Assembly (NCBI RefSeq): GCF_028736925.1
Contig: NZ_JAQZAT010000006.1
Span: forward strand, 62,001-126,000
Direction: 5' to 3'
Source: Flavivirga sp. 57AJ16
GTDB taxonomy: Bacteria > Bacteroidota > Bacteroidia > Flavobacteriales > Flavobacteriaceae
Length of the DNA stretch: 64,000 bases
Below the pieces are notes generated by a model that saw only the letters and a list, made by a program, of their open reading frames with translations, had not been told where the DNA came from and made no database searches. Positions 1-64,000 of the stretch are shown here, in pieces. The position numbers and the translations under genes are program-made. Positions within the stretch are counted from its first letter, which is position 1. The number at the start of each line of letters is the position of its first letter.

Positions 1-279
1 TTTTCCGGGCCAAAGGATGTTCTCTTCTCCTGCCACTACTTTTTCTACATACGGTTTAAGCGCTTCATAATCCCTAATGGGAACGCTTTTAACAAAATCG
101 GCATAGGTATTTATACTTATAAAATCGTGATCTTTACCAAAGGCCGTGTTAGCTGCTTTTGATATTAAATTATGAAACACTTCTTCCTGGGTTTCAACAG
201 GGGCAGAAGCCCACTTTTGAATGCTTTTATAAACACGCTTCGCAAACGGTTTTGCTAATACAGATTTTAATGATAACAT
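1..279 (-). CDS. GH3 auxin-responsive-promoter family protein, N-terminal part
   Basis: Partial gene running off the left edge; 93 codons are visible, starting MLSLKSVLAKPFAKRVYKSI. The segment FGKDHDF followed by a stretch ending in PIRDYEALKPYV matches the N-terminus of Bacteroidota GH3-family (IPR004993-type) acyl-adenylating proteins, which resemble plant acyl acid-amido synthetases. The catalytic domain lies outside the window, so substrate cannot be guessed. The same-strand M23 peptidase gene lies 101 bp upstream, and a pairing of these two genes is common in flavobacteria. The start is chosen because the frame opens there and no earlier in-frame ATG gives family-like sequence. Confidence 0.8.
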   Translation of the reverse strand, partial: MLSLKSVLAKPFAKRVYKSIQKWASAPVETQEEVFHNLISKAANTAFGKDHDFISINTYADFVKSVPIRDYEALKPYVEKVVAGEENILWPGK

Positions 280-380
280 GCTCTTGTTTATATTTTAGAC
301 GGAAGGTAAAGTATATTCCACTAGGTTTGTAAAGTCTCTTTTGTGGACTGAATACTGCAACTGACTGCTAAGGACCTTTT

Positions 381-1247
381 TCATTTAAAATCTATAAAAT
401 TTGTTGGGTTAATTGGGTAACCATCGTTCCAAAGCTCGAAATGTAAATGAGGGCCTGTGGATAGCTCTCCCGTATTTCCTGCCGTCGCAATAACTTCTCC
501 TGCTTTAACCAAATCACCTTGTATTTTTGTGAGAGCTGCATTGTGCTTATAAACAGAAATTAACCCATAACTATGTTCTATAATAATAACATATCCTGTA
601 CTAGCTGTCCATTCTGCAAAAATCACAATCCCATCTGCTGTCGCTTTAATAGGGGTGTCTTTCGCTAATACTATATCGACGGCATAATGTTTTTCTTTTA
701 AATTATATGGTTCGCTTATCGTTCCATTTGCTGGTGGAAATAACACAAAGTTAGTTGAAGAGGTCGCAGACTCAAACAAATTATACTTATCTTCTTTATC
801 CACTTTCTCCCTTAAAATAGAATCTTCCAATATAGGAGCAAAATCGACTTCACTTGCTTCTGTCCTAACAGCTTCAATAATAGAATCTTTATTAAAATCA
901 CTGGCACTTACATCGCCCTTTAACACTTTCTTTATAGAGGTATAATACAGTTCGTTCATAGCAATAACCTGTTGCAAAGAATCTGTTTTGTAATTTAAAT
1001 CTGTAGCCTGCTTTTTTAAAGCGGTCGACGAATACCCAGGAATATATTCCCTAAGTGGCGTAAACGCTATTATTATATATGTTAAAGTTATTAAAAACAC
1101 CGCTATCAAGGAGCTTAAAACAAAAACATTGAGTCGTGTTAGCTTAAAGGATATACGCTCTTCGAACGTATCCTCATTAAGTACTACCAAGCGGTACTTA
1201 TCTAATAATTTTCGTTTTATCTTTTTAGGTTTCTTATTTTCTTCCAT
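381..1247 (-). CDS. M23 family metallopeptidase, membrane anchored
   Basis: 288 aa. A basic cytoplasmic N-terminus (residues 1-40) is followed by one membrane segment (about 41-62), a periplasmic linker with coiled-coil character, and a C-terminal LytM/M23 domain (about 170-288). Zinc ligands are visible: HYAVD (the HxxxD motif) and HLHFELW (the HxH motif). The family cleaves peptidoglycan cross-links or, when degenerate, activates amidases; here the ligands look intact, so catalytic activity is likely. It sits just upstream of the GH3-type gene on the same strand. The short lysine-rich start (MEENKKPKKIKRK) is typical for flavobacterial homologues. Confidence 0.9.
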   Translation of the reverse strand: MEENKKPKKIKRKLLDKYRLVVLNEDTFEERISFKLTRLNVFVLSSLIAVFLITLTYIIIAFTPLREYIPGYSSTALKKQATDLNYKTDSLQQVIAMNELYYTSIKKVLKGDVSASDFNKDSIIEAVRTEASEVDFAPILEDSILREKVDKEDKYNLFESATSSTNFVLFPPANGTISEPYNLKEKHYAVDIVLAKDTPIKATADGIVIFAEWTASTGYVIIIEHSYGLISVYKHNAALTKIQGDLVKAGEVIATAGNTGELSTGPHLHFELWNDGYPINPTNFIDFK

Positions 1248-1918
1248 TGAAGTGATTTAAGCTACTCAGCCAAGCTGGGCATATGTTTTTTGACTGAAGT
1301 GAAAAATAGTGATTTTACTCATCCACGCTTGTTGCGTGGCAGGAAAACTCGGTTTTGAAGAGTTACAAAGCCATGTTTTCAAACTTGGTAGTTTAACCGT
1401 GCCTTTGTCATGACAGGCTAATCCCGTTTTCCCAGTAGGACCTTTTAGTTTAATACTCCCGCTCGCACGAAGTAGTCTACTCCCAAGTAAAGGTTTTTTT
1501 GAACTGCATAGCACTTGTACTGAGCGAAGCCGAAATATCGCTAGAGAGTCATAAAAAGACAAAATGTGAAAAGGGATACCTGCCCGACGGTAGACAGGAA
1601 AGGACATTTTGCAGCCAATTATAAAAAGTTTAAACCACTTCATTAAAAACAAAATTAAATAAAATTATTACAAGACCTATTTTGTCTTAGAACTTATTTA
1701 GACTTTTTGGATTTAAGCGAAAATTAGAAGTTTTCAAATTTGTTGAAGATTTTTTTGAGTTGCATAGCAGAGCTACGGAAGGAAAAAAAGACAAAACAAA
1801 TTTGAAAACAGCAATTTTTTAGCAAATTGAAAAAGTCTAAATGAGTTCATACTAAAGTTACACTTAAAACGATATTATTAAACATTAATTATTAACTTTA
1901 CACCATAAAATTATTATT
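1248..1918. other. Gene-free spacer with degenerate repeats
   Basis: No protein-like frame is convincing. The left half (about 1310-1610) contains fragments of dispersed intergenic repeats: TACTGAGCGAAGCCGAAAT near 1518, a variant of the family also seen inside gltX, and CCTGCCCGACGGTAGACAGG near 1580, a variant of the palindrome at 59,988. The right half carries a long imperfect hairpin (separate entry). A 128-codon open frame on the minus strand is composed of these repeats and is rejected as a gene. Confidence 0.6.
1687..1855. repeat. MITE-like long inverted repeat
   Basis: Two arms of about 60 nt face each other around a roughly 40-nt centre. The outer ends read AGAACTTATTTAGACTTTTT and, as reverse complement of the right end, TGAACTCATTTAGACTTTTT; further in, both arms contain TTTTCAAATTTGTT. 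The structure could be a miniature inverted-repeat element or act as a bidirectional transcription stop between the minus-strand M23 gene and plus-strand tatA. No transposase gene is nearby. Confidence 0.6.
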
Positions 1919-2098
1919 ATGAGTTTATATATGTTACCATTAGCAATTGGACCTTGGCAAATAGCATTGATCGTACTTGCTGTTTTGCTATTGTTTGGCG
2001 GAAAAAAAATTCCAGAATTAATGCGTGGATTGGGTAGTGGTATTAAAGAGTTTAAAGACGCTAGCAAAGAAGAGGAAAAAGAAGATAAAAAAGAGTAG
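1919..2098 (+). CDS. tatA: Sec-independent translocase subunit TatA
   Basis: A 59-aa gene, easy to miss because of its size. The product begins [20 protein letters not shown] and shows the TatA/E layout: a short periplasmic N-terminus, one membrane helix (about 12-26), the hinge [14 protein letters not shown], an amphipathic helix and a charged tail ending in [10 protein letters not shown]. TatA forms the pore that exports folded proteins with twin-arginine signals. tatB/tatC are not in the window. A start at the second Met (position 1931) is possible. It is flanked by repeat-rich spacers on both sides. Confidence 0.9.
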
Positions 2099-2411
2099 TC
2101 ATTTACTTTTCAAATAAAAAAGCTCCTTATTACGCTACCACGTGGATACATTCTTAAAAAGACACGAATTACACGGATTTGCACAAATCTACCACCTTAT
2201 GGTTACGTAGTCTTGGGCTAAGCTTGAGCACAAAATCACCAAACTTTTACAGGATTGAAATCTTGACTACCGACAGATTAATCAGTCCGCACTTATTACG
2301 TGGGAAAAGTTGCGAAGCAAAGCATTCAAAACAGATCGTTGAACCACGCCTTTGTCGTGGTAAGCTAATCCCCGGTTTTCAGCAGCATCCCAGATCGATA
2401 CTTCTTATTAT
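2099..2411. other. Gene-free spacer with degenerate repeats
   Basis: No credible gene. The stretch shares wording with the spacer at 1310-1440, for example TTATTACGTGG and CCACGCCTTTGTCGTGG beside TTGTTGCGTGG and CCGTGCCTTTGTCATGA, followed in both by a GCTAATCCC segment. I read both as decayed copies of the same intergenic repeat on either side of tatA. Confidence 0.5.
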
Positions 2412-3416
2412 TTAATCAATTTTAACTGACTTAATAATGGCCTCTAACTCCAGCATATAGTTTCGTTTCTCTACAGATGGTGCAAATATAAATCCTTCAA
2501 TACCAACCCATCGTTCGTTTACTTTATCTTCAATAGTATAATTAATAAATGGTCCTCCCATAAAGTCATTGGTTAGCTCCCAAAGGCCTTTAGTTTCAAA
2601 AGCAGGTTTATTATCTAAAATTGTTTCACCATGAAAAGGTGCATAAGCACCTTCTGTTATCATAAAAGAATTAACTGTATCTCCATTAGCATTTACTACC
2701 CCATCTAATCTTCCTTTAATATAAGCCTCCCCAATGGAATCTCTAATTTTTATTATTTGAATTACTGTACTATCATTTCTTTTTAAAGCTTCAAAAGGCA
2801 ATTCGTAAATCATTAAATGTGAATGTCCTGTTGTAATGTCTTTTCTAAACCAGAAGAAATTATCAGTCTCTTTAACAACATGGTAAATAGACGGAAATCG
2901 AATTGTTAATCCTAATTTTTCTCTAATTGAAGTAAAGCTATGAAGCGATTTGCCCATTTGACGTTGCCTTTCGGCAATCTCTTCATTCCTAAAAGTTTCA
3001 ATTATTCTCACCTTATCTTGAGTAATCAAATCAATAATGTCTTGTTTTGTTTTACCAGAGACCACTATAACCTTCTGGGGTTTAGCATACACGTCTTTTA
3101 AAACTTCAATACCAGGTTCTTTGTTCATTTCTATTTTTAAAATGGTTCTGTTTTTAGTTACAAAGCCAGAAAAAACAGCTGGGGGTATTTGGTTAATAGT
3201 GAATGTAGGTTCGTCCTGGGGTAGACCATAAATAGGTTTAGCAAGTACCGTTCTTATAGCTTCTCCAATACTGCCGCTCCATAGTTCGTTAGTCACAACA
3301 ACAGAAATGTTGTTTATATTACCCGAAGAATCTAAAAGAAATTTTTCATTTGAAGCCTTTTTATCTCCACAAGAAAAAACGAATAATAACGATGCTAAAA
3401 AAAGAATATGTTTCAT
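2412..3416 (-). CDS. DUF4837 family lipoprotein
   Basis: 334 aa when started at the ATG at 3416, giving MKHILFLASLLFVFSCGDKK: a lipoprotein signal with the acylated Cys at residue 16. A longer frame upstream would add about 20 residues that come from an intergenic repeat (CCTACTGATAGGCAGGTGTCG), so it is rejected. The mature part is a soluble periplasmic protein of the DUF4837 family, which is restricted to Bacteroidota and has no established role. It lies downstream of the lytic transglycosylase gene on the same strand, an arrangement common in flavobacteria, suggesting an envelope role (inference). Confidence 0.85.
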   Translation of the reverse strand: MKHILFLASLLFVFSCGDKKASNEKFLLDSSGNINNISVVVTNELWSGSIGEAIRTVLAKPIYGLPQDEPTFTINQIPPAVFSGFVTKNRTILKIEMNKEPGIEVLKDVYAKPQKVIVVSGKTKQDIIDLITQDKVRIIETFRNEEIAERQRQMGKSLHSFTSIREKLGLTIRFPSIYHVVKETDNFFWFRKDITTGHSHLMIYELPFEALKRNDSTVIQIIKIRDSIGEAYIKGRLDGVVNANGDTVNSFMITEGAYAPFHGETILDNKPAFETKGLWELTNDFMGGPFINYTIEDKVNERWVGIEGFIFAPSVEKRNYMLELEAIIKSVKID

Positions 3417-3562
3417 GTGTTTATATTTATTGTTTTTATAGGCCCGATCACCTACTGATAGGCAGGTGTCGTTCACCAATAATTATTTTGGTTGGTGCCA
3501 ACTTTATTTATTACGACTTATTTTATAATAGTTTTTGATTTTTGGAATTGAAGTCATTTAAA

Positions 3563-5116
3563 TTACCCCTTTGATATTTTAAGTTTCATTCCAGGTTTCA
3601 ATTTATTACCACTAATACCATTCCAATCTTTAATATTTTGAACAGAAACTCCAGGAAATTTTTGTGAAATACTCCATAAAGAGTCTCCATTTTCAACAAC
3701 ATAGGTAACGACATCCCCAGAAATAGGCTTCACTTTTGTCGGTTTTTTTACAGAAGTCGGTGGAGCAACATAAGGTTTTCTGGGGTAAATAGTGAGACGT
3801 TGCCCTATTCTTAAATTATTACTTCTTAAGCCATTCCACTTTTTTATATCACTAACCCGAACCCCATATCTTCTGGAAATTTTCCCTAAATAATCTCCCG
3901 ATCTTACTTTATATCGCACTCTATCCGTCGCGTTAAAAAATTGAGGCAACGGTTTTTCCCGTCTATCGAATTCTGCTTTGGCAAACGCATAAATTTTCTC
4001 TTCATTATTAACAAAATCCCCTATAACATCTATAGGTAATCTTAAAACATAATTTTCGCCTTTAATAATGGGTATGATATCTAATTTGTATGACGGATTT
4101 AAAAACTGAAGTTTTTCAATAGGTGTACCTGTAACTTCCGAAACTTGATCTAGGGTAATCATATGCTTTACTCTTATGGTATCTGTTTCAAAATAAGCCA
4201 CCTCTGGTTTATATTGTTTAAAGCCATGTTCTTTTGCATACTCAAAAATATACATATTGGCCAAAAATGCTGGCAAGTATCCTGCTGTTTCACGTGGTAA
4301 ATTATGTCTTATATTCCAATAATTCTGATAACCGCCCGAACGCCTTATGGCTTTTGTCACATTTCCCGGTCCCGAATTATATGCTGCTAAAGCTAAATCC
4401 CAGTCTCCAAAAATTTCATAAAGCTTCGATAAATATTTTGAAGCTGCCTCTGTAGATTTAATAGGGTCGCTACGCTCATCAACATAGCTACTAACATCCA
4501 ATCCATACATTTTCCCTGTACCAAACATAAACTGCCACAGACCGGTGGCACCAACTCTGGACTTGGCTCTTGGTTTTAGCGCAGATTCAACAATAGCCAA
4601 ATATTTTATTTCTAAAGGGATTTCGTGATTATCCAGCTCGCGTTCGAACATAGGAAAATAAAAAGCACTCAACGTTATTAGTTTTTGAATGGACTTTCTT
4701 CTATGTTTTAAATATGATTTAATAACACTTTCCAATGCGGGATTATATGCCACATTAAAAGGTGTTCTGGCGTCTAATTCTTTTAAACGTGCTTTTAACG
4801 TATCGGTAGGGAGCTCGGGATAATCAACAGCTTCAAAATCCAGCTCTGTAACAGATTTGTATATGGTATCGAACAAGGTATTACTATACAGCTCTTCAAA
4901 CCATTTTTCGTCTAATTTAGCAGCTAGCTCATTATCTTTAAGGTTTTTTATCGAAGTACTATCTGTTTCCGCTTTAATAGGTTTAACTAAGCGGGATTTC
5001 CCATCAATTAAAGAGTCTTTAATCACTTCTTTTTGTGAAGCAACAGTCTGTTTATCCTGTGAAAAAGAAGTCCCAATATTTAGGAGTACTATAATTGTAA
5101 GAAAACGAAAAGCCAT
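3563..5116 (-). CDS. mltD: Membrane-bound lytic murein transglycosylase D-like, two LysM domains
   Basis: 517 aa. A signal peptide (1-19, cut after TSFSQ) is followed by a spacer, a family 1 lytic transglycosylase (SLT) domain (about 150-300) and two LysM peptidoglycan-binding repeats (about 404-448 and 470-515). The catalytic Glu is E177 in AIVESALKP, and the GATGLWQF and AAYNSGPGNV motifs are intact. The enzyme cuts glycan strands to 1,6-anhydro-muropeptides. It lacks a lipobox, so unlike E. coli MltD it is probably soluble in the periplasm or held by LysM. pgk lies 310 bp upstream on the same strand. Confidence 0.92.
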   Translation of the reverse strand: MAFRFLTIIVLLNIGTSFSQDKQTVASQKEVIKDSLIDGKSRLVKPIKAETDSTSIKNLKDNELAAKLDEKWFEELYSNTLFDTIYKSVTELDFEAVDYPELPTDTLKARLKELDARTPFNVAYNPALESVIKSYLKHRRKSIQKLITLSAFYFPMFERELDNHEIPLEIKYLAIVESALKPRAKSRVGATGLWQFMFGTGKMYGLDVSSYVDERSDPIKSTEAASKYLSKLYEIFGDWDLALAAYNSGPGNVTKAIRRSGGYQNYWNIRHNLPRETAGYLPAFLANMYIFEYAKEHGFKQYKPEVAYFETDTIRVKHMITLDQVSEVTGTPIEKLQFLNPSYKLDIIPIIKGENYVLRLPIDVIGDFVNNEEKIYAFAKAEFDRREKPLPQFFNATDRVRYKVRSGDYLGKISRRYGVRVSDIKKWNGLRSNNLRIGQRLTIYPRKPYVAPPTSVKKPTKVKPISGDVVTYVVENGDSLWSISQKFPGVSVQNIKDWNGISGNKLKPGMKLKISKG

Positions 5117-5352
5117 AAAATCTATTCAGTTGATTATTGAAAGATATTATGGCTAAAATCGTATTTTTTAAGCGAAATAAAAAATTTCTTGAAAAAACCA
5201 CACTAACCAATTGATTAAAAGCATATTATATATTTATTAAAGAAGCTTTTTATTTCAGGTTTCCATATTACGGGAAGCGCCATTTCAAAGACAACCTCAA
5301 AGCTTTACTTTGAAGAATTTTTATTGACCTGAAAGCTTAATTGAATATATTA

Positions 5353-5426
5353 TATCAAATAAACTTTAAAATAACACTAATAATTCATTTCTATCGCACA
5401 CACACTATTTTAAAACCCATTTGATA
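5353..5426. repeat. Short inverted-repeat element between pgk and the transglycosylase gene
   Basis: Ends TATCAAATAAACTTTAAAA and, inverted, TATCAAATGGGTTTTAAAA match at 15 of 19 positions. The left end closely matches the element at 35,231 (TACCAAATAAACTTCAAAA), so both are copies of one dispersed family. The right end abuts the pgk stop codon and may serve as its terminator. The rest of the 310-bp spacer (5117-5352) shows nothing I can name. Confidence 0.5.
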
Positions 5427-6614
5427 TTATTCTAAAATGGCAGCTATTCCTGGTAATGTTTTACCTTCTAAGCTTTCAAGCATGGCACCACCTCCCGTAC
5501 TTACATAACTTACTTTGTTTTCGAATCCAAATTGTTTCACTGCTGCAACAGAATCACCACCTCCAACTAATGAAAATGCGCCCTTTTTAGTTGCTTCGGC
5601 AATAGAATTCCCCAGTTCTATAGTCCCGCCGGCAAAGCTTTCCATTTCGAAAACACCTAACGGACCGTTCCAAAGTATGGTTTTAGATTGCATAACGATG
5701 TCATGAAACTGGGCTCTCGATTTTGGGCCTGCATCAACACCTTCCCAACCGTCAGGGATGGCATTTATATCCAAGGTTTGTGTGTTGGCATCATTACTAA
5801 AATCATCGGCAGCAATCACATCTACAGGAATATGTACTTGCACGTTTTTCTCTTTTGCCTGTTCTAAGATCTTTAAAGCCAATGGCATTTTATCATCTTC
5901 ACAAATAGAGTTACCAATTTTCCCGCCTTGTGCCTTAATAAAAGTAAAAGCCATACCACCTCCAATAATTAAATGGTCTACTTTGTCTAAAATGTTTTCT
6001 ATTATTGTGATTTTAGATGATACTTTTGCTCCGCCAAGTATGGCTAAAACTGGTTTTTCTCCAGTTTTCATAACTTTTTCAATGCTTTCTATCTCTTGTG
6101 CCAATAAACTTCCAAAACATTTGTTCTCTGGAAAAAACTGTGCTACAATAGTTGTAGAAGCATGTGCCCTATGCGCTGTGCCAAAAGCATCGTTTACATA
6201 AATATCCCCTAATTTGGACAGTTGTTCTGCGAACTCTTTGTCTCCAGCAGTTTCTTCTTCATAATAACGTAAATTTTCCAGTAGTAAAACCTGCCCTGGT
6301 TCTAAGCTCGCTGCTGCTGCTTCCACTTCAGCACCTACACAATCTTTTACGAATTTCACTTCAACGCCTAAAATATCTTCGACTTTTTCTGCAATATGCC
6401 CTAAAGAAAAGGCTTCTTGAAAGCCTTTTGGCCGTCCTAAATGCGACATTAAAATACAGCTTCCGCCATCTTCTAAAATTTTAATGATCGTTGGTTTTGC
6501 AGATACAATCCGTGTGGCATCCGTTACTTCAAAATTTTCATTTAAAGGCACATTAAAGTCTACACGAATTAGTGCTTTTTTATTTTCAAAATTAAAATCG
6601 TTGAGCGTTTTCAT
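5427..6614 (-). CDS. pgk: Phosphoglycerate kinase
   Basis: 395 aa, full length for the family. Interconverts 1,3-bisphosphoglycerate + ADP and 3-phosphoglycerate + ATP in glycolysis. Visible signatures: [10 protein letters not shown] near the N-terminus, SHLGRPKG substrate-binding segment, the hinge-region motif GGAKVSSKI, and the C-terminal nucleotide motif [15 protein letters not shown]. Cytoplasmic. It is preceded by a good Bacteroidota promoter (separate entry) with a leader of about 22 nt, and is followed by an inverted-repeat element at its stop codon. Confidence 0.98.
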
Positions 6615-6642
6615 TGGTTCGTTTTTATTATTTTTTTATTAT

Positions 6643-6674
6643 CAAATGTAATATTTGTGTCAAGATGAGTTCAA
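6643..6674 (-). promoter_or_regulatory. Candidate pgk promoter
   Basis: On the minus strand TTG (6674-6672), 21 nt, then TACATTTG (6650-6643) fit the Bacteroidota sigma-ABfr pattern TTG-N(19-23)-TAnnTTTG. The expected start of transcription is about 20 nt before the pgk ATG. A second TACATTTG near 6731-6738 lacks an upstream TTG at the right distance. Confidence 0.45.
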
Positions 6675-7095
6675 TACGAAACATACATATTTCGTTCCTA
6701 TTTATTTTGTGTTTCCCCAACTATTTGACACACAAATGTAACTAATTAAAAACAGCTAAAAAACCTGTTTTTTCACGAAAACGATATAGCTTGTGAAGAT
6801 TATTAATAAATCGATTATTTCTTTACCCTTTTGTTGAAAATCCAGAGTTTGTAAGCAAAACAAGCTCTTTAATGCTTTCTAAAATAATTTTCTTTATTTT
6901 TTTTTCATAATAGAGGTTTCATACCAATTGGCAAGTGAAATGAGCCTTAAATAATTTGAATTATAGTGTGCTTATATGAAATAGAAAACATGTAAAAAAT
7001 GGCTGTGTGTGTTTTTGAGCAATTTTAAATCAGAACCTGTATTACTTATCGTTTCCGTGCTTTAACATCTAATAAAAAATGTGTAGGTTTGTTTT
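6675..7095. other. A+T-rich divergent spacer between pgk and holB
   Basis: The divergent intergenic region is about 480 bp including the pgk promoter. It has poly-A/T runs and no frame with protein character. GTCAAGATGAGTTCA near 6658 equals the right end of the dispersed element at 8315-8426, perhaps a remnant. TTTAAATCAGAACC near 7024 recurs at 33,452. Confidence 0.4.
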
Positions 7096-8250
7096 ATGCT
7101 TTTTGAAGACGTTTTAGGTCAGGATCACATTAAAAATCATTTAACACAAAGTGTTGACAATGGTAGAATTCCACATGCACAGTTATTTGTTGGAAAGGAG
7201 GGCTGTGGTACATTACCAATGGCTTTAGCCTATGCTCAATATATTCTATGCTCGAATACTGATGGGAAAAACACCACTGGAAATGAAGCCTGCAACCTAA
7301 AGTTTAAAAACATATCACATCCCGATTTACATTTTGCTTTTCCTGTAACGACTAGCAACAAAGCAAAAAGTCACCCTGTTTCTAGTCATTATCTTGAAGA
7401 GTGGCGTCAATTATTAAAAGAACAGCCTTACGGAAACCTTTTTGATTGGTATAAATTGCTTGGTGTTGATAATAAACAAGGGCAAATAGGTGTAGATGAA
7501 GCACATGATATTGTAAAATCCTTAACTTTAAAATCTTACGAAGGCGGTTATAAAGTGATGCTTATATGGATGGCAGAAAAGATGAACACAGCTTGTGCCA
7601 ACAAACTTTTAAAACTTATTGAAGAGCCTCCAAACAAAACCATTTTTATTCTTATTGCTGAAGACGAAGAGCAGCTAATCAATACTATTAGATCCCGTTG
7701 CCAAGTTCTACATTTTCCACCCTTGGCAGAAAATGTTATAAAAGATGCTTTGGTTAAAAATTATAACATAGAGCTACCTATTGCAACTAAAATAGCACAT
7801 CAATCTAATGGAAATTATAATAAAGCTTGTGACTTGGTTTATCAAGATTCTGAAGATTTGCAGTTTGAAGAATGGTTTATTTTCTGGATTCGAAGTGCTT
7901 TTAAAGCGAAAGGGAATAAGGCAGCCATACACGATCTTATTTCGTGGAGTGAAGATATAGCCAAAACAGGACGGGAAACACAAAAGCAATTTTTACATTT
8001 CTGCTTGGATTTTTTTAGACAAGCTTTACTTCTAAATTACAATGCTACAGATTTGGTTTATTTAGAGACTAAAGCGCCAAAATTTAAATTAGAAAACTTT
8101 GCGCCTTATATACATGGAAACAATATTTTGGAAATTAACGATGAGCTTCAAGATGCTATTTATCATATTGAACGTAATGGTAATTCTAAAATTATCTTAA
8201 CCGACCTGTCCATCAAGCTTACGCGTTTGCTTCATAAGAAATCTTCGTAA
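7096..8250 (+). CDS. holB: DNA polymerase III delta' subunit
   Basis: 384 aa. The N-terminus FEDVLGQDHIKNHLTQSV with IPHAQLF and the degenerate P-loop region GKEGCGT is the clamp-loader AAA+ fold; KLLKLIEEPPNKTIFILIAE and TIRSRCQ (the SRC sensor motif) are diagnostic. The delta' subunit is the stator of the clamp loader that places the beta clamp on primed DNA. The C-terminal third (about 250-384) is the less conserved collar domain. It stands alone between divergent pgk and a repeat-bearing spacer. Confidence 0.93.
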   Translation: MLFEDVLGQDHIKNHLTQSVDNGRIPHAQLFVGKEGCGTLPMALAYAQYILCSNTDGKNTTGNEACNLKFKNISHPDLHFAFPVTTSNKAKSHPVSSHYLEEWRQLLKEQPYGNLFDWYKLLGVDNKQGQIGVDEAHDIVKSLTLKSYEGGYKVMLIWMAEKMNTACANKLLKLIEEPPNKTIFILIAEDEEQLINTIRSRCQVLHFPPLAENVIKDALVKNYNIELPIATKIAHQSNGNYNKACDLVYQDSEDLQFEEWFIFWIRSAFKAKGNKAAIHDLISWSEDIAKTGRETQKQFLHFCLDFFRQALLLNYNATDLVYLETKAPKFKLENFAPYIHGNNILEINDELQDAIYHIERNGNSKIILTDLSIKLTRLLHKKSS

Positions 8251-8314
8251 TGAAACCTCGTTTATAGAAGTTACTTTTCTTAACCGTAGCAATGCTATGC
8301 CTTCCTAAAAGTGC

Positions 8315-8426
8315 CTCATCTGGACAAATTTTATCTCATTTTAGTTCTCTTAACTCTTATTATCATAAATCGGAGTTCATGAATCTTCGATTTCGGTTAA
8401 ACTCATAAAGTCAAGATGAGTTCATT
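8315..8426. repeat. Dispersed intergenic repeat, copy 1
   Basis: About 110 nt beginning CTCATCT and ending AGTCAAGATGAGTTCAT. It aligns almost without gaps to 57,437-57,547, sharing long exact runs such as CTTAACTCTTATTATCATAA and GGAGTTCATGAATCTTCGAT. It occupies much of the 360-bp spacer between holB and rnr; no gene is visible in the rest. A TAnnTTTG box (TAACTTTG, 8509-8516) between the repeat and rnr may be part of its promoter, though no TTG sits at the usual distance. Confidence 0.7.
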
Positions 8427-8610
8427 TAAAAAAGGGTGTTATTTATGTGGAATCCCTTTTCTTTTTCATAGCTTAACATAAAAAAAATACGATTAAATAT
8501 TTTAAATGTAACTTTGCATAAAACTTAATGCTAATAACTTCACTACTTATTAAGTTTAAAATAACTAATTCCTATATATCTTTAGGAAATGACCATGAAT
8601 TAAATTATAA

Positions 8611-10854
8611 ATGACAAGAAAGAAAAAAAGGAAATCGAAAAAAGGAATTTCCAATTTAACAAATACTATTCTAAGTATTTTAAAAAAAGACAGAAACCAA
8701 TCATTCAACTACAAACAAATTGCTGCAAAACTTGGTGTTAATGATGCCAGTAGCAGAAATCAAATTATAAAAACTTTAGCAAAACTTACTGCTAAACAAG
8801 AGATTATACAAGTAGATCGGGGTAAATTTAAAGCCGTAATCAATGCAGAGTATCATACAGGTATTTTAGATTTATCAGCTAGAGGATCCGGTTATATTAT
8901 TTGTGACGATTTTGATGACGATGTTTTTATAGCATCCAATAATATTAATAAAGCATTAAATGGCGACGAAGTAGAATTCTATGTATACAAACGTAGAAAA
9001 AGAGGAAAACTGGAAGGCGAAATAACCAACATTATAAAACGTGAAAAAAGCGACTATGTTGGTGTGATTCAAATACATAGTAATTACGCTTTTGTAATTG
9101 CAGACAGTACAAAAATGTACAAAGATATTTTTGTACCCATCAATAAAACCTTTAAAGCCCAAGATGGTGATAAAGTATTGGTTAAGCTAGAAGATTGGCC
9201 CGAAAATGCCGATTCTCCTTATGGAAAAGTAATTCAGGTACTTGGCAAGCCAGGGGATCATAATACAGAAATTCATTCCATTCTGGCTGAATACGGCTTG
9301 CCTCATGAATTTCCACAAGAAGTAGAAGCTTTTGCTAATGGCCTAGATACCTCTATTACAGCCGAGGAGATTTCCAAACGTAGGGATATGCGTAAAGACC
9401 TAACCTTTACTATTGACCCTAAAGACGCAAAAGATTTTGATGATGCACTGTCTTTTGAAATATTGGATAATGGCTTATATGAAATAGGTATTCATATTGC
9501 AGATGTATCCCATTATTTACAGGAAGGTACTATTTTAGACGATGAAGCTTATGAGCGTGCTACCTCTGTTTATTTAGTAGACAGGGTCGTACCTATGCTT
9601 CCCGAAGTGTTATCGAATAAAGCATGTTCATTACGTCCACATGAAGAAAAATATACCTTCTCTGCGGTGTTTCAAATGAATGATAAATGTGAAATTAAAA
9701 ACGAATGGTATGGTCGCACGGTCACTTATAGTGATGCACGGTATGCTTATGAAGAAGCACAGGCTATCATAGAGAACAACATGGATCTTGTCATTCCTGC
9801 GAAGGCAGGAATCCACAACATTGACGAGATTAACAATACGATACCAAAAGAAGTTTCTCTTACAGGAAAAACATATCAAACACCTAAAGAGATAGCCTTT
9901 GCCATTTTAAAAATGGATAAACTCGCTAAAATTATGCGCCAAAAACGTATGAGGTCTGGTGCCATTTCTTTCGATAAAGTAGAAGTAAAGTTTCATTTAG
10001 ATCAGGAAAGTAATCCAGTAGGCGTATTTTTTAAAACCAGTAAAGAAGCCAACAAACTTATTGAAGAGTTTATGCTCTTAGCAAATCGAAAAGTATCAGA
10101 GTTTATTGGTAAAAAAGACCCGAAAAAGACGTTTGTGTATCGTGTACACGACGAACCGGACGATAGTAAACTAGCCAGTTTACAAGGTATTGTATCAAAA
10201 TTCGGTTATAAGCTTAATTTTAAGGACAGAAAAACAACATCGGCATCACTTAATAACCTTCTCAAGGAAGTTCATGGTAAAAAAGAGCAAAACCTTGTGG
10301 ACACCTTAACCATAAGAAGTATGAGCAAAGCCGAATATACCACCCACAATATTGGTCATTATGGCTTGGCATTCGATTATTATAGCCATTTCACATCGCC
10401 CATTCGTCGGTATCCAGATGTCATGGCACATCGTTTATTACAACATTACCTAGATGGAGGAAAATCTGTAAGCGAAGAAGCCTATGAAGAGAAATGCAAC
10501 CATTCAAGTGCTATGGAAAACCTTGCCACTAAGGCAGAGCGAGATTCTATAAAATATATGCAGATTAAATTTATGCAAGATCATAAAAATGAAGCATTTG
10601 TAGGTGTTATTTCTGGTGTAACCGATTGGGGCATTTATGTTGAAGTCATTTCCAATAAATGTGAAGGCATGGTAAGTGTTCGGGATATGAAGGATGATCA
10701 TTACGCATTCGATCAAGACCAATATGCCATAGTGGGCAGAAACACTAAAACGATGTATCAACTTGGAGACGAGGTTATTGTAAAAGTTAAAAACGCAGAT
10801 CTAGTTAAAAAACATTTGGACTTTGATTTAGTTGGTAAAAAAGAAATCGAATAG
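8611..10854 (+). CDS. rnr: Ribonuclease R
   Basis: 747 aa 3'-5' exoribonuclease that degrades structured RNA. Order of parts: basic N-terminus with a winged-helix segment (about 12-65), two cold-shock/OB domains (about 70-225), the RNB catalytic domain starting at the metal-binding motif DPKDAKDFDDALS (about 267) and a C-terminal S1 domain (about 655-740). HFTSPIRRYPD (near 595) is the usual RNB signature. A 10-residue piece, DLVIPAKAGIHN (about 391-402), is encoded by a palindromic intergenic-type repeat lying in frame in a loop of the RNB domain; the frame remains open on both sides, so the enzyme is probably functional. Confidence 0.95.
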   Translation: MTRKKKRKSKKGISNLTNTILSILKKDRNQSFNYKQIAAKLGVNDASSRNQIIKTLAKLTAKQEIIQVDRGKFKAVINAEYHTGILDLSARGSGYIICDDFDDDVFIASNNINKALNGDEVEFYVYKRRKRGKLEGEITNIIKREKSDYVGVIQIHSNYAFVIADSTKMYKDIFVPINKTFKAQDGDKVLVKLEDWPENADSPYGKVIQVLGKPGDHNTEIHSILAEYGLPHEFPQEVEAFANGLDTSITAEEISKRRDMRKDLTFTIDPKDAKDFDDALSFEILDNGLYEIGIHIADVSHYLQEGTILDDEAYERATSVYLVDRVVPMLPEVLSNKACSLRPHEEKYTFSAVFQMNDKCEIKNEWYGRTVTYSDARYAYEEAQAIIENNMDLVIPAKAGIHNIDEINNTIPKEVSLTGKTYQTPKEIAFAILKMDKLAKIMRQKRMRSGAISFDKVEVKFHLDQESNPVGVFFKTSKEANKLIEEFMLLANRKVSEFIGKKDPKKTFVYRVHDEPDDSKLASLQGIVSKFGYKLNFKDRKTTSASLNNLLKEVHGKKEQNLVDTLTIRSMSKAEYTTHNIGHYGLAFDYYSHFTSPIRRYPDVMAHRLLQHYLDGGKSVSEEAYEEKCNHSSAMENLATKAERDSIKYMQIKFMQDHKNEAFVGVISGVTDWGIYVEVISNKCEGMVSVRDMKDDHYAFDQDQYAIVGRNTKTMYQLGDEVIVKVKNADLVKKHLDFDLVGKKEIE
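9785..9815. repeat. In-frame palindromic repeat inside rnr
   Basis: TCATTCCTGCGAAGGCAGGA continuing ATC (9791-9813) is identical to the intergenic unit at 41,941-41,963 and inversely related to 41,988-42,008. Here it is translated as VIPAKAGIH. The core CCTGCGAAGGCAGG is a near-perfect palindrome. Confidence 0.85.
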
Positions 10855-10883
10855 TAATGAACGCACTTAAAGAAAAATAATTT

Positions 10884-11183
10884 ATGGTTTTAACGACAAC
10901 AAATTCAATAGAAGGACATACCATACAGGATTATTTAGGTATTGTTACTGGTGTAAACGTAAACATGCCCAAAGCAACTTTTTCTTTTAATATGAATAAG
11001 TACTATGAATCTTATGAAAAAAAAGTTGACGAGGCTAAAGAAGAAGCCTTTCAAAAACTCAAAAAAAATGCCCTTAATATAAAAGCTAATGCCGTTGTTG
11101 GGATTAGTATTGATGTAGAAACAAATCCAACTTCGGGTTTAATTATAGTATCTATTACCGGAACTGCAGTAAAAATTATTTAA
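10884..11183 (+). CDS. YbjQ/heavy-metal-binding-domain family protein
   Basis: 99 aa, start to stop complete. It has the fold signature of the YbjQ (DUF74/UPF0145) family: an N-terminal beta strand (TTTNSIEGHTIQDYLGIVTG), an amphipathic helix of about 30 residues rich in Lys/Glu, and ANAVVGISIDVE followed by a C-terminal strand. Members form pentameric rings; a metal role is annotated in databases but not well proven. No signal peptide, so cytoplasmic. It lies 29 bp after rnr on the same strand and may be co-transcribed. Confidence 0.85.
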   Translation: MVLTTTNSIEGHTIQDYLGIVTGVNVNMPKATFSFNMNKYYESYEKKVDEAKEEAFQKLKKNALNIKANAVVGISIDVETNPTSGLIIVSITGTAVKII

Positions 11184-11344
11184 TCCCAATTTAAAAAAGG
11201 AATAATTATTGATAACTTTACGTTTAAATCATAAAGACATAAAAATTCCACACATGAAACTTCCATAACGAAAAGTCCATACTTAAGGGAATGATTATAA
11301 TGGAAGCTACATATAAACCGATAAAAACAAATAATTATAAACAG

Positions 11345-12019
11345 ATGAAACGTCTCATAGTCCTTTTAACAATCTTAGTTTCTACAATAGCTATAGCACA
11401 AAAACCAATAGAAAAGTCCATTGGAGAGTTTACGAACTTAAAAGTATACGATTTAATTGACCTTGAACTCATTAAATCCGATCATGATAAAGTCATTATT
11501 TCAGGAAAAAATAATGAAGATGTTCTTGTAAATAATAAAAATGGAACGTTAAAAATTAAAATGAAACTTGAAGAAGCTTTCGATGGCAATGAAACAAAGG
11601 TGCAATTATACTATACGGCATTGGATATTATTGATGTTAATGAAGGAGCAAGGGTCTTTTCCAAGGATACTATCAAGCAATTTGAAATAGATTTAAACGC
11701 ACAAGAAGGCGGGAAAATAGAGGCAAAACTAGATGTAAAATATGCAAACATCAGATCGGTTACAGGTGCTAATATTCAAACTTCAGGAATAGCTAAACAT
11801 CAAGATATATCCATTTACACAGGAGGTGTTTATGAAGGAGAAGATCTTAAAACAGAATTCACAGATGTTTCGGTGCGAATTGCAGGAGAAGCACATGTTC
11901 GTGCTAAAACCCTAGTAAATGCCAAAATAAGGGCAGGAGGCAATGTATTTATTTATGGTAATCCGGAACGTGTAGATGAGAGTAAAGTATTAGGCGGTAG
12001 AATAAAACGTATGGATTAA
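11345..12019 (+). CDS. DUF2807 (head GIN domain) exported protein
   Basis: 224 aa when started at the ATG at 11345, giving MKRLIVLLTILVSTIAIAQ, a clear signal peptide. An in-frame ATG 54 nt upstream would bury the signal, so it is rejected. The mature protein is a single right-handed beta-helix-like DUF2807 domain (starting IGEFTNLKVYDLIDLELIKS) with repeated short strands and glycines. Function unknown; the family is abundant in Bacteroidota envelopes. A strong terminator follows 30 bp after the stop, separating it from the polysaccharide locus. Confidence 0.85.
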   Translation: MKRLIVLLTILVSTIAIAQKPIEKSIGEFTNLKVYDLIDLELIKSDHDKVIISGKNNEDVLVNNKNGTLKIKMKLEEAFDGNETKVQLYYTALDIIDVNEGARVFSKDTIKQFEIDLNAQEGGKIEAKLDVKYANIRSVTGANIQTSGIAKHQDISIYTGGVYEGEDLKTEFTDVSVRIAGEAHVRAKTLVNAKIRAGGNVFIYGNPERVDESKVLGGRIKRMD

Positions 12020-12048
12020 ACAAACTAAAAAAAAAAATTGACATAAAG

Positions 12049-12075
12049 AACCCGCTCCAGTAGCGGGTTTCTTGT
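12049..12075 (+). terminator. Intrinsic terminator after the DUF2807 gene
   Basis: Stem AACCCGCT / AGCGGGTT with the 5-nt loop CCAGT, followed by TCTTGTT. It is G+C-rich against an A+T-rich background and lies just after the stop codon. Confidence 0.85.
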
Positions 12076-12167
12076 TAAACTATGTTTTGTATACCCATAC
12101 AAAAACCATACAATAACTCTTACAAACCCTAATTTTAGTATATTAGTGATACAACAACTAATATCTT

Positions 12168-14975
12168 TTGAGACTATTTTATTTTTTAATTTTTAGTATG
12201 TTTTTTTGGGTGTGTAGCTTTCTATATGCACAAGAGCACCCCCCTATTAAAATTTTTTCTCCTAAAGACTATGGTGCAGAAACTCAAAATTGGTCCATTT
12301 CCCAATCTAAAGAAAATTATATATATGTAGCCAATAATAAGGGGCTACTTGAATTTAATGGTGCTAATTGGCAATTATATCTATCGCCTAATGAAACCAT
12401 TATAAGATCAGTTAACGTTATAGATAGTTTAATATATACCGGTAGCAACAGAGAGTTTGGCTATTGGCAAAGAAACGAATTTGGGTTGCTGTACTATACA
12501 TCGCTATCTAAAAAGTTAAATGTAGATTTTTTAGAAGACGAAGAATTCTGGAACATCATAAGTATAGATGAATATATACTATTTCAATCTTTAAAGAGAA
12601 TTTACATTTACAACAAAACAAATAACTCCTATAGTATCATTGATTCTGAAACTATTATCTACAAAATATTTAAAGTTGATGAAACTATATATTATCAGAA
12701 GACCAAAGATGGCATTTACAAGATTGAGCATGGTACCTCAAAACTGGTTTCCGATCATATCGTTCTTAAAGAAAACAGGCTGGTTAATGTTTTTAACAAA
12801 AACGACAACCTTCTAATAGAAACAGAAAATAACGGTTTTTATATTTTAGATAACGGCATCCTTTCCAAATGGCATATCCCTGCAAACCAAAAGCTATCAG
12901 AAGTAAGTGTATTTCGTAGCATTCAGTTAAAAGACAAAAGCTTTATATTAGGAACTCGGTCTGATGGAATATTGCACTTGACCGCAGACGGCCATATAGA
13001 TTATAATATAGATACCAGTCATGGATTAGGCAACAATACCGTTCACTGTGTTTTTGAAGATACCGAAAATAATATCTGGTTGGCTTTAGAAAACGGAATC
13101 AACTGTGTGAATCTTAAATCACCTTTTAGCATTTACACGGATGAAGAAGGGAAAATAGGAACCGTATACACCTCTTCCATTTTCAATGGCAACTTATATT
13201 TAGGTACCAATCAGGGCTTGTTTTATAAGCCTCTGGGAAGAAAAGATGATTTTAAACTCGTTGAAGGGATTCAAGAAGCTGTTTGGTTCTTAACAACAAT
13301 AGACAATACCTTGTTTTGTGGTCATGATACAGGAACATCCATTATAAACAATGGTAAAGGAGAAAAAATTAAAGGGATACAACAAGGTACCTGGCATATA
13401 AAATCAATAGATAATAAAACAGATTTATTATTACAGGGCAATTATGATGGCCTATACATTATTCAAAAAGTCAATAATGTATGGGTACTTAAAAATAAAA
13501 TAGAAGGGTTCGATCTCTCAAGCAAATTTTTTGAACTTTATAATGATCAGGTTTTTGTTAGTCATGAATATAAAGGCGTTTTTAAAATTGATGTGAACCA
13601 TAATTTTACGAAAGTTATAAGTATTGAAAAAGTCCCCGGTCTTGGCAAAGAATTAAACTCTGGCATTATTAAATATAATAATGATCTATTATATGCCTAT
13701 CAAGAAGGGGTGTTAAAGTATCGTGCAGATGTTGGTAAATTTGTAAAAGATACCATTTTAAGCGCCTTATTTACAAAAGATGAGTATACATCAGGCAGGC
13801 TTGGTTTTAATAAAAAAACAAATACCTTATGGTCCTTTTCCAAAAGAGATTTAAATTACATATCACCAGGCAAATTAAGCAATAGTCCAAAGCTTAATAA
13901 AATCCCCTTTTCTAAGTCATTACCCAGAGGGTTAACAGGTTACGAAAATATATCCCATCTCGATAATCAACGGTATTTAATAGGGACCTCAACAGGTTTT
14001 ATTGTTATAGACTTGGATAAGGTATCTCATAAATCTTATGATATTTCAATTAATCAGATAACAAAGTACAGTATCACTAAAAGCCCAGAAATTGTAAACA
14101 AAAATATAACCGAAAGCTTTAAAAATAAAGATAACAATATAAAGTTCACATTTAGTGTTGTAGAATTTGACAAATATCTTGATACAGAATATCAATACCA
14201 ATTAAAAGGTATGTATCCAAATTGGAGTGATTGGTCTCCTAAGCCTAATACCCTGTTCGAAAATTTACCTTATGGCGATTATGTTTTTAATGTTAGGGCA
14301 AGAGTGGGCAATGTCATCACTAAAAATGTCGCCTCTTATAGCTTTAATATAGAAAGACCTTGGCATCTTTCAAATGCAATGATATCAGCATATGCGTTTT
14401 TAGTTTTATTGTTTTCATTTATGATGCACCATATTTATAGGCGTTACTACAAAAAACAAAGAGAGGCCTTGTTACAAAAAACCACACGAGAACTGGAACT
14501 AAAAGAGTTAGAAAACAAACAACAGTTCATGCGTTTTAATAATGAAAAATTAAGACAGGATATTAATAACAAAAATCGTGAATTGGGTATTTCAACCATG
14601 AGTTTAATTAAAAAGAACGAATTTTTGAATAGTATAAAAAAGGAACTACAAAACATTGATAATGTTAATAGTATAAAACATGTTATTAAGATTATTGATA
14701 GAAACTTAAATAATACGGATGATTGGCATGTCTTTGAAGAGGCTTTTAATAATGCCGATAAAGATTTTCTTAAAAAAATTAAACAGGAACACCCTGCTCT
14801 TACTTCAAACGATTTGAGATTATGTGCTTACCTAAGACTCAATTTATCATCAAAAGAAATTGCTCCCTTGCTTAACATATCGATTAGAAGTGTAGAAGTT
14901 AAACGTTATAGGTTGCGCAAAAAAATGAATTTGCCGCATGAATCTAGCTTGACGGACTACATTTTAGAAATATAG
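12168..14975 (+). CDS. Membrane-bound propeller/Y_Y_Y/LuxR-type transcriptional regulator
   Basis: 935 aa. A signal peptide (1-21, cut near LYAQ) precedes a large periplasmic sensor made of two-component-regulator propeller repeats (about 30-640; motif DTENNIWLALENGINCV). A Y_Y_Y domain follows (about 665-730, ending NLPYGDYVFNVRAR), then one membrane helix (about 735-757), a cytoplasmic coiled coil (about 760-830) and a C-terminal LuxR-like helix-turn-helix (about 880-930, LSSKEIAPLLNISIRSVEVK). No histidine kinase or receiver domain is present, so it is not a classical hybrid two-component system; DNA binding would be controlled directly across the membrane. The start codon is TTG; an ATG ten codons on would leave a very short signal. 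It lies just upstream of susC, so it probably senses glucan fragments and switches on this locus (inference). Confidence 0.85.
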   Translation: MRLFYFLIFSMFFWVCSFLYAQEHPPIKIFSPKDYGAETQNWSISQSKENYIYVANNKGLLEFNGANWQLYLSPNETIIRSVNVIDSLIYTGSNREFGYWQRNEFGLLYYTSLSKKLNVDFLEDEEFWNIISIDEYILFQSLKRIYIYNKTNNSYSIIDSETIIYKIFKVDETIYYQKTKDGIYKIEHGTSKLVSDHIVLKENRLVNVFNKNDNLLIETENNGFYILDNGILSKWHIPANQKLSEVSVFRSIQLKDKSFILGTRSDGILHLTADGHIDYNIDTSHGLGNNTVHCVFEDTENNIWLALENGINCVNLKSPFSIYTDEEGKIGTVYTSSIFNGNLYLGTNQGLFYKPLGRKDDFKLVEGIQEAVWFLTTIDNTLFCGHDTGTSIINNGKGEKIKGIQQGTWHIKSIDNKTDLLLQGNYDGLYIIQKVNNVWVLKNKIEGFDLSSKFFELYNDQVFVSHEYKGVFKIDVNHNFTKVISIEKVPGLGKELNSGIIKYNNDLLYAYQEGVLKYRADVGKFVKDTILSALFTKDEYTSGRLGFNKKTNTLWSFSKRDLNYISPGKLSNSPKLNKIPFSKSLPRGLTGYENISHLDNQRYLIGTSTGFIVIDLDKVSHKSYDISINQITKYSITKSPEIVNKNITESFKNKDNNIKFTFSVVEFDKYLDTEYQYQLKGMYPNWSDWSPKPNTLFENLPYGDYVFNVRARVGNVITKNVASYSFNIERPWHLSNAMISAYAFLVLLFSFMMHHIYRRYYKKQREALLQKTTRELELKELENKQQFMRFNNEKLRQDINNKNRELGISTMSLIKKNEFLNSIKKELQNIDNVNSIKHVIKIIDRNLNNTDDWHVFEEAFNNADKDFLKKIKQEHPALTSNDLRLCAYLRLNLSSKEIAPLLNISIRSVEVKRYRLRKKMNLPHESSLTDYILEI

Positions 14976-15205
14976 GTACACAACATTTTGTTTTTTAACC
15001 TATACAATACCACAACATTGATGTGTTTTAGCTCTTTTTCAAAACTTTTTTATAAAAATGAATTTCTTAAAAAAAGCTAGTAAAAATTGAGGTTTTATCA
15101 ATAAACCACAAATTATTTTATGATGTATGTTTTTTGTTGAGGTTTAAAACAAGGATACAACAAAGACTATGATTAGTTTTATATAAACTTAAAAACTAAA
15201 CTCAA

Positions 15206-18200
15206 ATGAGACATAATCTCTTTAAAATTCTAACTCTATTTTCTATCGCGTTTACAAGTGCGCAGAATGTAGATGTTAGTGGAACTGTTCAAGATGATAC
15301 TGGTTTTCCTATTCCGGGGGCTAATATAATCGTGAAAGATACCAGTAAAGGAACCGTAACAGATTTTGACGGTAACTTCGCCATAACTGATGTAAAAATT
15401 GGTTCTGTACTTACAATTAGTTATATCGGTTACATCACTCAGGAAGTTATTATATCCGACAATAAAAAAATAACCGTACAACTGTTAGAAGACCTCGCTA
15501 AATTAGACGAAATTGTCGTTATTGGATATGGCGCTCAGAAAAAGAAAGAATTAACGGGTGCAGTAAGTGTTGTTTCCAGTGAAACCATAGAAGCTTTAAA
15601 ACCCACGCGGGTGGAACAAGCTCTACAAGGTCAAGTAGCCGGTGTTAACATTTCTTCTAATTCGGGGTCACCTGGAGGTGACTCTACAATTAGTATTAGA
15701 GGGGTTTCCACAAATGGTGACAGCCGTCCATTAATATTAGTAGACGGAAACGTCATAGAAGACTTAAGCGTCATTAACCCAAACGATATTGCCAGTTTAA
15801 ATGTACTAAAAGATGCTACTGCAGGTATCTACGGTGTAAGAGCTGCAAATGGGGTCATTCTTATTACGACCAAAACAGGTATAAAAAACACCCCTTTATC
15901 AATAGAATATTCAGCTTATGCCGGTTTTCAACAAACAACAAGGAAAATACCTGTTTTAAATGCCACAGAATATGGTATTCTTGTAAACGAAGCCTATGCT
16001 GCCGGTGGAAGCACACCGCCTTTCACAGACCTAAGCACTTTAGGCATTGGTGTAGATTGGCAAGACGAGGTGTTCGAAAGTGCTCCTATCTTTAATCATT
16101 CCATCACCTTTAGAGGCGGTAAAGAAAAATCATCTTACGCCGTTAGTGGGTCATTTTTAACCCAAGATGGTATCGTTGGTGGTAACCAGTCCAACTTTAC
16201 ACGTTTTACACAACGTGGTAGCTATAATTTAGATTTTTTAGAAAACTTTAAACTATCTGCAGGTCTAACTTATTTTCATACTAAGAAAAGAAATCTTAGT
16301 GAAAATGCTTTAGGGTCGGTACTTTTTAACGCCTTAAACATGGCGCCAAACTTACCCGTTAAGGATGCAAATGGCGATTTTACTATTGCTGAGGGTTTAG
16401 GCAACGAAGTTATTAACCCCATTGCACAAATGGCCAATACATTCGATAGAAGTAAAATCGACAAACTAAGTGGTAACTTAACATTATCTTATAACTTCTT
16501 AGAACATTTTACGGTACAATCCAATATTCAATTTAATTATTCCGAAGTAAGAAATAAAATATTTAGACCCGTTGCGTTTTTCGGAAGTGGTAAAGTCTTT
16601 AATATTGATAAAAATGAGGTTGTTGAAGATTTAGATTACTTCAGGGACTACACGTTTGATGCTTTCATTAAATACGAAAACACCTTTAAAGATGTGCACG
16701 ATGTTAATTTTGTACTAGGTACGTCTGTATTTAAAACAACTGGAGAGTACACGGGTAAAAAAGGCTTTAATATTATTGACAATAGCATCATAAATGCTAA
16801 TATCGATCAGGCATCAGAGGTTGAAGACCGATTTGTTCTTGAGGGAAGAAATGACATTTTTGACGCCAGGCTTTTATCCTATTTTTCCAGGCTACAATAT
16901 AATTTTAAAGGCAAATATTTAATCTCCGCCGTTATTCGTCGAGATGGTTCTACTAAGTTCGGGCCAAAAAATAAATTTGGGTATTTTCCATCTGGATCGG
17001 TTGGGTGGATCGCATCAGACGAAAGTTTTCTTGAGGACAGTAAAACAATCAACTTCCTGAAACTAAGAGGATCTTATGGTGTTTTAGGTAATGATAGAAT
17101 TGACGATTTTGGATTTATTTCCCTTTTAAGCAGAGGTGATGGTACGTATGTTTTTGATAATGAATTAGCTCCAGGATTAGGAGCAGGAGCTATCGCTAAT
17201 CCTGAAATTAGATGGGAAAAGCAAAAGACCTGGGATGTCGGTTTAGATATGCGTTTTTGGGATAACAAAATTGATATTACAGCAGATTACTTTAAAAAGA
17301 CGACAGAAGACTTATTAGTAAAACCACAAGTTTCCGGTATTCTTGGTGGATATGCCCCTGGATCTGATGCTCCAACAATTAACGCAGGAACCGTTGAAAA
17401 CAAAGGTTTCGAATTTGCAATTGGCTATACCGAGAATTTTAATGATCATTTTAAATTCAGTATCAAATACAACGTGACAACCATAGAAAATAATGTACTT
17501 GAAGTTAGCTCAGATGGCGGATTTTTAACTGGAGGTTCTTTTGGTGTTGGCCAAGATCCCCCTTCAAGAATGGAAGCTGGTTTCCCAATTGGCTATTTTA
17601 GAGGTTACAGAACCAATGGTATTTTTCAAAACCAAGCAGAAGTTGATTCAAGCCCGACAATTAATAGTGCCGTACAACCAGGTGATTTAATATTTGTAGA
17701 CACAAATGACGATGGGAAGATCGATGATGATGATAAAACGAATCTAGGAGACCCAATTCCCGATGCGACCATGGGCCTTAATCTATCCATAGATTACAAA
17801 AACTTCGATTTTTCAGCTTATGCATTCGCATCTGTAGGGAATGAGATTGTACGTAACTACGAACGGAATCAAAACCTAACAAATAGAAGTATCTATTTCT
17901 TAAACAGATGGACAGGAGAAGGAAGTACCAATACAGACCCTAGGGTAACCACAGGAGCAAATTCCAATGGTTTATTTTCTGATTATTTTGTAGAGGACGG
18001 CTCGTTTATTCGTCTTCAAAATGTACAATTAGGTTATACTTTTTCTCAAAAAGCACTCGAGAACTCTAAACTGGAAAAGGTAAGACTATATATCTCTGCA
18101 AGCAATTTATTTACGCTTACAGAATATACTGGGTACGACCCAACAACTTCAACGGGCGATCCCATTGGAGGCGGTATAGATCAAGGATTTTATCCTACTG

Positions 18201-18238
18201 CAAGTACCTTTTTATTAGGCGTTAACTTAAAATTTTAA
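15206..18238 (+). CDS. SusC/RagA-type TonB-dependent outer membrane transporter
   Basis: 1010 aa. A signal peptide (cut after TSAQ), a carboxypeptidase-regulatory-like domain (about 24-100, beginning VSGTVQDDTGFPIPGANI), the plug domain (about 110-220, with QALQGQVAGVNI and SIRGVS) and the 22-strand barrel ending in TFLLGVNLKF. SusC-type barrels import oligosaccharides under a SusD lid, powered by TonB. susD follows after 9 bp. A spacer of about 230 bp upstream must hold the main promoter of the locus; I could not pick out a convincing box. Confidence 0.95.
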   Translation: MRHNLFKILTLFSIAFTSAQNVDVSGTVQDDTGFPIPGANIIVKDTSKGTVTDFDGNFAITDVKIGSVLTISYIGYITQEVIISDNKKITVQLLEDLAKLDEIVVIGYGAQKKKELTGAVSVVSSETIEALKPTRVEQALQGQVAGVNISSNSGSPGGDSTISIRGVSTNGDSRPLILVDGNVIEDLSVINPNDIASLNVLKDATAGIYGVRAANGVILITTKTGIKNTPLSIEYSAYAGFQQTTRKIPVLNATEYGILVNEAYAAGGSTPPFTDLSTLGIGVDWQDEVFESAPIFNHSITFRGGKEKSSYAVSGSFLTQDGIVGGNQSNFTRFTQRGSYNLDFLENFKLSAGLTYFHTKKRNLSENALGSVLFNALNMAPNLPVKDANGDFTIAEGLGNEVINPIAQMANTFDRSKIDKLSGNLTLSYNFLEHFTVQSNIQFNYSEVRNKIFRPVAFFGSGKVFNIDKNEVVEDLDYFRDYTFDAFIKYENTFKDVHDVNFVLGTSVFKTTGEYTGKKGFNIIDNSIINANIDQASEVEDRFVLEGRNDIFDARLLSYFSRLQYNFKGKYLISAVIRRDGSTKFGPKNKFGYFPSGSVGWIASDESFLEDSKTINFLKLRGSYGVLGNDRIDDFGFISLLSRGDGTYVFDNELAPGLGAGAIANPEIRWEKQKTWDVGLDMRFWDNKIDITADYFKKTTEDLLVKPQVSGILGGYAPGSDAPTINAGTVENKGFEFAIGYTENFNDHFKFSIKYNVTTIENNVLEVSSDGGFLTGGSFGVGQDPPSRMEAGFPIGYFRGYRTNGIFQNQAEVDSSPTINSAVQPGDLIFVDTNDDGKIDDDDKTNLGDPIPDATMGLNLSIDYKNFDFSAYAFASVGNEIVRNYERNQNLTNRSIYFLNRWTGEGSTNTDPRVTTGANSNGLFSDYFVEDGSFIRLQNVQLGYTFSQKALENSKLEKVRLYISASNLFTLTEYTGYDPTTSTGDPIGGGIDQGFYPTASTFLLGVNLKF

Positions 18239-18247
18239 TTACGTGTT

Positions 18248-19702
18248 ATGAAAAATTTAAAAATCAATAAAATACTAATCATCCTTTTACTTATAACATC
18301 ATGTAGTGATGATTTTGTAAATGTAGATTCGCAAGATGTAAACTCAGAAACGTTCTTTAACACAGAAGCAGATTATCAAGATGCATTGATTGCAGCTTAT
18401 GATGGGTTGCAGTCCACGTATGTCAATGTTATGCTTGGGGAAATAGCTTCAGACAATACACTTTGTGGCGGAGAAAGTGCCACCGATGTTATTGGCTTTC
18501 AGGAAATAGATGACATGATTCATACCCCCGTTAATGCCAACCTTAGAGATATCTGGAATTGGATGTATGGCGCCGTAAACAGAGCTAATTTTATTTTAGA
18601 ATTTCAAGACAAAACAGATTTTCCAAATAAAAATAATGTGTTGGGACAAGCTCGGTTTTTAAGAGCCTATTACAATTTTGAATTGGTAAAATGGTTCGGG
18701 GATATCCCTTTAGCTATTGACAAGCGCATTCAATTCGGAGAACAATTTAGTATCGATAGAACCCCTAAAGCAGAGGTTTATGCTTTAATTGAGGAAGATT
18801 TAATTTTTGCTGCTGCTAATTTACCTTATACACAAAGCCAAACTGGTAGAGTTACAAAAGGAGCCGCACAATCACTTTTAGGTAAAGTGTATTTATTTCA
18901 AGATAAATTTTCAGACGCAGCTACCATACTCGAAGATGTTATAAATAATGGCCCTTACGATCTGCTGGCAGATTATAGCACCATGTTTGAAAATGATAAT
19001 GAAAATAATATAGAATCCGTTTTCGAAGTACAATACACCGATAAAGAGGGCGCTGATTTTGAATGCTTACAATGTAGTGAAGGAAATGTTGCTGTAGGGT
19101 TTAATGGTATTCGTAATTACAATGGTCCAGTGTTCGAATCTGGCTTTAGCTTTAATGTACCCACTCAAGAAGTTGTAGATGCATTTGAAGCAGGAGACAA
19201 TAGACTAGAAACAGCCATTCTGGATATTGATGCCTGGGCAACAGCTGAGAATGCAACCTTTGCCGTTGGTTATGAACATACAGGATATTATAATAGAAAA
19301 TACATCGCCCGCAAAGGTGATTCCAATATAGGAGATGCCAATCTTACAAACCCTAATAACTATCGCGCTATTCGTTTCGCAGACGTACTGCTCATGGCAG
19401 CAGAAGCCTTAAATAGGGGCGGCATAAGCGATACAAGAGCTCAAGGTTACCTGAATAGAGTACGTACACGAGCTATGTTACCAGATGTAAACACAACAGG
19501 AGCCAATTTAACGAATGCTATTTATCATGAACGTCGCGTAGAACTTGTTGGAGAAGGTCACCGTTTCTTCGATTTAGTAAGAACAGGAAGAGCAGCCCAA
19601 GAAATTGATGGCTTTGTTGCCGGAAAACACGAAGTGTTTCCCATTCCCTCCATAGAGATACAGTTAGCAGGAAATATTTGGGCACAAAACCCAGGATACT
19701 AA
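18248..19702 (+). CDS. SusD/RagB-type surface glycan-binding lipoprotein
   Basis: 484 aa. Lipoprotein signal MKNLKINKILIILLLITSC with Cys19 followed by SDD, an acid-rich export signal placing it on the cell surface. The N-terminal SusD-like TPR region carries FLRAYYNFELVKWFGDIP, and the RagB/SusD C-terminal domain carries YHERRVELVGEGHRFFDLVR, both hallmark motifs. It forms the hinged lid on the SusC barrel encoded directly upstream. Ligand specificity cannot be read from sequence, but the neighbouring enzymes point to beta-1,3-glucan. Confidence 0.95.
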   Translation: MKNLKINKILIILLLITSCSDDFVNVDSQDVNSETFFNTEADYQDALIAAYDGLQSTYVNVMLGEIASDNTLCGGESATDVIGFQEIDDMIHTPVNANLRDIWNWMYGAVNRANFILEFQDKTDFPNKNNVLGQARFLRAYYNFELVKWFGDIPLAIDKRIQFGEQFSIDRTPKAEVYALIEEDLIFAAANLPYTQSQTGRVTKGAAQSLLGKVYLFQDKFSDAATILEDVINNGPYDLLADYSTMFENDNENNIESVFEVQYTDKEGADFECLQCSEGNVAVGFNGIRNYNGPVFESGFSFNVPTQEVVDAFEAGDNRLETAILDIDAWATAENATFAVGYEHTGYYNRKYIARKGDSNIGDANLTNPNNYRAIRFADVLLMAAEALNRGGISDTRAQGYLNRVRTRAMLPDVNTTGANLTNAIYHERRVELVGEGHRFFDLVRTGRAAQEIDGFVAGKHEVFPIPSIEIQLAGNIWAQNPGY

Positions 19703-19719
19703 AATAAAAATCGAAAATT

Positions 19720-21744
19720 ATGAAAGCATTAAAATATATAATGAGTTTTACTTTGGTCTTCCTTATTGGTTGTGCCGAAGATGATAATGATTTAAACTTT
19801 CTTGATAATGTGGTAGCTCCAACAAACGTTTCTGCACTTTTTCAAATAAGTCAAGACAATAGTGGGTTGGTTACTATTACACCTAATTCAGAGGGTGCCG
19901 TTTCCTATAATATCACATTGGGCGATGATACCACAGAACCCGTTAACCTTAAACAAGGAGAAACCATCGATCATACCTATCCAGAAGGGACTTATACAGT
20001 AACTCTGGAAGCTATCGGAATTACCGGTTTAAAAAGTACAGTGACCCAACCATTGGTCGTTTCGTTTAGAGCACCTGAAAACTTGGAAGTTACAGCAACT
20101 ATAAATGCTTCTAATCCATTTATAATAGATGTATCTGCTACAGCCAATTATGCAGCGTCTTTCAATGTCTTCTTTGATACATCCAATGTCGATGAAGAAC
20201 CCACACCATTGGCCATAGACGGAACGGTAAGTTTTGAATACCCTAGTGTAGGCGATTATACCATAAAAGTCGTAGCCTTAAGTGGTGGTTCAGAAACCTT
20301 AGAAACGACTCAAGTGGTTACAATCACAACACCAACAGAACTACCTATTGACTTTGAAATTTTTGACTCCACTGTTTTAGGAGATTTTGGAGGCGCGACC
20401 GTATCGGTTGTAGAGAATCCACAAATAGACGAGGTTAACGGTTCTGCAAAAGTGGCACAAATTATTAAAGGTGCCGGCGAAACGTGGGCAGGGAACGTTA
20501 TAACAACATCTACTCCTATTGATCTAAGCACAAAACAATTCATTAAAATGAATGTTTGGTCTCCAAGACCCGGAGGAAAAATGACCTTAAAACTTGAAAA
20601 TCTTACCGATCAGAATATCTTCTTTGAAAAAGAAATCACAACCGTTGGAAACAGTGCCTGGGAAGAAGTTGTATTCGATGTAAGTGCCATCGATCTTTCT
20701 CAAGACTATCAAAAAATAGTATTGTTCTTTGATTTTGGAACGGTGGGCGATGGCAGTTCAGGTTGGACCTTCTTTATAGATAACATCAAACAACAAAAGC
20801 CTCCAACCAGTGGCGGTGGTAACCATGTTACACCAATAAATTTTGAAACGCCTTACGAGCTAAGTTCATTTGATGGCGGTGGCATTTCCCTTATAGCAAA
20901 CCCAGATACCAGCGGAAATCCTTCAACTACAGTTGCAGAAATGATAAAGGGTGCCGGACAAGTTTGGGCGGGCTCTAAAATAACAGTTCCCGAACCTTTC
21001 AATTTTGATAATTCAACAACCGTTACCATAAAAGTTTGGTCGCCAAGAGCTGGCCTAAACTTACTGGCAAAATTTGAAGATGCCGTACCGTGGCCAGATG
21101 TAGCATCTACTGCCGAAATTACGGCTACGACTACCGTAGCAAACCAATGGGAAGATTTAACTTTCGATTTTTCAGGCATTGATACCGCTATAGATTGGTA
21201 CAACCTGGTATTGATTATGGATAATGGAACCGTAGGCGACGGATCGTCAAACTATACTATTTACTTAGATGCTGTTTCCACAGATCCCATGCTAGATTTC
21301 GAGCCAAAATTTACCTTAAGTAGTTTTGATGGCGGTGGCATTTCAGTTATAGCAAATCCAGATACTAATGGAAACCCTTCCAGTATGGTCGCAGAAATGA
21401 TAAAAGGAGCCGGGCAAGTTTGGGCGGGCTCTAAAATAACAGTACCCGAACCATTCTCTTTTGATGGCGGAACAACATTAACTGTAAAAGTATGGTCTCC
21501 AAGGACAGGATTAAACCTATTGGCTAAGTTTGAAGATGCCGTACCGTGGCCAGACGTAGCGTCTACTGCCGAAATCACGGCTACGACTACCGTAGCAAAC
21601 CAATGGGAAGATTTAACCTTCGATTTTTCAGGCATTGATACCGCTATAGATTGGTACAATCTGGTATTGATTATGGATAATGGAACCACAGGTGACGGAT
21701 CGTCAAACTATACCATTTACATAGATGATATTGATATAAATTAA
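19720..21744 (+). CDS. Multi-module surface glycan-binding lipoprotein (SusE/F position)
   Basis: 674 aa. Lipobox LIGCAEDDND with an acidic run after Cys18 indicates surface display. Two PKD/Ig-like domains (about 35-115 and 118-205) are followed by three beta-sandwich modules of about 145 residues that look like carbohydrate-binding modules: A (about 208-360), B (about 376-515) and C (about 528-674), with a Gly-rich linker (PTSGGGNH) between A and B. Each module has the pattern AxxIKGAGxxWAG, VWSPR and GDGSS. B and C are nearly identical over long stretches, A is diverged. No catalytic domain is present. Position after susD and before GH16 suggests it captures laminarin at the surface; the CBM family cannot be assigned by eye. 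Confidence 0.85.
   Translation: MKALKYIMSFTLVFLIGCAEDDNDLNFLDNVVAPTNVSALFQISQDNSGLVTITPNSEGAVSYNITLGDDTTEPVNLKQGETIDHTYPEGTYTVTLEAIGITGLKSTVTQPLVVSFRAPENLEVTATINASNPFIIDVSATANYAASFNVFFDTSNVDEEPTPLAIDGTVSFEYPSVGDYTIKVVALSGGSETLETTQVVTITTPTELPIDFEIFDSTVLGDFGGATVSVVENPQIDEVNGSAKVAQIIKGAGETWAGNVITTSTPIDLSTKQFIKMNVWSPRPGGKMTLKLENLTDQNIFFEKEITTVGNSAWEEVVFDVSAIDLSQDYQKIVLFFDFGTVGDGSSGWTFFIDNIKQQKPPTSGGGNHVTPINFETPYELSSFDGGGISLIANPDTSGNPSTTVAEMIKGAGQVWAGSKITVPEPFNFDNSTTVTIKVWSPRAGLNLLAKFEDAVPWPDVASTAEITATTTVANQWEDLTFDFSGIDTAIDWYNLVLIMDNGTVGDGSSNYTIYLDAVSTDPMLDFEPKFTLSSFDGGGISVIANPDTNGNPSSMVAEMIKGAGQVWAGSKITVPEPFSFDGGTTLTVKVWSPRTGLNLLAKFEDAVPWPDVASTAEITATTTVANQWEDLTFDFSGIDTAIDWYNLVLIMDNGTTGDGSSNYTIYIDDIDIN
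20839..21744 (+). repeat. Tandem duplication of the binding module
   Basis: Two units offset by 456 bp (152 codons). The stretch from AKFEDAVPWPDV to LVLIMDNGT is identical in protein and differs at the DNA level only at scattered silent third positions. This points to recent duplication or ongoing gene conversion. Confidence 0.9.
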
Positions 21745-21755
21745 AAAACAGAAAC

Positions 21756-23396
21756 ATGAAAAAATTTAAATATAGCTACAGAATTTTAATAATACTGGCT
21801 CTCATTTTTACAGGCTGTCAAGAAGATGACATTGCTGCAGGAGACATTATTGCGCCTTCAAATATTCAAGTTGCAATTGATATTGTTGGAGCTGATGCAA
21901 GCAATCCAAATGGAGATGGTAGTGGTACTGTAAATTTTACTGCTTCTGCAGATAATGCCATTTCGTATCAATACGTGTACAACAATAATACAACGTCCGC
22001 ACGAGGAGGTAAGCAATCTTATGATTTTTCAGTACTAGGATTAAACACCTATTCTGTAACCATCATAGCATTCGGAACCGGAGGTGCCTCTTCAAGTAAA
22101 ACAGTTCAAGTTGAAGTCCTGTCCCTTTACGACCCACCAGCAGATTTAATCGAAATGCTACACGGTGGCTCCGAAAAAACATGGCGAATAAAAGCAGAGT
22201 CTAAACCTCATTTTGGATTAGGTCCCGTAGGAGGTACTACTCCGGGAGAATGGTTTTCCGCCGAGCCTTTCGATAAAGCAGCCGTAGGGATGTATGATGA
22301 TCGCTATGTGTTTAACGCCGATGGTACGTTTACCCACATTACAGATAGTACAAATGATGACCCGACAATGGACACTTCGGGAACGGTCTTTGGGCGCGAC
22401 CCATTGATCAACGAATTAGGCGGCCCCGGTGGTGGAACTGTTGATGGCGCCGATATACTAAACTATCCATTTAGTGACTATTCAGAACAATGGAGTTTAG
22501 GGGCGCCAGGTGGTGTAGAAACCATTTCTTTAACAGGAACAGCCTTTGTAGGCTATTATACTGGAGGAAATCATAAATATGAAATATTTAGTCGATCTGC
22601 TACAGAAATGATATTAAGAACTACGGATGGAAACAATGAATTCGACTGGTGGTTTACTTTAACTACAGAAGAAGAAGGCGCAACCAATGAGTTTGAGACG
22701 ACCTTTACCAATTTGGTTTGGGAAGATGGATTTGATACCGATGGCGCACCCGATCCTACTAATTGGACTTACGATCTTGGTACTGGAACAAATGGTTGGG
22801 GAAATAATGAAGTTCAAAGCTATACAAGTGACACCGAAAATGTTATTGTAGAAGGAGGGTTCCTTAAAATCACTGCTAAAACCGACGGCGGAGGTGGTTA
22901 TACCTCTGCAAGAATAAAATCCCAAGGTTTACAAAAGTTTACTTATGGTAGGGTTGATGTAAGGGCAAAACTACCATCGGCTCAAGGTACCTGGCCCGCT
23001 ATTTGGATGCTTGGATCAAACTTCCCGTCGGTAGGATGGCCACAATCTGGAGAAATAGATATCATGGAGCAAAGAGGAGATGATAAAAACAATGTATTAG
23101 GAACACTCCATTGGTTAGACTCTGGTAATAACAATGCCAGTTTTGGTGAAAGTACATCCCTCTCGGATGTCTCAAGTGAGTTCCATGTATATTCAGTAGA
23201 CTGGTCTGCCGATAAAATATACATACTCATTGACAACGAACCCTATTTTGAATTAGATAATAATGAAACATTGCCATTCAATGCAGATTTCTTCTTAATA
23301 CTAAATGTAGCTATGGGAGGAACTTTAGGAGGGACTATAGATCCGATGTTTACAGAAGATACTATGGAAATAGACTATGTGAGGGTCTACCAATAA
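21756..23396 (+). CDS. GH16 endo-beta-1,3-glucanase (laminarinase) lipoprotein
   Basis: 546 aa. Lipobox FTGCQEDD (Cys20) with acidic residues after it suggests surface location. An Ig/PKD-like domain (about 35-125), an intermediate domain of the type seen in other surface glycan proteins (about 130-300, including KTWRIKAE) and a C-terminal GH16 jelly roll (about 315-546). The catalytic motif is GEIDIMEQRG, with nucleophile E433, D435 and acid/base E438; FTYGRVDVRAKLP and GTWPAIWMLG are typical of the laminarinase branch (GH16_3). It would make the first endo cut in laminarin outside the cell. Follows the binding protein after 11 bp. Confidence 0.93.
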   Translation: MKKFKYSYRILIILALIFTGCQEDDIAAGDIIAPSNIQVAIDIVGADASNPNGDGSGTVNFTASADNAISYQYVYNNNTTSARGGKQSYDFSVLGLNTYSVTIIAFGTGGASSSKTVQVEVLSLYDPPADLIEMLHGGSEKTWRIKAESKPHFGLGPVGGTTPGEWFSAEPFDKAAVGMYDDRYVFNADGTFTHITDSTNDDPTMDTSGTVFGRDPLINELGGPGGGTVDGADILNYPFSDYSEQWSLGAPGGVETISLTGTAFVGYYTGGNHKYEIFSRSATEMILRTTDGNNEFDWWFTLTTEEEGATNEFETTFTNLVWEDGFDTDGAPDPTNWTYDLGTGTNGWGNNEVQSYTSDTENVIVEGGFLKITAKTDGGGGYTSARIKSQGLQKFTYGRVDVRAKLPSAQGTWPAIWMLGSNFPSVGWPQSGEIDIMEQRGDDKNNVLGTLHWLDSGNNNASFGESTSLSDVSSEFHVYSVDWSADKIYILIDNEPYFELDNNETLPFNADFFLILNVAMGGTLGGTIDPMFTEDTMEIDYVRVYQ

Positions 23397-23405
23397 AATA
23401 TAATT

Positions 23406-23598
23406 AAAAATAAAAAGAAGCTGCCAGAATATCATTGTAATTCACTTTGTTGGATTCGGTACTTCTGACTTTGTCAGAACTTATGTTAATTATTTGTCGT
23501 TGAGAGAGATAAATATTTAGACAGAACCAGTGTTGAGAGAAATCGAAGAATTCAATATAGCATATATTTCATTTTTCTGGCAGCCTCTTTTTAATTTT
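23406..23598. repeat. Inverted-repeat element inside the glucan locus
   Basis: AAAAAGAAGCTGCCAGAA (from about 23,413) and TTCTGGCAGCCTCTTTTT (from about 23,574) are inverted copies with one mismatch, enclosing about 140 nt without a gene. It may be a MITE-like insertion or a bidirectional attenuator/terminator after GH16, dividing the locus into two transcription units. Confidence 0.6.
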
Positions 23599-23638
23599 TA
23601 AAATTTGACAAAAACGAACGCTAATACCTTTTTTGGAG

Positions 23639-25135
23639 ATGAAAGTATCAACATACTTTTTATACATATTTCTTTTTTTACTGATGTTAAGCTTTAATAA
23701 AAATGATGGGCAATTACTTATGGATGTTTATGAAACCTCTTCCAGTGGTCATAAAATGGATAAAATCAATGCATTTACCCCTAACGACAAAAGAACCGTA
23801 ATAACCTTGTTCCCAGAAACAACGTTTCAAACCATAACAGGGTTTGGCGGCGCTTTTACAGAATCATCGGCTTACCTGTTAAACAGGCTTAGTAAAGAAA
23901 ACAGAAATAAAATTCTGGAAGCTTATTTTGGAAATGAAGGCGCTAAATATTCGCTAACAAGAACACACATGAATTCTTGTGATTTTTCCTTGAGCAATTA
24001 TTCCTATGCGCCTGTGGAAGATGATACCACTTTAGAACATTTTTCTATTCAAGAAGATAAAGAAGACCTCATCCCTATGATTAAAGATGCTATGGCAATT
24101 TCAAAAGATGGCTTTAAAATCTTTGCATCTCCATGGACCGCACCGCCTTGGATGAAAGATAATAAGCATTGGGTTGGCGGTAAGCTTTTACCAAAATATT
24201 ACGAGACATGGGCCTTATTCTTTTCAAAATATTTAGAGGCCTACAAAGCTGAAGGTATTGATATATGGGGTTTTACGGTTGAGAACGAACCCCATGGAAA
24301 TGGTAATAACTGGGAAAGCATGCATTTTACTCCCGACGAAATGACCCATTTTGTTCAAAATTATTTAGGGCCAAAATTGGAAGCTGATGGAAAGGATAAT
24401 ATAAAAATTCTTGGTTATGACCAAAACAGGGAAGGTTTAAAAGAATGGGTAGATGTTATGTATAAAGACAAGGCATCCTCTAAATATTATGCCGGAACAG
24501 CTGTGCATTGGTATGAAAGCACTTATGATTATTTTCCCGAAGCACTACAATATGCTCATGAAAAAGCACCCGATAAATACTTAATTCAAACAGAAGCTTG
24601 TGTAGATTCCGAGATTCCTAAATGGCAAGATGATGCCTGGTATTGGAGCAAAGAAGCAACAGATTGGGGCTGGGATTGGGCTCCAGAAGATCAAAAACAT
24701 TTACACCCCAAATATGTTCCCGTATATCGCTATGCTAGAGATATTATAGGATGCCTGAACAATTGGGTCGATGGTTGGGTAGACTGGAATATGGTTTTAG
24801 ATAAACAAGGGGGGCCAAATTGGTTTAAAAATTGGTGTGTGGCACCAGTTATAGTAGACCCAGAAAAAGATGAAATTTATTTTACGCCCATCTACTATAC
24901 GTTAGTACATTTTAGCAAGTTTATAAGACCGGAAGCAAAAAGAATAGGCTTTGAAAACCCGGACAACGCTCTCATGGTAACAGCTGCTCAAAACCCGGAC
25001 GGTTCCATCGCTGTGGTCATATTAAATCAAGAAACAGAAGAAAAATATATAACAATTTCTTTAAATAATAAGGTTAAAGAAATATCCATAAATGCACAAT
25101 CATTACAAACCTTGGTCATTCCTAAAAAGGGTTAA
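23639..25135 (+). CDS. GH30 family glucosidase, probable beta-1,6-glucan side-chain remover
   Basis: 498 aa from the ATG at 23639 (a TTG two codons earlier is possible). A hydrophobic N-terminal segment (about 4-22) without a lipobox suggests Sec export to the periplasm. The glucosylceramidase-like TIM barrel has FQTITGFGGAFTESSAY, acid/base E217 in TVENEP and nucleophile E319 in IQTEACVDSE, plus a C-terminal beta domain (NPDNALMVTAAQNPDGSIAV). In flavobacterial laminarin loci, related GH30 enzymes release glucose from beta-1,6 branches; that role is inferred here. Some GH30 members are endo-beta-1,6-glucanases. Confidence 0.9.
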   Translation: MKVSTYFLYIFLFLLMLSFNKNDGQLLMDVYETSSSGHKMDKINAFTPNDKRTVITLFPETTFQTITGFGGAFTESSAYLLNRLSKENRNKILEAYFGNEGAKYSLTRTHMNSCDFSLSNYSYAPVEDDTTLEHFSIQEDKEDLIPMIKDAMAISKDGFKIFASPWTAPPWMKDNKHWVGGKLLPKYYETWALFFSKYLEAYKAEGIDIWGFTVENEPHGNGNNWESMHFTPDEMTHFVQNYLGPKLEADGKDNIKILGYDQNREGLKEWVDVMYKDKASSKYYAGTAVHWYESTYDYFPEALQYAHEKAPDKYLIQTEACVDSEIPKWQDDAWYWSKEATDWGWDWAPEDQKHLHPKYVPVYRYARDIIGCLNNWVDGWVDWNMVLDKQGGPNWFKNWCVAPVIVDPEKDEIYFTPIYYTLVHFSKFIRPEAKRIGFENPDNALMVTAAQNPDGSIAVVILNQETEEKYITISLNNKVKEISINAQSLQTLVIPKKG

Positions 25136-25177
25136 TGCGCTAACCAAAATGATCGTTGTATAATTTAAAAAAGATAC

Positions 25178-28100
25178 ATGAACAGTACTATTTATATAGA
25201 TGATAAAAAGCCTCAAACAGAGGCTCATAACATAAAGGGGGAACTCATAAATTTAGATAACGAAACCTATTATAAAATCACGAACAGTGATGCCATGCGT
25301 CCTTTTTTTATGAGCATAGTTAGTGATTCTAACCATTGGATGTTTATTTCAAGTAATGGGGGCTTAACAGCAGGAAGAAAAGATTCTGATGCTTCATTGT
25401 TCCCTTATTATACAGATGATAAAATAACAGAATCGGCAGATATTACCGGAAGCAAAACAATTTTCCAGGTTCATTTAAATACTAAAACGCATATATGGGA
25501 GCCTTTCTCCAATAGGCAAATGGGGCTTTATAAAACACAACGAAATCTGTATAAAAACAGTTATGGGAATAAAGTTATTTTTGAAGAGGTTAATGAGGAT
25601 TTAGCGCTCACATTCAGATATCAATGGAATTCAAGTAACCAATTTGGTTTTGTAAAAAAATCGACATTAATAAATAATTCAAATGCTGTTATAAAACTCA
25701 CATTTCTAGATGGGCTGCAAAATATACTACCCAGCAGTGTTCCCGAAGATTTACAAAATACCAGAAGTAATTTAGTCGATGCCTATAAGAAAAGTGAATT
25801 AAACCCCCATGTTGGTTTGGGTATTTATGCACTAAGCGCTGTTATTGTTGATAAAGCAGAGCCTAGTGAGGCTTTAAAATCAAACATCGTCTGGTCTACC
25901 GGCATAGAAAAGCCGACCTATTTAATATCATCATTACAATTAGATCTCTTTAGAAAAGGCTTGCCCATTAACCAAGAAGTAGATATTAAAGCAGAAAAAG
26001 GCGCTTATTTTATTTCATCCCATTTGGAATTGAAACCGCAATCTGATAAAAATTGGATGTTTGTTGCCAATGTAAACCAAACTATTTCTGGGGTTATTAA
26101 AATAACCGAAAGCATTAAAAACTTTCCAAATATTAATGAAATAGTACAAAAAGACATTGATGCAGGCACCAAACATTTAATTAAGCTAACAGGAACTTCC
26201 GATGGTTTACAACTAACCGCAGACCCATTGACCAACAACAGGCATTTTTCAAATACCCTTTTTAATATCATGAGAGGAGGGGTTTTCGATAACAACTATA
26301 ACATAGAAAAACAAGATTTTATAACATACATTTCAAAAGCTAACAAAGATCTATTCAATAAAAAGCAAACAACTTTAAATGCACTGCCAGACTTATTCTC
26401 CTTAAATGATATAAAAGATTTTGCCGAAGAAACTCAAAGCCAAGAATTTAAAAGGCTTTGTTTTGAATATTTACCATTAAAGTTTAGTAGAAGACATGGG
26501 GACCCCAGCAGGCCCTGGAATAAGTTTTCTATTAATACCAGAAATGAAATTGACGGATCCAAAATCCTCGACTACGAGGGGAACTGGCGAGACATTTTTC
26601 AAAACTGGGAAGCCCTGGCACATGCATACCCCGAGTTTATTGAAAGCATGATTCATAAGTTTTTAAATGCGACGACATTTGAAGGTTACAATCCGTATCG
26701 GGTTACTAAAGACGGTTTCGATTGGGAGGTCATGGAAGAAAACGACCCGTGGTCATATATTGGGTATTGGGGCGATCACCAAATCATATACCTTTTAAAA
26801 TTTTTAGAATTTATAGAGAACCACTATCCCAACCAATTAGAGAAACGTTTTAATCAAAGTGTTTTTGTTTATGCCCATGTTCCCTATAAAATTAAAAGCT
26901 ACAAAGACCTCTTAGTAAACCCTAAAGACACCGTTGATTTCGATCACAAATTACATGACCTTATTAATAAAAAGAAAGAAGAATTAGGAGCCGATGGTGC
27001 TTTGATCACAGATAAGAACGCTACTATTTACAACGTAAACTTAATTGAAAAGTTATTAGCCACAGTACTTGCTAAAGTCTCTAATTTTATTCCAGAAGGC
27101 GGTATTTGGTTGAATACCCAAAGACCCGAGTGGAATGATGCAAATAATGCACTTGTAGGCAACGGCGTGTCTATGGTAACCCTCTATTATTTACAACGTT
27201 TTTTAAATTTCTTCGAAGACATCATATTAAAATCCAATTTGTATGAGGTTGAAATCTCAAAGGAATTAAAGACCTTTTTCAAACAAGTATTTATAACACT
27301 CTTTTCTAATAAAAGTATCTTAAAAGACGCCATATCCAATCAAGATAGAAAAACAATATTAGATGGTTTAGGAAACGCAGGAAGCACCTATAGACTAGCT
27401 ATTTATAAAAATGGCTTCTCTGGTAAAAAATCCAACATTAATAAAACAGAACTCTTAGAATTTTTCAGCATTACAAAATCGTATTTAGAACATAGTATTA
27501 AAGCAAATAAACGTTTAGATGGTCTATACCACGCCTATAATTTAATGACCGTTGAAAACGAACAAGAGGTATCCATATCATATTTACCAGAAATGCTCGA
27601 AGGTCAGGTTGCTGCTTTAAGCTCGGGTTATTTATCCCCTTCTGAAGCATTAGAATTATTAGACAGCTTAAAAAGCAGCCCATTATTTAGAAAAGACCAA
27701 TACAGCTATATCTTATATCCAAATAAAGAATTACCAAGATTTGATAAAAAGAACAACATTCCTGCCAATAAAGTTGAGCAATCAGCTTTATTAAGACAAT
27801 TGGTTAAAGATAATAATACACAAATCATTGAAAAGGACATTTTAGGAAACTACCACTTTAATAGCCATTTTAACAATGCCAATCGTTTAAAAGAAGCTCT
27901 GGTTCATTTACCCAAGACCTATCAAGATTTAGTCGTAAAAGACAGCCAACTGTTACTGGATACTTTTGAAACTGTTTTTAACCACAAAGCCTTTACAGGA
28001 CGCTCAGGGACCTTCTTTGGATATGAAGGTCTGGGGTCTATTTATTGGCACATGGTATCTAAATTATTATTAGCTGTTCAGGAAAATTGTTTGTCGGCCA

Positions 28101-28633
28101 TTAATAATAATGAAAATGACGAGCTAATAGGAAAACTGTTAGACCATTACTATGAAATTCAAGCAGGCATCGGTGTACATAAGTCACCAGAGTTATATGG
28201 TGCTTTCCCAACAGACCCCTATTCACATACCCCAGCAGGAAAAGGAGCACAACAACCAGGCATGACCGGTCAGGTAAAAGAAGACGTACTGTGTAGGCTA
28301 GGAGAATTAGGTGTTTTTGTAAATAACGCTTGTATCTCATTTAATCCACGTTTGCTACGTAAAGAAGAATTTTTAAAAACATCGAAAGTTTTCAGGTACA
28401 CAGGTATTAAAAAAAGAGCTAAGGAAATTCAATTAGAAGCAAACACCCTTTGCTTTACATACTGCCAAGTTCCGATTATTTATAAGATATCAGACAAAAA
28501 CGGCATCCATGTGGTTTTTGAAAACAACAGACATCTAAAACTAAAAGAGCTATGCCTTGATCCAGCTACGAGCAAACATATTTTTCAAAGAACGGGAGCA
28601 GTGTTACAAATTGTAGTTTCAATAAAAATATGA
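25178..28633 (+). CDS. GH149-like beta-1,3-glucan phosphorylase
   Basis: 1151 aa, no signal peptide, so cytoplasmic. The size, an N-terminal beta-sandwich (about 1-320), a helical linker and an (alpha/alpha)6-barrel region (about 450-1050) resemble the GH94/GH149/GH161 phosphorylase group. The segments WNDANNALVGNGVSMVTLYY, SGRSGTFFGYEGLGSIYWHM-like (TGRSGTFFGYEGLGSIYWHM) and GAFPTDPYSHTPAGKGAQQP fit my recollection of GH149, whose members cleave beta-1,3-oligoglucans with phosphate to give glucose-1-phosphate. I could not run a search, so GH161 or another related family remains possible. The gene lies 42 bp after GH30 and 9 bp before a GH17 gene, inside the glucan locus, which supports the assignment. 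Confidence 0.75.
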   Translation: MNSTIYIDDKKPQTEAHNIKGELINLDNETYYKITNSDAMRPFFMSIVSDSNHWMFISSNGGLTAGRKDSDASLFPYYTDDKITESADITGSKTIFQVHLNTKTHIWEPFSNRQMGLYKTQRNLYKNSYGNKVIFEEVNEDLALTFRYQWNSSNQFGFVKKSTLINNSNAVIKLTFLDGLQNILPSSVPEDLQNTRSNLVDAYKKSELNPHVGLGIYALSAVIVDKAEPSEALKSNIVWSTGIEKPTYLISSLQLDLFRKGLPINQEVDIKAEKGAYFISSHLELKPQSDKNWMFVANVNQTISGVIKITESIKNFPNINEIVQKDIDAGTKHLIKLTGTSDGLQLTADPLTNNRHFSNTLFNIMRGGVFDNNYNIEKQDFITYISKANKDLFNKKQTTLNALPDLFSLNDIKDFAEETQSQEFKRLCFEYLPLKFSRRHGDPSRPWNKFSINTRNEIDGSKILDYEGNWRDIFQNWEALAHAYPEFIESMIHKFLNATTFEGYNPYRVTKDGFDWEVMEENDPWSYIGYWGDHQIIYLLKFLEFIENHYPNQLEKRFNQSVFVYAHVPYKIKSYKDLLVNPKDTVDFDHKLHDLINKKKEELGADGALITDKNATIYNVNLIEKLLATVLAKVSNFIPEGGIWLNTQRPEWNDANNALVGNGVSMVTLYYLQRFLNFFEDIILKSNLYEVEISKELKTFFKQVFITLFSNKSILKDAISNQDRKTILDGLGNAGSTYRLAIYKNGFSGKKSNINKTELLEFFSITKSYLEHSIKANKRLDGLYHAYNLMTVENEQEVSISYLPEMLEGQVAALSSGYLSPSEALELLDSLKSSPLFRKDQYSYILYPNKELPRFDKKNNIPANKVEQSALLRQLVKDNNTQIIEKDILGNYHFNSHFNNANRLKEALVHLPKTYQDLVVKDSQLLLDTFETVFNHKAFTGRSGTFFGYEGLGSIYWHMVSKLLLAVQENCLSAINNNENDELIGKLLDHYYEIQAGIGVHKSPELYGAFPTDPYSHTPAGKGAQQPGMTGQVKEDVLCRLGELGVFVNNACISFNPRLLRKEEFLKTSKVFRYTGIKKRAKEIQLEANTLCFTYCQVPIIYKISDKNGIHVVFENNRHLKLKELCLDPATSKHIFQRTGAVLQIVVSIKI

Positions 28634-28642
28634 GATATCATA

Positions 28643-29905
28643 ATGAAAACAAGCTTAAAAACAATATTAACACTATCTATTTTGATTGCTATGATTGGAT
28701 GTAATGAAAACCCCAAAGAAAAAATGACTATAAAAGCTGCCGATATTTTAGGTAACGCCGAATATTTAGCCATTTCCTATGGTGGTTACCGCCAAGCATC
28801 TCGTGATATTCAACCTACCATCCCAGAGCTAAAAGAAGACATGAAGCTTTTGGCTGCCATGGGCATAAAAATATTGCGTACTTACAATGTACAATTACAA
28901 CAGGCTCCAAATTTGTTAAAAGCGATAAGCCAACTAAAGAAAGAAGATTCAAACTTCGAAATGTATGTGATGCTGGGCGCTTGGATTGATTGTGAAAATG
29001 CCTGGACAGAAACGCCAAATCATGAAGCAGAAAGCAAAGCCAATACGGCCGAGATAGATAGAGCAGTTGCTTTGGCCAAAGCTTACCCGAATATTGTAAA
29101 AATTATTGCCGTAGGTAACGAAGCCATGGTGCGATGGGCTACCAGCTATTTTGTACGCCCTCATATTATTCTAAAATGGGTCAATCATCTACAAGCATTA
29201 AAAAAATCGGGGGAACTTTCAAAAGATTTATGGATTACGAGCTCAGACGATTTTTCATCATGGGGCGGTGGCGACCCTGGTTATCATACCCCAGATCTGG
29301 AAAATTTAATTAAGGCCGTAGATTATATTTCTATGCATACATATCCTATGCATAACTCTTATTACCATCCTTCATTTTGGGTCGTCCCGGAAAATGACAT
29401 GGCACTATCGGATATCGAAAAAATTGAAGCTGCTATGCTTCGAGCCAAAACATTTGCTGTTAATCAATACCAAGAGGTATCAAAATACATGAAAAGCCTG
29501 GGGGTTAACAAACCCATTCATATAGGTGAAACAGGTTGGGCAACCGTTTCAAACGGACACTACGGCGCAAACAGTTCGAGAGCCGCAGACGAATACAAAG
29601 CAGGACGTTATTATCAACTTATGCGGGAATGGACAAACGAAGCAAAAATTTCGTGTTTTTACTTTGAAGCTTTCAATGAACAATGGAAAGATCACAGAAA
29701 CAAGAAAGGCTCTGAAAACCATTTTGGTCTTATAAACTTACAGGGGCAAGCTAAATATGCCTTATGGGATTTGGTAGACAAAGGCATTTTTAATGGCTTG
29801 ACCAGAGACGGACAAGAAATAACAAAAACATATAACGGAGAGATAGAAGCTCTCATGAAAGAGGTATTAGTACCACCAATGGTGCATGAAACGATATCAC
29901 ATTAA
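28643..29905 (+). CDS. GH17 beta-1,3-glucanase lipoprotein
   Basis: 420 aa. Lipobox IAMIGCNEN (Cys20) not followed by an acidic run, so probably anchored facing the periplasm. GH17 TIM barrel with acid/base E160 in AVGNEAM and nucleophile E296 in HIGETGWATV; FEAFNEQWKDH near the C-terminal side is a family feature. GH17 enzymes cut or rearrange beta-1,3-glucan chains. With a periplasmic site it would shorten oligosaccharides brought in by SusCD. Only 9 bp separates it from the phosphorylase gene and 6 bp from the next gene, so one transcript is likely. Confidence 0.9.
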   Translation: MKTSLKTILTLSILIAMIGCNENPKEKMTIKAADILGNAEYLAISYGGYRQASRDIQPTIPELKEDMKLLAAMGIKILRTYNVQLQQAPNLLKAISQLKKEDSNFEMYVMLGAWIDCENAWTETPNHEAESKANTAEIDRAVALAKAYPNIVKIIAVGNEAMVRWATSYFVRPHIILKWVNHLQALKKSGELSKDLWITSSDDFSSWGGGDPGYHTPDLENLIKAVDYISMHTYPMHNSYYHPSFWVVPENDMALSDIEKIEAAMLRAKTFAVNQYQEVSKYMKSLGVNKPIHIGETGWATVSNGHYGANSSRAADEYKAGRYYQLMREWTNEAKISCFYFEAFNEQWKDHRNKKGSENHFGLINLQGQAKYALWDLVDKGIFNGLTRDGQEITKTYNGEIEALMKEVLVPPMVHETISH

Positions 29906-29911
29906 TCATTA

Positions 29912-30928
29912 ATGTCTATGCAGGTATTTAATAAAAACATATTAATAATTATAACGATCATCTTTGTTTCATGTAAAAACAATGTCGATGTTAAAACGAT
30001 CTCTATTTTAGAACGTCAGATTCTTATAGACCATACCCCTTACTTAATTAAGGGTATTTGTTACCATCCAGTTCCAAAAGGCAGCGATGCAAGAGATTTT
30101 AGCAATTTAACCAAAGATCTAGCGCTCATGGTAGAAGCTGGTATAAACACGATCAGGGTTTACGCTCCTATTGATGATAAAGCTATTTTAGATGAAATAC
30201 ACAAAGCAGGATTAAAAGTTATTATTGGTTTTGGATATAATCAAAATGGAAATTATGATATCCTTTATGGAACGTTTATCAATTATGTTAACAAATACAA
30301 AAACCATGAAGCCATATTGTTTTGGGAATTAGGAAACGAATATAATTATCATCCAGAATGGTTTAAAGGCGATATTAAAAATTGGTATGCCGCATTGAAC
30401 GATGCAGCCGAACGCATTCATCGAAATGATCCTTCCCACCCAGTAACTACAGCACATGGTGAGTTACCCGACCCCTTAGCCCTTTCAATGTGCTCAAATA
30501 TTGATGTATGGGGAATAAATGTCTATCGATGGGATAACCCTTCAGATATCTTTCCCGAATGGGCAGCAATAAGTTCAAAGCCTATGTACCTATCTGAAGC
30601 GGGCAGCGACAGTTATATGGCAATCCCTAAAAATGGTTACGAACAAGGCATTAATGAGAAAGCTCAGGCTCATGCCAATACCAATATTGTAAATGCTGTT
30701 TTTAATAATCGAGAGATCTGCTCCGGTCTTGCCATCTTTTCATTTACAGATGGTTGGTGGAAAGCAGGAAGCCCGAACACACAAGATGTTGGAGGATGGG
30801 CTCCAAACAGCAGTGGTGTTCCTTATGATGGGACACCAAACGAAGAATACTGGGGCATCGTCGATATAGATAGAAACAAGAAATTAACATTTGAAGCCTT
30901 AAAGAGCGAATACCGCAGAAATTATTAA
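29912..30928 (+). CDS. Clan GH-A glycosidase lipoprotein (GH2-barrel or GH5-like), family unassigned
   Basis: 338 aa. Probable lipoprotein (IFVSCKNN, Cys21). A single TIM barrel: INTIRVYAP (beta3-like), LFWELGNEYNYH with acid/base E143, and MYLSEAGSDSY with nucleophile E229, followed by FSFTDGWWKAG and EYWGIVDIDRNKK. The last pattern is like the C-terminal barrel of GH2 enzymes, but the GH2 sandwich domains are absent, so it is a stand-alone barrel. It lies between GH17 and the symporter and probably acts on laminari-oligosaccharides in the periplasm; substrate is inference. ATG codons 1 and 3 are both usable as starts. Confidence 0.75.
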   Translation: MSMQVFNKNILIIITIIFVSCKNNVDVKTISILERQILIDHTPYLIKGICYHPVPKGSDARDFSNLTKDLALMVEAGINTIRVYAPIDDKAILDEIHKAGLKVIIGFGYNQNGNYDILYGTFINYVNKYKNHEAILFWELGNEYNYHPEWFKGDIKNWYAALNDAAERIHRNDPSHPVTTAHGELPDPLALSMCSNIDVWGINVYRWDNPSDIFPEWAAISSKPMYLSEAGSDSYMAIPKNGYEQGINEKAQAHANTNIVNAVFNNREICSGLAIFSFTDGWWKAGSPNTQDVGGWAPNSSGVPYDGTPNEEYWGIVDIDRNKKLTFEALKSEYRRNY

Positions 30929-30947
30929 CCAATAAAACATAAAAAGC

Positions 30948-32378
30948 ATGGCGCACTATAAAACCAAACCAAAAGATATAGTACCATTAGGGCAAAAAGC
31001 CGCTTTTGGTGCAGGACATTTTGTTCTTAATTTGTTGCCCGGTGCATTGGCCATTTTTATGTTCTTCTTACTAACAGCTTTCGGAATGGACCCTTTTTTG
31101 GCTGGTTTGTTAGGAGGGCTTCCAAGAATTTTCGATGCCATTACCGATCCTATTATGGGCTTCATTTCAGACAACACCAAATCAAAGTGGGGGCGGCGGA
31201 GACCTTATATTTTTACAGGAGCCATTTTAAGCGGTATTTTGTTTGCCGTATTATGGCAGCTTGATCCCGAGAATTCACAGATGTTCAATTTTTGGTATTT
31301 CCTTATTTTATCAATGGTCTTTTTAATTGGAAATACCATGTTTGCCACACCATTAGTTGGACTGGGCTACGAAATGACTTCCGATTATAATGAGCGTACC
31401 CGTTTAATGGCTTCCTCTCAAACAATCGCACAAATTGCCTGGATGGTAGTCCCTTGGTTTTGGGTGCTTATTGCGGACAAAAATATTTTCGATACACAAG
31501 CCATTGGAGTGCGTCAACTTTCTGTCATTGTTGGTGCCATTTGTGTTGTTTTAGGAATATTACCTGCTATTTTCTGTAAAGGTATCGATGCGTCCCATAT
31601 GGAGAACAGAAAAGAAATTACACTTAAAACCATGTTCTCTAATTTAAAAGACCTTTTTAAAGCCATTGTACAAGTTTCTAAAAACAAGCCCTTCATGAAG
31701 CTTTGTGGTGCTACATTTTTGGTTTTCAACGGGTTTCAGTTGGTAGCCTCTTTCAGCTTCTTTATCATTGTTTATTATATGTTCGACGGGAGCTTCGAGT
31801 TGGCCGGAAACTGGCCGGCTTGGTTTTCTACGGTCACCGCAGTAATTACGGCATTTTCAGTCATTCCAATTATTACCTGGATTTCAAATAAAATGGGGAA
31901 GAGAAATGCATTTATTATTTCTACAGCCATTTCTATTATAGGGTATATTCTTAAATGGTGGGGATTCGATCCTGGCAATCCCTGGCTAATCTTTATGCCA
32001 ATCCCTTTTATGGCATTTGGTTTAGGAGGGTTATTTACATTAATGATGAGTATGACTGCAGATGTATGCGACCTAGATGAATTAGAAAATGGGATGCCTA
32101 GAAAAGAAGGCACGTTTGGGGCTGTTTATTGGTGGATGGTAAAACTGGGGCAAGCATTGGCCTTGGTGTTAAGTGGACTTGTATTAAAACTAGTAGGTTT
32201 TGATGGAAAAGCAGCAGTACAAACAGCAGAAACGATGACCAGTTTGCGTATCGCAGACATAGTAATTCCAGTGGTAACGGCATCATTGGCCATTTGGGTC
32301 ATGTGGAAATATAGTCTTAATGAAGACCGCGCAAGAGAAATAAAAACAACGTTGATCGAACGCCGAGGAGAACTTTAA
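30948..32378 (+). CDS. GPH-family (MelB-like) sugar:cation symporter
   Basis: 476 aa with about 12 membrane helices. Signature FDAITDPIMGFISDNTKSKW followed by GRRRPYI is the GPH/MelB motif between helices 2 and 3; the second half carries DVCDLDELENGMPRKEGTFG, also typical. Inner-membrane uptake of gluco-oligosaccharides or glucose with Na+ or H+ is the expected role, bringing periplasmic products to the cytosolic phosphorylase and GH17. Starts 19 bp after the preceding glycosidase. Confidence 0.92.
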   Translation: MAHYKTKPKDIVPLGQKAAFGAGHFVLNLLPGALAIFMFFLLTAFGMDPFLAGLLGGLPRIFDAITDPIMGFISDNTKSKWGRRRPYIFTGAILSGILFAVLWQLDPENSQMFNFWYFLILSMVFLIGNTMFATPLVGLGYEMTSDYNERTRLMASSQTIAQIAWMVVPWFWVLIADKNIFDTQAIGVRQLSVIVGAICVVLGILPAIFCKGIDASHMENRKEITLKTMFSNLKDLFKAIVQVSKNKPFMKLCGATFLVFNGFQLVASFSFFIIVYYMFDGSFELAGNWPAWFSTVTAVITAFSVIPIITWISNKMGKRNAFIISTAISIIGYILKWWGFDPGNPWLIFMPIPFMAFGLGGLFTLMMSMTADVCDLDELENGMPRKEGTFGAVYWWMVKLGQALALVLSGLVLKLVGFDGKAAVQTAETMTSLRIADIVIPVVTASLAIWVMWKYSLNEDRAREIKTTLIERRGEL

Positions 32379-32467
32379 CCCATTTTATTCATTGGAAAAC
32401 CTACTCCAATACATAAAGCCAGTTTAATAAAAGAAAGAATAAGTAACATATTAAAAATTAGAAAGAT

Positions 32468-33400
32468 ATGTCAGGCAGAGCAGGAAAATTAATGGCATTA
32501 GCAGGAGTCGATCTTGATAATAAAACAACCAAAGGACTACAAAATGTATTCAGTCGCATATTAAATAATGGTATGCATGGGCTGTGTTTTAGTCCCTATG
32601 AAGAAAGCCAGGAGCCAGGCTCTCAAATAACGGAAGCGCAAATTCGTAGGCGAATTAAAATTATTAGACCTTACACCAAGTGGATTCGTTCTTTTTCATG
32701 TACAGATGGTAACGAAAACATTCCTCGTATTGCAAAAGAATATGGTATTAAAACCTTGGTCGGGGCTTGGTTAGGAGATAATCAAGACATTAACAAGAAA
32801 GAAATTGATGGTCTTATTAAGTTAGCTCAAGAAGGGCTGGTAGATATAGCGGCTGTTGGTAATGAAGTCATGTATAGAGGCGATTTAACAGAAGAAGCCC
32901 TGTTAAATTTTATGTATCAGGTAAAAGAGGCGCTTCCAAATACGCCTGTAGGATATGTTGATGCTTATTATGAGTTTGCCCAACGCCCAAAAATAACCGA
33001 AGCATGCGATGTTATATTGGCAAATTGTTATCCGTATTGGGAAGGGTGCCACATAGCGTATTCTTTAATCTATATGAAAGACATGTTCCATCAGGCCATG
33101 AAAGCTGCAAATGGTAAAAAAGTAATCATTACCGAAACAGGATGGCCTAGCTTAGGAGAAGGGCTGCATGGCGCTTTACCATCCTTTGAAAATGCTATAA
33201 AGTATTTTATTAACACGCAACGATGGTCTAAAACAGACGATATAGACATCTTTTACTTTTCATCATTTGATGAGTCTTGGAAAGCAGGTGTTGAAGGTGA
33301 TGTAGGAGCCTATTGGGGCTTATGGGATAAAGACGAAAATTTAAAATTTGCAGATCGTTATATTATGAAAAACAGAAACCGCCTCTTTAATTTAAAGTAA
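32468..33400 (+). CDS. GH17 family protein without signal peptide
   Basis: 310 aa, starting MSGRAGKLMALAGVDLD; no signal or lipobox, so it appears cytoplasmic. GH17 barrel complete: acid/base E133 in AVGNEVMYRG and nucleophile E223 in ITETGWPS, with YFSSFDESWKAG and GAYWGLWDKD near the end. It is distinct from the exported GH17 upstream (different flanks, shorter). Inside the cell it could hydrolyse laminari-oligosaccharides or transfer glucan units, feeding the phosphorylase. A 90-bp gap separates it from the symporter; a strong hairpin follows 75 bp after the stop, closing the locus. Confidence 0.88.
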   Translation: MSGRAGKLMALAGVDLDNKTTKGLQNVFSRILNNGMHGLCFSPYEESQEPGSQITEAQIRRRIKIIRPYTKWIRSFSCTDGNENIPRIAKEYGIKTLVGAWLGDNQDINKKEIDGLIKLAQEGLVDIAAVGNEVMYRGDLTEEALLNFMYQVKEALPNTPVGYVDAYYEFAQRPKITEACDVILANCYPYWEGCHIAYSLIYMKDMFHQAMKAANGKKVIITETGWPSLGEGLHGALPSFENAIKYFINTQRWSKTDDIDIFYFSSFDESWKAGVEGDVGAYWGLWDKDENLKFADRYIMKNRNRLFNLK

Positions 33401-33474
33401 TAGATTCTTTTGCCTATATTTTAGCATCTTAAATATGTTTTAATGAATAAATTTAAATCAGAACCGGTATATAC

Positions 33475-33532
33475 CTATGCCATAAAAAAAGAGTGTGTTT
33501 AGAGATAGGCACACTCTTTTTTTATGGCATAG
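33475..33532. terminator. Perfect 23-bp hairpin terminator
   Basis: Arms 33475-33497 and 33510-33532 are exact inverted complements around a 12-nt loop. The stem includes GAGTGTG/CACACTC followed by seven T on the plus strand and, by symmetry, seven T on the minus strand, so it can stop transcription both ways. It ends the glucan locus. Confidence 0.9.
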
Positions 33533-33611
33533 CATTTCAATAAATTCTATGTAATCTGTTATTAAATAGTTATAAAATATTTCTTTACTTTGTGTAAACC
33601 TTAACTTTACT

Positions 33612-34307
33612 ATGCTTGATGATATCTTAACCGCCATTCCTTTTGGAATCATACTAGCCTTTACAATTGGTCCCGTATTTTTTGTGCTTTTGGAAACAAG
33701 TGCAACAAAAGGTTTTAGAAGCGCTTTAATATTCGATTTGGGTGTTGTATTTGCCGATATCATTTTTATCATTATTGCTTTTTATAGTACCAATAACCTC
33801 AGGGGAAAAGTTAGTAATGACCCAAGTTTTATAATTTTTGGAGGTGTTTTGTTAATTGTTTATGGCATTATTTCCTTCATAAAAACATCTAAATCCTTTA
33901 GAGCTATTGTTAAAGAATATCACAAGGTTGAAATTCAAAAAGACTACGGCAAACTTTTTATAAAAGGCTTCTTACTTAATTTTATAAATATTGGTGTATT
34001 AATCGGTTGGCTAGGTTTTATGGTATTGGGAGATACATTAACAACCTCAAAAAATGGCGCCATCATTTTTATAGTGACCATGATTATATCATATTTTGTT
34101 ACAGATATCTTTAAAATTTTAGTGGCTAAAAGATTAAAAGCAAAATTAACGCCTCGACTTATTTTTAAAACCAAAAAAATAATAGCTATTGTTATTTTAG
34201 GTTTTGGCATTTTATTATTTGTTCAAGGTTTCTTTCCTGAGACTTACGAAAAAAACAAAGAGAAGTTAGAACAAATAAGCCCTATAAAAGAAAAACTCCC
34301 GGAATAA
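33612..34307 (+). CDS. LysE family translocator
   Basis: 231 aa, about six membrane helices. The N-terminal pattern IPFGIILAFTIGPVFFVLLE is the LysE/RhtB signature (G-P in the first helix). These proteins export amino acids or related small molecules; the substrate cannot be predicted. A basic, charged tail (YEKNKEKLEQ) is cytoplasmic. It stands alone between two hairpins: the locus terminator upstream and the tRNA-Cys region downstream. Confidence 0.88.
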   Translation: MLDDILTAIPFGIILAFTIGPVFFVLLETSATKGFRSALIFDLGVVFADIIFIIIAFYSTNNLRGKVSNDPSFIIFGGVLLIVYGIISFIKTSKSFRAIVKEYHKVEIQKDYGKLFIKGFLLNFINIGVLIGWLGFMVLGDTLTTSKNGAIIFIVTMIISYFVTDIFKILVAKRLKAKLTPRLIFKTKKIIAIVILGFGILLFVQGFFPETYEKNKEKLEQISPIKEKLPE

Positions 34308-34327
34308 ATAATCCAGAAGTTTTTTTT

Positions 34328-34374
34328 GAGGCGTCGAGCGGATTCGAACTGCAAACCCAGAGAGAAGGTTTTGC
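34328..34374 (-). pseudogene. 3' fragment of a tRNA-Cys gene
   Basis: GAGGCGTCGAGCGGATTCGA with the following AAC(T)GC copies the T arm and acceptor 3' strand of the intact tRNA-Cys at 34,441, with one change. AGAAGGTTTTGC (34363-34374) copies the anticodon-loop side. About 7 extra nt lie between the two blocks, and the 5' half is missing, so it cannot fold as a tRNA. Same orientation as, and downstream of, the intact gene. Confidence 0.8.
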
Positions 34375-34407
34375 GCCATGCCAATTAATTTTTTCTAAAG
34401 ATCTATC

Positions 34408-34439
34408 ATAAAAAAACCTTCAAGAAAAACTTGAAGGTT
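34408..34439 (-). terminator. Terminator of tRNA-Cys
   Basis: On the minus strand stem AACCTTCAAG / CTTGAAGGTT with a five-nt loop, followed by a T run, directly after the tRNA 3' end. Confidence 0.8.
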
Positions 34440-34440
34440 C

Positions 34441-34514
34441 TGGAGGCGTCGAGCGGATTCGAACCGCTGTAGAAGGTTTTGCAGACCTCTGCCTAGCCAC
34501 TCGGCCACGACGCC
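34441..34514 (-). tRNA. tRNA-Cys (GCA)
   Basis: 74 nt with the CCA end encoded. The acceptor stem GGCGTCG/CGACGCC, D arm (GCC/GGC), anticodon stem around loop CTGCAAA (anticodon GCA), and T arm AGCGG-TTCGAAT-CCGCT all pair. A terminator follows immediately. Confidence 0.96.
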
Positions 34515-34632
34515 AATTTGAAAAAAATCTATCAAAAAACTTATTTTGATAAGCCTTTTAAACGGTCGTTCCCGATGTTCTGGGAACGAGGTTACAAATG
34601 TAAAAAAAAATATAACTTCTTCTCACTTTAAA

Positions 34633-34995
34633 TTACTTTTTACGCTTATCGGTCATTTTTATCGTTACCCTTTGAACATCCCCGCCAATAGGTGGGTTTA
34701 ATTTGCTTACCCAAACCGTCGCTTTTTTTACCAATTTATCTTCATTAAAGATTCTATCAAGTATACGCCTAGCTACTGTTTCAAGTAAATGAGAAGAGAT
34801 TTGCATCTCTTCCTTTATAATTCTATTTAAAAATACATAATCGACCGTATTAGATAACTTATCTGTCTTTGCCGAAGTTTGTAAATCGGCTTTAACCTCC
34901 AGATCGACACGATAATCACTTCCTATTTTAGTTTCTTCTTTAAGACAACCATGATAGGCAAATACCCTAATGTTTTCAACTTTTATAACCCCCAT
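34633..34995 (-). CDS. folB: Dihydroneopterin aldolase
   Basis: 120 aa, usual family length. Starts MGVIKVENIRVFAYHGCLKEE; the YHGC segment with following Glu is the FolB active-site signature, and VAxRILD and VWVSKLNPPIGG complete it. It converts dihydroneopterin to hydroxymethyl-dihydropterin and glycolaldehyde in folate synthesis. Its first base coincides with the last base of the zinc-ribbon gene upstream, so the two are translationally coupled. Confidence 0.93.
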   Translation of the reverse strand: MGVIKVENIRVFAYHGCLKEETKIGSDYRVDLEVKADLQTSAKTDKLSNTVDYVFLNRIIKEEMQISSHLLETVARRILDRIFNEDKLVKKATVWVSKLNPPIGGDVQRVTIKMTDKRKK

Positions 34996-35204
34996 TAATT
35001 TGTAAAGAAATCAAAAACGTTACTCAATCCGCTAGTTTTAGTTTTGTAAAATTCTGTGTAAGTACAGCGTTCGCATGTTACAGAAGTAAATTTCTGATTT
35101 TGTATATCAAAAATTTTAGAAAATGTGCCACCTGTTGCCCTCATTTGACCTAATTTATAAGTTTTATTATGACATTTTGGACACTCATAATTTAAATTTT
35201 GCAT
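34995..35204 (-). CDS. Small zinc-ribbon protein
   Basis: 69 aa. Two Cys pairs, CPKC (9-12) and CERC (about 45-48), form a zinc ribbon; the segment between them (GQMRATGGTFSKIFDIQNQKF) is typical of the GTP-binding-like/nucleic-acid-binding zinc-ribbon family found in bacteria and plants. No signal peptide. Function unknown. It shares one base with folB and is probably co-transcribed with it. Confidence 0.85.
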   Translation of the reverse strand: MQNLNYECPKCHNKTYKLGQMRATGGTFSKIFDIQNQKFTSVTCERCTYTEFYKTKTSGLSNVFDFFTN

Positions 35205-35230
35205 GCTTTAAATATTTAAGAAGTTAATAA

Positions 35231-35389
35231 TACCAAATAAACTTCAAAATAACTGGTTAAATCCGTTTCTATTCCCTTTATATTTCAATAAAAAACATAT
35301 CCATAACTAGGCTATGCATATGTTTTTTATCACATCTAAAGAAAATATAAATCAAATTTATTACCAATCATTTTAAAATTCATTTGGTA
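35231..35389. repeat. MITE-like inverted-repeat element upstream of glnS
   Basis: 159 nt. Ends TACCAAATAAACTTCAAAA and inverted TACCAAATGAATTTTAAAA match at 16 of 19. A second hairpin sits in the middle (ATAAAAAACATAT ... ATATGTTTTTTAT). Same family as 5353-5426. It fills about half of the 336-bp divergent spacer between the zinc-ribbon gene and glnS. Confidence 0.65.
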
Positions 35390-35476
35390 TAATAGACAAT
35401 TTATAAGTCTATCTCATTAAAAGTTTGTTACGCTTCTTAAATATATTATACTAAGAATATCCAAATGTTTTTAGTA

Positions 35477-35510
35477 TTGGGCTAAAATAACTCGAATTTC
35501 CGTAATTTTG
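35477..35510 (+). promoter_or_regulatory. Candidate glnS promoter
   Basis: TTG (35477-35479), 23 nt, TAATTTTG (35503-35510) fit the Bacteroidota -33/-7 pattern, with the glnS ATG about 30 nt further on. Confidence 0.45.
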
Positions 35511-35540
35511 AGGCTTATTTAGTTGAAAAAATCAGAAAAA

Positions 35541-37553
35541 ATGTCTGAAGAAAGAAAGTCACTCAATTTTATTGAGCAAATTATAGAAGAGGATTTATCT
35601 AATGGCATGTCTAAAGACAAATTGCGTTTTAGATTCCCTCCAGAACCAAACGGTTACCTACATATCGGTCATACAAAAGCCATCGGTATCAGCTTTGGTC
35701 TAGGCGAAAAATATAAGGCCCCTGTTAACCTTCGTTTTGATGATACAAATCCAGCAAAAGAAGAACAGGAATATGTAGATGCCATTAAAGAAGATGTTGC
35801 CTGGTTAGGTTATAAATGGGATAAAGAATTATTTTCTTCAGATTACTTTCAACAACTTTACGATTGGGCCATTGTTCTTATAAAAGAAGGAAAAGCCTAT
35901 GTAGATTCACAGTCTAGTGAAGCTATGGCAGAACAAAAGGGAACCCCGACACAACCAGGAGTTGATGGCCCTTTTAGAGATAGGAGCGTCACTGAAAATT
36001 TAGATTTATTTGAACGTATGAAAAATGGCGAATTCGAAGAAGGTTCGCATATACTTCGTGCTAAAATAGATATGCAGCATCCTAACATGCTTATGCGAGA
36101 CCCCATCATGTATCGTATTTTGAAAAAGCATCACCATAGAACAGCTAACGACTGGTGCCTTTATCCGATGTACGATTGGACACATGGTGAAAGCGATTAT
36201 ATAGAACAAATATCGCATTCGTTATGTTCTTTAGAGTTTAAGCCCCATAGAGAACTTTACGATTGGTTTTTAGATCAGATTATAGATCATACGCTCGTAA
36301 GGCCAAAACAGCGTGAATTTGCTCGTTTAAACTTAAGTTACACCATTATGAGCAAGCGTAAGCTGCTTCAATTGGTTAACGATGGTGTGGTAAGTGGCTG
36401 GGACGACCCACGCATGCCAACCATTTCAGGTTTGCGCCGTCGCGGCTATACGCCCAATGCCATTAGAAAATTTGTGGAAACGGTTGGTGTTGCAAAACGT
36501 GATAATGTGATTGATGTATCTCTTTTGGAATTCTGTATTCGCGAAGATTTGAATAAAACGGCACCAAGGGTCATGGGTGTTTTGGACCCCGTAAAACTGG
36601 TTATTACAAATTATCCTGAAGATAAAGAGGAATGGTTAGAAGCAGAGAACAATCAAGAAGATGAAAATGCCGGATTTAGAAAAGTACCTTTTTCCCGTGA
36701 ATTGTATATTGAAAAAGACGATTTTAAAGAAGAAGCCGGTCATAAGTTTTTTAGGTTAAAATTAGGAGGAGAGGTGCGTCTTAAAAATGCTTATATAATT
36801 AAGGCAGAAGATGTTAAAAAAGATACGCACGGAAACATTACAGAAATTCATTGTACCTATTCAGAAGACACCTCTAAAAAAGTAAAAGGAACATTGCATT
36901 GGGTATCTATTAAGCACGCCATAAAAGTGGAAGTTAGAGAATATGATCGTTTGTTTATGGACGAAGCGCCAGATAGTCACCAAGACAAAGATTTTATGGA
37001 TTTTATAAATCCTCATTCGTTAAAAGTTATTGAAGCTTTTGTTGAGCCAAGTTTAAAAAACGCTAAGATAGGAGATCGGTTTCAGTTTCAACGTTTGGGC
37101 TATTTTAATGTGGATAATGATGCTACTTCAGAAAACATCATATTTAATAAAACAGTTGGATTACGTGATTCTTGGGCCAAGGCCAAAAAGGAGCCTGTGC
37201 AAAATAATTCAAATCAACAAAATAACAAACCGCAACAATCAAAACGAAAAGCGATTGATATTATCCAGCAACTAGGAAAAAAATATACCAATTTACCAGA
37301 ATTAAAGCAGCAAAAAATAAAGGCAGAGATTCAGGAACTTGCTAAAAATGTGGCTTACGAAGAGCTGCAACCGTTATTTAATACGGCAGTTAAAAAAGTG
37401 GGAACCAGAATTGCAGTAATACTTAGTTTAGGGGTCTTGTTAAAAAACGGACAAACCAAAAACGATGCTATAAACGAGTTTATTACTAAAGCTCTGGAGG
37501 ACAAAAATGAGCTGTTAGTATTTGAGGCTGAGTCTATTCATAATATGTTTTGA
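35541..37553 (+). CDS. glnS: Glutamine-tRNA ligase with C-terminal YqeY domain
   Basis: 670 aa from the ATG at 35541 (MSEERKSLNF); a TTG six codons upstream is less likely. The class I synthetase core has EPNGYLHIGHTKAIG (HIGH motif) and TIMSKRK (KMSKS-like), then the anticodon-binding beta barrels (about 340-540). A Gln/Asn/Lys-rich linker (about 555-575) joins a YqeY-like domain (about 575-670), related to the tRNA-binding tail of GatB. This fusion is common in Bacteroidota and some other phyla. Charges tRNA-Gln directly. Confidence 0.97.
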   Translation: MSEERKSLNFIEQIIEEDLSNGMSKDKLRFRFPPEPNGYLHIGHTKAIGISFGLGEKYKAPVNLRFDDTNPAKEEQEYVDAIKEDVAWLGYKWDKELFSSDYFQQLYDWAIVLIKEGKAYVDSQSSEAMAEQKGTPTQPGVDGPFRDRSVTENLDLFERMKNGEFEEGSHILRAKIDMQHPNMLMRDPIMYRILKKHHHRTANDWCLYPMYDWTHGESDYIEQISHSLCSLEFKPHRELYDWFLDQIIDHTLVRPKQREFARLNLSYTIMSKRKLLQLVNDGVVSGWDDPRMPTISGLRRRGYTPNAIRKFVETVGVAKRDNVIDVSLLEFCIREDLNKTAPRVMGVLDPVKLVITNYPEDKEEWLEAENNQEDENAGFRKVPFSRELYIEKDDFKEEAGHKFFRLKLGGEVRLKNAYIIKAEDVKKDTHGNITEIHCTYSEDTSKKVKGTLHWVSIKHAIKVEVREYDRLFMDEAPDSHQDKDFMDFINPHSLKVIEAFVEPSLKNAKIGDRFQFQRLGYFNVDNDATSENIIFNKTVGLRDSWAKAKKEPVQNNSNQQNNKPQQSKRKAIDIIQQLGKKYTNLPELKQQKIKAEIQELAKNVAYEELQPLFNTAVKKVGTRIAVILSLGVLLKNGQTKNDAINEFITKALEDKNELLVFEAESIHNMF

Positions 37554-37875
37554 AATATTGTTGTCCGATTAAAACTATAGACTATAATTTAAAGCCCATC
37601 TATAATAGTATTTGTAAAAGCATTACTGATTAGATTCCTTGCTTTTAATACTAGTTAAATCTATCAAGAAATATTTAGGTTTCTGGAAGTAAAACAATAA
37701 TGGTGTACCTGTTTGTCTGTTAGTTACAATCATGTCTTTGTTCTTGGTTCTAATAGCGAAGCGGTCTTACGTCTTTAATCGGACACTAATGGTTTTGAAA
37801 TTTATAAAACATTAAAAAACAATATTGATGTTATAATTTTATATATATTTATATTATAACTATAACTAAAATATT
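37554..37875. other. Spacer with possible inverted ends
   Basis: No gene. TTGTCCGATTAAA near 37,559 and TTTAATCGGACA near 37,775 are inverted copies, suggesting the ends of a roughly 225-bp mobile remnant. Its right part contains the 88-nt element listed separately. Confidence 0.45.
37709..37796. repeat. 88-nt dispersed element, copy A (upstream of DUF1761 gene)
   Basis: Aligns without gaps to 52,922-53,009 with 67 of 88 positions equal by my count, including exact runs CTGTTTGTC and TTCTTGGTTCT. It lies about 80 bp before a plus-strand gene, as copy B does before rpiB. Could be a structured RNA, a promoter-bearing repeat or an IS end. Confidence 0.6.
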
Positions 37876-38361
37876 ATGGATTTATTAAACTTTCCAGCAA
37901 TCATTGTTGCTGCAGTTTCGGCATTAGTTGTCGGATTTATTTGGTACAACCCAAAAGTGTTTGGTAATGCTTGGATGCAAGCAGCAGGCATGACAGAAGA
38001 ACAAGTAAAAGGCGGAAATATGGCTAAGATTTTTGGTTTAGCATTATTATTCGCTTTCTTATTGGCAATGGCACTTCCTGGTATTGTTATTCATCAAATG
38101 GGAGCTTTTAGCTTAGTTGGTGGCGACCCATCTGTTGCATTACCATCTTATGAAGCTTTCATGAACGACTATGGTGATGCTTTCAGAACCTTTAAACATG
38201 GTGCTCTTCATGGTGTTATAGCTGGTGTTTTTATTGCGCTCCCCATTATAGGCACAAATGCTTTGTTTGAACGTAAAGGCGCTAAATATATTTTTATTAA
38301 TAGCGGTTATTGGATTGTAACTTTAGGCGTTATGGGAGCTATTATTTGTGGCTGGAAATAA
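37876..38361 (+). CDS. DUF1761 domain membrane protein
   Basis: 161 aa with four predicted membrane helices. Begins MDLLNFPAIIVAAVSALVVG, followed by the DUF1761 signature GFIWYNPKVFGNAWMQAAGM. Function unknown; such proteins are small inner-membrane proteins common in Bacteroidota. It is monocistronic: spacer with repeats upstream, terminator hairpin 27 bp downstream. Confidence 0.88.
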   Translation: MDLLNFPAIIVAAVSALVVGFIWYNPKVFGNAWMQAAGMTEEQVKGGNMAKIFGLALLFAFLLAMALPGIVIHQMGAFSLVGGDPSVALPSYEAFMNDYGDAFRTFKHGALHGVIAGVFIALPIIGTNALFERKGAKYIFINSGYWIVTLGVMGAIICGWK

Positions 38362-38387
38362 TCATTTTGTAAAGTTTTAACATATCT

Positions 38388-38424
38388 AGAGACTGAAAAT
38401 TGTAATTTTTCAGTCTCTCTTATT
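38388..38424 (+). terminator. Terminator after DUF1761 gene
   Basis: Stem AGAGACTGAAA / TTTCAGTCTCT with an A+T-rich loop and a T-rich tail. It ends 8-14 bp before the next start codon, so the next gene may need a promoter inside or around this hairpin. Confidence 0.75.
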
Positions 38425-38431
38425 ATTCCTA

Positions 38432-39592
38432 TTGAATAAAACAGCTCATATTTATCATTCTGCGAACACCCTCCCTAAAGGTTGGGATGCTTTTGTAAAA
38501 CACGATATCTTTTTACAAGTTGACTATTTAAAAGCTTTAGAGGAAGCATCTCCAGACAATATACAGCTCTTTTATGTTGGCGTTTTTAAAGAAGACCTAC
38601 TGGTTGGTGTAGCTATCATTCAGCGCGTGCAATTGTACCTAAAAGATATGTTTAGGAAAACACAGGTGTCCTGTTTGAAGGAATTTTTTCAAAATATCAT
38701 TTCAAAGATTCTTAAAGGAAACATATTAGTTGTTGGAAACTTAACCCATACGGGGCAGCATGGTGTATTTTTTAACAAGGAGAGCATATCTCAATTTACA
38801 TATTTAGAATGTGTTTTTAATGCCTTACAGATTATTAAAAAAGACATAAAGGAAAAGCAAAACAAGAAAATCCGTGCTATTATGTTTAAGGATTATTTTC
38901 TTGATGATGCTATTCACGCTGAAGCCTCTTTTTTTAGTTCACATAAATTATACAAAGTTTTAGTACAGCCAAACATGATTATGAAAATACGACCAGAGTG
39001 GAAGGTTATTGATGATTATCTGGCTAGTATGACCAAGAAATATCGAACACGATATAAGCGAGCAAAAACGAAATTAGGTGTTATTACCTGCCATGAATTA
39101 GACTTAGAAACTATTAAAAGTAATTCGAACAAACTACATGGCTTTTATTTGAACGTTTCTAAAAATGCAAAGTTTAATACCTTTTTGTTACCAGAAGATC
39201 ATTTTTATAGTCTAAAGTTCTATTTAAAAGAAAATTTCAGCGTTTTTGGGTATTATCTAAAAGATGAACTCGTTGGTTTCTTTTCTCTAATATTAAACAA
39301 TAAGAATTTGGAAACTTATTTTTTAGGTTATGATGCCAAACACCAATATTCAAATCAATTGTATTTAAATATGTTATATGACATGGCTAAATACGGCATT
39401 GATAATGCGTTTTCTTCTATTGTGTATGCTAGAACAGCTATGGAGATTAAAAGCTCTGTAGGGGCTAAACCTGAAGCTATGGCGGTATATATGAAACACA
39501 CCAACGGCTTTATAAATGCTGTTTTAAAACAAGTGTTTGGTTTAATGAACCCTAAACAAGACTGGGAAGAGCGACATCCTTTTAAAGAATGA
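38432..39592 (+). CDS. GNAT-fold acyltransferase-like protein (FemAB/COG3146-like)
   Basis: 386 aa, cytoplasmic, TTG start (no ATG fits closer to the terminator). Two GNAT-like halves can be suspected: the C-terminal half has FSVFGYYLKDELVGFFSLIL and YLNMLYDMAKYGIDNAFSSI, resembling acetyl-CoA/aminoacyl-tRNA binding folds of peptidoglycan bridge-forming or lipid-modifying transferases. The middle has a basic stretch (KKYRTRYKRAKTK) like those that contact tRNA or phospholipid. Substrate unknown. The stop codon overlaps the left end of an inverted-repeat element. Confidence 0.7.
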   Translation: MNKTAHIYHSANTLPKGWDAFVKHDIFLQVDYLKALEEASPDNIQLFYVGVFKEDLLVGVAIIQRVQLYLKDMFRKTQVSCLKEFFQNIISKILKGNILVVGNLTHTGQHGVFFNKESISQFTYLECVFNALQIIKKDIKEKQNKKIRAIMFKDYFLDDAIHAEASFFSSHKLYKVLVQPNMIMKIRPEWKVIDDYLASMTKKYRTRYKRAKTKLGVITCHELDLETIKSNSNKLHGFYLNVSKNAKFNTFLLPEDHFYSLKFYLKENFSVFGYYLKDELVGFFSLILNNKNLETYFLGYDAKHQYSNQLYLNMLYDMAKYGIDNAFSSIVYARTAMEIKSSVGAKPEAMAVYMKHTNGFINAVLKQVFGLMNPKQDWEERHPFKE

Positions 39593-39721
39593 GGGTGTCT
39601 AAAAAGTCTTTATAATTTGATTTGTCAGGTTGAGCCTGTCGAAACCGATATTGATTATCAGTAAGTTAAAAATATTTCGACAAGCTCAATATGACATCGA
39701 ACTTACTTTTTAGACACCCTC
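39591..39721. repeat. 131-bp nested inverted-repeat element
   Basis: Perfect 17-bp ends GAGGGTGTCTAAAAAGT and ACTTTTTAGACACCCTC. Inside is a second inverted pair, GGTTGAGCCTGTCGAAA and TTTCGACAAGCTCAATATGA, from a common flavobacterial intergenic repeat. It sits between convergent genes and may act as a two-way terminator. Confidence 0.8.
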
Positions 39722-39727
39722 TATATA

Positions 39728-40255
39728 TCAAAGGTCTTCGGTAGTCATTTCGTCATCCGGAATCTTCAAACTTGTTTTAAAATTTGGAAGTACTTGATTC
39801 ATCATAGCTTCATTTTTTAATTGCTTAATATCAATAAAACACCATAATTTTGTTTCAGCATTATAAATTCCAAATAAGTAGCTTTTAGTTTTAATCCGCT
39901 TTCCATCCATAATCACTTGATTGAAAGCTTCAACATAACAGCGATATTCATCATCTTCTAAAACAACATCGGAAACTCCTAAAACATCAGATTTTTCAAA
40001 AATAAAACCGCTTTCTTTCATCGTATTAAACGTTGAGTTTAATAATTCAATCGCCTTTTCTTTCCCACCCATCATTTTTAAAAAACCTGGGTGACTATAA
40101 TCTAAAGCCTTATCAAAATTCATTTTTAAAGTGGCTTGACATATACTTTTAGCATCTCTTAAAGCCGATGCTTTTAATACTTCTGTAGACTGGGCAAAAG
40201 AAATGCTACTACAAAACAGTAGCAGCATTAAAACAGTTGAAGTTATTTTATTCAT
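39728..40255 (-). CDS. Exported protein of unknown function
   Basis: 175 aa from the ATG at 40255, giving the signal peptide MNKITSTVLMLLLFCSSISFAQ; an upstream ATG would place charged residues before it. The mature part starts STEVLKASALRDAKSICQAT and resembles small periplasmic SnoaL/NTF2-like proteins (SHPGFLKMMGGKEKAIELLN, then strands ending YLFGIYNAETKLWCFIDI), though I do not recognise a named family. It overlaps the end of the SPFH gene by 8 bp, so it is co-expressed with it. Confidence 0.7.
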   Translation of the reverse strand: MNKITSTVLMLLLFCSSISFAQSTEVLKASALRDAKSICQATLKMNFDKALDYSHPGFLKMMGGKEKAIELLNSTFNTMKESGFIFEKSDVLGVSDVVLEDDEYRCYVEAFNQVIMDGKRIKTKSYLFGIYNAETKLWCFIDIKQLKNEAMMNQVLPNFKTSLKIPDDEMTTEDL

Positions 40256-41177
40256 CTTTGTTCTTATCTTTTTTAGCATTTTTCATAGCTTCTCCTATTT
40301 GATTGCTAGCGGTAAAGCTTGCGACCATATCATTTAACATTTGGCTTCCTGCCTGTGGTGAATTAGGTAATAAAATTAAGTTACTATTGGTCTCTTGCCC
40401 TATAGCTTGTAAGGTATCATAATGTTGTGTTACTACTATAAGTGCTGATGCTTCTTGCGAGTTAATACCAACTTTATTAAGAACTTCAACAGACTCTTCT
40501 AAACCACGAGCAATTTCACGACGTTGATCTGCAATACCTTGACCTTGCAAACGCTTGCTTTCTGCTTCTGCTTTTGCTTTTTCAACAATTAAAATACGAG
40601 CAGCATCGCCTTCGTATTGTGCAGCTGTTTTTTCTCTATCTGCAGCATTAATTCTATTCATGGCCGCTTTTACCTGGGCATCTGGATCGATATCCGTTAC
40701 AAGTGTTTTAATAATATCATAACCGTAATCTTGCATAGCATCATTCAATTCAGATTTTACAGCGATAGCAATATCATCTTTTTTTAAGAAAACATCATCT
40801 AAAATCATTTTTGGTACTTCTGCACGTACCACATCAAACACATAACTTGTAATCTGATCATGGGGGTAATCCAATTTATAAAAAGCATCTTCAACCTTGT
40901 TTCTAATGACTTTATATTGCACAGATACTTTTAAACGTACAAATACATCATCTTTAGTTTTTGTTTCCACAATAACATCTAGTTGTTGAATTTTTAAACT
41001 TAATCTGCCTGCAATTCTATCCACCAAAGGAATTTTTAACTGTAAGCCTGATTGGCGAATAGATTGAAACCTACCGAAGCGTTCTATAATAGCCGCGGTT
41101 TGTTGTTTTACAATAAAGAATGACGAGATTAATATTATTAATCCGAATACGATAATGGGAATAAAGAAATAACTCAT
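40248..41177 (-). CDS. SPFH/Band 7 protein, paraslipin (QmcA-like)
   Basis: 309 aa. One N-terminal membrane helix (about 4-24), a Band 7 domain (about 22-180; VKQQTAAIIERFGRF and TKTKDDVFVRLKVSVQYKV) and a helical coiled-coil segment rich in Ala/Glu (AEAESKRLQGQGIADQRREI), then a C-terminal tail (about 250-309). Such proteins assemble membrane microdomains and modulate proteases. The last codons overlap the downstream exported-protein gene. Confidence 0.92.
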   Translation of the reverse strand: MSYFFIPIIVFGLIILISSFFIVKQQTAAIIERFGRFQSIRQSGLQLKIPLVDRIAGRLSLKIQQLDVIVETKTKDDVFVRLKVSVQYKVIRNKVEDAFYKLDYPHDQITSYVFDVVRAEVPKMILDDVFLKKDDIAIAVKSELNDAMQDYGYDIIKTLVTDIDPDAQVKAAMNRINAADREKTAAQYEGDAARILIVEKAKAEAESKRLQGQGIADQRREIARGLEESVEVLNKVGINSQEASALIVVTQHYDTLQAIGQETNSNLILLPNSPQAGSQMLNDMVASFTASNQIGEAMKNAKKDKNKDE

Positions 41178-41254
41178 GGTATTTGTATAAAATGTTAGAA
41201 AATATCGAATGACTAATTTAAGTTATATTTACACACTTATCCCTATAAATAATT

Positions 41255-41935
41255 ATGAAAAAACAACTTATCTTATTAGTAGCTATAGCTATCTGTTTTG
41301 TTACAACAAATTTTGCACAAAAAGGACATTATAGAATTTCCAATGGTTTTGGAATTAACGGTGGTATTACCAAATTTGATATGACAACCAATAACTTTGT
41401 TACCAAACAAGGGGATGGGTTTTTAGGGGGGTTATTGGCAACGGTCAACCTCCCTCATCGATGGTACCATATGAGTTTTGGTATGCAATTATCTGAAAGC
41501 AATATTGAAATTTTAGGAAGACCTGCTATAGCCAGTACCGAAGAAGCATTTGTTGAATATAAAATGTTTGCTGCTCAAATAGCACTTTTAGGTCATATAA
41601 AAATAATTCCTGATTATGTTACTATAGACTTGGGCCCCATGCTGCAATACAATAGTAGGTTGGAATTTAAAAATAAAGCGCAAGAAGGTTATTATATAAA
41701 TAATTACACCAATTTATCTGCAGAAGCTATTACCAATATTTCCCCATTTAATTTAAATGGCGCCGTAGGTGCTTCGGTAGGTATAAAAAACTTAAAAATC
41801 AAGGCACAATATCTTTATGGTTTCACCAATATTTTGAAAAAACTTGAAAATCAAAATTTAGATACCAGTGGAGGCGATGCCCGTTTTAAAGGACATCAAA
41901 CCATGTTGGTTTTAGGGGCGATTGTTTTGTTTTAG
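41255..41935 (+). CDS. Outer-membrane beta-barrel family protein
   Basis: 226 aa. Signal peptide (cut after TNFAQ), then alternating strands typical of a small 8- to 10-strand barrel: NGFGINGGITKFDM, HMSFGMQLSES, VTIDLGPMLQYN, LNGAVGASVGIKNLKIKAQY, ending QTMLVLGAIVLF with a terminal aromatic. It resembles PorT-like/outer membrane beta-barrel families. No function can be given. Divergent from the SPFH gene (77-bp spacer). Confidence 0.75.
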   Translation: MKKQLILLVAIAICFVTTNFAQKGHYRISNGFGINGGITKFDMTTNNFVTKQGDGFLGGLLATVNLPHRWYHMSFGMQLSESNIEILGRPAIASTEEAFVEYKMFAAQIALLGHIKIIPDYVTIDLGPMLQYNSRLEFKNKAQEGYYINNYTNLSAEAITNISPFNLNGAVGASVGIKNLKIKAQYLYGFTNILKKLENQNLDTSGGDARFKGHQTMLVLGAIVLF

Positions 41936-41940
41936 ATTTG

Positions 41941-42008
41941 TCATTCCTGCGAAGGCAGGAATCTCATAAATTGAAATCATAAAAGTAGATTCCTGCCTTC
42001 GCAGAAAT
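41941..42008. repeat. Pair of palindromic repeat units between convergent genes
   Basis: TCATTCCTGCGAAGGCAGGA + ATC at 41941-41963 and its inverted form GATTCCTGCCTTCGCAGAAAT at 41988-42008 enclose 24 nt. The first unit is identical to the copy inside rnr. The pair can form a long hairpin between the barrel gene and gltX. Confidence 0.85.
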
Positions 42009-42015
42009 TAAAAAC

Positions 42016-43635
42016 TTATAAAGAAGCTATGGCAGCTTCAATCCGTTTAACACTTTCTACTTTCCCAATCATATACATAATATCAAACACATCCGGACCT
42101 TGTAAAGCGCCAACTAATGCTAAACGCAAAGGCATCATCACTTTACCAAAGCCAATTTCTTTGTCCGTAATCCAGCCTTTAATTTTAGTTTGAAGGTTTT
42201 CTACTGAAAAATCCTCTATGGTATCAATAATTGATACCAATTCCTGCATAAGTTCTTTTGTGCCTTCCTTAAAAGCCTTTTTTGATGCTTTTTCATCATA
42301 GGCCTTTGGCGCTTGAAAAAAGAAATGACTTAAGTCCCAAAAATCTGAGATGAACGTCGCACGTTCTTTTATGAGTCCAATGACCATAGAAATATAATTC
42401 ACATCTATATCATTATGAACATTGGGAGGCATCTTATTATTAGATTCTTCGCTATAGCCTGTACTGAGCGTAGTCGAAGTACTCTGAATGACATTTAACT
42501 TTTCATCAACAATGGATTTAAACCACTTAGCTAAATCATTATTGTTTTGTTCTTGCATATAATGATGGTTAAACCACTTGATCTTTTCAGGGTCAAAACG
42601 AGCTCCCGATTTATTAACACGGCTCAAATCGAAGGCTTCGATAAGTTCATCCAAGCTAAAAATTTCCTGTTCGGTTCCTGGGTTCCAACCTAAAAAAGCC
42701 AAGAAATTCACCATAGCTTCAGGAAAATACCCAGCTTCTTTATAACCTTTTGAAATCTCGTTGCTTTTAGGGTCTTTCCATTCTAAAGGAAATACAGGAA
42801 AGCCCAACTTATCCCCATCGCGCTTGCTTAATTTTCCTTTTCCTGTTGGTTTTAAAATTAACGGCAAATGTGCAAATTCTGGAACCTCCCAGCCAAAAGC
42901 CTTGTATAATTGATAGTGCAATGCTAAAGATGGTAACCATTCCTCACCGCGAATAACATGTGTTATTTCCATTAAATGGTCGTCCACAATATTCGCTAAA
43001 TGGTAGGTTGGCATCCCATCGCTCTTAAACAATACCTTATCGTCTAAAATATTGGTGTCTATTTTAATATCACCACGAATAATATCTGTTAAATGAAGTG
43101 TTTCGTCCTGCGGGGATTTAAATCGGATCACATACGCATCACCGGCATCTAATCTCGATTTAACGTCTTCCGCGCCAAGCGATAAAGAATTATCCAATTT
43201 TAAACGATTATGCCAATTATAGATAAACGTTTTGCCTTTAGCTTCATGATCTTTCCTATGAAAATCTAATGTTTCGGCAGTATCAAAAGCATAATAAGCA
43301 TGGCCCGATGCAATCAATTCATCAGCATATTGTTTATATAAATGCTTTCGTTCACTTTGCCTGTAAGGACCAAATGTTTCGTTTTTGGAATTGGTACCGG
43401 CCACAGTAAAAGTAGGCCCTTCATCAAAAGGGATACCGCACCAATTAAACGCATCAACAATGTACTTTTCTGCACCCTCAACATATCTGGTCTGGTCGGT
43501 ATCTTCTATTCTAAGAACAAAAGTTCCTTGATGCTTTTTTGCAAATAAATAGTTGAATAAAGCGGTGCGAACACCTCCTATATGTAAGGGGCCTGTTGGG
43601 CTAGGTGCAAAACGCACGCGAACGTTTTTGGTCAT
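42016..43635 (-). CDS. gltX: Glutamate-tRNA ligase
   Basis: 539 aa. Class I synthetase with PSPTGPLHIGGVRTAL (HIGH motif, near residue 10) and KLSKRDGDK (KMSKS-like, near 270), EDTDQTRYV, and the C-terminal anticodon-binding domain (about 370-539). It is somewhat longer than usual because residues about 380-398 (VIQSTSTTLSTGYSEES) are encoded by a palindromic intergenic-type repeat inserted in frame at the start of the anticodon-binding region. The frame continues into family-like sequence (VIGLIKERATFISDFW), so the protein is probably functional. Upstream is a 230-bp spacer shared with the divergent DUF4175 gene. Confidence 0.96.
   Translation of the reverse strand: MTKNVRVRFAPSPTGPLHIGGVRTALFNYLFAKKHQGTFVLRIEDTDQTRYVEGAEKYIVDAFNWCGIPFDEGPTFTVAGTNSKNETFGPYRQSERKHLYKQYADELIASGHAYYAFDTAETLDFHRKDHEAKGKTFIYNWHNRLKLDNSLSLGAEDVKSRLDAGDAYVIRFKSPQDETLHLTDIIRGDIKIDTNILDDKVLFKSDGMPTYHLANIVDDHLMEITHVIRGEEWLPSLALHYQLYKAFGWEVPEFAHLPLILKPTGKGKLSKRDGDKLGFPVFPLEWKDPKSNEISKGYKEAGYFPEAMVNFLAFLGWNPGTEQEIFSLDELIEAFDLSRVNKSGARFDPEKIKWFNHHYMQEQNNNDLAKWFKSIVDEKLNVIQSTSTTLSTGYSEESNNKMPPNVHNDIDVNYISMVIGLIKERATFISDFWDLSHFFFQAPKAYDEKASKKAFKEGTKELMQELVSIIDTIEDFSVENLQTKIKGWITDKEIGFGKVMMPLRLALVGALQGPDVFDIMYMIGKVESVKRIEAAIASL
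42442..42494. repeat. In-frame palindromic repeat inside gltX
   Basis: The outer parts AGATTCTTCGC and CTGAATGACAT equal the ends of the intergenic unit at 54,551-54,577, and the core GTACTGAGCGTAGTCGAAGT is the inverse of the intergenic unit at 59,898. The composite repeat is translated as part of gltX. Confidence 0.85.
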
Positions 43636-43864
43636 ATTCTATAAATTTGTTTGCAAAGATACAGATAAGCTATAATAGAAAATACCAGACATAAAGATTT
43701 TTAATAATGACCCTATTGAAATCGGTATAACTTAACAATTAACACTTAATTATAAACTCTATACTAAAAAAATCGTAGTTTAGTAAGTCGTTATATTAAC
43801 TTTTAAATACTTTATTTAAAAAAAAAATCGAATTTGTAGGTCCCAGACATCAAGCATCCTGACC

Positions 43865-46800
43865 ATGAACAGTAACTTTAAAAACATACAAAACAAGTTA
43901 GAGGCATTTATTAAACGCTACTACACAAATGAACTGATTAAAGGCGCTATTTTGTTTTTTGCCATAGGCTTATTATACCTTTTATTCACATTGTTCATCG
44001 AGCATGTTCTATGGTTAAGCACTTTGGCTAGAACCATTTTGTTTTGGTTGTTCATTATTGTAGAAATTGTTTTAATTTTTAAATTCATTGCAACACCTTT
44101 AGCTAAATTATTCAAGCTTCAAAAAGGCATTAATTATGAAGATGCCTCAAGAATTATAGGGCAGCATTTTCCAGAAGTAAACGATAAATTGTTAAATGTC
44201 CTTCAACTACATCAAAACAGATCGCAGTCGGAATTACTTTTAGCGAGCATTGAACAGAAATCATTAGAGCTTAATCCCATTCCCTTTAAATTAGCTGTTA
44301 ACCTTAAAAAAAATGTAGGATATTTAAAATATGCCGCTATTCCGGTTTTAATCCTATTGCTTACTTTTTTAACAGGTAATTTTAGTTGGTTTAGTGATAG
44401 TTATGAGCGCGTTGTTCATTACAAAACGGCTTACGAGCCACCAGCGCCATTTCAGTTTTTTGTAGTAAATGATGATTTAAATGCTATTGAGAATAAAGAC
44501 TTTAAACTTATTGTAAAAACAGCAGGGGAACTCACTCCGGAAAGTGCCCAAATAACTTACAATAACGAAACATATTTTTTGCAGCAAAAAGGAGCGGGGG
44601 AATTTGAATATGTGTTTTCCCAACTCAAAACAGATACTAATTTTGAATTGTCGGCTAACGAAGTAAGGTCTAAACCTTATGAAATTAAAATTGTTGAAGT
44701 CCCGTCCCTATTGAGTTTCGAAATGGTTCTGGATTATCCCAGCTATACCAAAAAGAAAGATGAAACTATTAAAAGTACGGGGAATGCATTGGTTCCAGAA
44801 GGCACCCATGTGATTTGGAAGTTAAAAACAAAAGCGACAGATCATGTTTATTTATATGCTCATGATACTATTGATTTTTCTTCTAACAAACCGAATGTTT
44901 TTGAAGCGTCTAAGCACGTTTATAATCATTTAGATTATAGCTTGAGTACCAGCAATAAAAACCTTCAGAATTACGAAAATTTAGCATTTAACATTGGTGT
45001 TGTTAAAGATGAATATCCAGAGATCGACTTAAAAGTAGAAACCGATAGTTTGGATTTGCAAACCTTATACTTTTACGGACAGGTAAGTGACGATTATGGT
45101 TTTAGTAAGCTACAACTCGTATACTATCCATCTGATGATGAAAAAAATAAGCAATTTGAAACCATTCCCATTTCTAATTCCAATATTGCAGAATTTATAA
45201 GTGCTTTCCCTAATAATTTAAAAATAAAAGCTGGGATACCCTATGAATTATACTTTCAAGTTTTTGATAATGATGTAATTAACAAATATAAAGCTGTAAA
45301 AAGTCATGTGTTTACTTATAGAAAACGTACTAAAGAAGAAGAGACACTAAAGAATTTAGAAGAACAAAGTGAAACCATTAAAAATTTAAATAAATCTTTA
45401 GAGAAGTTTGATGAGCAGGATAAAAAGTTACAAGAGCTAACTAAGACCCAAAAAGAAAAAACGAATTTAAATTTTAACGATAAGAAAAAGTTAGAATCAT
45501 TTTTCAAACGTCAGAAACAACAAGACGACATGATGAAAAACTTTAACAAAAAACTAAAAAATAACTTAGAAGAATTTAAAAAGGAGGATTTAAAGGAAGA
45601 CTCCTTTAAAGAAGATTTAAAAGAACGTTTAAAAGAAAACGAAGAACAGCTCAAAAAAGATGAAAAGGTGCTGGATGAGTTAAAAAAACTTCTGGAAAAA
45701 ATCAACCAAGAAGATGCAATAACCGAAAAGCTCGAGCAGCTCGCTAAACAAAATAAAAACAAAAAACGAAGTTTAGAGCAGTTATTGGAACTAACCAAGC
45801 GTTTTTATGTTGAAAACAAATTAAAAAAACTCGGGGATGACTTAAAAAAACTTGCAGACGAACAAGAAAAATTATCCAACACATCTGAAGAAAAAAACAC
45901 TAAAGACAAACAAGAAACGCTTAATAAGGAATTTGATAAATTCTCTAAACAATTGGAAGATTTAAAGAAGGATAGCAAAGCTTTAAAAAAACCCATTGAT
46001 ATACCACAGGATAAATTAGAAGAAGATGCCATTAAAAAGGAACAGGAAAATGCTTCTAAGGAATTAGATAAAAAAGAACAGGAGCAAACAGGTGAAAAAG
46101 AAGAAGAAGGTAAACCAGAAGAACAACAAAATCAGAATTTAAAGAACGCCCAGAAGAGTCAAAAGAAAGCAGCTCAAAAAATGAAAAAAATGAGTCAACA
46201 AATGCAAAGTGTGATGCAAGCAGGTGGTGGTGAGCAAATGCAGGAAGATGTTGATATGCTTAGACAGATTTTAGACAATCTGGTATTGTTTTCTTTTGAT
46301 CAGGAAGCGGTCATGAACCAATTTAAAAGTATCGATGTAAATCACAATAAATTTGCATCTTATTTACGTAAGCAAAACAATTTAAAAGAACATTTTGAGC
46401 ATATAGATGACAGCCTATTTTCATTATCGCTTCGTCAGCCTAAACTCTCGGAAAAAGTCAATAAAGAAATTACAGAGGTCTATTACAATATTGATAAAGC
46501 CTTAAATCTATTAGCCGAAAACCAATTATATCAAGGCGTTTCAAATCAACAGTTCGCTGTTACAGCAGCAAATAATTTGGCTAATTTTTTAAGTGATGTT
46601 TTAGATAACATGCAAGAGAATTTGAGTATGTCCCCTGGTAAAGGCGGACAAGGAGACATGCAATTACCGGATATTATTATGAGTCAGGAAGAACTCAATA
46701 AAATGATGGAGGAAGGTATGAAAAAAGGCGAAAAAGGAAGTCCTAAAGAACAAGAGGGCAAGGGGGAGAAAGCAGGTGAAAATGGAGAAGACAAAAAAGG

Positions 46801-47308
46801 AAACAAAGGTGAAAAGGAAAACAAAGGAGGTAAGCAAGGTGAAGAAAAAAATGGGAATCAACAAAATGAAGGAGAAGGAACCAATGAAGACATGAATGGT
46901 TTATTATATGAAATATACCAACAACAACAACAATTACGAAAAGCATTAGAAGAAAGATTGGCCAAAGAAGGAAAGGGTAAAGGGGGGAACGGAGATGCTT
47001 TGTTAAGAAAGATGGAAGACATAGAATTGGATTTATTAAACAAAGGATTCACGAATCAAACACTTCAAAAAATGATGCATTTAAAACATCAATTATTAAA
47101 ATTGGAAAATGCTACTTTTCAGCAAGGTGAGGATAATAAAAGAGAATCTGAAACGAATAAAAACCATTTTAACAATAATACCAATAATCAAATCCCTACT
47201 GCAAAACAATATTTTAAAACTACCGAAATATTAAACAGACAAGCTTTACCTTTGCAACAAGTTTATAAAAAGAAAGTGCAAGAATATTTTAAGCAGAATA
47301 ATGATTAA
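43865..47308 (+). CDS. DUF4175 family membrane protein
   Basis: 1147 aa. Membrane helices at about 22-42, 50-72 and 147-167; a periplasmic region of Ig-like beta domains (about 180-500); then long Lys/Glu/Gln-rich coiled coils (about 500-760) and a low-complexity Gly/Lys/Glu segment (about 930-1010). The layout (membrane anchor plus huge coiled coil) is standard for DUF4175 proteins of Bacteroidota, whose role is unknown. Several minus-strand open frames across the A-rich coiled-coil region are composition artefacts. The stop overlaps the ybeY start by 8 bp. Confidence 0.85.
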   Translation: MNSNFKNIQNKLEAFIKRYYTNELIKGAILFFAIGLLYLLFTLFIEHVLWLSTLARTILFWLFIIVEIVLIFKFIATPLAKLFKLQKGINYEDASRIIGQHFPEVNDKLLNVLQLHQNRSQSELLLASIEQKSLELNPIPFKLAVNLKKNVGYLKYAAIPVLILLLTFLTGNFSWFSDSYERVVHYKTAYEPPAPFQFFVVNDDLNAIENKDFKLIVKTAGELTPESAQITYNNETYFLQQKGAGEFEYVFSQLKTDTNFELSANEVRSKPYEIKIVEVPSLLSFEMVLDYPSYTKKKDETIKSTGNALVPEGTHVIWKLKTKATDHVYLYAHDTIDFSSNKPNVFEASKHVYNHLDYSLSTSNKNLQNYENLAFNIGVVKDEYPEIDLKVETDSLDLQTLYFYGQVSDDYGFSKLQLVYYPSDDEKNKQFETIPISNSNIAEFISAFPNNLKIKAGIPYELYFQVFDNDVINKYKAVKSHVFTYRKRTKEEETLKNLEEQSETIKNLNKSLEKFDEQDKKLQELTKTQKEKTNLNFNDKKKLESFFKRQKQQDDMMKNFNKKLKNNLEEFKKEDLKEDSFKEDLKERLKENEEQLKKDEKVLDELKKLLEKINQEDAITEKLEQLAKQNKNKKRSLEQLLELTKRFYVENKLKKLGDDLKKLADEQEKLSNTSEEKNTKDKQETLNKEFDKFSKQLEDLKKDSKALKKPIDIPQDKLEEDAIKKEQENASKELDKKEQEQTGEKEEEGKPEEQQNQNLKNAQKSQKKAAQKMKKMSQQMQSVMQAGGGEQMQEDVDMLRQILDNLVLFSFDQEAVMNQFKSIDVNHNKFASYLRKQNNLKEHFEHIDDSLFSLSLRQPKLSEKVNKEITEVYYNIDKALNLLAENQLYQGVSNQQFAVTAANNLANFLSDVLDNMQENLSMSPGKGGQGDMQLPDIIMSQEELNKMMEEGMKKGEKGSPKEQEGKGEKAGENGEDKKGNKGEKENKGGKQGEEKNGNQQNEGEGTNEDMNGLLYEIYQQQQQLRKALEERLAKEGKGKGGNGDALLRKMEDIELDLLNKGFTNQTLQKMMHLKHQLLKLENATFQQGEDNKRESETNKNHFNNNTNNQIPTAKQYFKTTEILNRQALPLQQVYKKKVQEYFKQNND

Positions 47309-47711
47309 CTTCAATTACGAAACCAATTTTTCTTTAAAAAATGAAGACGCTATTTCCAACTGGGTGATAAGTACAATTTCTGAAGAAGGATATAAATTAG
47401 AAGAAATAAATTATGTGTTTTGTGATGATGAATACCTTCATAAATTGAATGTAGAATTTTTAGATCATGATACATTAACAGACATTATTAGCTTCGATTA
47501 TTCTATGGGGAAATTAATACAGGGAGATATTTTTATTTCTATAGAAAGGGTCAAGGACAATGCCAAGGATTTCTCTGTTTCTTTTGAAGAAGAACTAAAC
47601 CGTGTTATCATACATGGTATACTTCATTACTGTGGTTATAAAGACAAAACAGATTCTGATGCTAAAGTCATGCGAGACAAAGAAAACCATTATTTAAAGC
47701 AATTGGTTTAG
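47301..47711 (+). CDS. ybeY: Endoribonuclease YbeY (rRNA maturation)
   Basis: 136 aa. The metal-binding motif is HGILHYCGYKDKTDSDA, equivalent to the family's HGxLHLxGxDH, with the final ligand changed in spacing as in other Bacteroidota. The TDIISFDYS segment is also diagnostic. YbeY processes the 3' end of 16S rRNA and helps ribosome quality control. Translationally coupled to the DUF4175 gene (8-bp overlap). Confidence 0.9.
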   Translation: MINFNYETNFSLKNEDAISNWVISTISEEGYKLEEINYVFCDDEYLHKLNVEFLDHDTLTDIISFDYSMGKLIQGDIFISIERVKDNAKDFSVSFEEELNRVIIHGILHYCGYKDKTDSDAKVMRDKENHYLKQLV

Positions 47712-47843
47712 AACCCATCTTTCTTTCTAGGAAGTGGTTTAAACTACTTCTAAATTAAAAATTAAAGGATAGGAACCTATTAACCTATGGTAAAACTACA
47801 GGTAAAGTAGGAATACAAAAACTTTAATTTTCAAGAAACAACG

Positions 47844-47851
47844 TATATTTG
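47844..47851 (+). promoter_or_regulatory. Candidate -7 box of mnmG
   Basis: TATATTTG matches TAnnTTTG and lies 20 nt before the parS-like palindrome, which would then be inside the mRNA leader. No TTG lies at the ideal upstream distance, so this is tentative. Confidence 0.3.
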
Positions 47852-47870
47852 CAAATTCAAATTATTTATA

Positions 47871-47886
47871 TGTTCCACGTGGAACA
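47871..47886. promoter_or_regulatory. parS-type centromere site 1
   Basis: TGTTCCACGTGGAACA, a perfect 16-bp palindrome that matches the conserved parS consensus (TGTTnCACGTGnAACA) bound by chromosomal ParB. It lies 25 bp before mnmG. The second site is 1920 bp downstream. Confidence 0.9.
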
Positions 47887-47910
47887 TACGTATTTTTAAA
47901 ACCAAAAATT

Positions 47911-49782
47911 ATGTTTAACGAAGTGTATGATGTTATAGTTGTTGGAGCAGGGCATGCAGGAAGTGAAGCAGCTGCCGCGGCTGCAAATATTGGTAGCAAA
48001 ACATTGCTTGTTACCATGAGCCTTCAAAACATTGCTCAGATGTCTTGCAATCCTGCCATGGGTGGTATTGCAAAAGGACAAATTGTAAGGGAGATTGATG
48101 CGCTTGGTGGTTATAGTGGCATCGTTTCCGATACCTCTGCCATACAGTTTAAAATGCTTAACAAATCTAAAGGTCCCGCTATGTGGAGCCCAAGGGTACA
48201 AAGTGACCGTATGCGTTTTGCTGAAGATTGGCGACTGCTTTTGGAGGGAACACCAAATCTTGATTTTTATCAAGAAATGGTATCTGGTTTAATAGTAAAA
48301 AAAGGGAAAGTAACAGGCGTAAAAACATCATTAGGAATAGAAATAAAAGCAAAGTCCGTTATCTTAACAAATGGTACTTTTTTAAATGGATTAATTCATA
48401 TAGGAGATAAGAATTTTGGTGGCGGTAGAGCAGGGGAAAAAGCAGCAACTGGTATTACGGAACAATTGGTGGATTTAGGTTTTGATTCTGGTAGAATGAA
48501 AACAGGAACCCCACCAAGAGTGGATGGACGAAGTTTAGATTATTCTAAAATGATAGAACAGCCCGGAGATAATAATCCAGAAAAGTTTTCATATTTAGAC
48601 ATAACAAAGCCATTACAAAACCAACGTTCTTGCCATATGACTTACACCAGTCTTGAGGTACATGATCTACTTCGTGAAGGCTTTGACAGATCTCCAATGT
48701 TTAATGGTAGGATTAAAAGTTTGGGACCGCGTTATTGTCCCTCTATTGAAGATAAGATTAATCGTTTTGCAGATAAGGACAGGCATCAATTATTTATAGA
48801 ACCCGAAGGTTGGAACACTTGCGAAGTTTATGTAAATGGCTTCTCAACATCACTCCCGGAAGACGTCCAATTTAAAGCATTGCGATCTGTAGTTGGTTTT
48901 GAAAATGTAAAATTCTTTAGACCAGGCTATGCTATCGAATACGATTATTTTCCACCTACACAATTAAAACATACTTTAGAAACCAAGCTTGTTGAAGGTT
49001 TATATTTTGCAGGTCAGATTAATGGAACTACAGGTTATGAAGAAGCAGCCTCTCAAGGATTGATAGCTGGTATAAATGCATGTCTAAAGGTTCAGGAAAA
49101 AGAAGCATTTACTCTTAAAAGAGATGAGGCTTACATAGGTGTTTTAATAGACGATTTAATTACAAAAGGCACAGAAGAGCCTTATAGAATGTTTACATCG
49201 AGAGCAGAATACAGAACCTTATTGCGTCAGGATAATGCGGATTTAAGATTAACTCCTAAAGGTTTTAAAATTGGATTAGCTAGCGAAAAACGTTTAAAAA
49301 GGATGGAACAAAAACACAATGATGCTGAGAAATTCGTAGAATTCTTTTCTAAAACAAGTGTAAAACCAGAAGAAGCAAATCCAGTTTTAGAATCTAAAGG
49401 ATCTGCTTTGGTTAAACAATCTGATAAGATGTTTAAGATCTTTTCCAGACCAAATATCACGATTGATGATGTTCGAAAATTTAAGGATGTTGAAAAATAT
49501 ATACAGGATAACAATCTAGATAATGAAGTGATAGAACAGACAGAAATTCAAGTAAAATATTCTGGGTATATAGCAAAAGAAAAAAACAATGCTGATAAAT
49601 TAAGTAGGTTAGAATATGTAAAAATTCCTGAGAATTTTGACTATTCCCAAATAAAGTCCATGAGCTTTGAAGCACGTGAAAAATTAAAAAAAATACAACC
49701 AACTACGGTATCGCAAGCATCAAGAATTAGTGGTGTTTCTCCTAACGATATTTCTGTATTATTGGTTTATATGGGTAGGTAA
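47911..49782 (+). CDS. mnmG: tRNA uridine-5-carboxymethylaminomethyl modification enzyme MnmG (GidA)
   Basis: 623 aa, full length. FAD-binding N-terminus DVIVVGAGHAGSEAAAAAAN, the family signatures MSCNPAMGGIAKGQIVREID and GLYFAGQINGTTGYEEAASQ, and the C-terminal helical MnmE/tRNA-binding domain (about 550-623) are all present. With MnmE it modifies the wobble uridine of several tRNAs. The gene often lies near the chromosome origin in bacteria, and here it is bracketed by two parS-type sites. Confidence 0.97.
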   Translation: MFNEVYDVIVVGAGHAGSEAAAAAANIGSKTLLVTMSLQNIAQMSCNPAMGGIAKGQIVREIDALGGYSGIVSDTSAIQFKMLNKSKGPAMWSPRVQSDRMRFAEDWRLLLEGTPNLDFYQEMVSGLIVKKGKVTGVKTSLGIEIKAKSVILTNGTFLNGLIHIGDKNFGGGRAGEKAATGITEQLVDLGFDSGRMKTGTPPRVDGRSLDYSKMIEQPGDNNPEKFSYLDITKPLQNQRSCHMTYTSLEVHDLLREGFDRSPMFNGRIKSLGPRYCPSIEDKINRFADKDRHQLFIEPEGWNTCEVYVNGFSTSLPEDVQFKALRSVVGFENVKFFRPGYAIEYDYFPPTQLKHTLETKLVEGLYFAGQINGTTGYEEAASQGLIAGINACLKVQEKEAFTLKRDEAYIGVLIDDLITKGTEEPYRMFTSRAEYRTLLRQDNADLRLTPKGFKIGLASEKRLKRMEQKHNDAEKFVEFFSKTSVKPEEANPVLESKGSALVKQSDKMFKIFSRPNITIDDVRKFKDVEKYIQDNNLDNEVIEQTEIQVKYSGYIAKEKNNADKLSRLEYVKIPENFDYSQIKSMSFEAREKLKKIQPTTVSQASRISGVSPNDISVLLVYMGR

Positions 49783-49790
49783 TTTTTAAG

Positions 49791-49806
49791 TGTTCCACGT
49801 GGAACG
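49791..49806. promoter_or_regulatory. parS-type centromere site 2
   Basis: TGTTCCACGTGGAACG: 14-bp perfect palindrome GTTCCACGTGGAAC, one outer base different from site 1. It starts 8 bp after the mnmG stop. Confidence 0.88.
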
Positions 49807-49860
49807 TTTAATAAAAAATTTAATTTTTGCTATTCGCTTTTAACTTCATAATCTATTTCC

Positions 49861-50712
49861 ATGAAAAAAAAAACTCCATATTTAACTCTAAAAGATCATT
49901 CGGTTTCTGGTGAAAAATTTGAATTAATTAAAAATAACAAGTATGGTTTTCTAGAAACAACACCACAACCATCTTTAGAAAAATTACCGGATTATTATAA
50001 AAGTGAAGATTATATTTCACATACAGATACCCAAAGAAATTTATTTGAAAAAGTGTATCATTTCATTAGGAGGATCTCTTTAAAAAAGAAACTGAAGTTA
50101 ATCAATTCTTTTTCTTATAAAGAAAAAAATCTTTTAGATATTGGATGCGGTACAGGCGATTTTTTACAAACCGCAAAACAAAACAATTGGAAAGTTTATG
50201 GAATTGAACCTAATAAGCAAGCTCGAAATATTGCAAATAAAAAAACCAATGATGCTGTTTTTAAAATTGAACAACTTTTAAAATTTGACCCAGCAAGTTT
50301 TGATGTTATTACTCTTTGGCATGTATTGGAACATTTACCAAATTTAGAAGATCATATAACTATTTTTAAAAAATTATTAAAACCAAATGGTACTTTAATA
50401 ATTGCTGTTCCTAATTATAAAAGCTACGATGCAAAATATTATAAAGAATTTTGGGCCGCTTATGATGTACCAAGACATCTTTGGCATTTTAATAAAAAGT
50501 CTATTTCTAAATTAGTTTCTAAAGTTACTATGGAAGTCATAAAAATAAAACCAATGCTTTTTGATGCCTTTTATGTGAGTTTGCTTTCAGAAAAATATAA
50601 GCATGGAAAAATGAATCCTATTAAAGGATTTTGGATTGGATTGCTATCAAATTTAAAAGCTATCAAGTCGAAAGAGGGCTCTTCTTTAATTTATATTATA
50701 AAAAATAACTAA
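49861..50712 (+). CDS. Class I SAM-dependent methyltransferase
   Basis: 283 aa. The Rossmann motif I is LLDIGCGTGDFLQTA, the acidic motif II is VYGIEPN, and the later motif is FDVITLWHVLEHLPNLEDH, all as in UbiE/COQ5-like (Methyltransf_11/23) proteins. DVPRHLWHFNKKS is common in Bacteroidota members. The N-terminal 80 residues (EKFELIKNNKYGFLETTPQP) form a small extra region. Substrate unknown. Follows mnmG after the second parS site. Confidence 0.88.
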   Translation: MKKKTPYLTLKDHSVSGEKFELIKNNKYGFLETTPQPSLEKLPDYYKSEDYISHTDTQRNLFEKVYHFIRRISLKKKLKLINSFSYKEKNLLDIGCGTGDFLQTAKQNNWKVYGIEPNKQARNIANKKTNDAVFKIEQLLKFDPASFDVITLWHVLEHLPNLEDHITIFKKLLKPNGTLIIAVPNYKSYDAKYYKEFWAAYDVPRHLWHFNKKSISKLVSKVTMEVIKIKPMLFDAFYVSLLSEKYKHGKMNPIKGFWIGLLSNLKAIKSKEGSSLIYIIKNN

Positions 50713-50883
50713 AATTCATTTTAAGAAACCTCATTTAATTATTACTATATAAAACAAATAAATACCAGTAAGATTATTTAAGATCGCTTAAATCGCTTTA
50801 AATCGCTTAATTCGTAATAGATATTAACTATTTATAATACTTTTTATTATAAAGTTTTATTATATATTAAATTCAATACAGAA

Positions 50884-50917
50884 TTGATTTAAATATTGAG
50901 CTACTTTGTTATTTTTG
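50884..50917 (+). promoter_or_regulatory. Candidate promoter of the OmpH-like gene
   Basis: TTG (50884-50886), 23 nt, TATTTTTG (50910-50917) match the Bacteroidota pattern, 23 nt before the ATG. Confidence 0.4.
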
Positions 50918-50940
50918 TTCAGATTTTAAAAAACAATAAA

Positions 50941-51456
50941 ATGAAAAATATACTTTATGTATTATTAGTAAGCTTGGTTTTTACTTCTTGTCAAAAAGAA
51001 AAAAAAATCGGATTCATAGACAACGGTGTTGTAATAAATGATTATCTAGAGAAAAAAGATTTAGAAGCAAAATTCAAAACAAAGGATGAAGCCTTTAAAA
51101 AGAAAGCAGATAGTATAGGTCAAGCTTTTCAATTGGAAGTTCAGCAAGCACAAATTACCGCTAAAAAATCTTCACAAAGAAAACAACAGGAATTAATGGG
51201 AGGTTTGCAACAAAAACAACAGGTACTTCAACAACAAATGCAATTTGAACAACAACAGTTAACTCAAAACTTCCAAACTGAAATAGATTCATTAATTGTT
51301 AAAGTGAAAGATTTTGTTAAAGATTATGGAAAAGCCAATGGCTATACTTATATTTTAGGAACTAGCGATGGTGCAGCTTCTGTTCTTTATGGAACAGAAG
51401 AGAATGATTTAACACAAACTATTTTAGATGCTTTAAACGAAGCTTATAAAAAATAG
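50941..51456 (+). CDS. OmpH/Skp-like lipoprotein chaperone
   Basis: 171 aa from the ATG at 50941. Lipoprotein signal MKNILYVLLVSLVFTSC (Cys17). The mature part has a short beta start (IGFIDNGVVINDY), a long Gln/Lys-rich helical hairpin (about 40-130) and a C-terminal segment YTYILGTSDGAASVLYG, the OmpH/Skp design of a trimeric periplasmic chaperone. The lipid anchor differs from soluble Skp but is common in Bacteroidota. It ends at a terminator. Confidence 0.85.
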   Translation: MKNILYVLLVSLVFTSCQKEKKIGFIDNGVVINDYLEKKDLEAKFKTKDEAFKKKADSIGQAFQLEVQQAQITAKKSSQRKQQELMGGLQQKQQVLQQQMQFEQQQLTQNFQTEIDSLIVKVKDFVKDYGKANGYTYILGTSDGAASVLYGTEENDLTQTILDALNEAYKK

Positions 51457-51480
51457 GTTTAACTAAATATATAACTTATT

Positions 51481-51515
51481 AAATCCTGGCTTTGGCTGGG
51501 ATTTTTTATTTTTAA
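51481..51515 (+). terminator. Terminator after the OmpH-like gene
   Basis: Stem AATCCTGGC / GCTGGGATT (two G-T pairs) with a short T loop, followed by six T and further T-rich sequence. Confidence 0.8.
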
Positions 51516-51603
51516 TAAATAAAGTGAGAAGTGATTTATAAGACTTAACTTTAAAAATATATTTCGTTACTGAATGTCCGTAATCATGCATAAAGATATT
51601 TTT

Positions 51604-51748
51604 GTCATTCTGAACGAAGTGAAGAATCTGTTGATAATCAATGTGATCCCTCGTTGCCTCGGGATGACACCCATCTATACAATACAAAGTCGCCATGTCA
51701 TTCAGAAGCCTGCCTGTCGGTAAACAGGCAGGCACGACTGAAGAATCT
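51604..51748. repeat. Cluster of dispersed palindromic repeats
   Basis: GTCATTCTGAACGAAGTGAA + GAATCT (51604-51629), then 65 nt on, a unit starting TGTCATTCAGAAGCCTGCCT and ending GACTGAAGAATCT (51694-51748), whose core is the palindrome GCCTGCCTGT...ACAGGCAGGC. The same two unit types recur at 54,418-54,577. Short open frames crossing them are not genes. Confidence 0.8.
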
Positions 51749-52387
51749 AAAAGTTCATTTCGACCAATTAAAATTAATTAACATAAAATAAGTAAGTTTT
51801 TTCTTATAAAAATCAATTATACCACTACTCATTTTATCTATTGATAAAAACTTTTAGATAATAACGTTCTGTAGGTAGCTCCCAAGTACAAAAGATCTTT
51901 GAGAAGGTTTTTAAATCGACTAAAAAAATAATAGAGGAAAATATTTAAAGAGTTCTAAATTTTATGGATCCAAATAACTTTTTACGACTAACTGAATTTA
52001 AAATATTTAGAGTAAGATCAATTTTTATTTATTATCAATGCTTTAATAAATAATGTTAGGATGATCACAGTAGAGAATTAAAGAAAGTCATATTTTTCAA
52101 ATAGGTCTCGATTGCATTCAAAATTGCAAAAGATTAGGCCATTAGAAAACAACTTTAGTTAAATTTAAGCTACACACTCAGCTAAAAGCATTTAAAGATA
52201 TTACAGAGCATCAATTTAAAAAGTAATGGAATTATACCACTATAAAAAAAGAAGCACCTATAGCAAGCCTAATACCATTTAAAGAACTAAATATACTAAG
52301 CAAAAACAAAGATTAATTAGAGTCCGTTAAAAGATAAATCTTTATTAGAAGTTTAAAAAACAAAAGTAAAATTATTTAATTTTAGAG

Positions 52388-52396
52388 TTATCCACA
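52388..52396 (+). promoter_or_regulatory. DnaA box
   Basis: TTATCCACA, exact match to the strong consensus, inside the A+T-rich gene-free region. Confidence 0.55.
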
Positions 52397-52921
52397 TTAT
52401 ATAGTATAATACTATTTTCTTTTTAAAATTTAAAAAATAAATGGTGGTTATTATAGCATGTTAATAGCAAGGATAACTTTTTCAGATTTTATTTTGATAA
52501 TAATTAATTTACGTTCTATTAATAGTTAATTAACAATTGAATTTATTTTAATAGGTTCATTTTTAATGATTTTAAATTTTATATCCACACTTGTTAACAA
52601 CTCAAACTAACAACTTTCAGTAATAACTATATTTATTTTTTGTGTTCACATCTATCATTTTTAAGTCTCATAACATTGCTAAAAAAAATGGATTAAATTT
52701 TTGGTAAAGTGATGTTGATTTTTCATTGAAAAAATAAATGGATTATCAATATTTTTCTTTTAGAAAGTAATCAACACTTATTAACAAGTAATGAATATAA
52801 TAACACACATTATTAGTTATGGTTAATTTACTAAATAGTGTTTTAGTTTGAACTATAATTATATTTTTAAAGCTTTTATAGTGAGATACTTTTAATATGC
52901 TTTAACGATATCTTGGTAATT

Positions 52922-53009
52922 CTGTTTGTCAATTGATTAAAATTAAGTCTTTTTTCTTGGTTCTGATAATGAAGTGGTCTGATCTCTTTTATATGACATG
53001 AATGTTTTT
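52922..53009. repeat. 88-nt dispersed element, copy B (upstream of rpiB)
   Basis: Gapless match to 37,709-37,796 with about 76% identity. It ends about 50 bp before rpiB. Read on the minus strand it leaves an open frame (IRPLHYQNQEKRLNFNQLTN), while copy A has stops at the same places, so a coding origin is possible but not maintained. Confidence 0.6.
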
Positions 53010-53059
53010 TAATATATAGTTAGTACCTTTATAGCCTATAACAACAAGACAATAAAATC

Positions 53060-53494
53060 ATGACAATTTCTATAGGAAACGATCACGCTGGAACAGATTA
53101 TAAATTCGCTATTAAAGCATATTTAGAAGCTAAAGATTATACTGTTAACAACTATGGTACAGATGCAAATGATAGTGTAGATTATCCAGACTTTGTACAC
53201 CCTGTGGCACAGGATATAGAAAATAAAAAGGCAGATTTTGGTATTTTAATATGTGGTAGTGCCAATGGTGTTGCCATGACTGCTAATAAATATCAACATG
53301 TGCGAGCTGGTTTATGTTGGACTAAGGAAATTGTTGAGCTTACCAGACAGCATAACAATGCCAATATTTTATGTATACCAGCGCGTTACACTGCCATACC
53401 TCAAGCTTTACAGATGGTAGAAACATTTTTAAATACGGATTTTGAAGGGGGGAGACATCAAAATAGAATAGATAAGATTCCTTTATCCTGTTAA
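53060..53494 (+). CDS. rpiB: Ribose-5-phosphate isomerase B
   Basis: 144 aa, usual length. MTISIGNDHAGTDYKFAIKA carries the D-H-A active-site pattern and ILICGSANGVAMTANK the substrate-phosphate loop with Ser in place of the Cys-Gly-T context (CGSANG, where many have CGTGIG). LTRQHNNANILCIPAR completes the signature. It interconverts ribose-5-phosphate and ribulose-5-phosphate. Its stop is directly followed by the ATG of the next gene. Confidence 0.93.
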   Translation: MTISIGNDHAGTDYKFAIKAYLEAKDYTVNNYGTDANDSVDYPDFVHPVAQDIENKKADFGILICGSANGVAMTANKYQHVRAGLCWTKEIVELTRQHNNANILCIPARYTAIPQALQMVETFLNTDFEGGRHQNRIDKIPLSC

Positions 53495-54412
53495 ATGGGA
53501 CATTCGCATACTCATAATCACACACATGTTCATAACGACCTAAAAGGACGTAATCTTTTTATATCTATTTTATTAAATATCCTTATTACTGTTGCACAAG
53601 TAATAGGCGGTATCCTTTCTGGTAGTTTGGCACTGCTAAGTGATGCATTACATAATTTTAGCGATGTACTTTCTTTGGTTGTAAGTTACATAGCTAATAA
53701 ACTATCAAAAAAGAAGGCTTCAATTCATAGAACATTTGGGTATAAACGTGCAGAAATCCTAGCAGCGTTTATAAACGCATCTACGTTAATAATTGTGGCT
53801 GTATTATTAATAGTTGAGGCTGTAAAGAGATTTCAAGATCCTCAAGAAATAGCATCTAATTTAGTTATTTGGTTATCCCTTTTAGGGATTATAGCTAATG
53901 GTTTTAGTGTACTTTTATTAAAAAGGGATTCTCAATCTAATATGAATATGAAAAGCGCTTATCTGCATTTATTAACAGATATGATGGCTAGTATTGCCGT
54001 ATTGATAGGAGGTTTGTTAATGAAATATTACCAAGTGTATTGGGTAGATAGTGTATTGACATTTGTGATAGCACTTTATTTGATTTGGATGGGTTTCGAT
54101 TTGTTAAAAAGTTCTACAAAGGTTTTAATGTTATTTACTCCGGACGATATCCCCATAAAACAAATAGTTACAGAAATAAACGCTTTTGAAAGTATTGAAA
54201 ATGTACATCATGTTCATGTTTGGCAATTAAACGAAGAAGAAATTCATTTAGAAGCGCATATAGATTTTAATAAAGATATTACCTTATCTCAATTTGATGT
54301 TATCTTACACGAAATAGAAGATTTGGTTTTTAATAAATATGATATTAATCACGTGAACATTCAGCCAGAATTTGGTAAAGATGATGTGAAGGATGTGATT
54401 GTACAGGATTGA
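53495..54412 (+). CDS. Cation diffusion facilitator family transporter (CzcD-like)
   Basis: 305 aa. A His-rich N-terminus (MGHSHTHNHTHVHND) binds zinc; six membrane helices follow (about 20-205) with metal-site motifs LLSDALHNFSDVLSLV in helix 2 and LLTDMMASIAVL in helix 5, and a cytoplasmic ferredoxin-like domain (about 215-300; HHVHVWQLNEEEIHLEAHI). Exports Zn2+ or similar ions. No gap to rpiB, so the pair is one transcription unit. Confidence 0.93.
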   Translation: MGHSHTHNHTHVHNDLKGRNLFISILLNILITVAQVIGGILSGSLALLSDALHNFSDVLSLVVSYIANKLSKKKASIHRTFGYKRAEILAAFINASTLIIVAVLLIVEAVKRFQDPQEIASNLVIWLSLLGIIANGFSVLLLKRDSQSNMNMKSAYLHLLTDMMASIAVLIGGLLMKYYQVYWVDSVLTFVIALYLIWMGFDLLKSSTKVLMLFTPDDIPIKQIVTEINAFESIENVHHVHVWQLNEEEIHLEAHIDFNKDITLSQFDVILHEIEDLVFNKYDINHVNIQPEFGKDDVKDVIVQD

Positions 54413-54417
54413 TAACA

Positions 54418-54577
54418 CATGTCATTCAGAAGCCTGCCTGTCGACAGGCAGGCACAACTGAAGAATCTTTTAAATGTTATGTTTTAGAGATATACTTATA
54501 AACATAATAGTTATGTGATCATTTTGTTTTTTATTTGGCGTTATATTTATAGATTCTTCACTTCGTTCTGAATGACA
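54418..54577. repeat. Composite palindromic repeat pair
   Basis: A unit starting TGTCATTCAGAAGCCTGCCT (54418-54468) and the inverted unit AGATTCTTCACTTCGTTCTG + AATGACA (54551-54577) enclose about 80 nt. Nearly the same units occur at 51,604-51,748. Confidence 0.8.
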
Positions 54578-54605
54578 TAGTAACTCTTTATTGACTTTAT
54601 AAAAC

Positions 54606-55049
54606 ATGCTAAAAGTACAAGTAAAAACTTTTGAAGAATTAACCAAACAAGAATTGTATCATTTATTACAATTAAGAAGTGAGGTCTTTGTGGTTGAGCA
54701 AGATTGTGTCTATCAGGATATTGATGGAAAAGATCAAAAAGCATTACATGTTTTAGGTTTTAAAAAAGCTGAATTGGTGGCTTATACCCGTATTTTTAAA
54801 CCAGGAGATTATTTTAAGGAACCCAGTATAGGCAGAGTTGTGGTAGTTAAAAAAGAACGTGCTTATAAATATGGCTACGATATCATGAAAGCGTCTATTA
54901 AAGCCATTACAGAGCGCTTTAATACATCATTAATAAAAATATCGGCACAGGTATATTTAACTAAATTTTACACTAATTTGGGTTTTACAGCTATAGGTGA
55001 GGAATATTTAGAAGATAATATTCCGCATATTGCTATGATTAAAGAATAG
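54606..55049 (+). CDS. ElaA-type GNAT N-acetyltransferase
   Basis: 147 aa. LRSEVFVVEQDCVYQDIDGK is the ElaA signature; IGRVVVVKKERAYKYGYDIM is the acetyl-CoA loop region, and FYTNLGFTAIGEEYLEDNIPHIAM closes the fold. Cytoplasmic; substrate unknown. It stands alone between the composite repeat and a convergent gene. Confidence 0.9.
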   Translation: MLKVQVKTFEELTKQELYHLLQLRSEVFVVEQDCVYQDIDGKDQKALHVLGFKKAELVAYTRIFKPGDYFKEPSIGRVVVVKKERAYKYGYDIMKASIKAITERFNTSLIKISAQVYLTKFYTNLGFTAIGEEYLEDNIPHIAMIKE

Positions 55050-55070
55050 CCAGCTAAGGAATTAATCTAA

Positions 55071-56423
55071 CTAACGCTTTAAAGTAAAGTGTCCCTTAAT
55101 AACTTCACCCGAGTTAAGAGTGACTACGTACCAATAATCATCAGTATTTAGTGGGTGTCCGTTAAAAGTACCGTTCCAACCTTGGGAGTTTGGGTGTAAC
55201 GATTTTAAAAGTTTACCGTATTTATCGAAAATATGTGTCATTTTTACTGAATTATTACTATCGAAAACTTGCCATACATCATGGCGACCGTCATTATTTG
55301 GTGTAAAGTATTTAGGAATATAATAAGCGTCTTCAATAATTAATACACTAAAACTAGACTCGTTACTATCACAAGCTGTTTCATTATAAATATAAATAGT
55401 TTGCGAGTTTGTGATAATATCTCCAGCATTAAACTGAATACCATGGCCACCAGATTGCATAAAATAATTACCGTTTGTTAGATTTGGTAAAGTATAAGAA
55501 CTATTAGTTACAACATTGTCAAGTGTATCTACATTAACAAAATTGCTGCAATCGTTTTGGGATGCTATATAATTTGAAAAAGTAACAGGTTCCCAAGTTG
55601 AGTGATTTCCAGAAGGATTATCAACAACAACACAATTTAAATCGGGATTAGCCCTAAAATCCATTAGGGTAATATTGCTATTATTACCATTTCTAAGATT
55701 TAATCTACACAGATTATTATGGCTACAATCTAATTGCGTCACATTAAAATTATTAGAGAGATCTAATGCTGTTAATGCATTAAAGGCACAATTTACGTTG
55801 ATTAGCTGATTATTTATAGAGACATTCAGGTTTGTTAGCTGATTATTTTCACAAGCAAAAAAAGTTAAATTTGGGTTATTGGAAAGGTCCAGGTCATTTA
55901 AGAGATTATTGCCACACTCAAACCTATTTAGGGTGATATTTTGAGATATATTTAAGGATGTTATTTGATTGTTATTACATACTAAAACATTTAAGTTGGG
56001 ATTTTGGGTCACATCTAAATTGGCTAAGAGATTATTACCGCAAACCAATGAAATTAAGCCTGTGTTTTGGGTCACATCCAAACTACTTAACTGATTAGAA
56101 CCACACCATAAAATTTGCAGGTTTGAATTTTGGGTCACATCTAGGCTCGTTAATAAATTGTTATCACAAAAGAGCTCTGTTAAAGCACTAAAATCTTCAA
56201 TGCCACTTAAATCTTGAATATTTAAACCTCGAATGTCCAGCGATGGTTCCGCACTAATATCTGCTGTTAAAACAGTACCATTTACAAGGTTATCACTATC
56301 AATACCTTCGTTTATAAGGAACTGTTCAAAATTAGGATCAGGAATAGATGTGTTTTGAGAGATACCAATACAACTTAGCAATACCAAAACTAAACTGCAG
56401 AAGTATTCTTTATTCACCCACAT
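55071..56423 (-). CDS. Leucine-rich-repeat protein with type IX secretion type B domain
   Basis: 450 aa. Signal peptide (1-22, cut near GISQ). Residues about 75-270 are eleven or so 21-residue LRRs of the pattern LxxLDVTQNxxLxxLxCxxN, rich in Asn and Cys. A linker with paired Cys follows, then a C-terminal type B (gliding-motility-associated, CHU-like) sorting domain (about 365-450; YFTPNNDGRHDVWQ and WNGTFNGHPLNTDDYWY). The protein is expected to reach the surface or medium through the type IX system; LRRs suggest binding. It overlaps the end of the OmpA-family gene upstream by 14 bp, implying coupled expression. Confidence 0.92.
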   Translation of the reverse strand: MWVNKEYFCSLVLVLLSCIGISQNTSIPDPNFEQFLINEGIDSDNLVNGTVLTADISAEPSLDIRGLNIQDLSGIEDFSALTELFCDNNLLTSLDVTQNSNLQILWCGSNQLSSLDVTQNTGLISLVCGNNLLANLDVTQNPNLNVLVCNNNQITSLNISQNITLNRFECGNNLLNDLDLSNNPNLTFFACENNQLTNLNVSINNQLINVNCAFNALTALDLSNNFNVTQLDCSHNNLCRLNLRNGNNSNITLMDFRANPDLNCVVVDNPSGNHSTWEPVTFSNYIASQNDCSNFVNVDTLDNVVTNSSYTLPNLTNGNYFMQSGGHGIQFNAGDIITNSQTIYIYNETACDSNESSFSVLIIEDAYYIPKYFTPNNDGRHDVWQVFDSNNSVKMTHIFDKYGKLLKSLHPNSQGWNGTFNGHPLNTDDYWYVVTLNSGEVIKGHFTLKR

Positions 56424-57264
56424 AGGTTATTAAAATTTCTACACGTCTATCGAATTTTGGATCACCGCCAAGTGGAAATTTTCGGCGCATCCCTAAATGG
56501 CGCATTCGTCTTTTATCAACCCCTTTTTTTGCAAAATAATCATAAACATATTTTGCCCGAGCTTCAGATAAGTTACGCTTTTTGGTCTTTCTATCTACGG
56601 CATCTCTACTGTATTGTGTACAACATACATGACCTTGTATGGTGAAATAAATATCTTTACGTTCTACAAGCGCCTTGGCAATCGCTTCCAGTGTTTTTTT
56701 AGATTCATATGTTACCTTACTATAACCGGTTTTAAATAGAATATTTTTAAAAACTATTTTATCGCCAACTTTAAGGTCTCCTTTTATTAGTTCTGACGTG
56801 CTTTTCTTTTTAACAACTTTTTCTACAGGCTTTTTTTCAACGGGTTTGGGCTTAGGTTTTTTTGGTGTTACTATAATTTCTACTTTTCGGTTTAAGCCTC
56901 TTATTTTTAATAGGTTTTTTTCTTCAACGATTTTTAATAAAACCTCGCCTTTTCCATCAACATTTGTAATTAATTCATCGCTAATTTCATTACTGGAAAA
57001 AATAGCTTTTATAGCATCTGCGCGCTGTTGGGATAATTTTAAGTTATAAGTATCGGCACCAATGTCATCGCAAAATCCAAATATAGAAATGGTCTCGATG
57101 TCTACATCTGTTAAGGTCGAAATAAAGAGAAGCAAACGGTTTTCTTCTGTTGGTGGGAGGTTATACTTATCTGTATCAAAGTAAACATTGTGAGTCAATT
57201 CTTTTTGGGAGAATGCAAATGCCGTGTTTAACGTTAATAAGATAAGTACCAATAATTTATTCAT
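56410..57264 (-). CDS. OmpA family protein with two peptidoglycan-binding-like domains
   Basis: 284 aa from the ATG at 57264 (MNKLLVLILLTLNTAFAFSQ, a clean signal peptide); a longer frame upstream is rejected. First OmpA-like domain about 22-135 (VYFDTDKYNLPPTEENRL, LSQQRADAIKAIF), a Pro/Lys linker (PKPKPVEKKPVEK), second OmpA-like domain about 165-284 (LSEARAKYVYDYFAKKGVDK, FDRRVEILI). There is no beta barrel. Probably periplasmic and paired with the LRR surface protein whose gene it overlaps. Confidence 0.88.
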   Translation of the reverse strand: MNKLLVLILLTLNTAFAFSQKELTHNVYFDTDKYNLPPTEENRLLLFISTLTDVDIETISIFGFCDDIGADTYNLKLSQQRADAIKAIFSSNEISDELITNVDGKGEVLLKIVEEKNLLKIRGLNRKVEIIVTPKKPKPKPVEKKPVEKVVKKKSTSELIKGDLKVGDKIVFKNILFKTGYSKVTYESKKTLEAIAKALVERKDIYFTIQGHVCCTQYSRDAVDRKTKKRNLSEARAKYVYDYFAKKGVDKRRMRHLGMRRKFPLGGDPKFDRRVEILITYVGE

Positions 57265-57321
57265 AGCGGGGTAATAGAACAGGTATAAATATACTATTTT
57301 TAATTTTTTTGATATAAAATT

Positions 57322-57547
57322 CATCTTGACTTTTTCTATTTCCTAAAACCTATCTGCTGGCAGGAAAGAACGGCCAAAATTCGTCCATATTTCGTTACTT
57401 TTTTATGTTTAGTGAACTAGGCCATTAAAAAAGGGTCTCATCTATACAAATTTCACGTCATTTTAGTTCACTTAACTCTTATTATCATAAATAGGAGTTC
57501 ATGAATCTTCGATTTCGGTTGAAAACAAAAAGTCAAGATGAGCTTAT
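57322..57547. repeat. MITE-like element with dispersed repeat, copy 2
   Basis: Ends TTCATCTTGACTTTTT (57322) and AAAAAGTCAAGATGAG (57528) are inverted. The right 110 nt match 8315-8426 almost without gaps. The element fills nearly all of the 300-bp spacer between the S41 and OmpA genes. Confidence 0.75.
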
Positions 57548-57563
57548 AGAAATAAAACAGATC

Positions 57564-59198
57564 TTATTTTAAATAATTAAGATACGTAGATGGTTTACTA
57601 AGTATTTCTGTCGCTTTTTTAATCTTAGGATCGTTTACTTTATAATATTCGTACAGCCCTTCTCTGTAAACATATCTTTTTACTATATCTTCGGTTAGTA
57701 ATTCTAACAAATAATCTTTATTTTCTTCAATAACATCGGTTTTTGATGCCTTTAGGTTAGTAACCAAAGCATTAAAGTCTTTTTCTATATTATCATTTAG
57801 CCCTTCTTTGGTTGCTGTTTCTAAAACGTCGTAAAGTGCTTTTTCCGTTGCTGTTTCAAAAGAAAAATTATTGGTTTTTAAATAGTTTTTAAAATTAGAA
57901 AAGTCAGTATCAGAAAGTTTTAAATTATTAATATCGTTTATAGTGTGTTTATAATAATAATCGGTACTGTAATTAAATATTAAGTCGCTATTTACGATGG
58001 CATTTGTAATGGACGAGTTTTTGGAAGTATTAAAAATGACGTCTGGAAACACGCCGCCCCCATCAAATACTTTACGCCCATTTTTTGTTTTAAACTCGTT
58101 GTAGTTTTCTTGTTTTACACGAACCGCTTCTCCTTTTTCATTTCTGTTCCAATAATCCAGAGACTGGATACACCTACCAGAAGGCGTATAATATCTTGAA
58201 ATGGTTATTTTAACCTGTGTTCCATAAGTAAGTTGTTTGGGGCGTTGTACCAAACCTTTACCAAAACTTCTTGATCCTACAATAACGGCACGATCCAAAT
58301 CTTGCAATGAGCCCGATACAATTTCACTTGCCGAAGCACTATGGCCATCGATTAAAACCACTAAAGGTATGTTTGTATCGATGGGCTCGTCTTGTGTATA
58401 ATAGGTTTTATTATATTTTTTAACCTTAGATTTTGTGGTAACCACTAATTGCCCTTTTGGCACAAAGAGATTTACTATTTTAATGGCTTCATTAAGGAGT
58501 CCACCAGGATTTCCTCTTAAATCCAAAATAATTTGTTCTGCTCCTTGGGCCTTTAAATCGCGTAAAGCGTAATTGGTTTCGTAATGTGCTTTATTACTAA
58601 ACTTACTTAACACAATATAGCCTGTTTTATCGTTAACCATTGAAAAATGGGGTACAGCCTTAATTTCTACTTCGGCTCTTTTTATGGTAGCGGTATGTGT
58701 TTTGCCTTGGCGTTTATAAGTAACCTCTACAGGCGTATCTGAAGCACCTTTTAATAAATCGCCTGCATTTTCTTTATAAGTTTCAATGATAATGTCACCA
58801 ACTTGAATGATTTCGTCTCCTGCTTTCAAGCCCGCTTCATCAGCAGGATAGCCTTTATAAGGTTCTACAATAACCAATTTGTCCTTAAATGTTTTAACCC
58901 GAGCGCCTATACCGGTATAATCGCCCGTATTATTAATTCTGGCGGCTTCAACATCTTGTTCGTTCATAAAATTGGTATATGGATCTAAATCCGCTAACAT
59001 ACTTTTAATAGCAGTATCCATTAAATCACCTGGGTTCGTTTCGTCAACATAATTCATGTTGAGTTCTTTAAAAAGCGTTGTAAATATTTCTATTTGCTTT
59101 GCTATTTCGAAAAAATCGTTTTTAAAAGCAGTTCCAGTAAAAAAGAGGACACCTGCCAGTATAGGAATTATGATTTTCTTTTTTAGTAAATTCTTCAT
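57564..59198 (-). CDS. S41 family C-terminal processing peptidase
   Basis: 544 aa. Signal/anchor segment (about 9-25), an N-terminal helical region, a PDZ domain (about 90-175; YTGIGARVKTFKDKLVIVEP, DEAGLKAGDEIIQVG) and the tail-specific protease core (about 180-370) with LRGNPGGLLNEAI, DGHSASASEIVSGSLQD (catalytic Ser) and GSRSFGKGLVQ (catalytic Lys). The C-terminal 170 residues are helical. Periplasmic processing protease. Lies 15 bp after rnpA and is likely co-transcribed, an arrangement frequent in flavobacteria. Confidence 0.95.
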   Translation of the reverse strand: MKNLLKKKIIIPILAGVLFFTGTAFKNDFFEIAKQIEIFTTLFKELNMNYVDETNPGDLMDTAIKSMLADLDPYTNFMNEQDVEAARINNTGDYTGIGARVKTFKDKLVIVEPYKGYPADEAGLKAGDEIIQVGDIIIETYKENAGDLLKGASDTPVEVTYKRQGKTHTATIKRAEVEIKAVPHFSMVNDKTGYIVLSKFSNKAHYETNYALRDLKAQGAEQIILDLRGNPGGLLNEAIKIVNLFVPKGQLVVTTKSKVKKYNKTYYTQDEPIDTNIPLVVLIDGHSASASEIVSGSLQDLDRAVIVGSRSFGKGLVQRPKQLTYGTQVKITISRYYTPSGRCIQSLDYWNRNEKGEAVRVKQENYNEFKTKNGRKVFDGGGVFPDVIFNTSKNSSITNAIVNSDLIFNYSTDYYYKHTINDINNLKLSDTDFSNFKNYLKTNNFSFETATEKALYDVLETATKEGLNDNIEKDFNALVTNLKASKTDVIEENKDYLLELLTEDIVKRYVYREGLYEYYKVNDPKIKKATEILSKPSTYLNYLK

Positions 59199-59213
59199 AG
59201 TGGAAGTATATTA

Positions 59214-59588
59214 TTATTTTGAAACCTTGTTGGAAAATTTTTCAAACAAGTCTTTCATTCTGGATTCTACTTGAATTAAGTTTGGTTTGTCTTTGCCAAT
59301 GTACAAAATCATAAACGCATATTGTGTTGTAATGTTGTTAAAATACACAGTCTTATTTAGTCTATAGGCCTCTCTTAACAATCGTTTTATACGATTTCTA
59401 TCAACAGCATTTTTAAAATTCCGTTTGCTTACAGAAACGCCTGTTTTAGCTATAGCATCATCATCAAAAGTTGTTTGAAGGTAAACTAAGCGCAAAGGAA
59501 AAGCTGAAACAGATCGACCTTTGTCAAATAACTGTTCAATGACCTTTTTGCTTTTAAGTTTTTCTTTTTTAGGATAAGTTGTAGACAT
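59214..59588 (-). CDS. rnpA: Ribonuclease P protein component
   Basis: 124 aa. KLKSKKVIEQLFDKGRSVSAFPL and the RNR motif KNAVDRNRIKRLLREAYR are diagnostic. It is the protein cofactor of RNase P, which matures tRNA 5' ends. rpmH is not next to it. In many bacteria rnpA is close to the origin, which fits the candidate origin 6 kb away. Confidence 0.95.
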   Translation of the reverse strand: MSTTYPKKEKLKSKKVIEQLFDKGRSVSAFPLRLVYLQTTFDDDAIAKTGVSVSKRNFKNAVDRNRIKRLLREAYRLNKTVYFNNITTQYAFMILYIGKDKPNLIQVESRMKDLFEKFSNKVSK

Positions 59589-60225
59589 ACATAAAATATG
59601 AATACAAAAGTAGTAATAACAATTAATACCTCAACCACGGTATAATCTACCTAATAGGGCCGTGTTTTGAATACATTGAATTACAGTAATTTAATGCTTG
59701 ATATAAACTTGATAAATCTTATAAACAATGCATAAAACCTGATGTTTCTTTGTCTTTTTATTAGAATAATTGCCCTTATGAGATGTCTCAATCGTGACTC
59801 ATTTCGACATGACAATGAGGTTTTTATTATTAAACTCGATGTAAGCATAAAATTATTGAACAGACTATCAATAATTTAATCCTGGTTGTCAGGTTGAGTA
59901 CTTCGACTACGCTCAGTATAAACTAAAAGTCGTAAGGCACAAGGCGACAAATCGTATAATTAGTGAATTTATTGTTAAAAACTCCCTTGCCTGCCTGTCG
60001 GCAGACAGGTTTTAAATCGAACTCCCGTTATTAAATAAAAGGATTAAAACGTGTCATGTTATTGATGATACTTCTAATAAGAACTGGTATTAGATATCTC
60101 CAATATATTTTAATAATGTTTAAAGACACAACTTTTAGCCTACTCAATATAGCTATAAAGAAAAAGACACTCTATTTTTATAAAGTGCCTTTTTTTATGT
60201 TATTAAAAATTTTAAAGACTAAAAT
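59589..60225. other. Gene-free spacer with dispersed repeats
   Basis: No credible gene. It contains GTACTTCGACTACGCTCAGT (59898-59917; the family also inside gltX), CCTGCCTGTCGGCAGACAGG (59988-60010 region), and the terminator of the M1 peptidase gene. An 87-codon plus-strand frame from 60,056 runs into the peptidase gene and is rejected. Confidence 0.7.
60164..60197 (-). terminator. Terminator of the M1 peptidase gene
   Basis: On the minus strand stem GGCACT / AGTGTC (one G-T pair) with an A+T loop, followed by a T run; lies 29 bp after the stop codon. Confidence 0.65.
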
Positions 60226-62046
60226 TTACTTAGTATTATTCTTTTTATCTATATCTGCCATCATTTCTTTAGGATCGATCTGGACACTTTTAACAGCTTT
60301 AGAAGCCTCAAAAGTGTAAGTTGGGTATGCCCAGGCCCAATCTGCTTTTAAAGTAGCCGAGGTTGGTTTTTCTCCACGCATCATTTGTAACGGGATGTAA
60401 AAGTCTTCGGTAGTATCGTCCGTATAAGTTACCGTTAGATCTATAGGCATTGGCATCTGGCCTATGCGTTCTAATGTGATGTTTTTTTCTTCTATATTTT
60501 TTACGCCATAATCAATGGTATTGGTAGTTTGTGCAAAATCTATTAAATACCAACCCAGTTCTAAACCAGATACTTTTTCGGCAGAACGGATAATACTATT
60601 AGGGGTTGGGTGCTTAAATGCAAAATCGTTAAAAAATCTTTTTATGGTTTTCTTTAGGTTGTCCTCGCCAATAATATACCCCAATTGTGCTATAAACACA
60701 GCACCTTTACTATAAGCCGAAATACCATAAGATTGATTGTAATGATAACGGTCTGCGTGTGTTGTAAGCGGTTGTTCTTTCCCAGACTTGGCCAAATAGA
60801 TGTAATTTCCATAAGCACCAGCCGTAGGGTTTTTTCTGTTATGTCCCATAATTTCATTTTCAGCTAACCCACTAATATAAGTGGTAAAACCTTCGTCCAT
60901 CCACTCGTGCTTAGCTTCGTTGGTCGCCAATAAAAATTGAAACCATGTGTGTGCCAGTTCGTGAGCAGTAACCCCAACTAAACTTCCATAACTACGGTTT
61001 CCTGTTATTAGGGTACACATCGCATATTCCATACCCCCATCACCACCTTGTATAACAGAGTATTGCTTGTAAGGGTATTTGCCAATGTGCTCGCTATAAT
61101 AGGTCATAAGTTCCGCTGTTTTTGGCTGTAATTTTTTCCAACCTTCCTTCTTTTTGGCATCTAAGGTGTTCTTATAGTAGAAGTGTAATAACGGACCATT
61201 TGGAACTTGTAGTGTATCATGAATATAGTCTGGATCTGCAGCCCAGGTAAAATCGTGTACTTTTGGTGCCTTATAATGCCATGTTATTTTACCATTATTA
61301 GCTGTTGCATCGGGATTTTGTAAATAACCGGTACCACCAACAACATAGTTTTTATCAATGGTTAACTTAACATCAAAGTCTCCCCAAACCCCATGGAACT
61401 CACGGCCAATATATGGATCGGCATGCCACCCTTCAAAATCGTATTCTGCTAACTTTGGATACCACTGGGTCATAGATAAGGCAACCCCCTCTCTATTGTT
61501 TCTTCCAGAACGACGTATTTGAACAGGGACTTGTGCATCAAAAACCATATTAAAGGTGACACTTTCTCCTGGTTGTATCGGTTTTGCTAAATCAACCTCT
61601 AAAACAGTACCCACTGTTTCGTGTTTTAAAAGAGTGCCGTTTTGTTTTAGTGAATTTACTTTTATATAGCCTATTTCATCAGGTTTTAATTTACTAATAC
61701 GGTCTCCAACTCTTGAGTCTGGATCTGCAATGGTGCGGGAACGTACATCCATTTCACTTCCTGGCTGAAAAGCATTAAAGTACAAATGGTAATACACCCG
61801 GTTTAAAACATCAGGCGAGTTATTGGTATATACCAAGGTTTGATTCCCTTTATATTGATACGTGTTTACGTCCATATCAATTTCCATTTTGTAATCTACG
61901 TGCTGTTGCCAATACGTATTTGACGCTTGTGAAGCTTGGGTCTGTGGCGTCGTTACAGCAGGTGTTTTTGGTGTCGTTGTATTTTTTGAACTGCTACAGG
62001 AAATAAAGACACTTAAGCTTAAAACAGAAATAAAGAATCGTTTCAT
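60226..62046 (-). CDS. M1 family metallopeptidase lipoprotein
   Basis: 606 aa. Lipobox SVFISCSSSK (Cys17), with no acidic run after it, then a Thr/Gln-rich linker. The aminopeptidase N-terminal saddle domain (about 45-270) precedes the thermolysin-like domain with the zinc motif HELAH (H362, E363, H366) and third ligand E385 in WMDEGFTTY. The exopeptidase GxMEN-type motif appears as GGMEYAM. Probably an envelope peptidase for nutrient or turnover peptides. Followed by a terminator; the S8 gene upstream has its own terminator. Confidence 0.93.
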   Translation of the reverse strand: MKRFFISVLSLSVFISCSSSKNTTTPKTPAVTTPQTQASQASNTYWQQHVDYKMEIDMDVNTYQYKGNQTLVYTNNSPDVLNRVYYHLYFNAFQPGSEMDVRSRTIADPDSRVGDRISKLKPDEIGYIKVNSLKQNGTLLKHETVGTVLEVDLAKPIQPGESVTFNMVFDAQVPVQIRRSGRNNREGVALSMTQWYPKLAEYDFEGWHADPYIGREFHGVWGDFDVKLTIDKNYVVGGTGYLQNPDATANNGKITWHYKAPKVHDFTWAADPDYIHDTLQVPNGPLLHFYYKNTLDAKKKEGWKKLQPKTAELMTYYSEHIGKYPYKQYSVIQGGDGGMEYAMCTLITGNRSYGSLVGVTAHELAHTWFQFLLATNEAKHEWMDEGFTTYISGLAENEIMGHNRKNPTAGAYGNYIYLAKSGKEQPLTTHADRYHYNQSYGISAYSKGAVFIAQLGYIIGEDNLKKTIKRFFNDFAFKHPTPNSIIRSAEKVSGLELGWYLIDFAQTTNTIDYGVKNIEEKNITLERIGQMPMPIDLTVTYTDDTTEDFYIPLQMMRGEKPTSATLKADWAWAYPTYTFEASKAVKSVQIDPKEMMADIDKKNNTK

Positions 62047-62062
62047 AGTATAAATATTGGAT

Positions 62063-62120
62063 TAAAAAAGGCTTTCTAAAAAGTAAGATCCATAATTATA
62101 GATACCTTTTAGAGAGCCTT
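62063..62120 (-). terminator. Terminator of the S8 peptidase gene
   Basis: On the minus strand AAGGCTCTCTAAAAG and CTTTTTAGAAAGCCTT pair around a loop, then TTTTT. Lies 21 bp past the stop codon. Confidence 0.8.
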
Positions 62121-62140
62121 CTATTTCATTTAAATTAATA

Positions 62141-63748
62141 TTATTTAGACATTTTAGAGGCCATAATTAAAGCATTATAGGCATTAACCATTTTTGCAGA
62201 CTTTGTTAAATCTGCAAAAGATCTTACATCATCCGTATTACCTCCAACAACCACTTTTGTTTTCACGGCCAAACCAGAATCCATAAGTATTTGCTTTACT
62301 TGGGCCGCACTTAATTTTGGATAGTAAGAACGAATTAAAGCAGCAACTCCAGCAACTGCAGGTGCGGCCATAGAAGTTCCTCCTTTTGTGTCATATTCAT
62401 TTTCCGGTGTTGTAGAATACACTTTAGCTCCAGGAGCAAAAACATCCACATTTTTCTTTCCATAATTAGAAAAACCAGCAATGAGTCCAGAACCGTACTT
62501 TGGAGCCAAAGCACCAACTCTTATATAGGTATCTGAAACCTCTTGACCATTTACATTGTCATCGGGAAAATTAGGCTCAGTATCTACATCTTTGCTATCA
62601 TTTCCAGCAGCATGTACAATAAGCACATCCTTTTTTCCAGCGTAAGCAATGGCATCTCGTACCCAATCGCTATGTGGTGAGTAGCTTTTACCAAAACTTC
62701 CGTTTATAATTTGTGCACCATTATCAACAGCATATCTAATGGCCAGAGCGATATCTTTATCGTATTCGTCACCATTTGGCACAGCTCTTATGCTCATAAG
62801 GGCCACATTGTTTGCTACTCCATTAGCCCCTTTACCATTATTTCGCTCTGCTGCAATAATACCTGCTACGTGTGTACCATGACTTTCACTTTTCTTAACT
62901 GGTTTTACATTGCCATTACCATAAGAAGTGGTAGACATATCGTCTGGATCATCACCATTAACACGTCCTTTAAACGTTTTGTTTAGGTTGTAGTTTAGTC
63001 TTTCATTGATACTTTCCAGGCCATTGGAGATTTCTTTTTTGGCATCGTTCAAAGAGTCCATACCGTTACTGTACATATACTTAGCTATCTGTAAAGCCTG
63101 TTTGAGTTCTTCGTCTTCTGTTTTAACAGCATTGACCTCTGCTTTGGTGTAATCTGCCTTTCCAAAATGTTTGGTTAAAGTGGCATCGGCAGATTTTATT
63201 TGTTGAAAGATTCGTTCGTAGTTTTCTTTGTAACCCGTGTATTTTTTGTATTCTTTATCATACTCGGTCAAAGCTCTGCTATAATCAGGGTGGCTTATAT
63301 CTCCTTTAGCCAAAATTCTAACGAATTCCAATTGCTCATCATAGCCATCTCCTAAAAAATTCCATCCATATATATCGTCTACATAGCCATTGTTATCATC
63401 GTCTATTCCATTGTTAGGCTTCTCTTTTGTATTGGTCCATAAAACATCATCTAAATCCTCATGGTCAATATCAATTCCAGAGTCTATAACAGCAACAATA
63501 ACTTTTTTACCTTTTTTGTTTTTAATAATCTCAGTATAAGCTTTATCAACACTCATTCCCGGAATGGTATCATTTACCAAATCCAAATGCCCCCAATTGT
63601 GTTTTTCTGCTTCAGTTAGGTCTGAAACTTTTAAAGGAATATTGTCAATATTTTCTACAGGTGTTGATAGTATTTCTGCTGTACTACCGCACCCAGAGAT
63701 TAATATAGCTGCAAAGGCAGAAGCTGTTATTGTCTTAATTGTTTTCAT
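62141..63748 (-). CDS. S8 (subtilisin-like) serine peptidase lipoprotein
   Basis: 535 aa. Lipobox LISGCGST (Cys20). Catalytic triad: D89 in VIDSGID, H290 in SHGTHVAG and S459 in GTSMAAPAV; the oxyanion Asn region is VHAAGNDSKD. Unusually, the Asp and His are separated by a 200-residue gap filled by an insert of about 130 residues (about 130-260) that is mostly helical and charged, including a TKAEVNAVKTEDEELKQALQ stretch; this is seen in a group of Bacteroidota S8 enzymes. Probably cell-envelope anchored. The MBL-fold gene is just upstream. Confidence 0.94.
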   Translation of the reverse strand: MKTIKTITASAFAAILISGCGSTAEILSTPVENIDNIPLKVSDLTEAEKHNWGHLDLVNDTIPGMSVDKAYTEIIKNKKGKKVIVAVIDSGIDIDHEDLDDVLWTNTKEKPNNGIDDDNNGYVDDIYGWNFLGDGYDEQLEFVRILAKGDISHPDYSRALTEYDKEYKKYTGYKENYERIFQQIKSADATLTKHFGKADYTKAEVNAVKTEDEELKQALQIAKYMYSNGMDSLNDAKKEISNGLESINERLNYNLNKTFKGRVNGDDPDDMSTTSYGNGNVKPVKKSESHGTHVAGIIAAERNNGKGANGVANNVALMSIRAVPNGDEYDKDIALAIRYAVDNGAQIINGSFGKSYSPHSDWVRDAIAYAGKKDVLIVHAAGNDSKDVDTEPNFPDDNVNGQEVSDTYIRVGALAPKYGSGLIAGFSNYGKKNVDVFAPGAKVYSTTPENEYDTKGGTSMAAPAVAGVAALIRSYYPKLSAAQVKQILMDSGLAVKTKVVVGGNTDDVRSFADLTKSAKMVNAYNALIMASKMSK

Positions 63749-63774
63749 GTTTTAATTTTAGTCTTGAATTTTAT

Positions 63775-64000
63775 TTAGTTAAATATATCATGAGAAGTAT
63801 ATGTGTTGTTTAGTCTAACTCCCCTTTCTGTTTTTTGTACGGTGATCATTTCATTATAGGCATCGTGTTCTAAAAACAAGTAGTAATTATTTTCGGCCGC
63901 GATGTTAAGAAATTTTTCTTTTTCGTTAAGTGATAATAAGGGTCTGGTATCGTAACCCATAATATAAGGAAGTGGTAAATGCCCAACAGTAGGCAATAAA
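63775..64000 (-). CDS. MBL-fold metallo-hydrolase, C-terminal end
   Basis: Partial; only the last 75 or so codons are inside the window. MGYDTRPLLSLNEKEKFL and the YLFLEHDAYNEMITVQKT segment match the C-terminal region of flavobacterial MBL-fold hydrolases of the metallo-beta-lactamase superfamily. The metal-binding HxHxDH motif lies outside. The gene is 27 bp upstream of the S8 peptidase gene and probably shares its transcript. Confidence 0.65.
   Translation of the reverse strand, partial: LLPTVGHLPLPYIMGYDTRPLLSLNEKEKFLNIAAENNYYLFLEHDAYNEMITVQKTERGVRLNNTYTSHDIFN

Follow-up and report, generated by a model that had tools for sequence, protein, structure and literature searches.

The window, the whole stretch of 64,000 nucleotides of a Flavivirga genome that was analyzed, contains a gltX gene for glutamyl-tRNA synthetase that carries, in a loop joining two helices of the enzyme, an in-frame segment best understood as a dimeric palindromic element of the REP type. 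This reading is part of a broader explanation, in which REPs entered permissive loops in frame and were afterward nested into, replaced, or lost, and the two together are assigned a probability of about three in four. No other full-length gltX was found in the genome, where three further matches are short repeat-bearing pieces with stops (coordinates in Table 1). Its main insert adds ∼28 residues and is built as a REP dimer of a composite first arm, a spacer, and a decayed second arm. The first-pass annotation had placed a composite repeat in frame at 42442–42494 and counted 17–18 residues; a 52-nt repeat ending at 42493 is indeed present, but the real insert is longer, with a decayed second arm following. 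Its statement that the ends and the core of the repeat recur in spacers is borne out, the outer ends matching 54544–54577 and the core 59887–59925.

Table 1. Positions in the window of gltX, its repeat-derived inserts, and related features.
Feature	Position	Strand	Basis or remark
gltX, glutamyl-tRNA synthetase, 539 aa	42016–43635	−	TIGR00464, 496 bits (cut-off 290)
Whole main insert, 87 nt	42407–42493	−	Aligned to 80 relatives and to 12 genomes of the genus
Composite first arm, 52 nt	42442–42493	−	25 distinct contexts in 0.56 Mb examined
Inner (nested) unit, ∼26 nt	42456–42481	−	Plain and nested forms of one outer repeat coexist
Decayed second arm of main insert	42407–42434	−	Comparison with L079 and G003, alignment by eye
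Another REP-derived insert in gltX (decayed; adds 8 residues)	43387–43413	−	Clear unit at same site in relatives
Plain outer repeat, spacer	54544–54577		
Plain outer repeat, spacer, opposite orientation	51603–51636		
Nested core within another outer repeat, spacer	59887–59925		
CGTC-type REP hairpin in RNase R gene (8611–10854)	9788–9815	+	In frame
glnS (YqeY fusion)	35526–37550	+	Without insert in the window

Repeat-derived inserts in GltX

In the 0.56 Mb examined, the 52-mer occurs with 0–4 mismatches in 25 distinct contexts including that in gltX, five of them exact (again counting gltX), where identical contexts are counted once. None of the 24 other contexts lies in a recognized gene; a doubtful 107-aa ORF (L235) contains one of them. 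The core pattern with at most one mismatch has 76 matches in the whole genome and the reversed-pattern control has none, and the repeat score of the main insert is reached by 0 of 300 shuffles. A chance match is ruled out by the copy number, the control, and the shuffles together; against these figures, chance resemblance or ordinary variation of a loop whose length does vary across the order is exceedingly improbable.

The compared segment of GltX spans 24–26 residues in 76 of 80 relatives, 47–50 in the other four, and 52 in the window; the corresponding loop has 9 residues in the nearest solved structures (6b1z, 6brl) versus 36 in the window. Within the genus, the main site is filled in four of 12 genomes (G000, G003, G005, G009), with differing contents, and lacks an insert in eight. 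Because relatives without the segment predominate at both levels, the segment is an insert, and a family-wide feature of GltX, the outcome that the first-pass annotation had named as contrary to its idea, is ruled out by the alignment it had proposed.

Three of the four filled relatives (L077, L079, L089) have an intact CGTC-type dimer at the insert codon of the window. G003, the sister of the window's species on a four-gene tree, has a decayed form of such a dimer at the main site and shares the decayed second arm with the window, where the first arm is the 52-nt composite. Comparison of these sequences suggests that the first arm in the window was replaced or invaded, in frame. G009 has a different composite, in which the inner unit is the same but the outer arms flanking it are not; in G005 the loop is long, but its repeat score is no longer significant (p 0.16).

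A second site in GltX (residues ∼75–83) is filled in five of 12 genomes, clearly in G003, G005, G007, and G009 (0 of 300 shuffles in each) and in decayed form in the window, whose copy taken alone gives p 0.39; it is empty in the remaining seven. The best AlphaFold2 model of GltX, from 44 sequences, has a mean pLDDT of 81, with values below 50 in residues 77–85, 136–140, and 379–408, the first and last of these stretches being the two repeat-derived sites. The mean pLDDT of the other four models is 64–68, so that fine detail is unreliable.

Repeat families, genic copies, and a putative mover

The first-pass annotation had described repeats of two families in two core genes. Both rnr and gltX do carry in-frame repeats, and both families are of REP type. 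The rnr-type copy forms a hairpin with an 8-bp stem and a loop of 4 (z −5.1), whereas shuffled sequences fold about as well as the composite arm in gltX (z −0.5 and −0.3) and the plain outer repeat (z 0.5); because the 8-bp hairpin is present in the former and absent from the gltX arm, the rnr copy is a member of the CGTC-type REPs and the gltX arm is only REP-like. Of the terminal tags that mark CGTC-type REPs (CGTC, TGTC, or CCTC), TGTC is present in both the gltX arm and the rnr copy and CGTC in L077, L079, and L089. At the gltX site of these same three loci the units form head-to-head dimers, and inverted pairs are also found between genes. An Rfam search of the window gives a single match, a tRNA, and thus no known RNA family for the repeats.

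Plain and nested versions of one outer repeat coexist, in locus L003 side by side. The inner unit is preceded by ...GAG in 16 of 22 distinct contexts and by ...GAA in 6. The nested and plain forms differ at the junction by ∼1 base, so the relationship is not one of clean insertion.

The repeats are mainly intergenic. Copies internal to genes number 5 of 193 examined (73 of 76 core, 28 of 28 short, and 92 of 97 rnr-type copies, the rest having fallen at the edges of stretches or having been collapsed because their contexts were identical), versus ∼163 expected at random, a rough figure that assumes the coding fraction of 0.846 seen in the window, where ORFs with orthologues cover 54,168 of 64,000 nt. 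The five are core copies in GltX, ArgS, and an alpha-2-macroglobulin-type protein (A2M), and rnr-type copies in RNase R and in an ABC ATPase (L299), the last near an N-terminus whose start codon is uncertain. Stop-to-stop ORFs of at least 100 aa contain more copies (8/73 core, 2/28 short, 19/92 rnr-type). Left out of the internal count were core copies probably upstream of the start (L025, L155) or in ORFs of 107–126 aa (L229, L250, L235); short-type copies at the C-terminal end of HutI (L215) and in a doubtful 104-aa ORF of the window; and rnr-type copies at C-terminal ends (L280, L274, L288), in a 289-aa ORF of tandem repeats (L262), in four short ORFs of 118–126 aa (L307, L278, L287, L262), and, for the remainder, at ORF residues 1–7. 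In L215 (1501–1557) the short repeat makes the C-terminal end of imidazolonepropionase (HutI), HSERSEESQ....

Enrichment of the repeats in genes is thus ruled out, the depletion being strong. The first-pass annotation had regarded occurrence in genes at no more than the chance level as evidence against spreading into coding sequence; this is literally the case, but the comparison addresses enrichment, and the idea holds equally well without it. Of the three frames open in the forward unit, STxLS is the one used at all five of its internal sites (both GltX sites, ArgS, A2M site 1, and IcmF), and the others are confined to doubtful ORFs (L195, L235). Both open frames of the reverse unit are used, as VTLSAVE (ArgS, A2M site 2) and as TERSRS-like peptides (A2M site 3, L173, GlnS).

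The genome has seven Y1_Tnp matches, two of them neighbors on one contig. Repeats lie within 300 nt of three of the six Y1_Tnp genes compared (L161, L163, L166) and are absent beside L162, L164, and L167. A core-related dimer precedes L161, and a core-related repeat at 3 mismatches follows L166. Two rnr-type copies with an altered TGTC tag follow the Y1_Tnp gene of L163 (2083–2105 and 2287–2309; G000:C1 near 578,000), a placement that may be due to chance. Judged from sequence, the flanking repeats are compatible with mobilization of REPs by RAYTs, short of proof. The numbers of Y1_Tnp genes and of core copies per genome show no significant correlation (Spearman 0.30, p 0.35, 12 genomes), leaving RAYT number unsupported as a predictor of repeat number.

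Other features were encountered along with these. At L167 (1468–2952; G000:C4 ∼132,900), a 495-aa frame begins with a Y1_Tnp-like domain (29 bits, cut-off 23) and continues into coproporphyrinogen III oxidase (445 bits); since Y1_Tnp matches occur in ORFs of similar length (496–535 aa) in five other genus genomes, the fusion may represent a tamed transposase domain. Two spacers of the window (8295–8433 and 57417–57555) share a 139-nt direct repeat, 83% alike, and ORF 55071–56423, which by eye resembles a leucine-rich repeat protein, contains three 63-nt spaced copies at 56002–56168.

Recurrence in other genes and competing explanations

ArgS carries the insert in reverse orientation in four of 12 genomes (G000, G001, and the composite-bearing G008 and G009) and in forward orientation in five (G004, G005, G006, G010, G011), with none clear in G002, G003, and G007; the site requires five state changes on the four-gene tree. 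The RNase R hairpin is present in seven of 12 genomes and absent in four, G010 having another long loop without a significant repeat score (p 0.42), and the presence of the hairpin needs only two changes on the same tree. A2M has in-frame REP-derived inserts at several sites: among 10 rows caught by the search expressions, site 1 is clear in G000, G005, and G006, with a weak case (p 0.03) in G004; among seven rows caught, site 2 is clear in G000, G002, G003, G008, and G009, with a weak case (p 0.02) in G011; and site 3 is filled in G008 alone among 11. In G001, the GlnS orthologue contains repeat-derived sequence inserted close to where the GlnRS domain ends.

Sampling of 30 core loci over the genus places eight in ORFs of at least 150 aa and four well inside them, namely in GltX of G007, a ketosynthase-like gene (L173), IcmF (L183), and an A2M-type gene (L185), the identities at L173 and L183 having scores below the NCBIfam curated cut-offs. 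Beside its nested core, the IcmF of L183 (G005:C27 ∼20,444) seems by eye to contain more REP-like peptides, SPTPTLPKRER and DEILKQAQDD. A screen of 47 ORFs of the window against relatives yields 56 inserted segments of at least 5 residues, more than half of them from the badly aligned ORF 19708–21741 and without a repeat match. The scores of six are reached by no shuffle: four pieces of GltX, one segment in the G001 GlnS, and one at the N-terminal side of ORF 55074–56426 that may be located upstream of the start. The rnr insert is invisible to this screen because most rows carry it.

The suggestion of the first-pass annotation that a repeat-spreading process enters coding sequence and is tolerated in frame is therefore supported by relatives without the segment and by the further in-frame inserts in ArgS, RNase R, A2M, and a relative's GlnS. 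It needs amending in that the genic copies are rare in-frame survivors without enrichment, and in that different or oppositely oriented repeats occupy the same loops in several species; the spreading may be ongoing or may instead have been old insertion followed by recombination and loss.

According to the preferred explanation, REP-type elements are scattered over the intergenic DNA of the genus, and an element landing in a gene would nearly always be removed by selection. It would survive only in the few loops where additional disordered residues are tolerated, and then only with the reading frame open. A settled element would remain a target, either for a further unit nested after ...GAG or ...GAA or for the exchange of one arm with another REP family, so that sister species would come to have different, oppositely oriented, or no repeats at one codon. 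Movement might be due to RAYT (Y1 HUH) transposases, and arm replacement to recombination or conversion. In a more far-reaching form, proposed tentatively at a little under even odds, a few permissive loops of core enzymes are long-lived landing sites recolonized by REPs across lineages, each settled REP being the target of the next unit, and it is by one nested insertion after another and by the swapping of mobile palindromes, always in frame, that the loops evolve.

Alternatively, each loop may have received one old REP insertion, with the present pattern arising from many losses and from homologous recombination of loop alleles between species and without recurrent insertion, a possible history that we consider appreciably less probable than not. 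The sister genomes G001 and G009 are 92% identical over gltX and only 80–86% identical in the blocks holding the two insert sites, where G001 is closer to G007; because identity falls at both sites, exchange of loop alleles probably contributes to the differences there. A KPIVD-like flank common to all seven filled GltX rows and present also in several empty rows, the decayed second arm shared by the window and G003, and the two changes sufficient for RNase R are likewise in keeping with a single old insertion. However, the occurrence of different repeat families at one codon and of opposite orientations in ArgS makes a single insertion insufficient without later replacement. In the GltX tree (36 rows, seven filled, insert columns left out), a single clade of filled rows is rejected (p-AU 8e-5), and six changes between filled and empty are needed, at least four of which are forced by well supported branches. 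Filled labels show no more clustering on this tree than expected from shuffling, an equally low value being reached in 195 of 500 shuffles; 13 of its 33 inner branches are open, and gains and losses are indistinguishable on it.

The inserts might instead be kept for a function of the peptide, such as tuning of the synthetase or partner binding. Their persistence with open frames, the use of one of three open frames at all five forward sites, and the involvement of three tRNA synthetases (GltX, ArgS, GlnS) would fit such a role. It is nevertheless improbable, as most relatives have no inserts, the contents, length, and orientation of the inserts vary freely, and pLDDT is low at the insert sites; the single frame may simply be the least harmful one. 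In the preferred explanation, the Ser/Thr-rich insert peptide is most likely a neutral spacer.

Relation to known repeat systems

In the REP-RAYT systems of Bacteroidetes subclass 2.6, as outlined in PMC6006769, Y1 transposase genes have nearby repeats with copies elsewhere in the genome. The Y1 genes with nearby repeats found here resemble that arrangement, the likeness to the subclass being judged by eye on motifs, and differ from the published outline in that repeats lie near only three of the six Y1_Tnp genes examined.

Published work on GTAG and CGTC REPs (PMC3733652, BMC Genomics 2013) describes short palindromic, mostly intergenic repeats in which dimers are common, the CGTC type being known from Bacteroidetes with a stem of 8–9 bp and a loop of 4–5 nt and as never flanking Y1 transposase genes. 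Some lie inside genes, tRNA synthetases included, and recB of two Xanthomonas species has a REP at about the same site. The present repeats are alike in being short palindromes, mostly intergenic, in forming dimers, and in being located in part in tRNA synthetase genes. They differ in that corresponding loops of several core genes are occupied, within one genus, by different families or orientations, with nesting, in that the gltX arm lacks a stable 8–9 bp hairpin, and in that rnr-type copies lie, in one case, beside a Y1_Tnp gene (L163). Among the literature matches listed, seen as titles, abstract openings, and passages of mostly open-access papers, none reports such inserts in Flavobacteria. 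Within that literature, what seems to be new is that in one free-living genus several core genes have had the same loops filled repeatedly, while repeat family and orientation turned over and units became nested. If correct, the explanation would provide a natural series among closely related, free-living bacteria, in which a fixed codon of an essential gene is seen as empty, plain, nested, replaced or inverted, or decayed, would make the entry of selfish palindromes into proteins, and whether they are still moving, testable outside Rickettsia, and would mark loops of tRNA synthetases and RNase R that accept foreign sequence.

The Rickettsia palindromic elements, as described in two papers (the review PMC10969869 and PMC3733652), are palindromic repeats of ∼150 bp found in frame in unrelated protein genes. 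In-frame insertion into unrelated genes is common to both systems, the genes here being those for GltX, ArgS, RNase R, and A2M, and in relatives GlnS, IcmF, and the ketosynthase-like protein. Set against that published description, the present elements are distinguished by their host, by their length of 26–90 nt, and by their rarity in genes (5/193).
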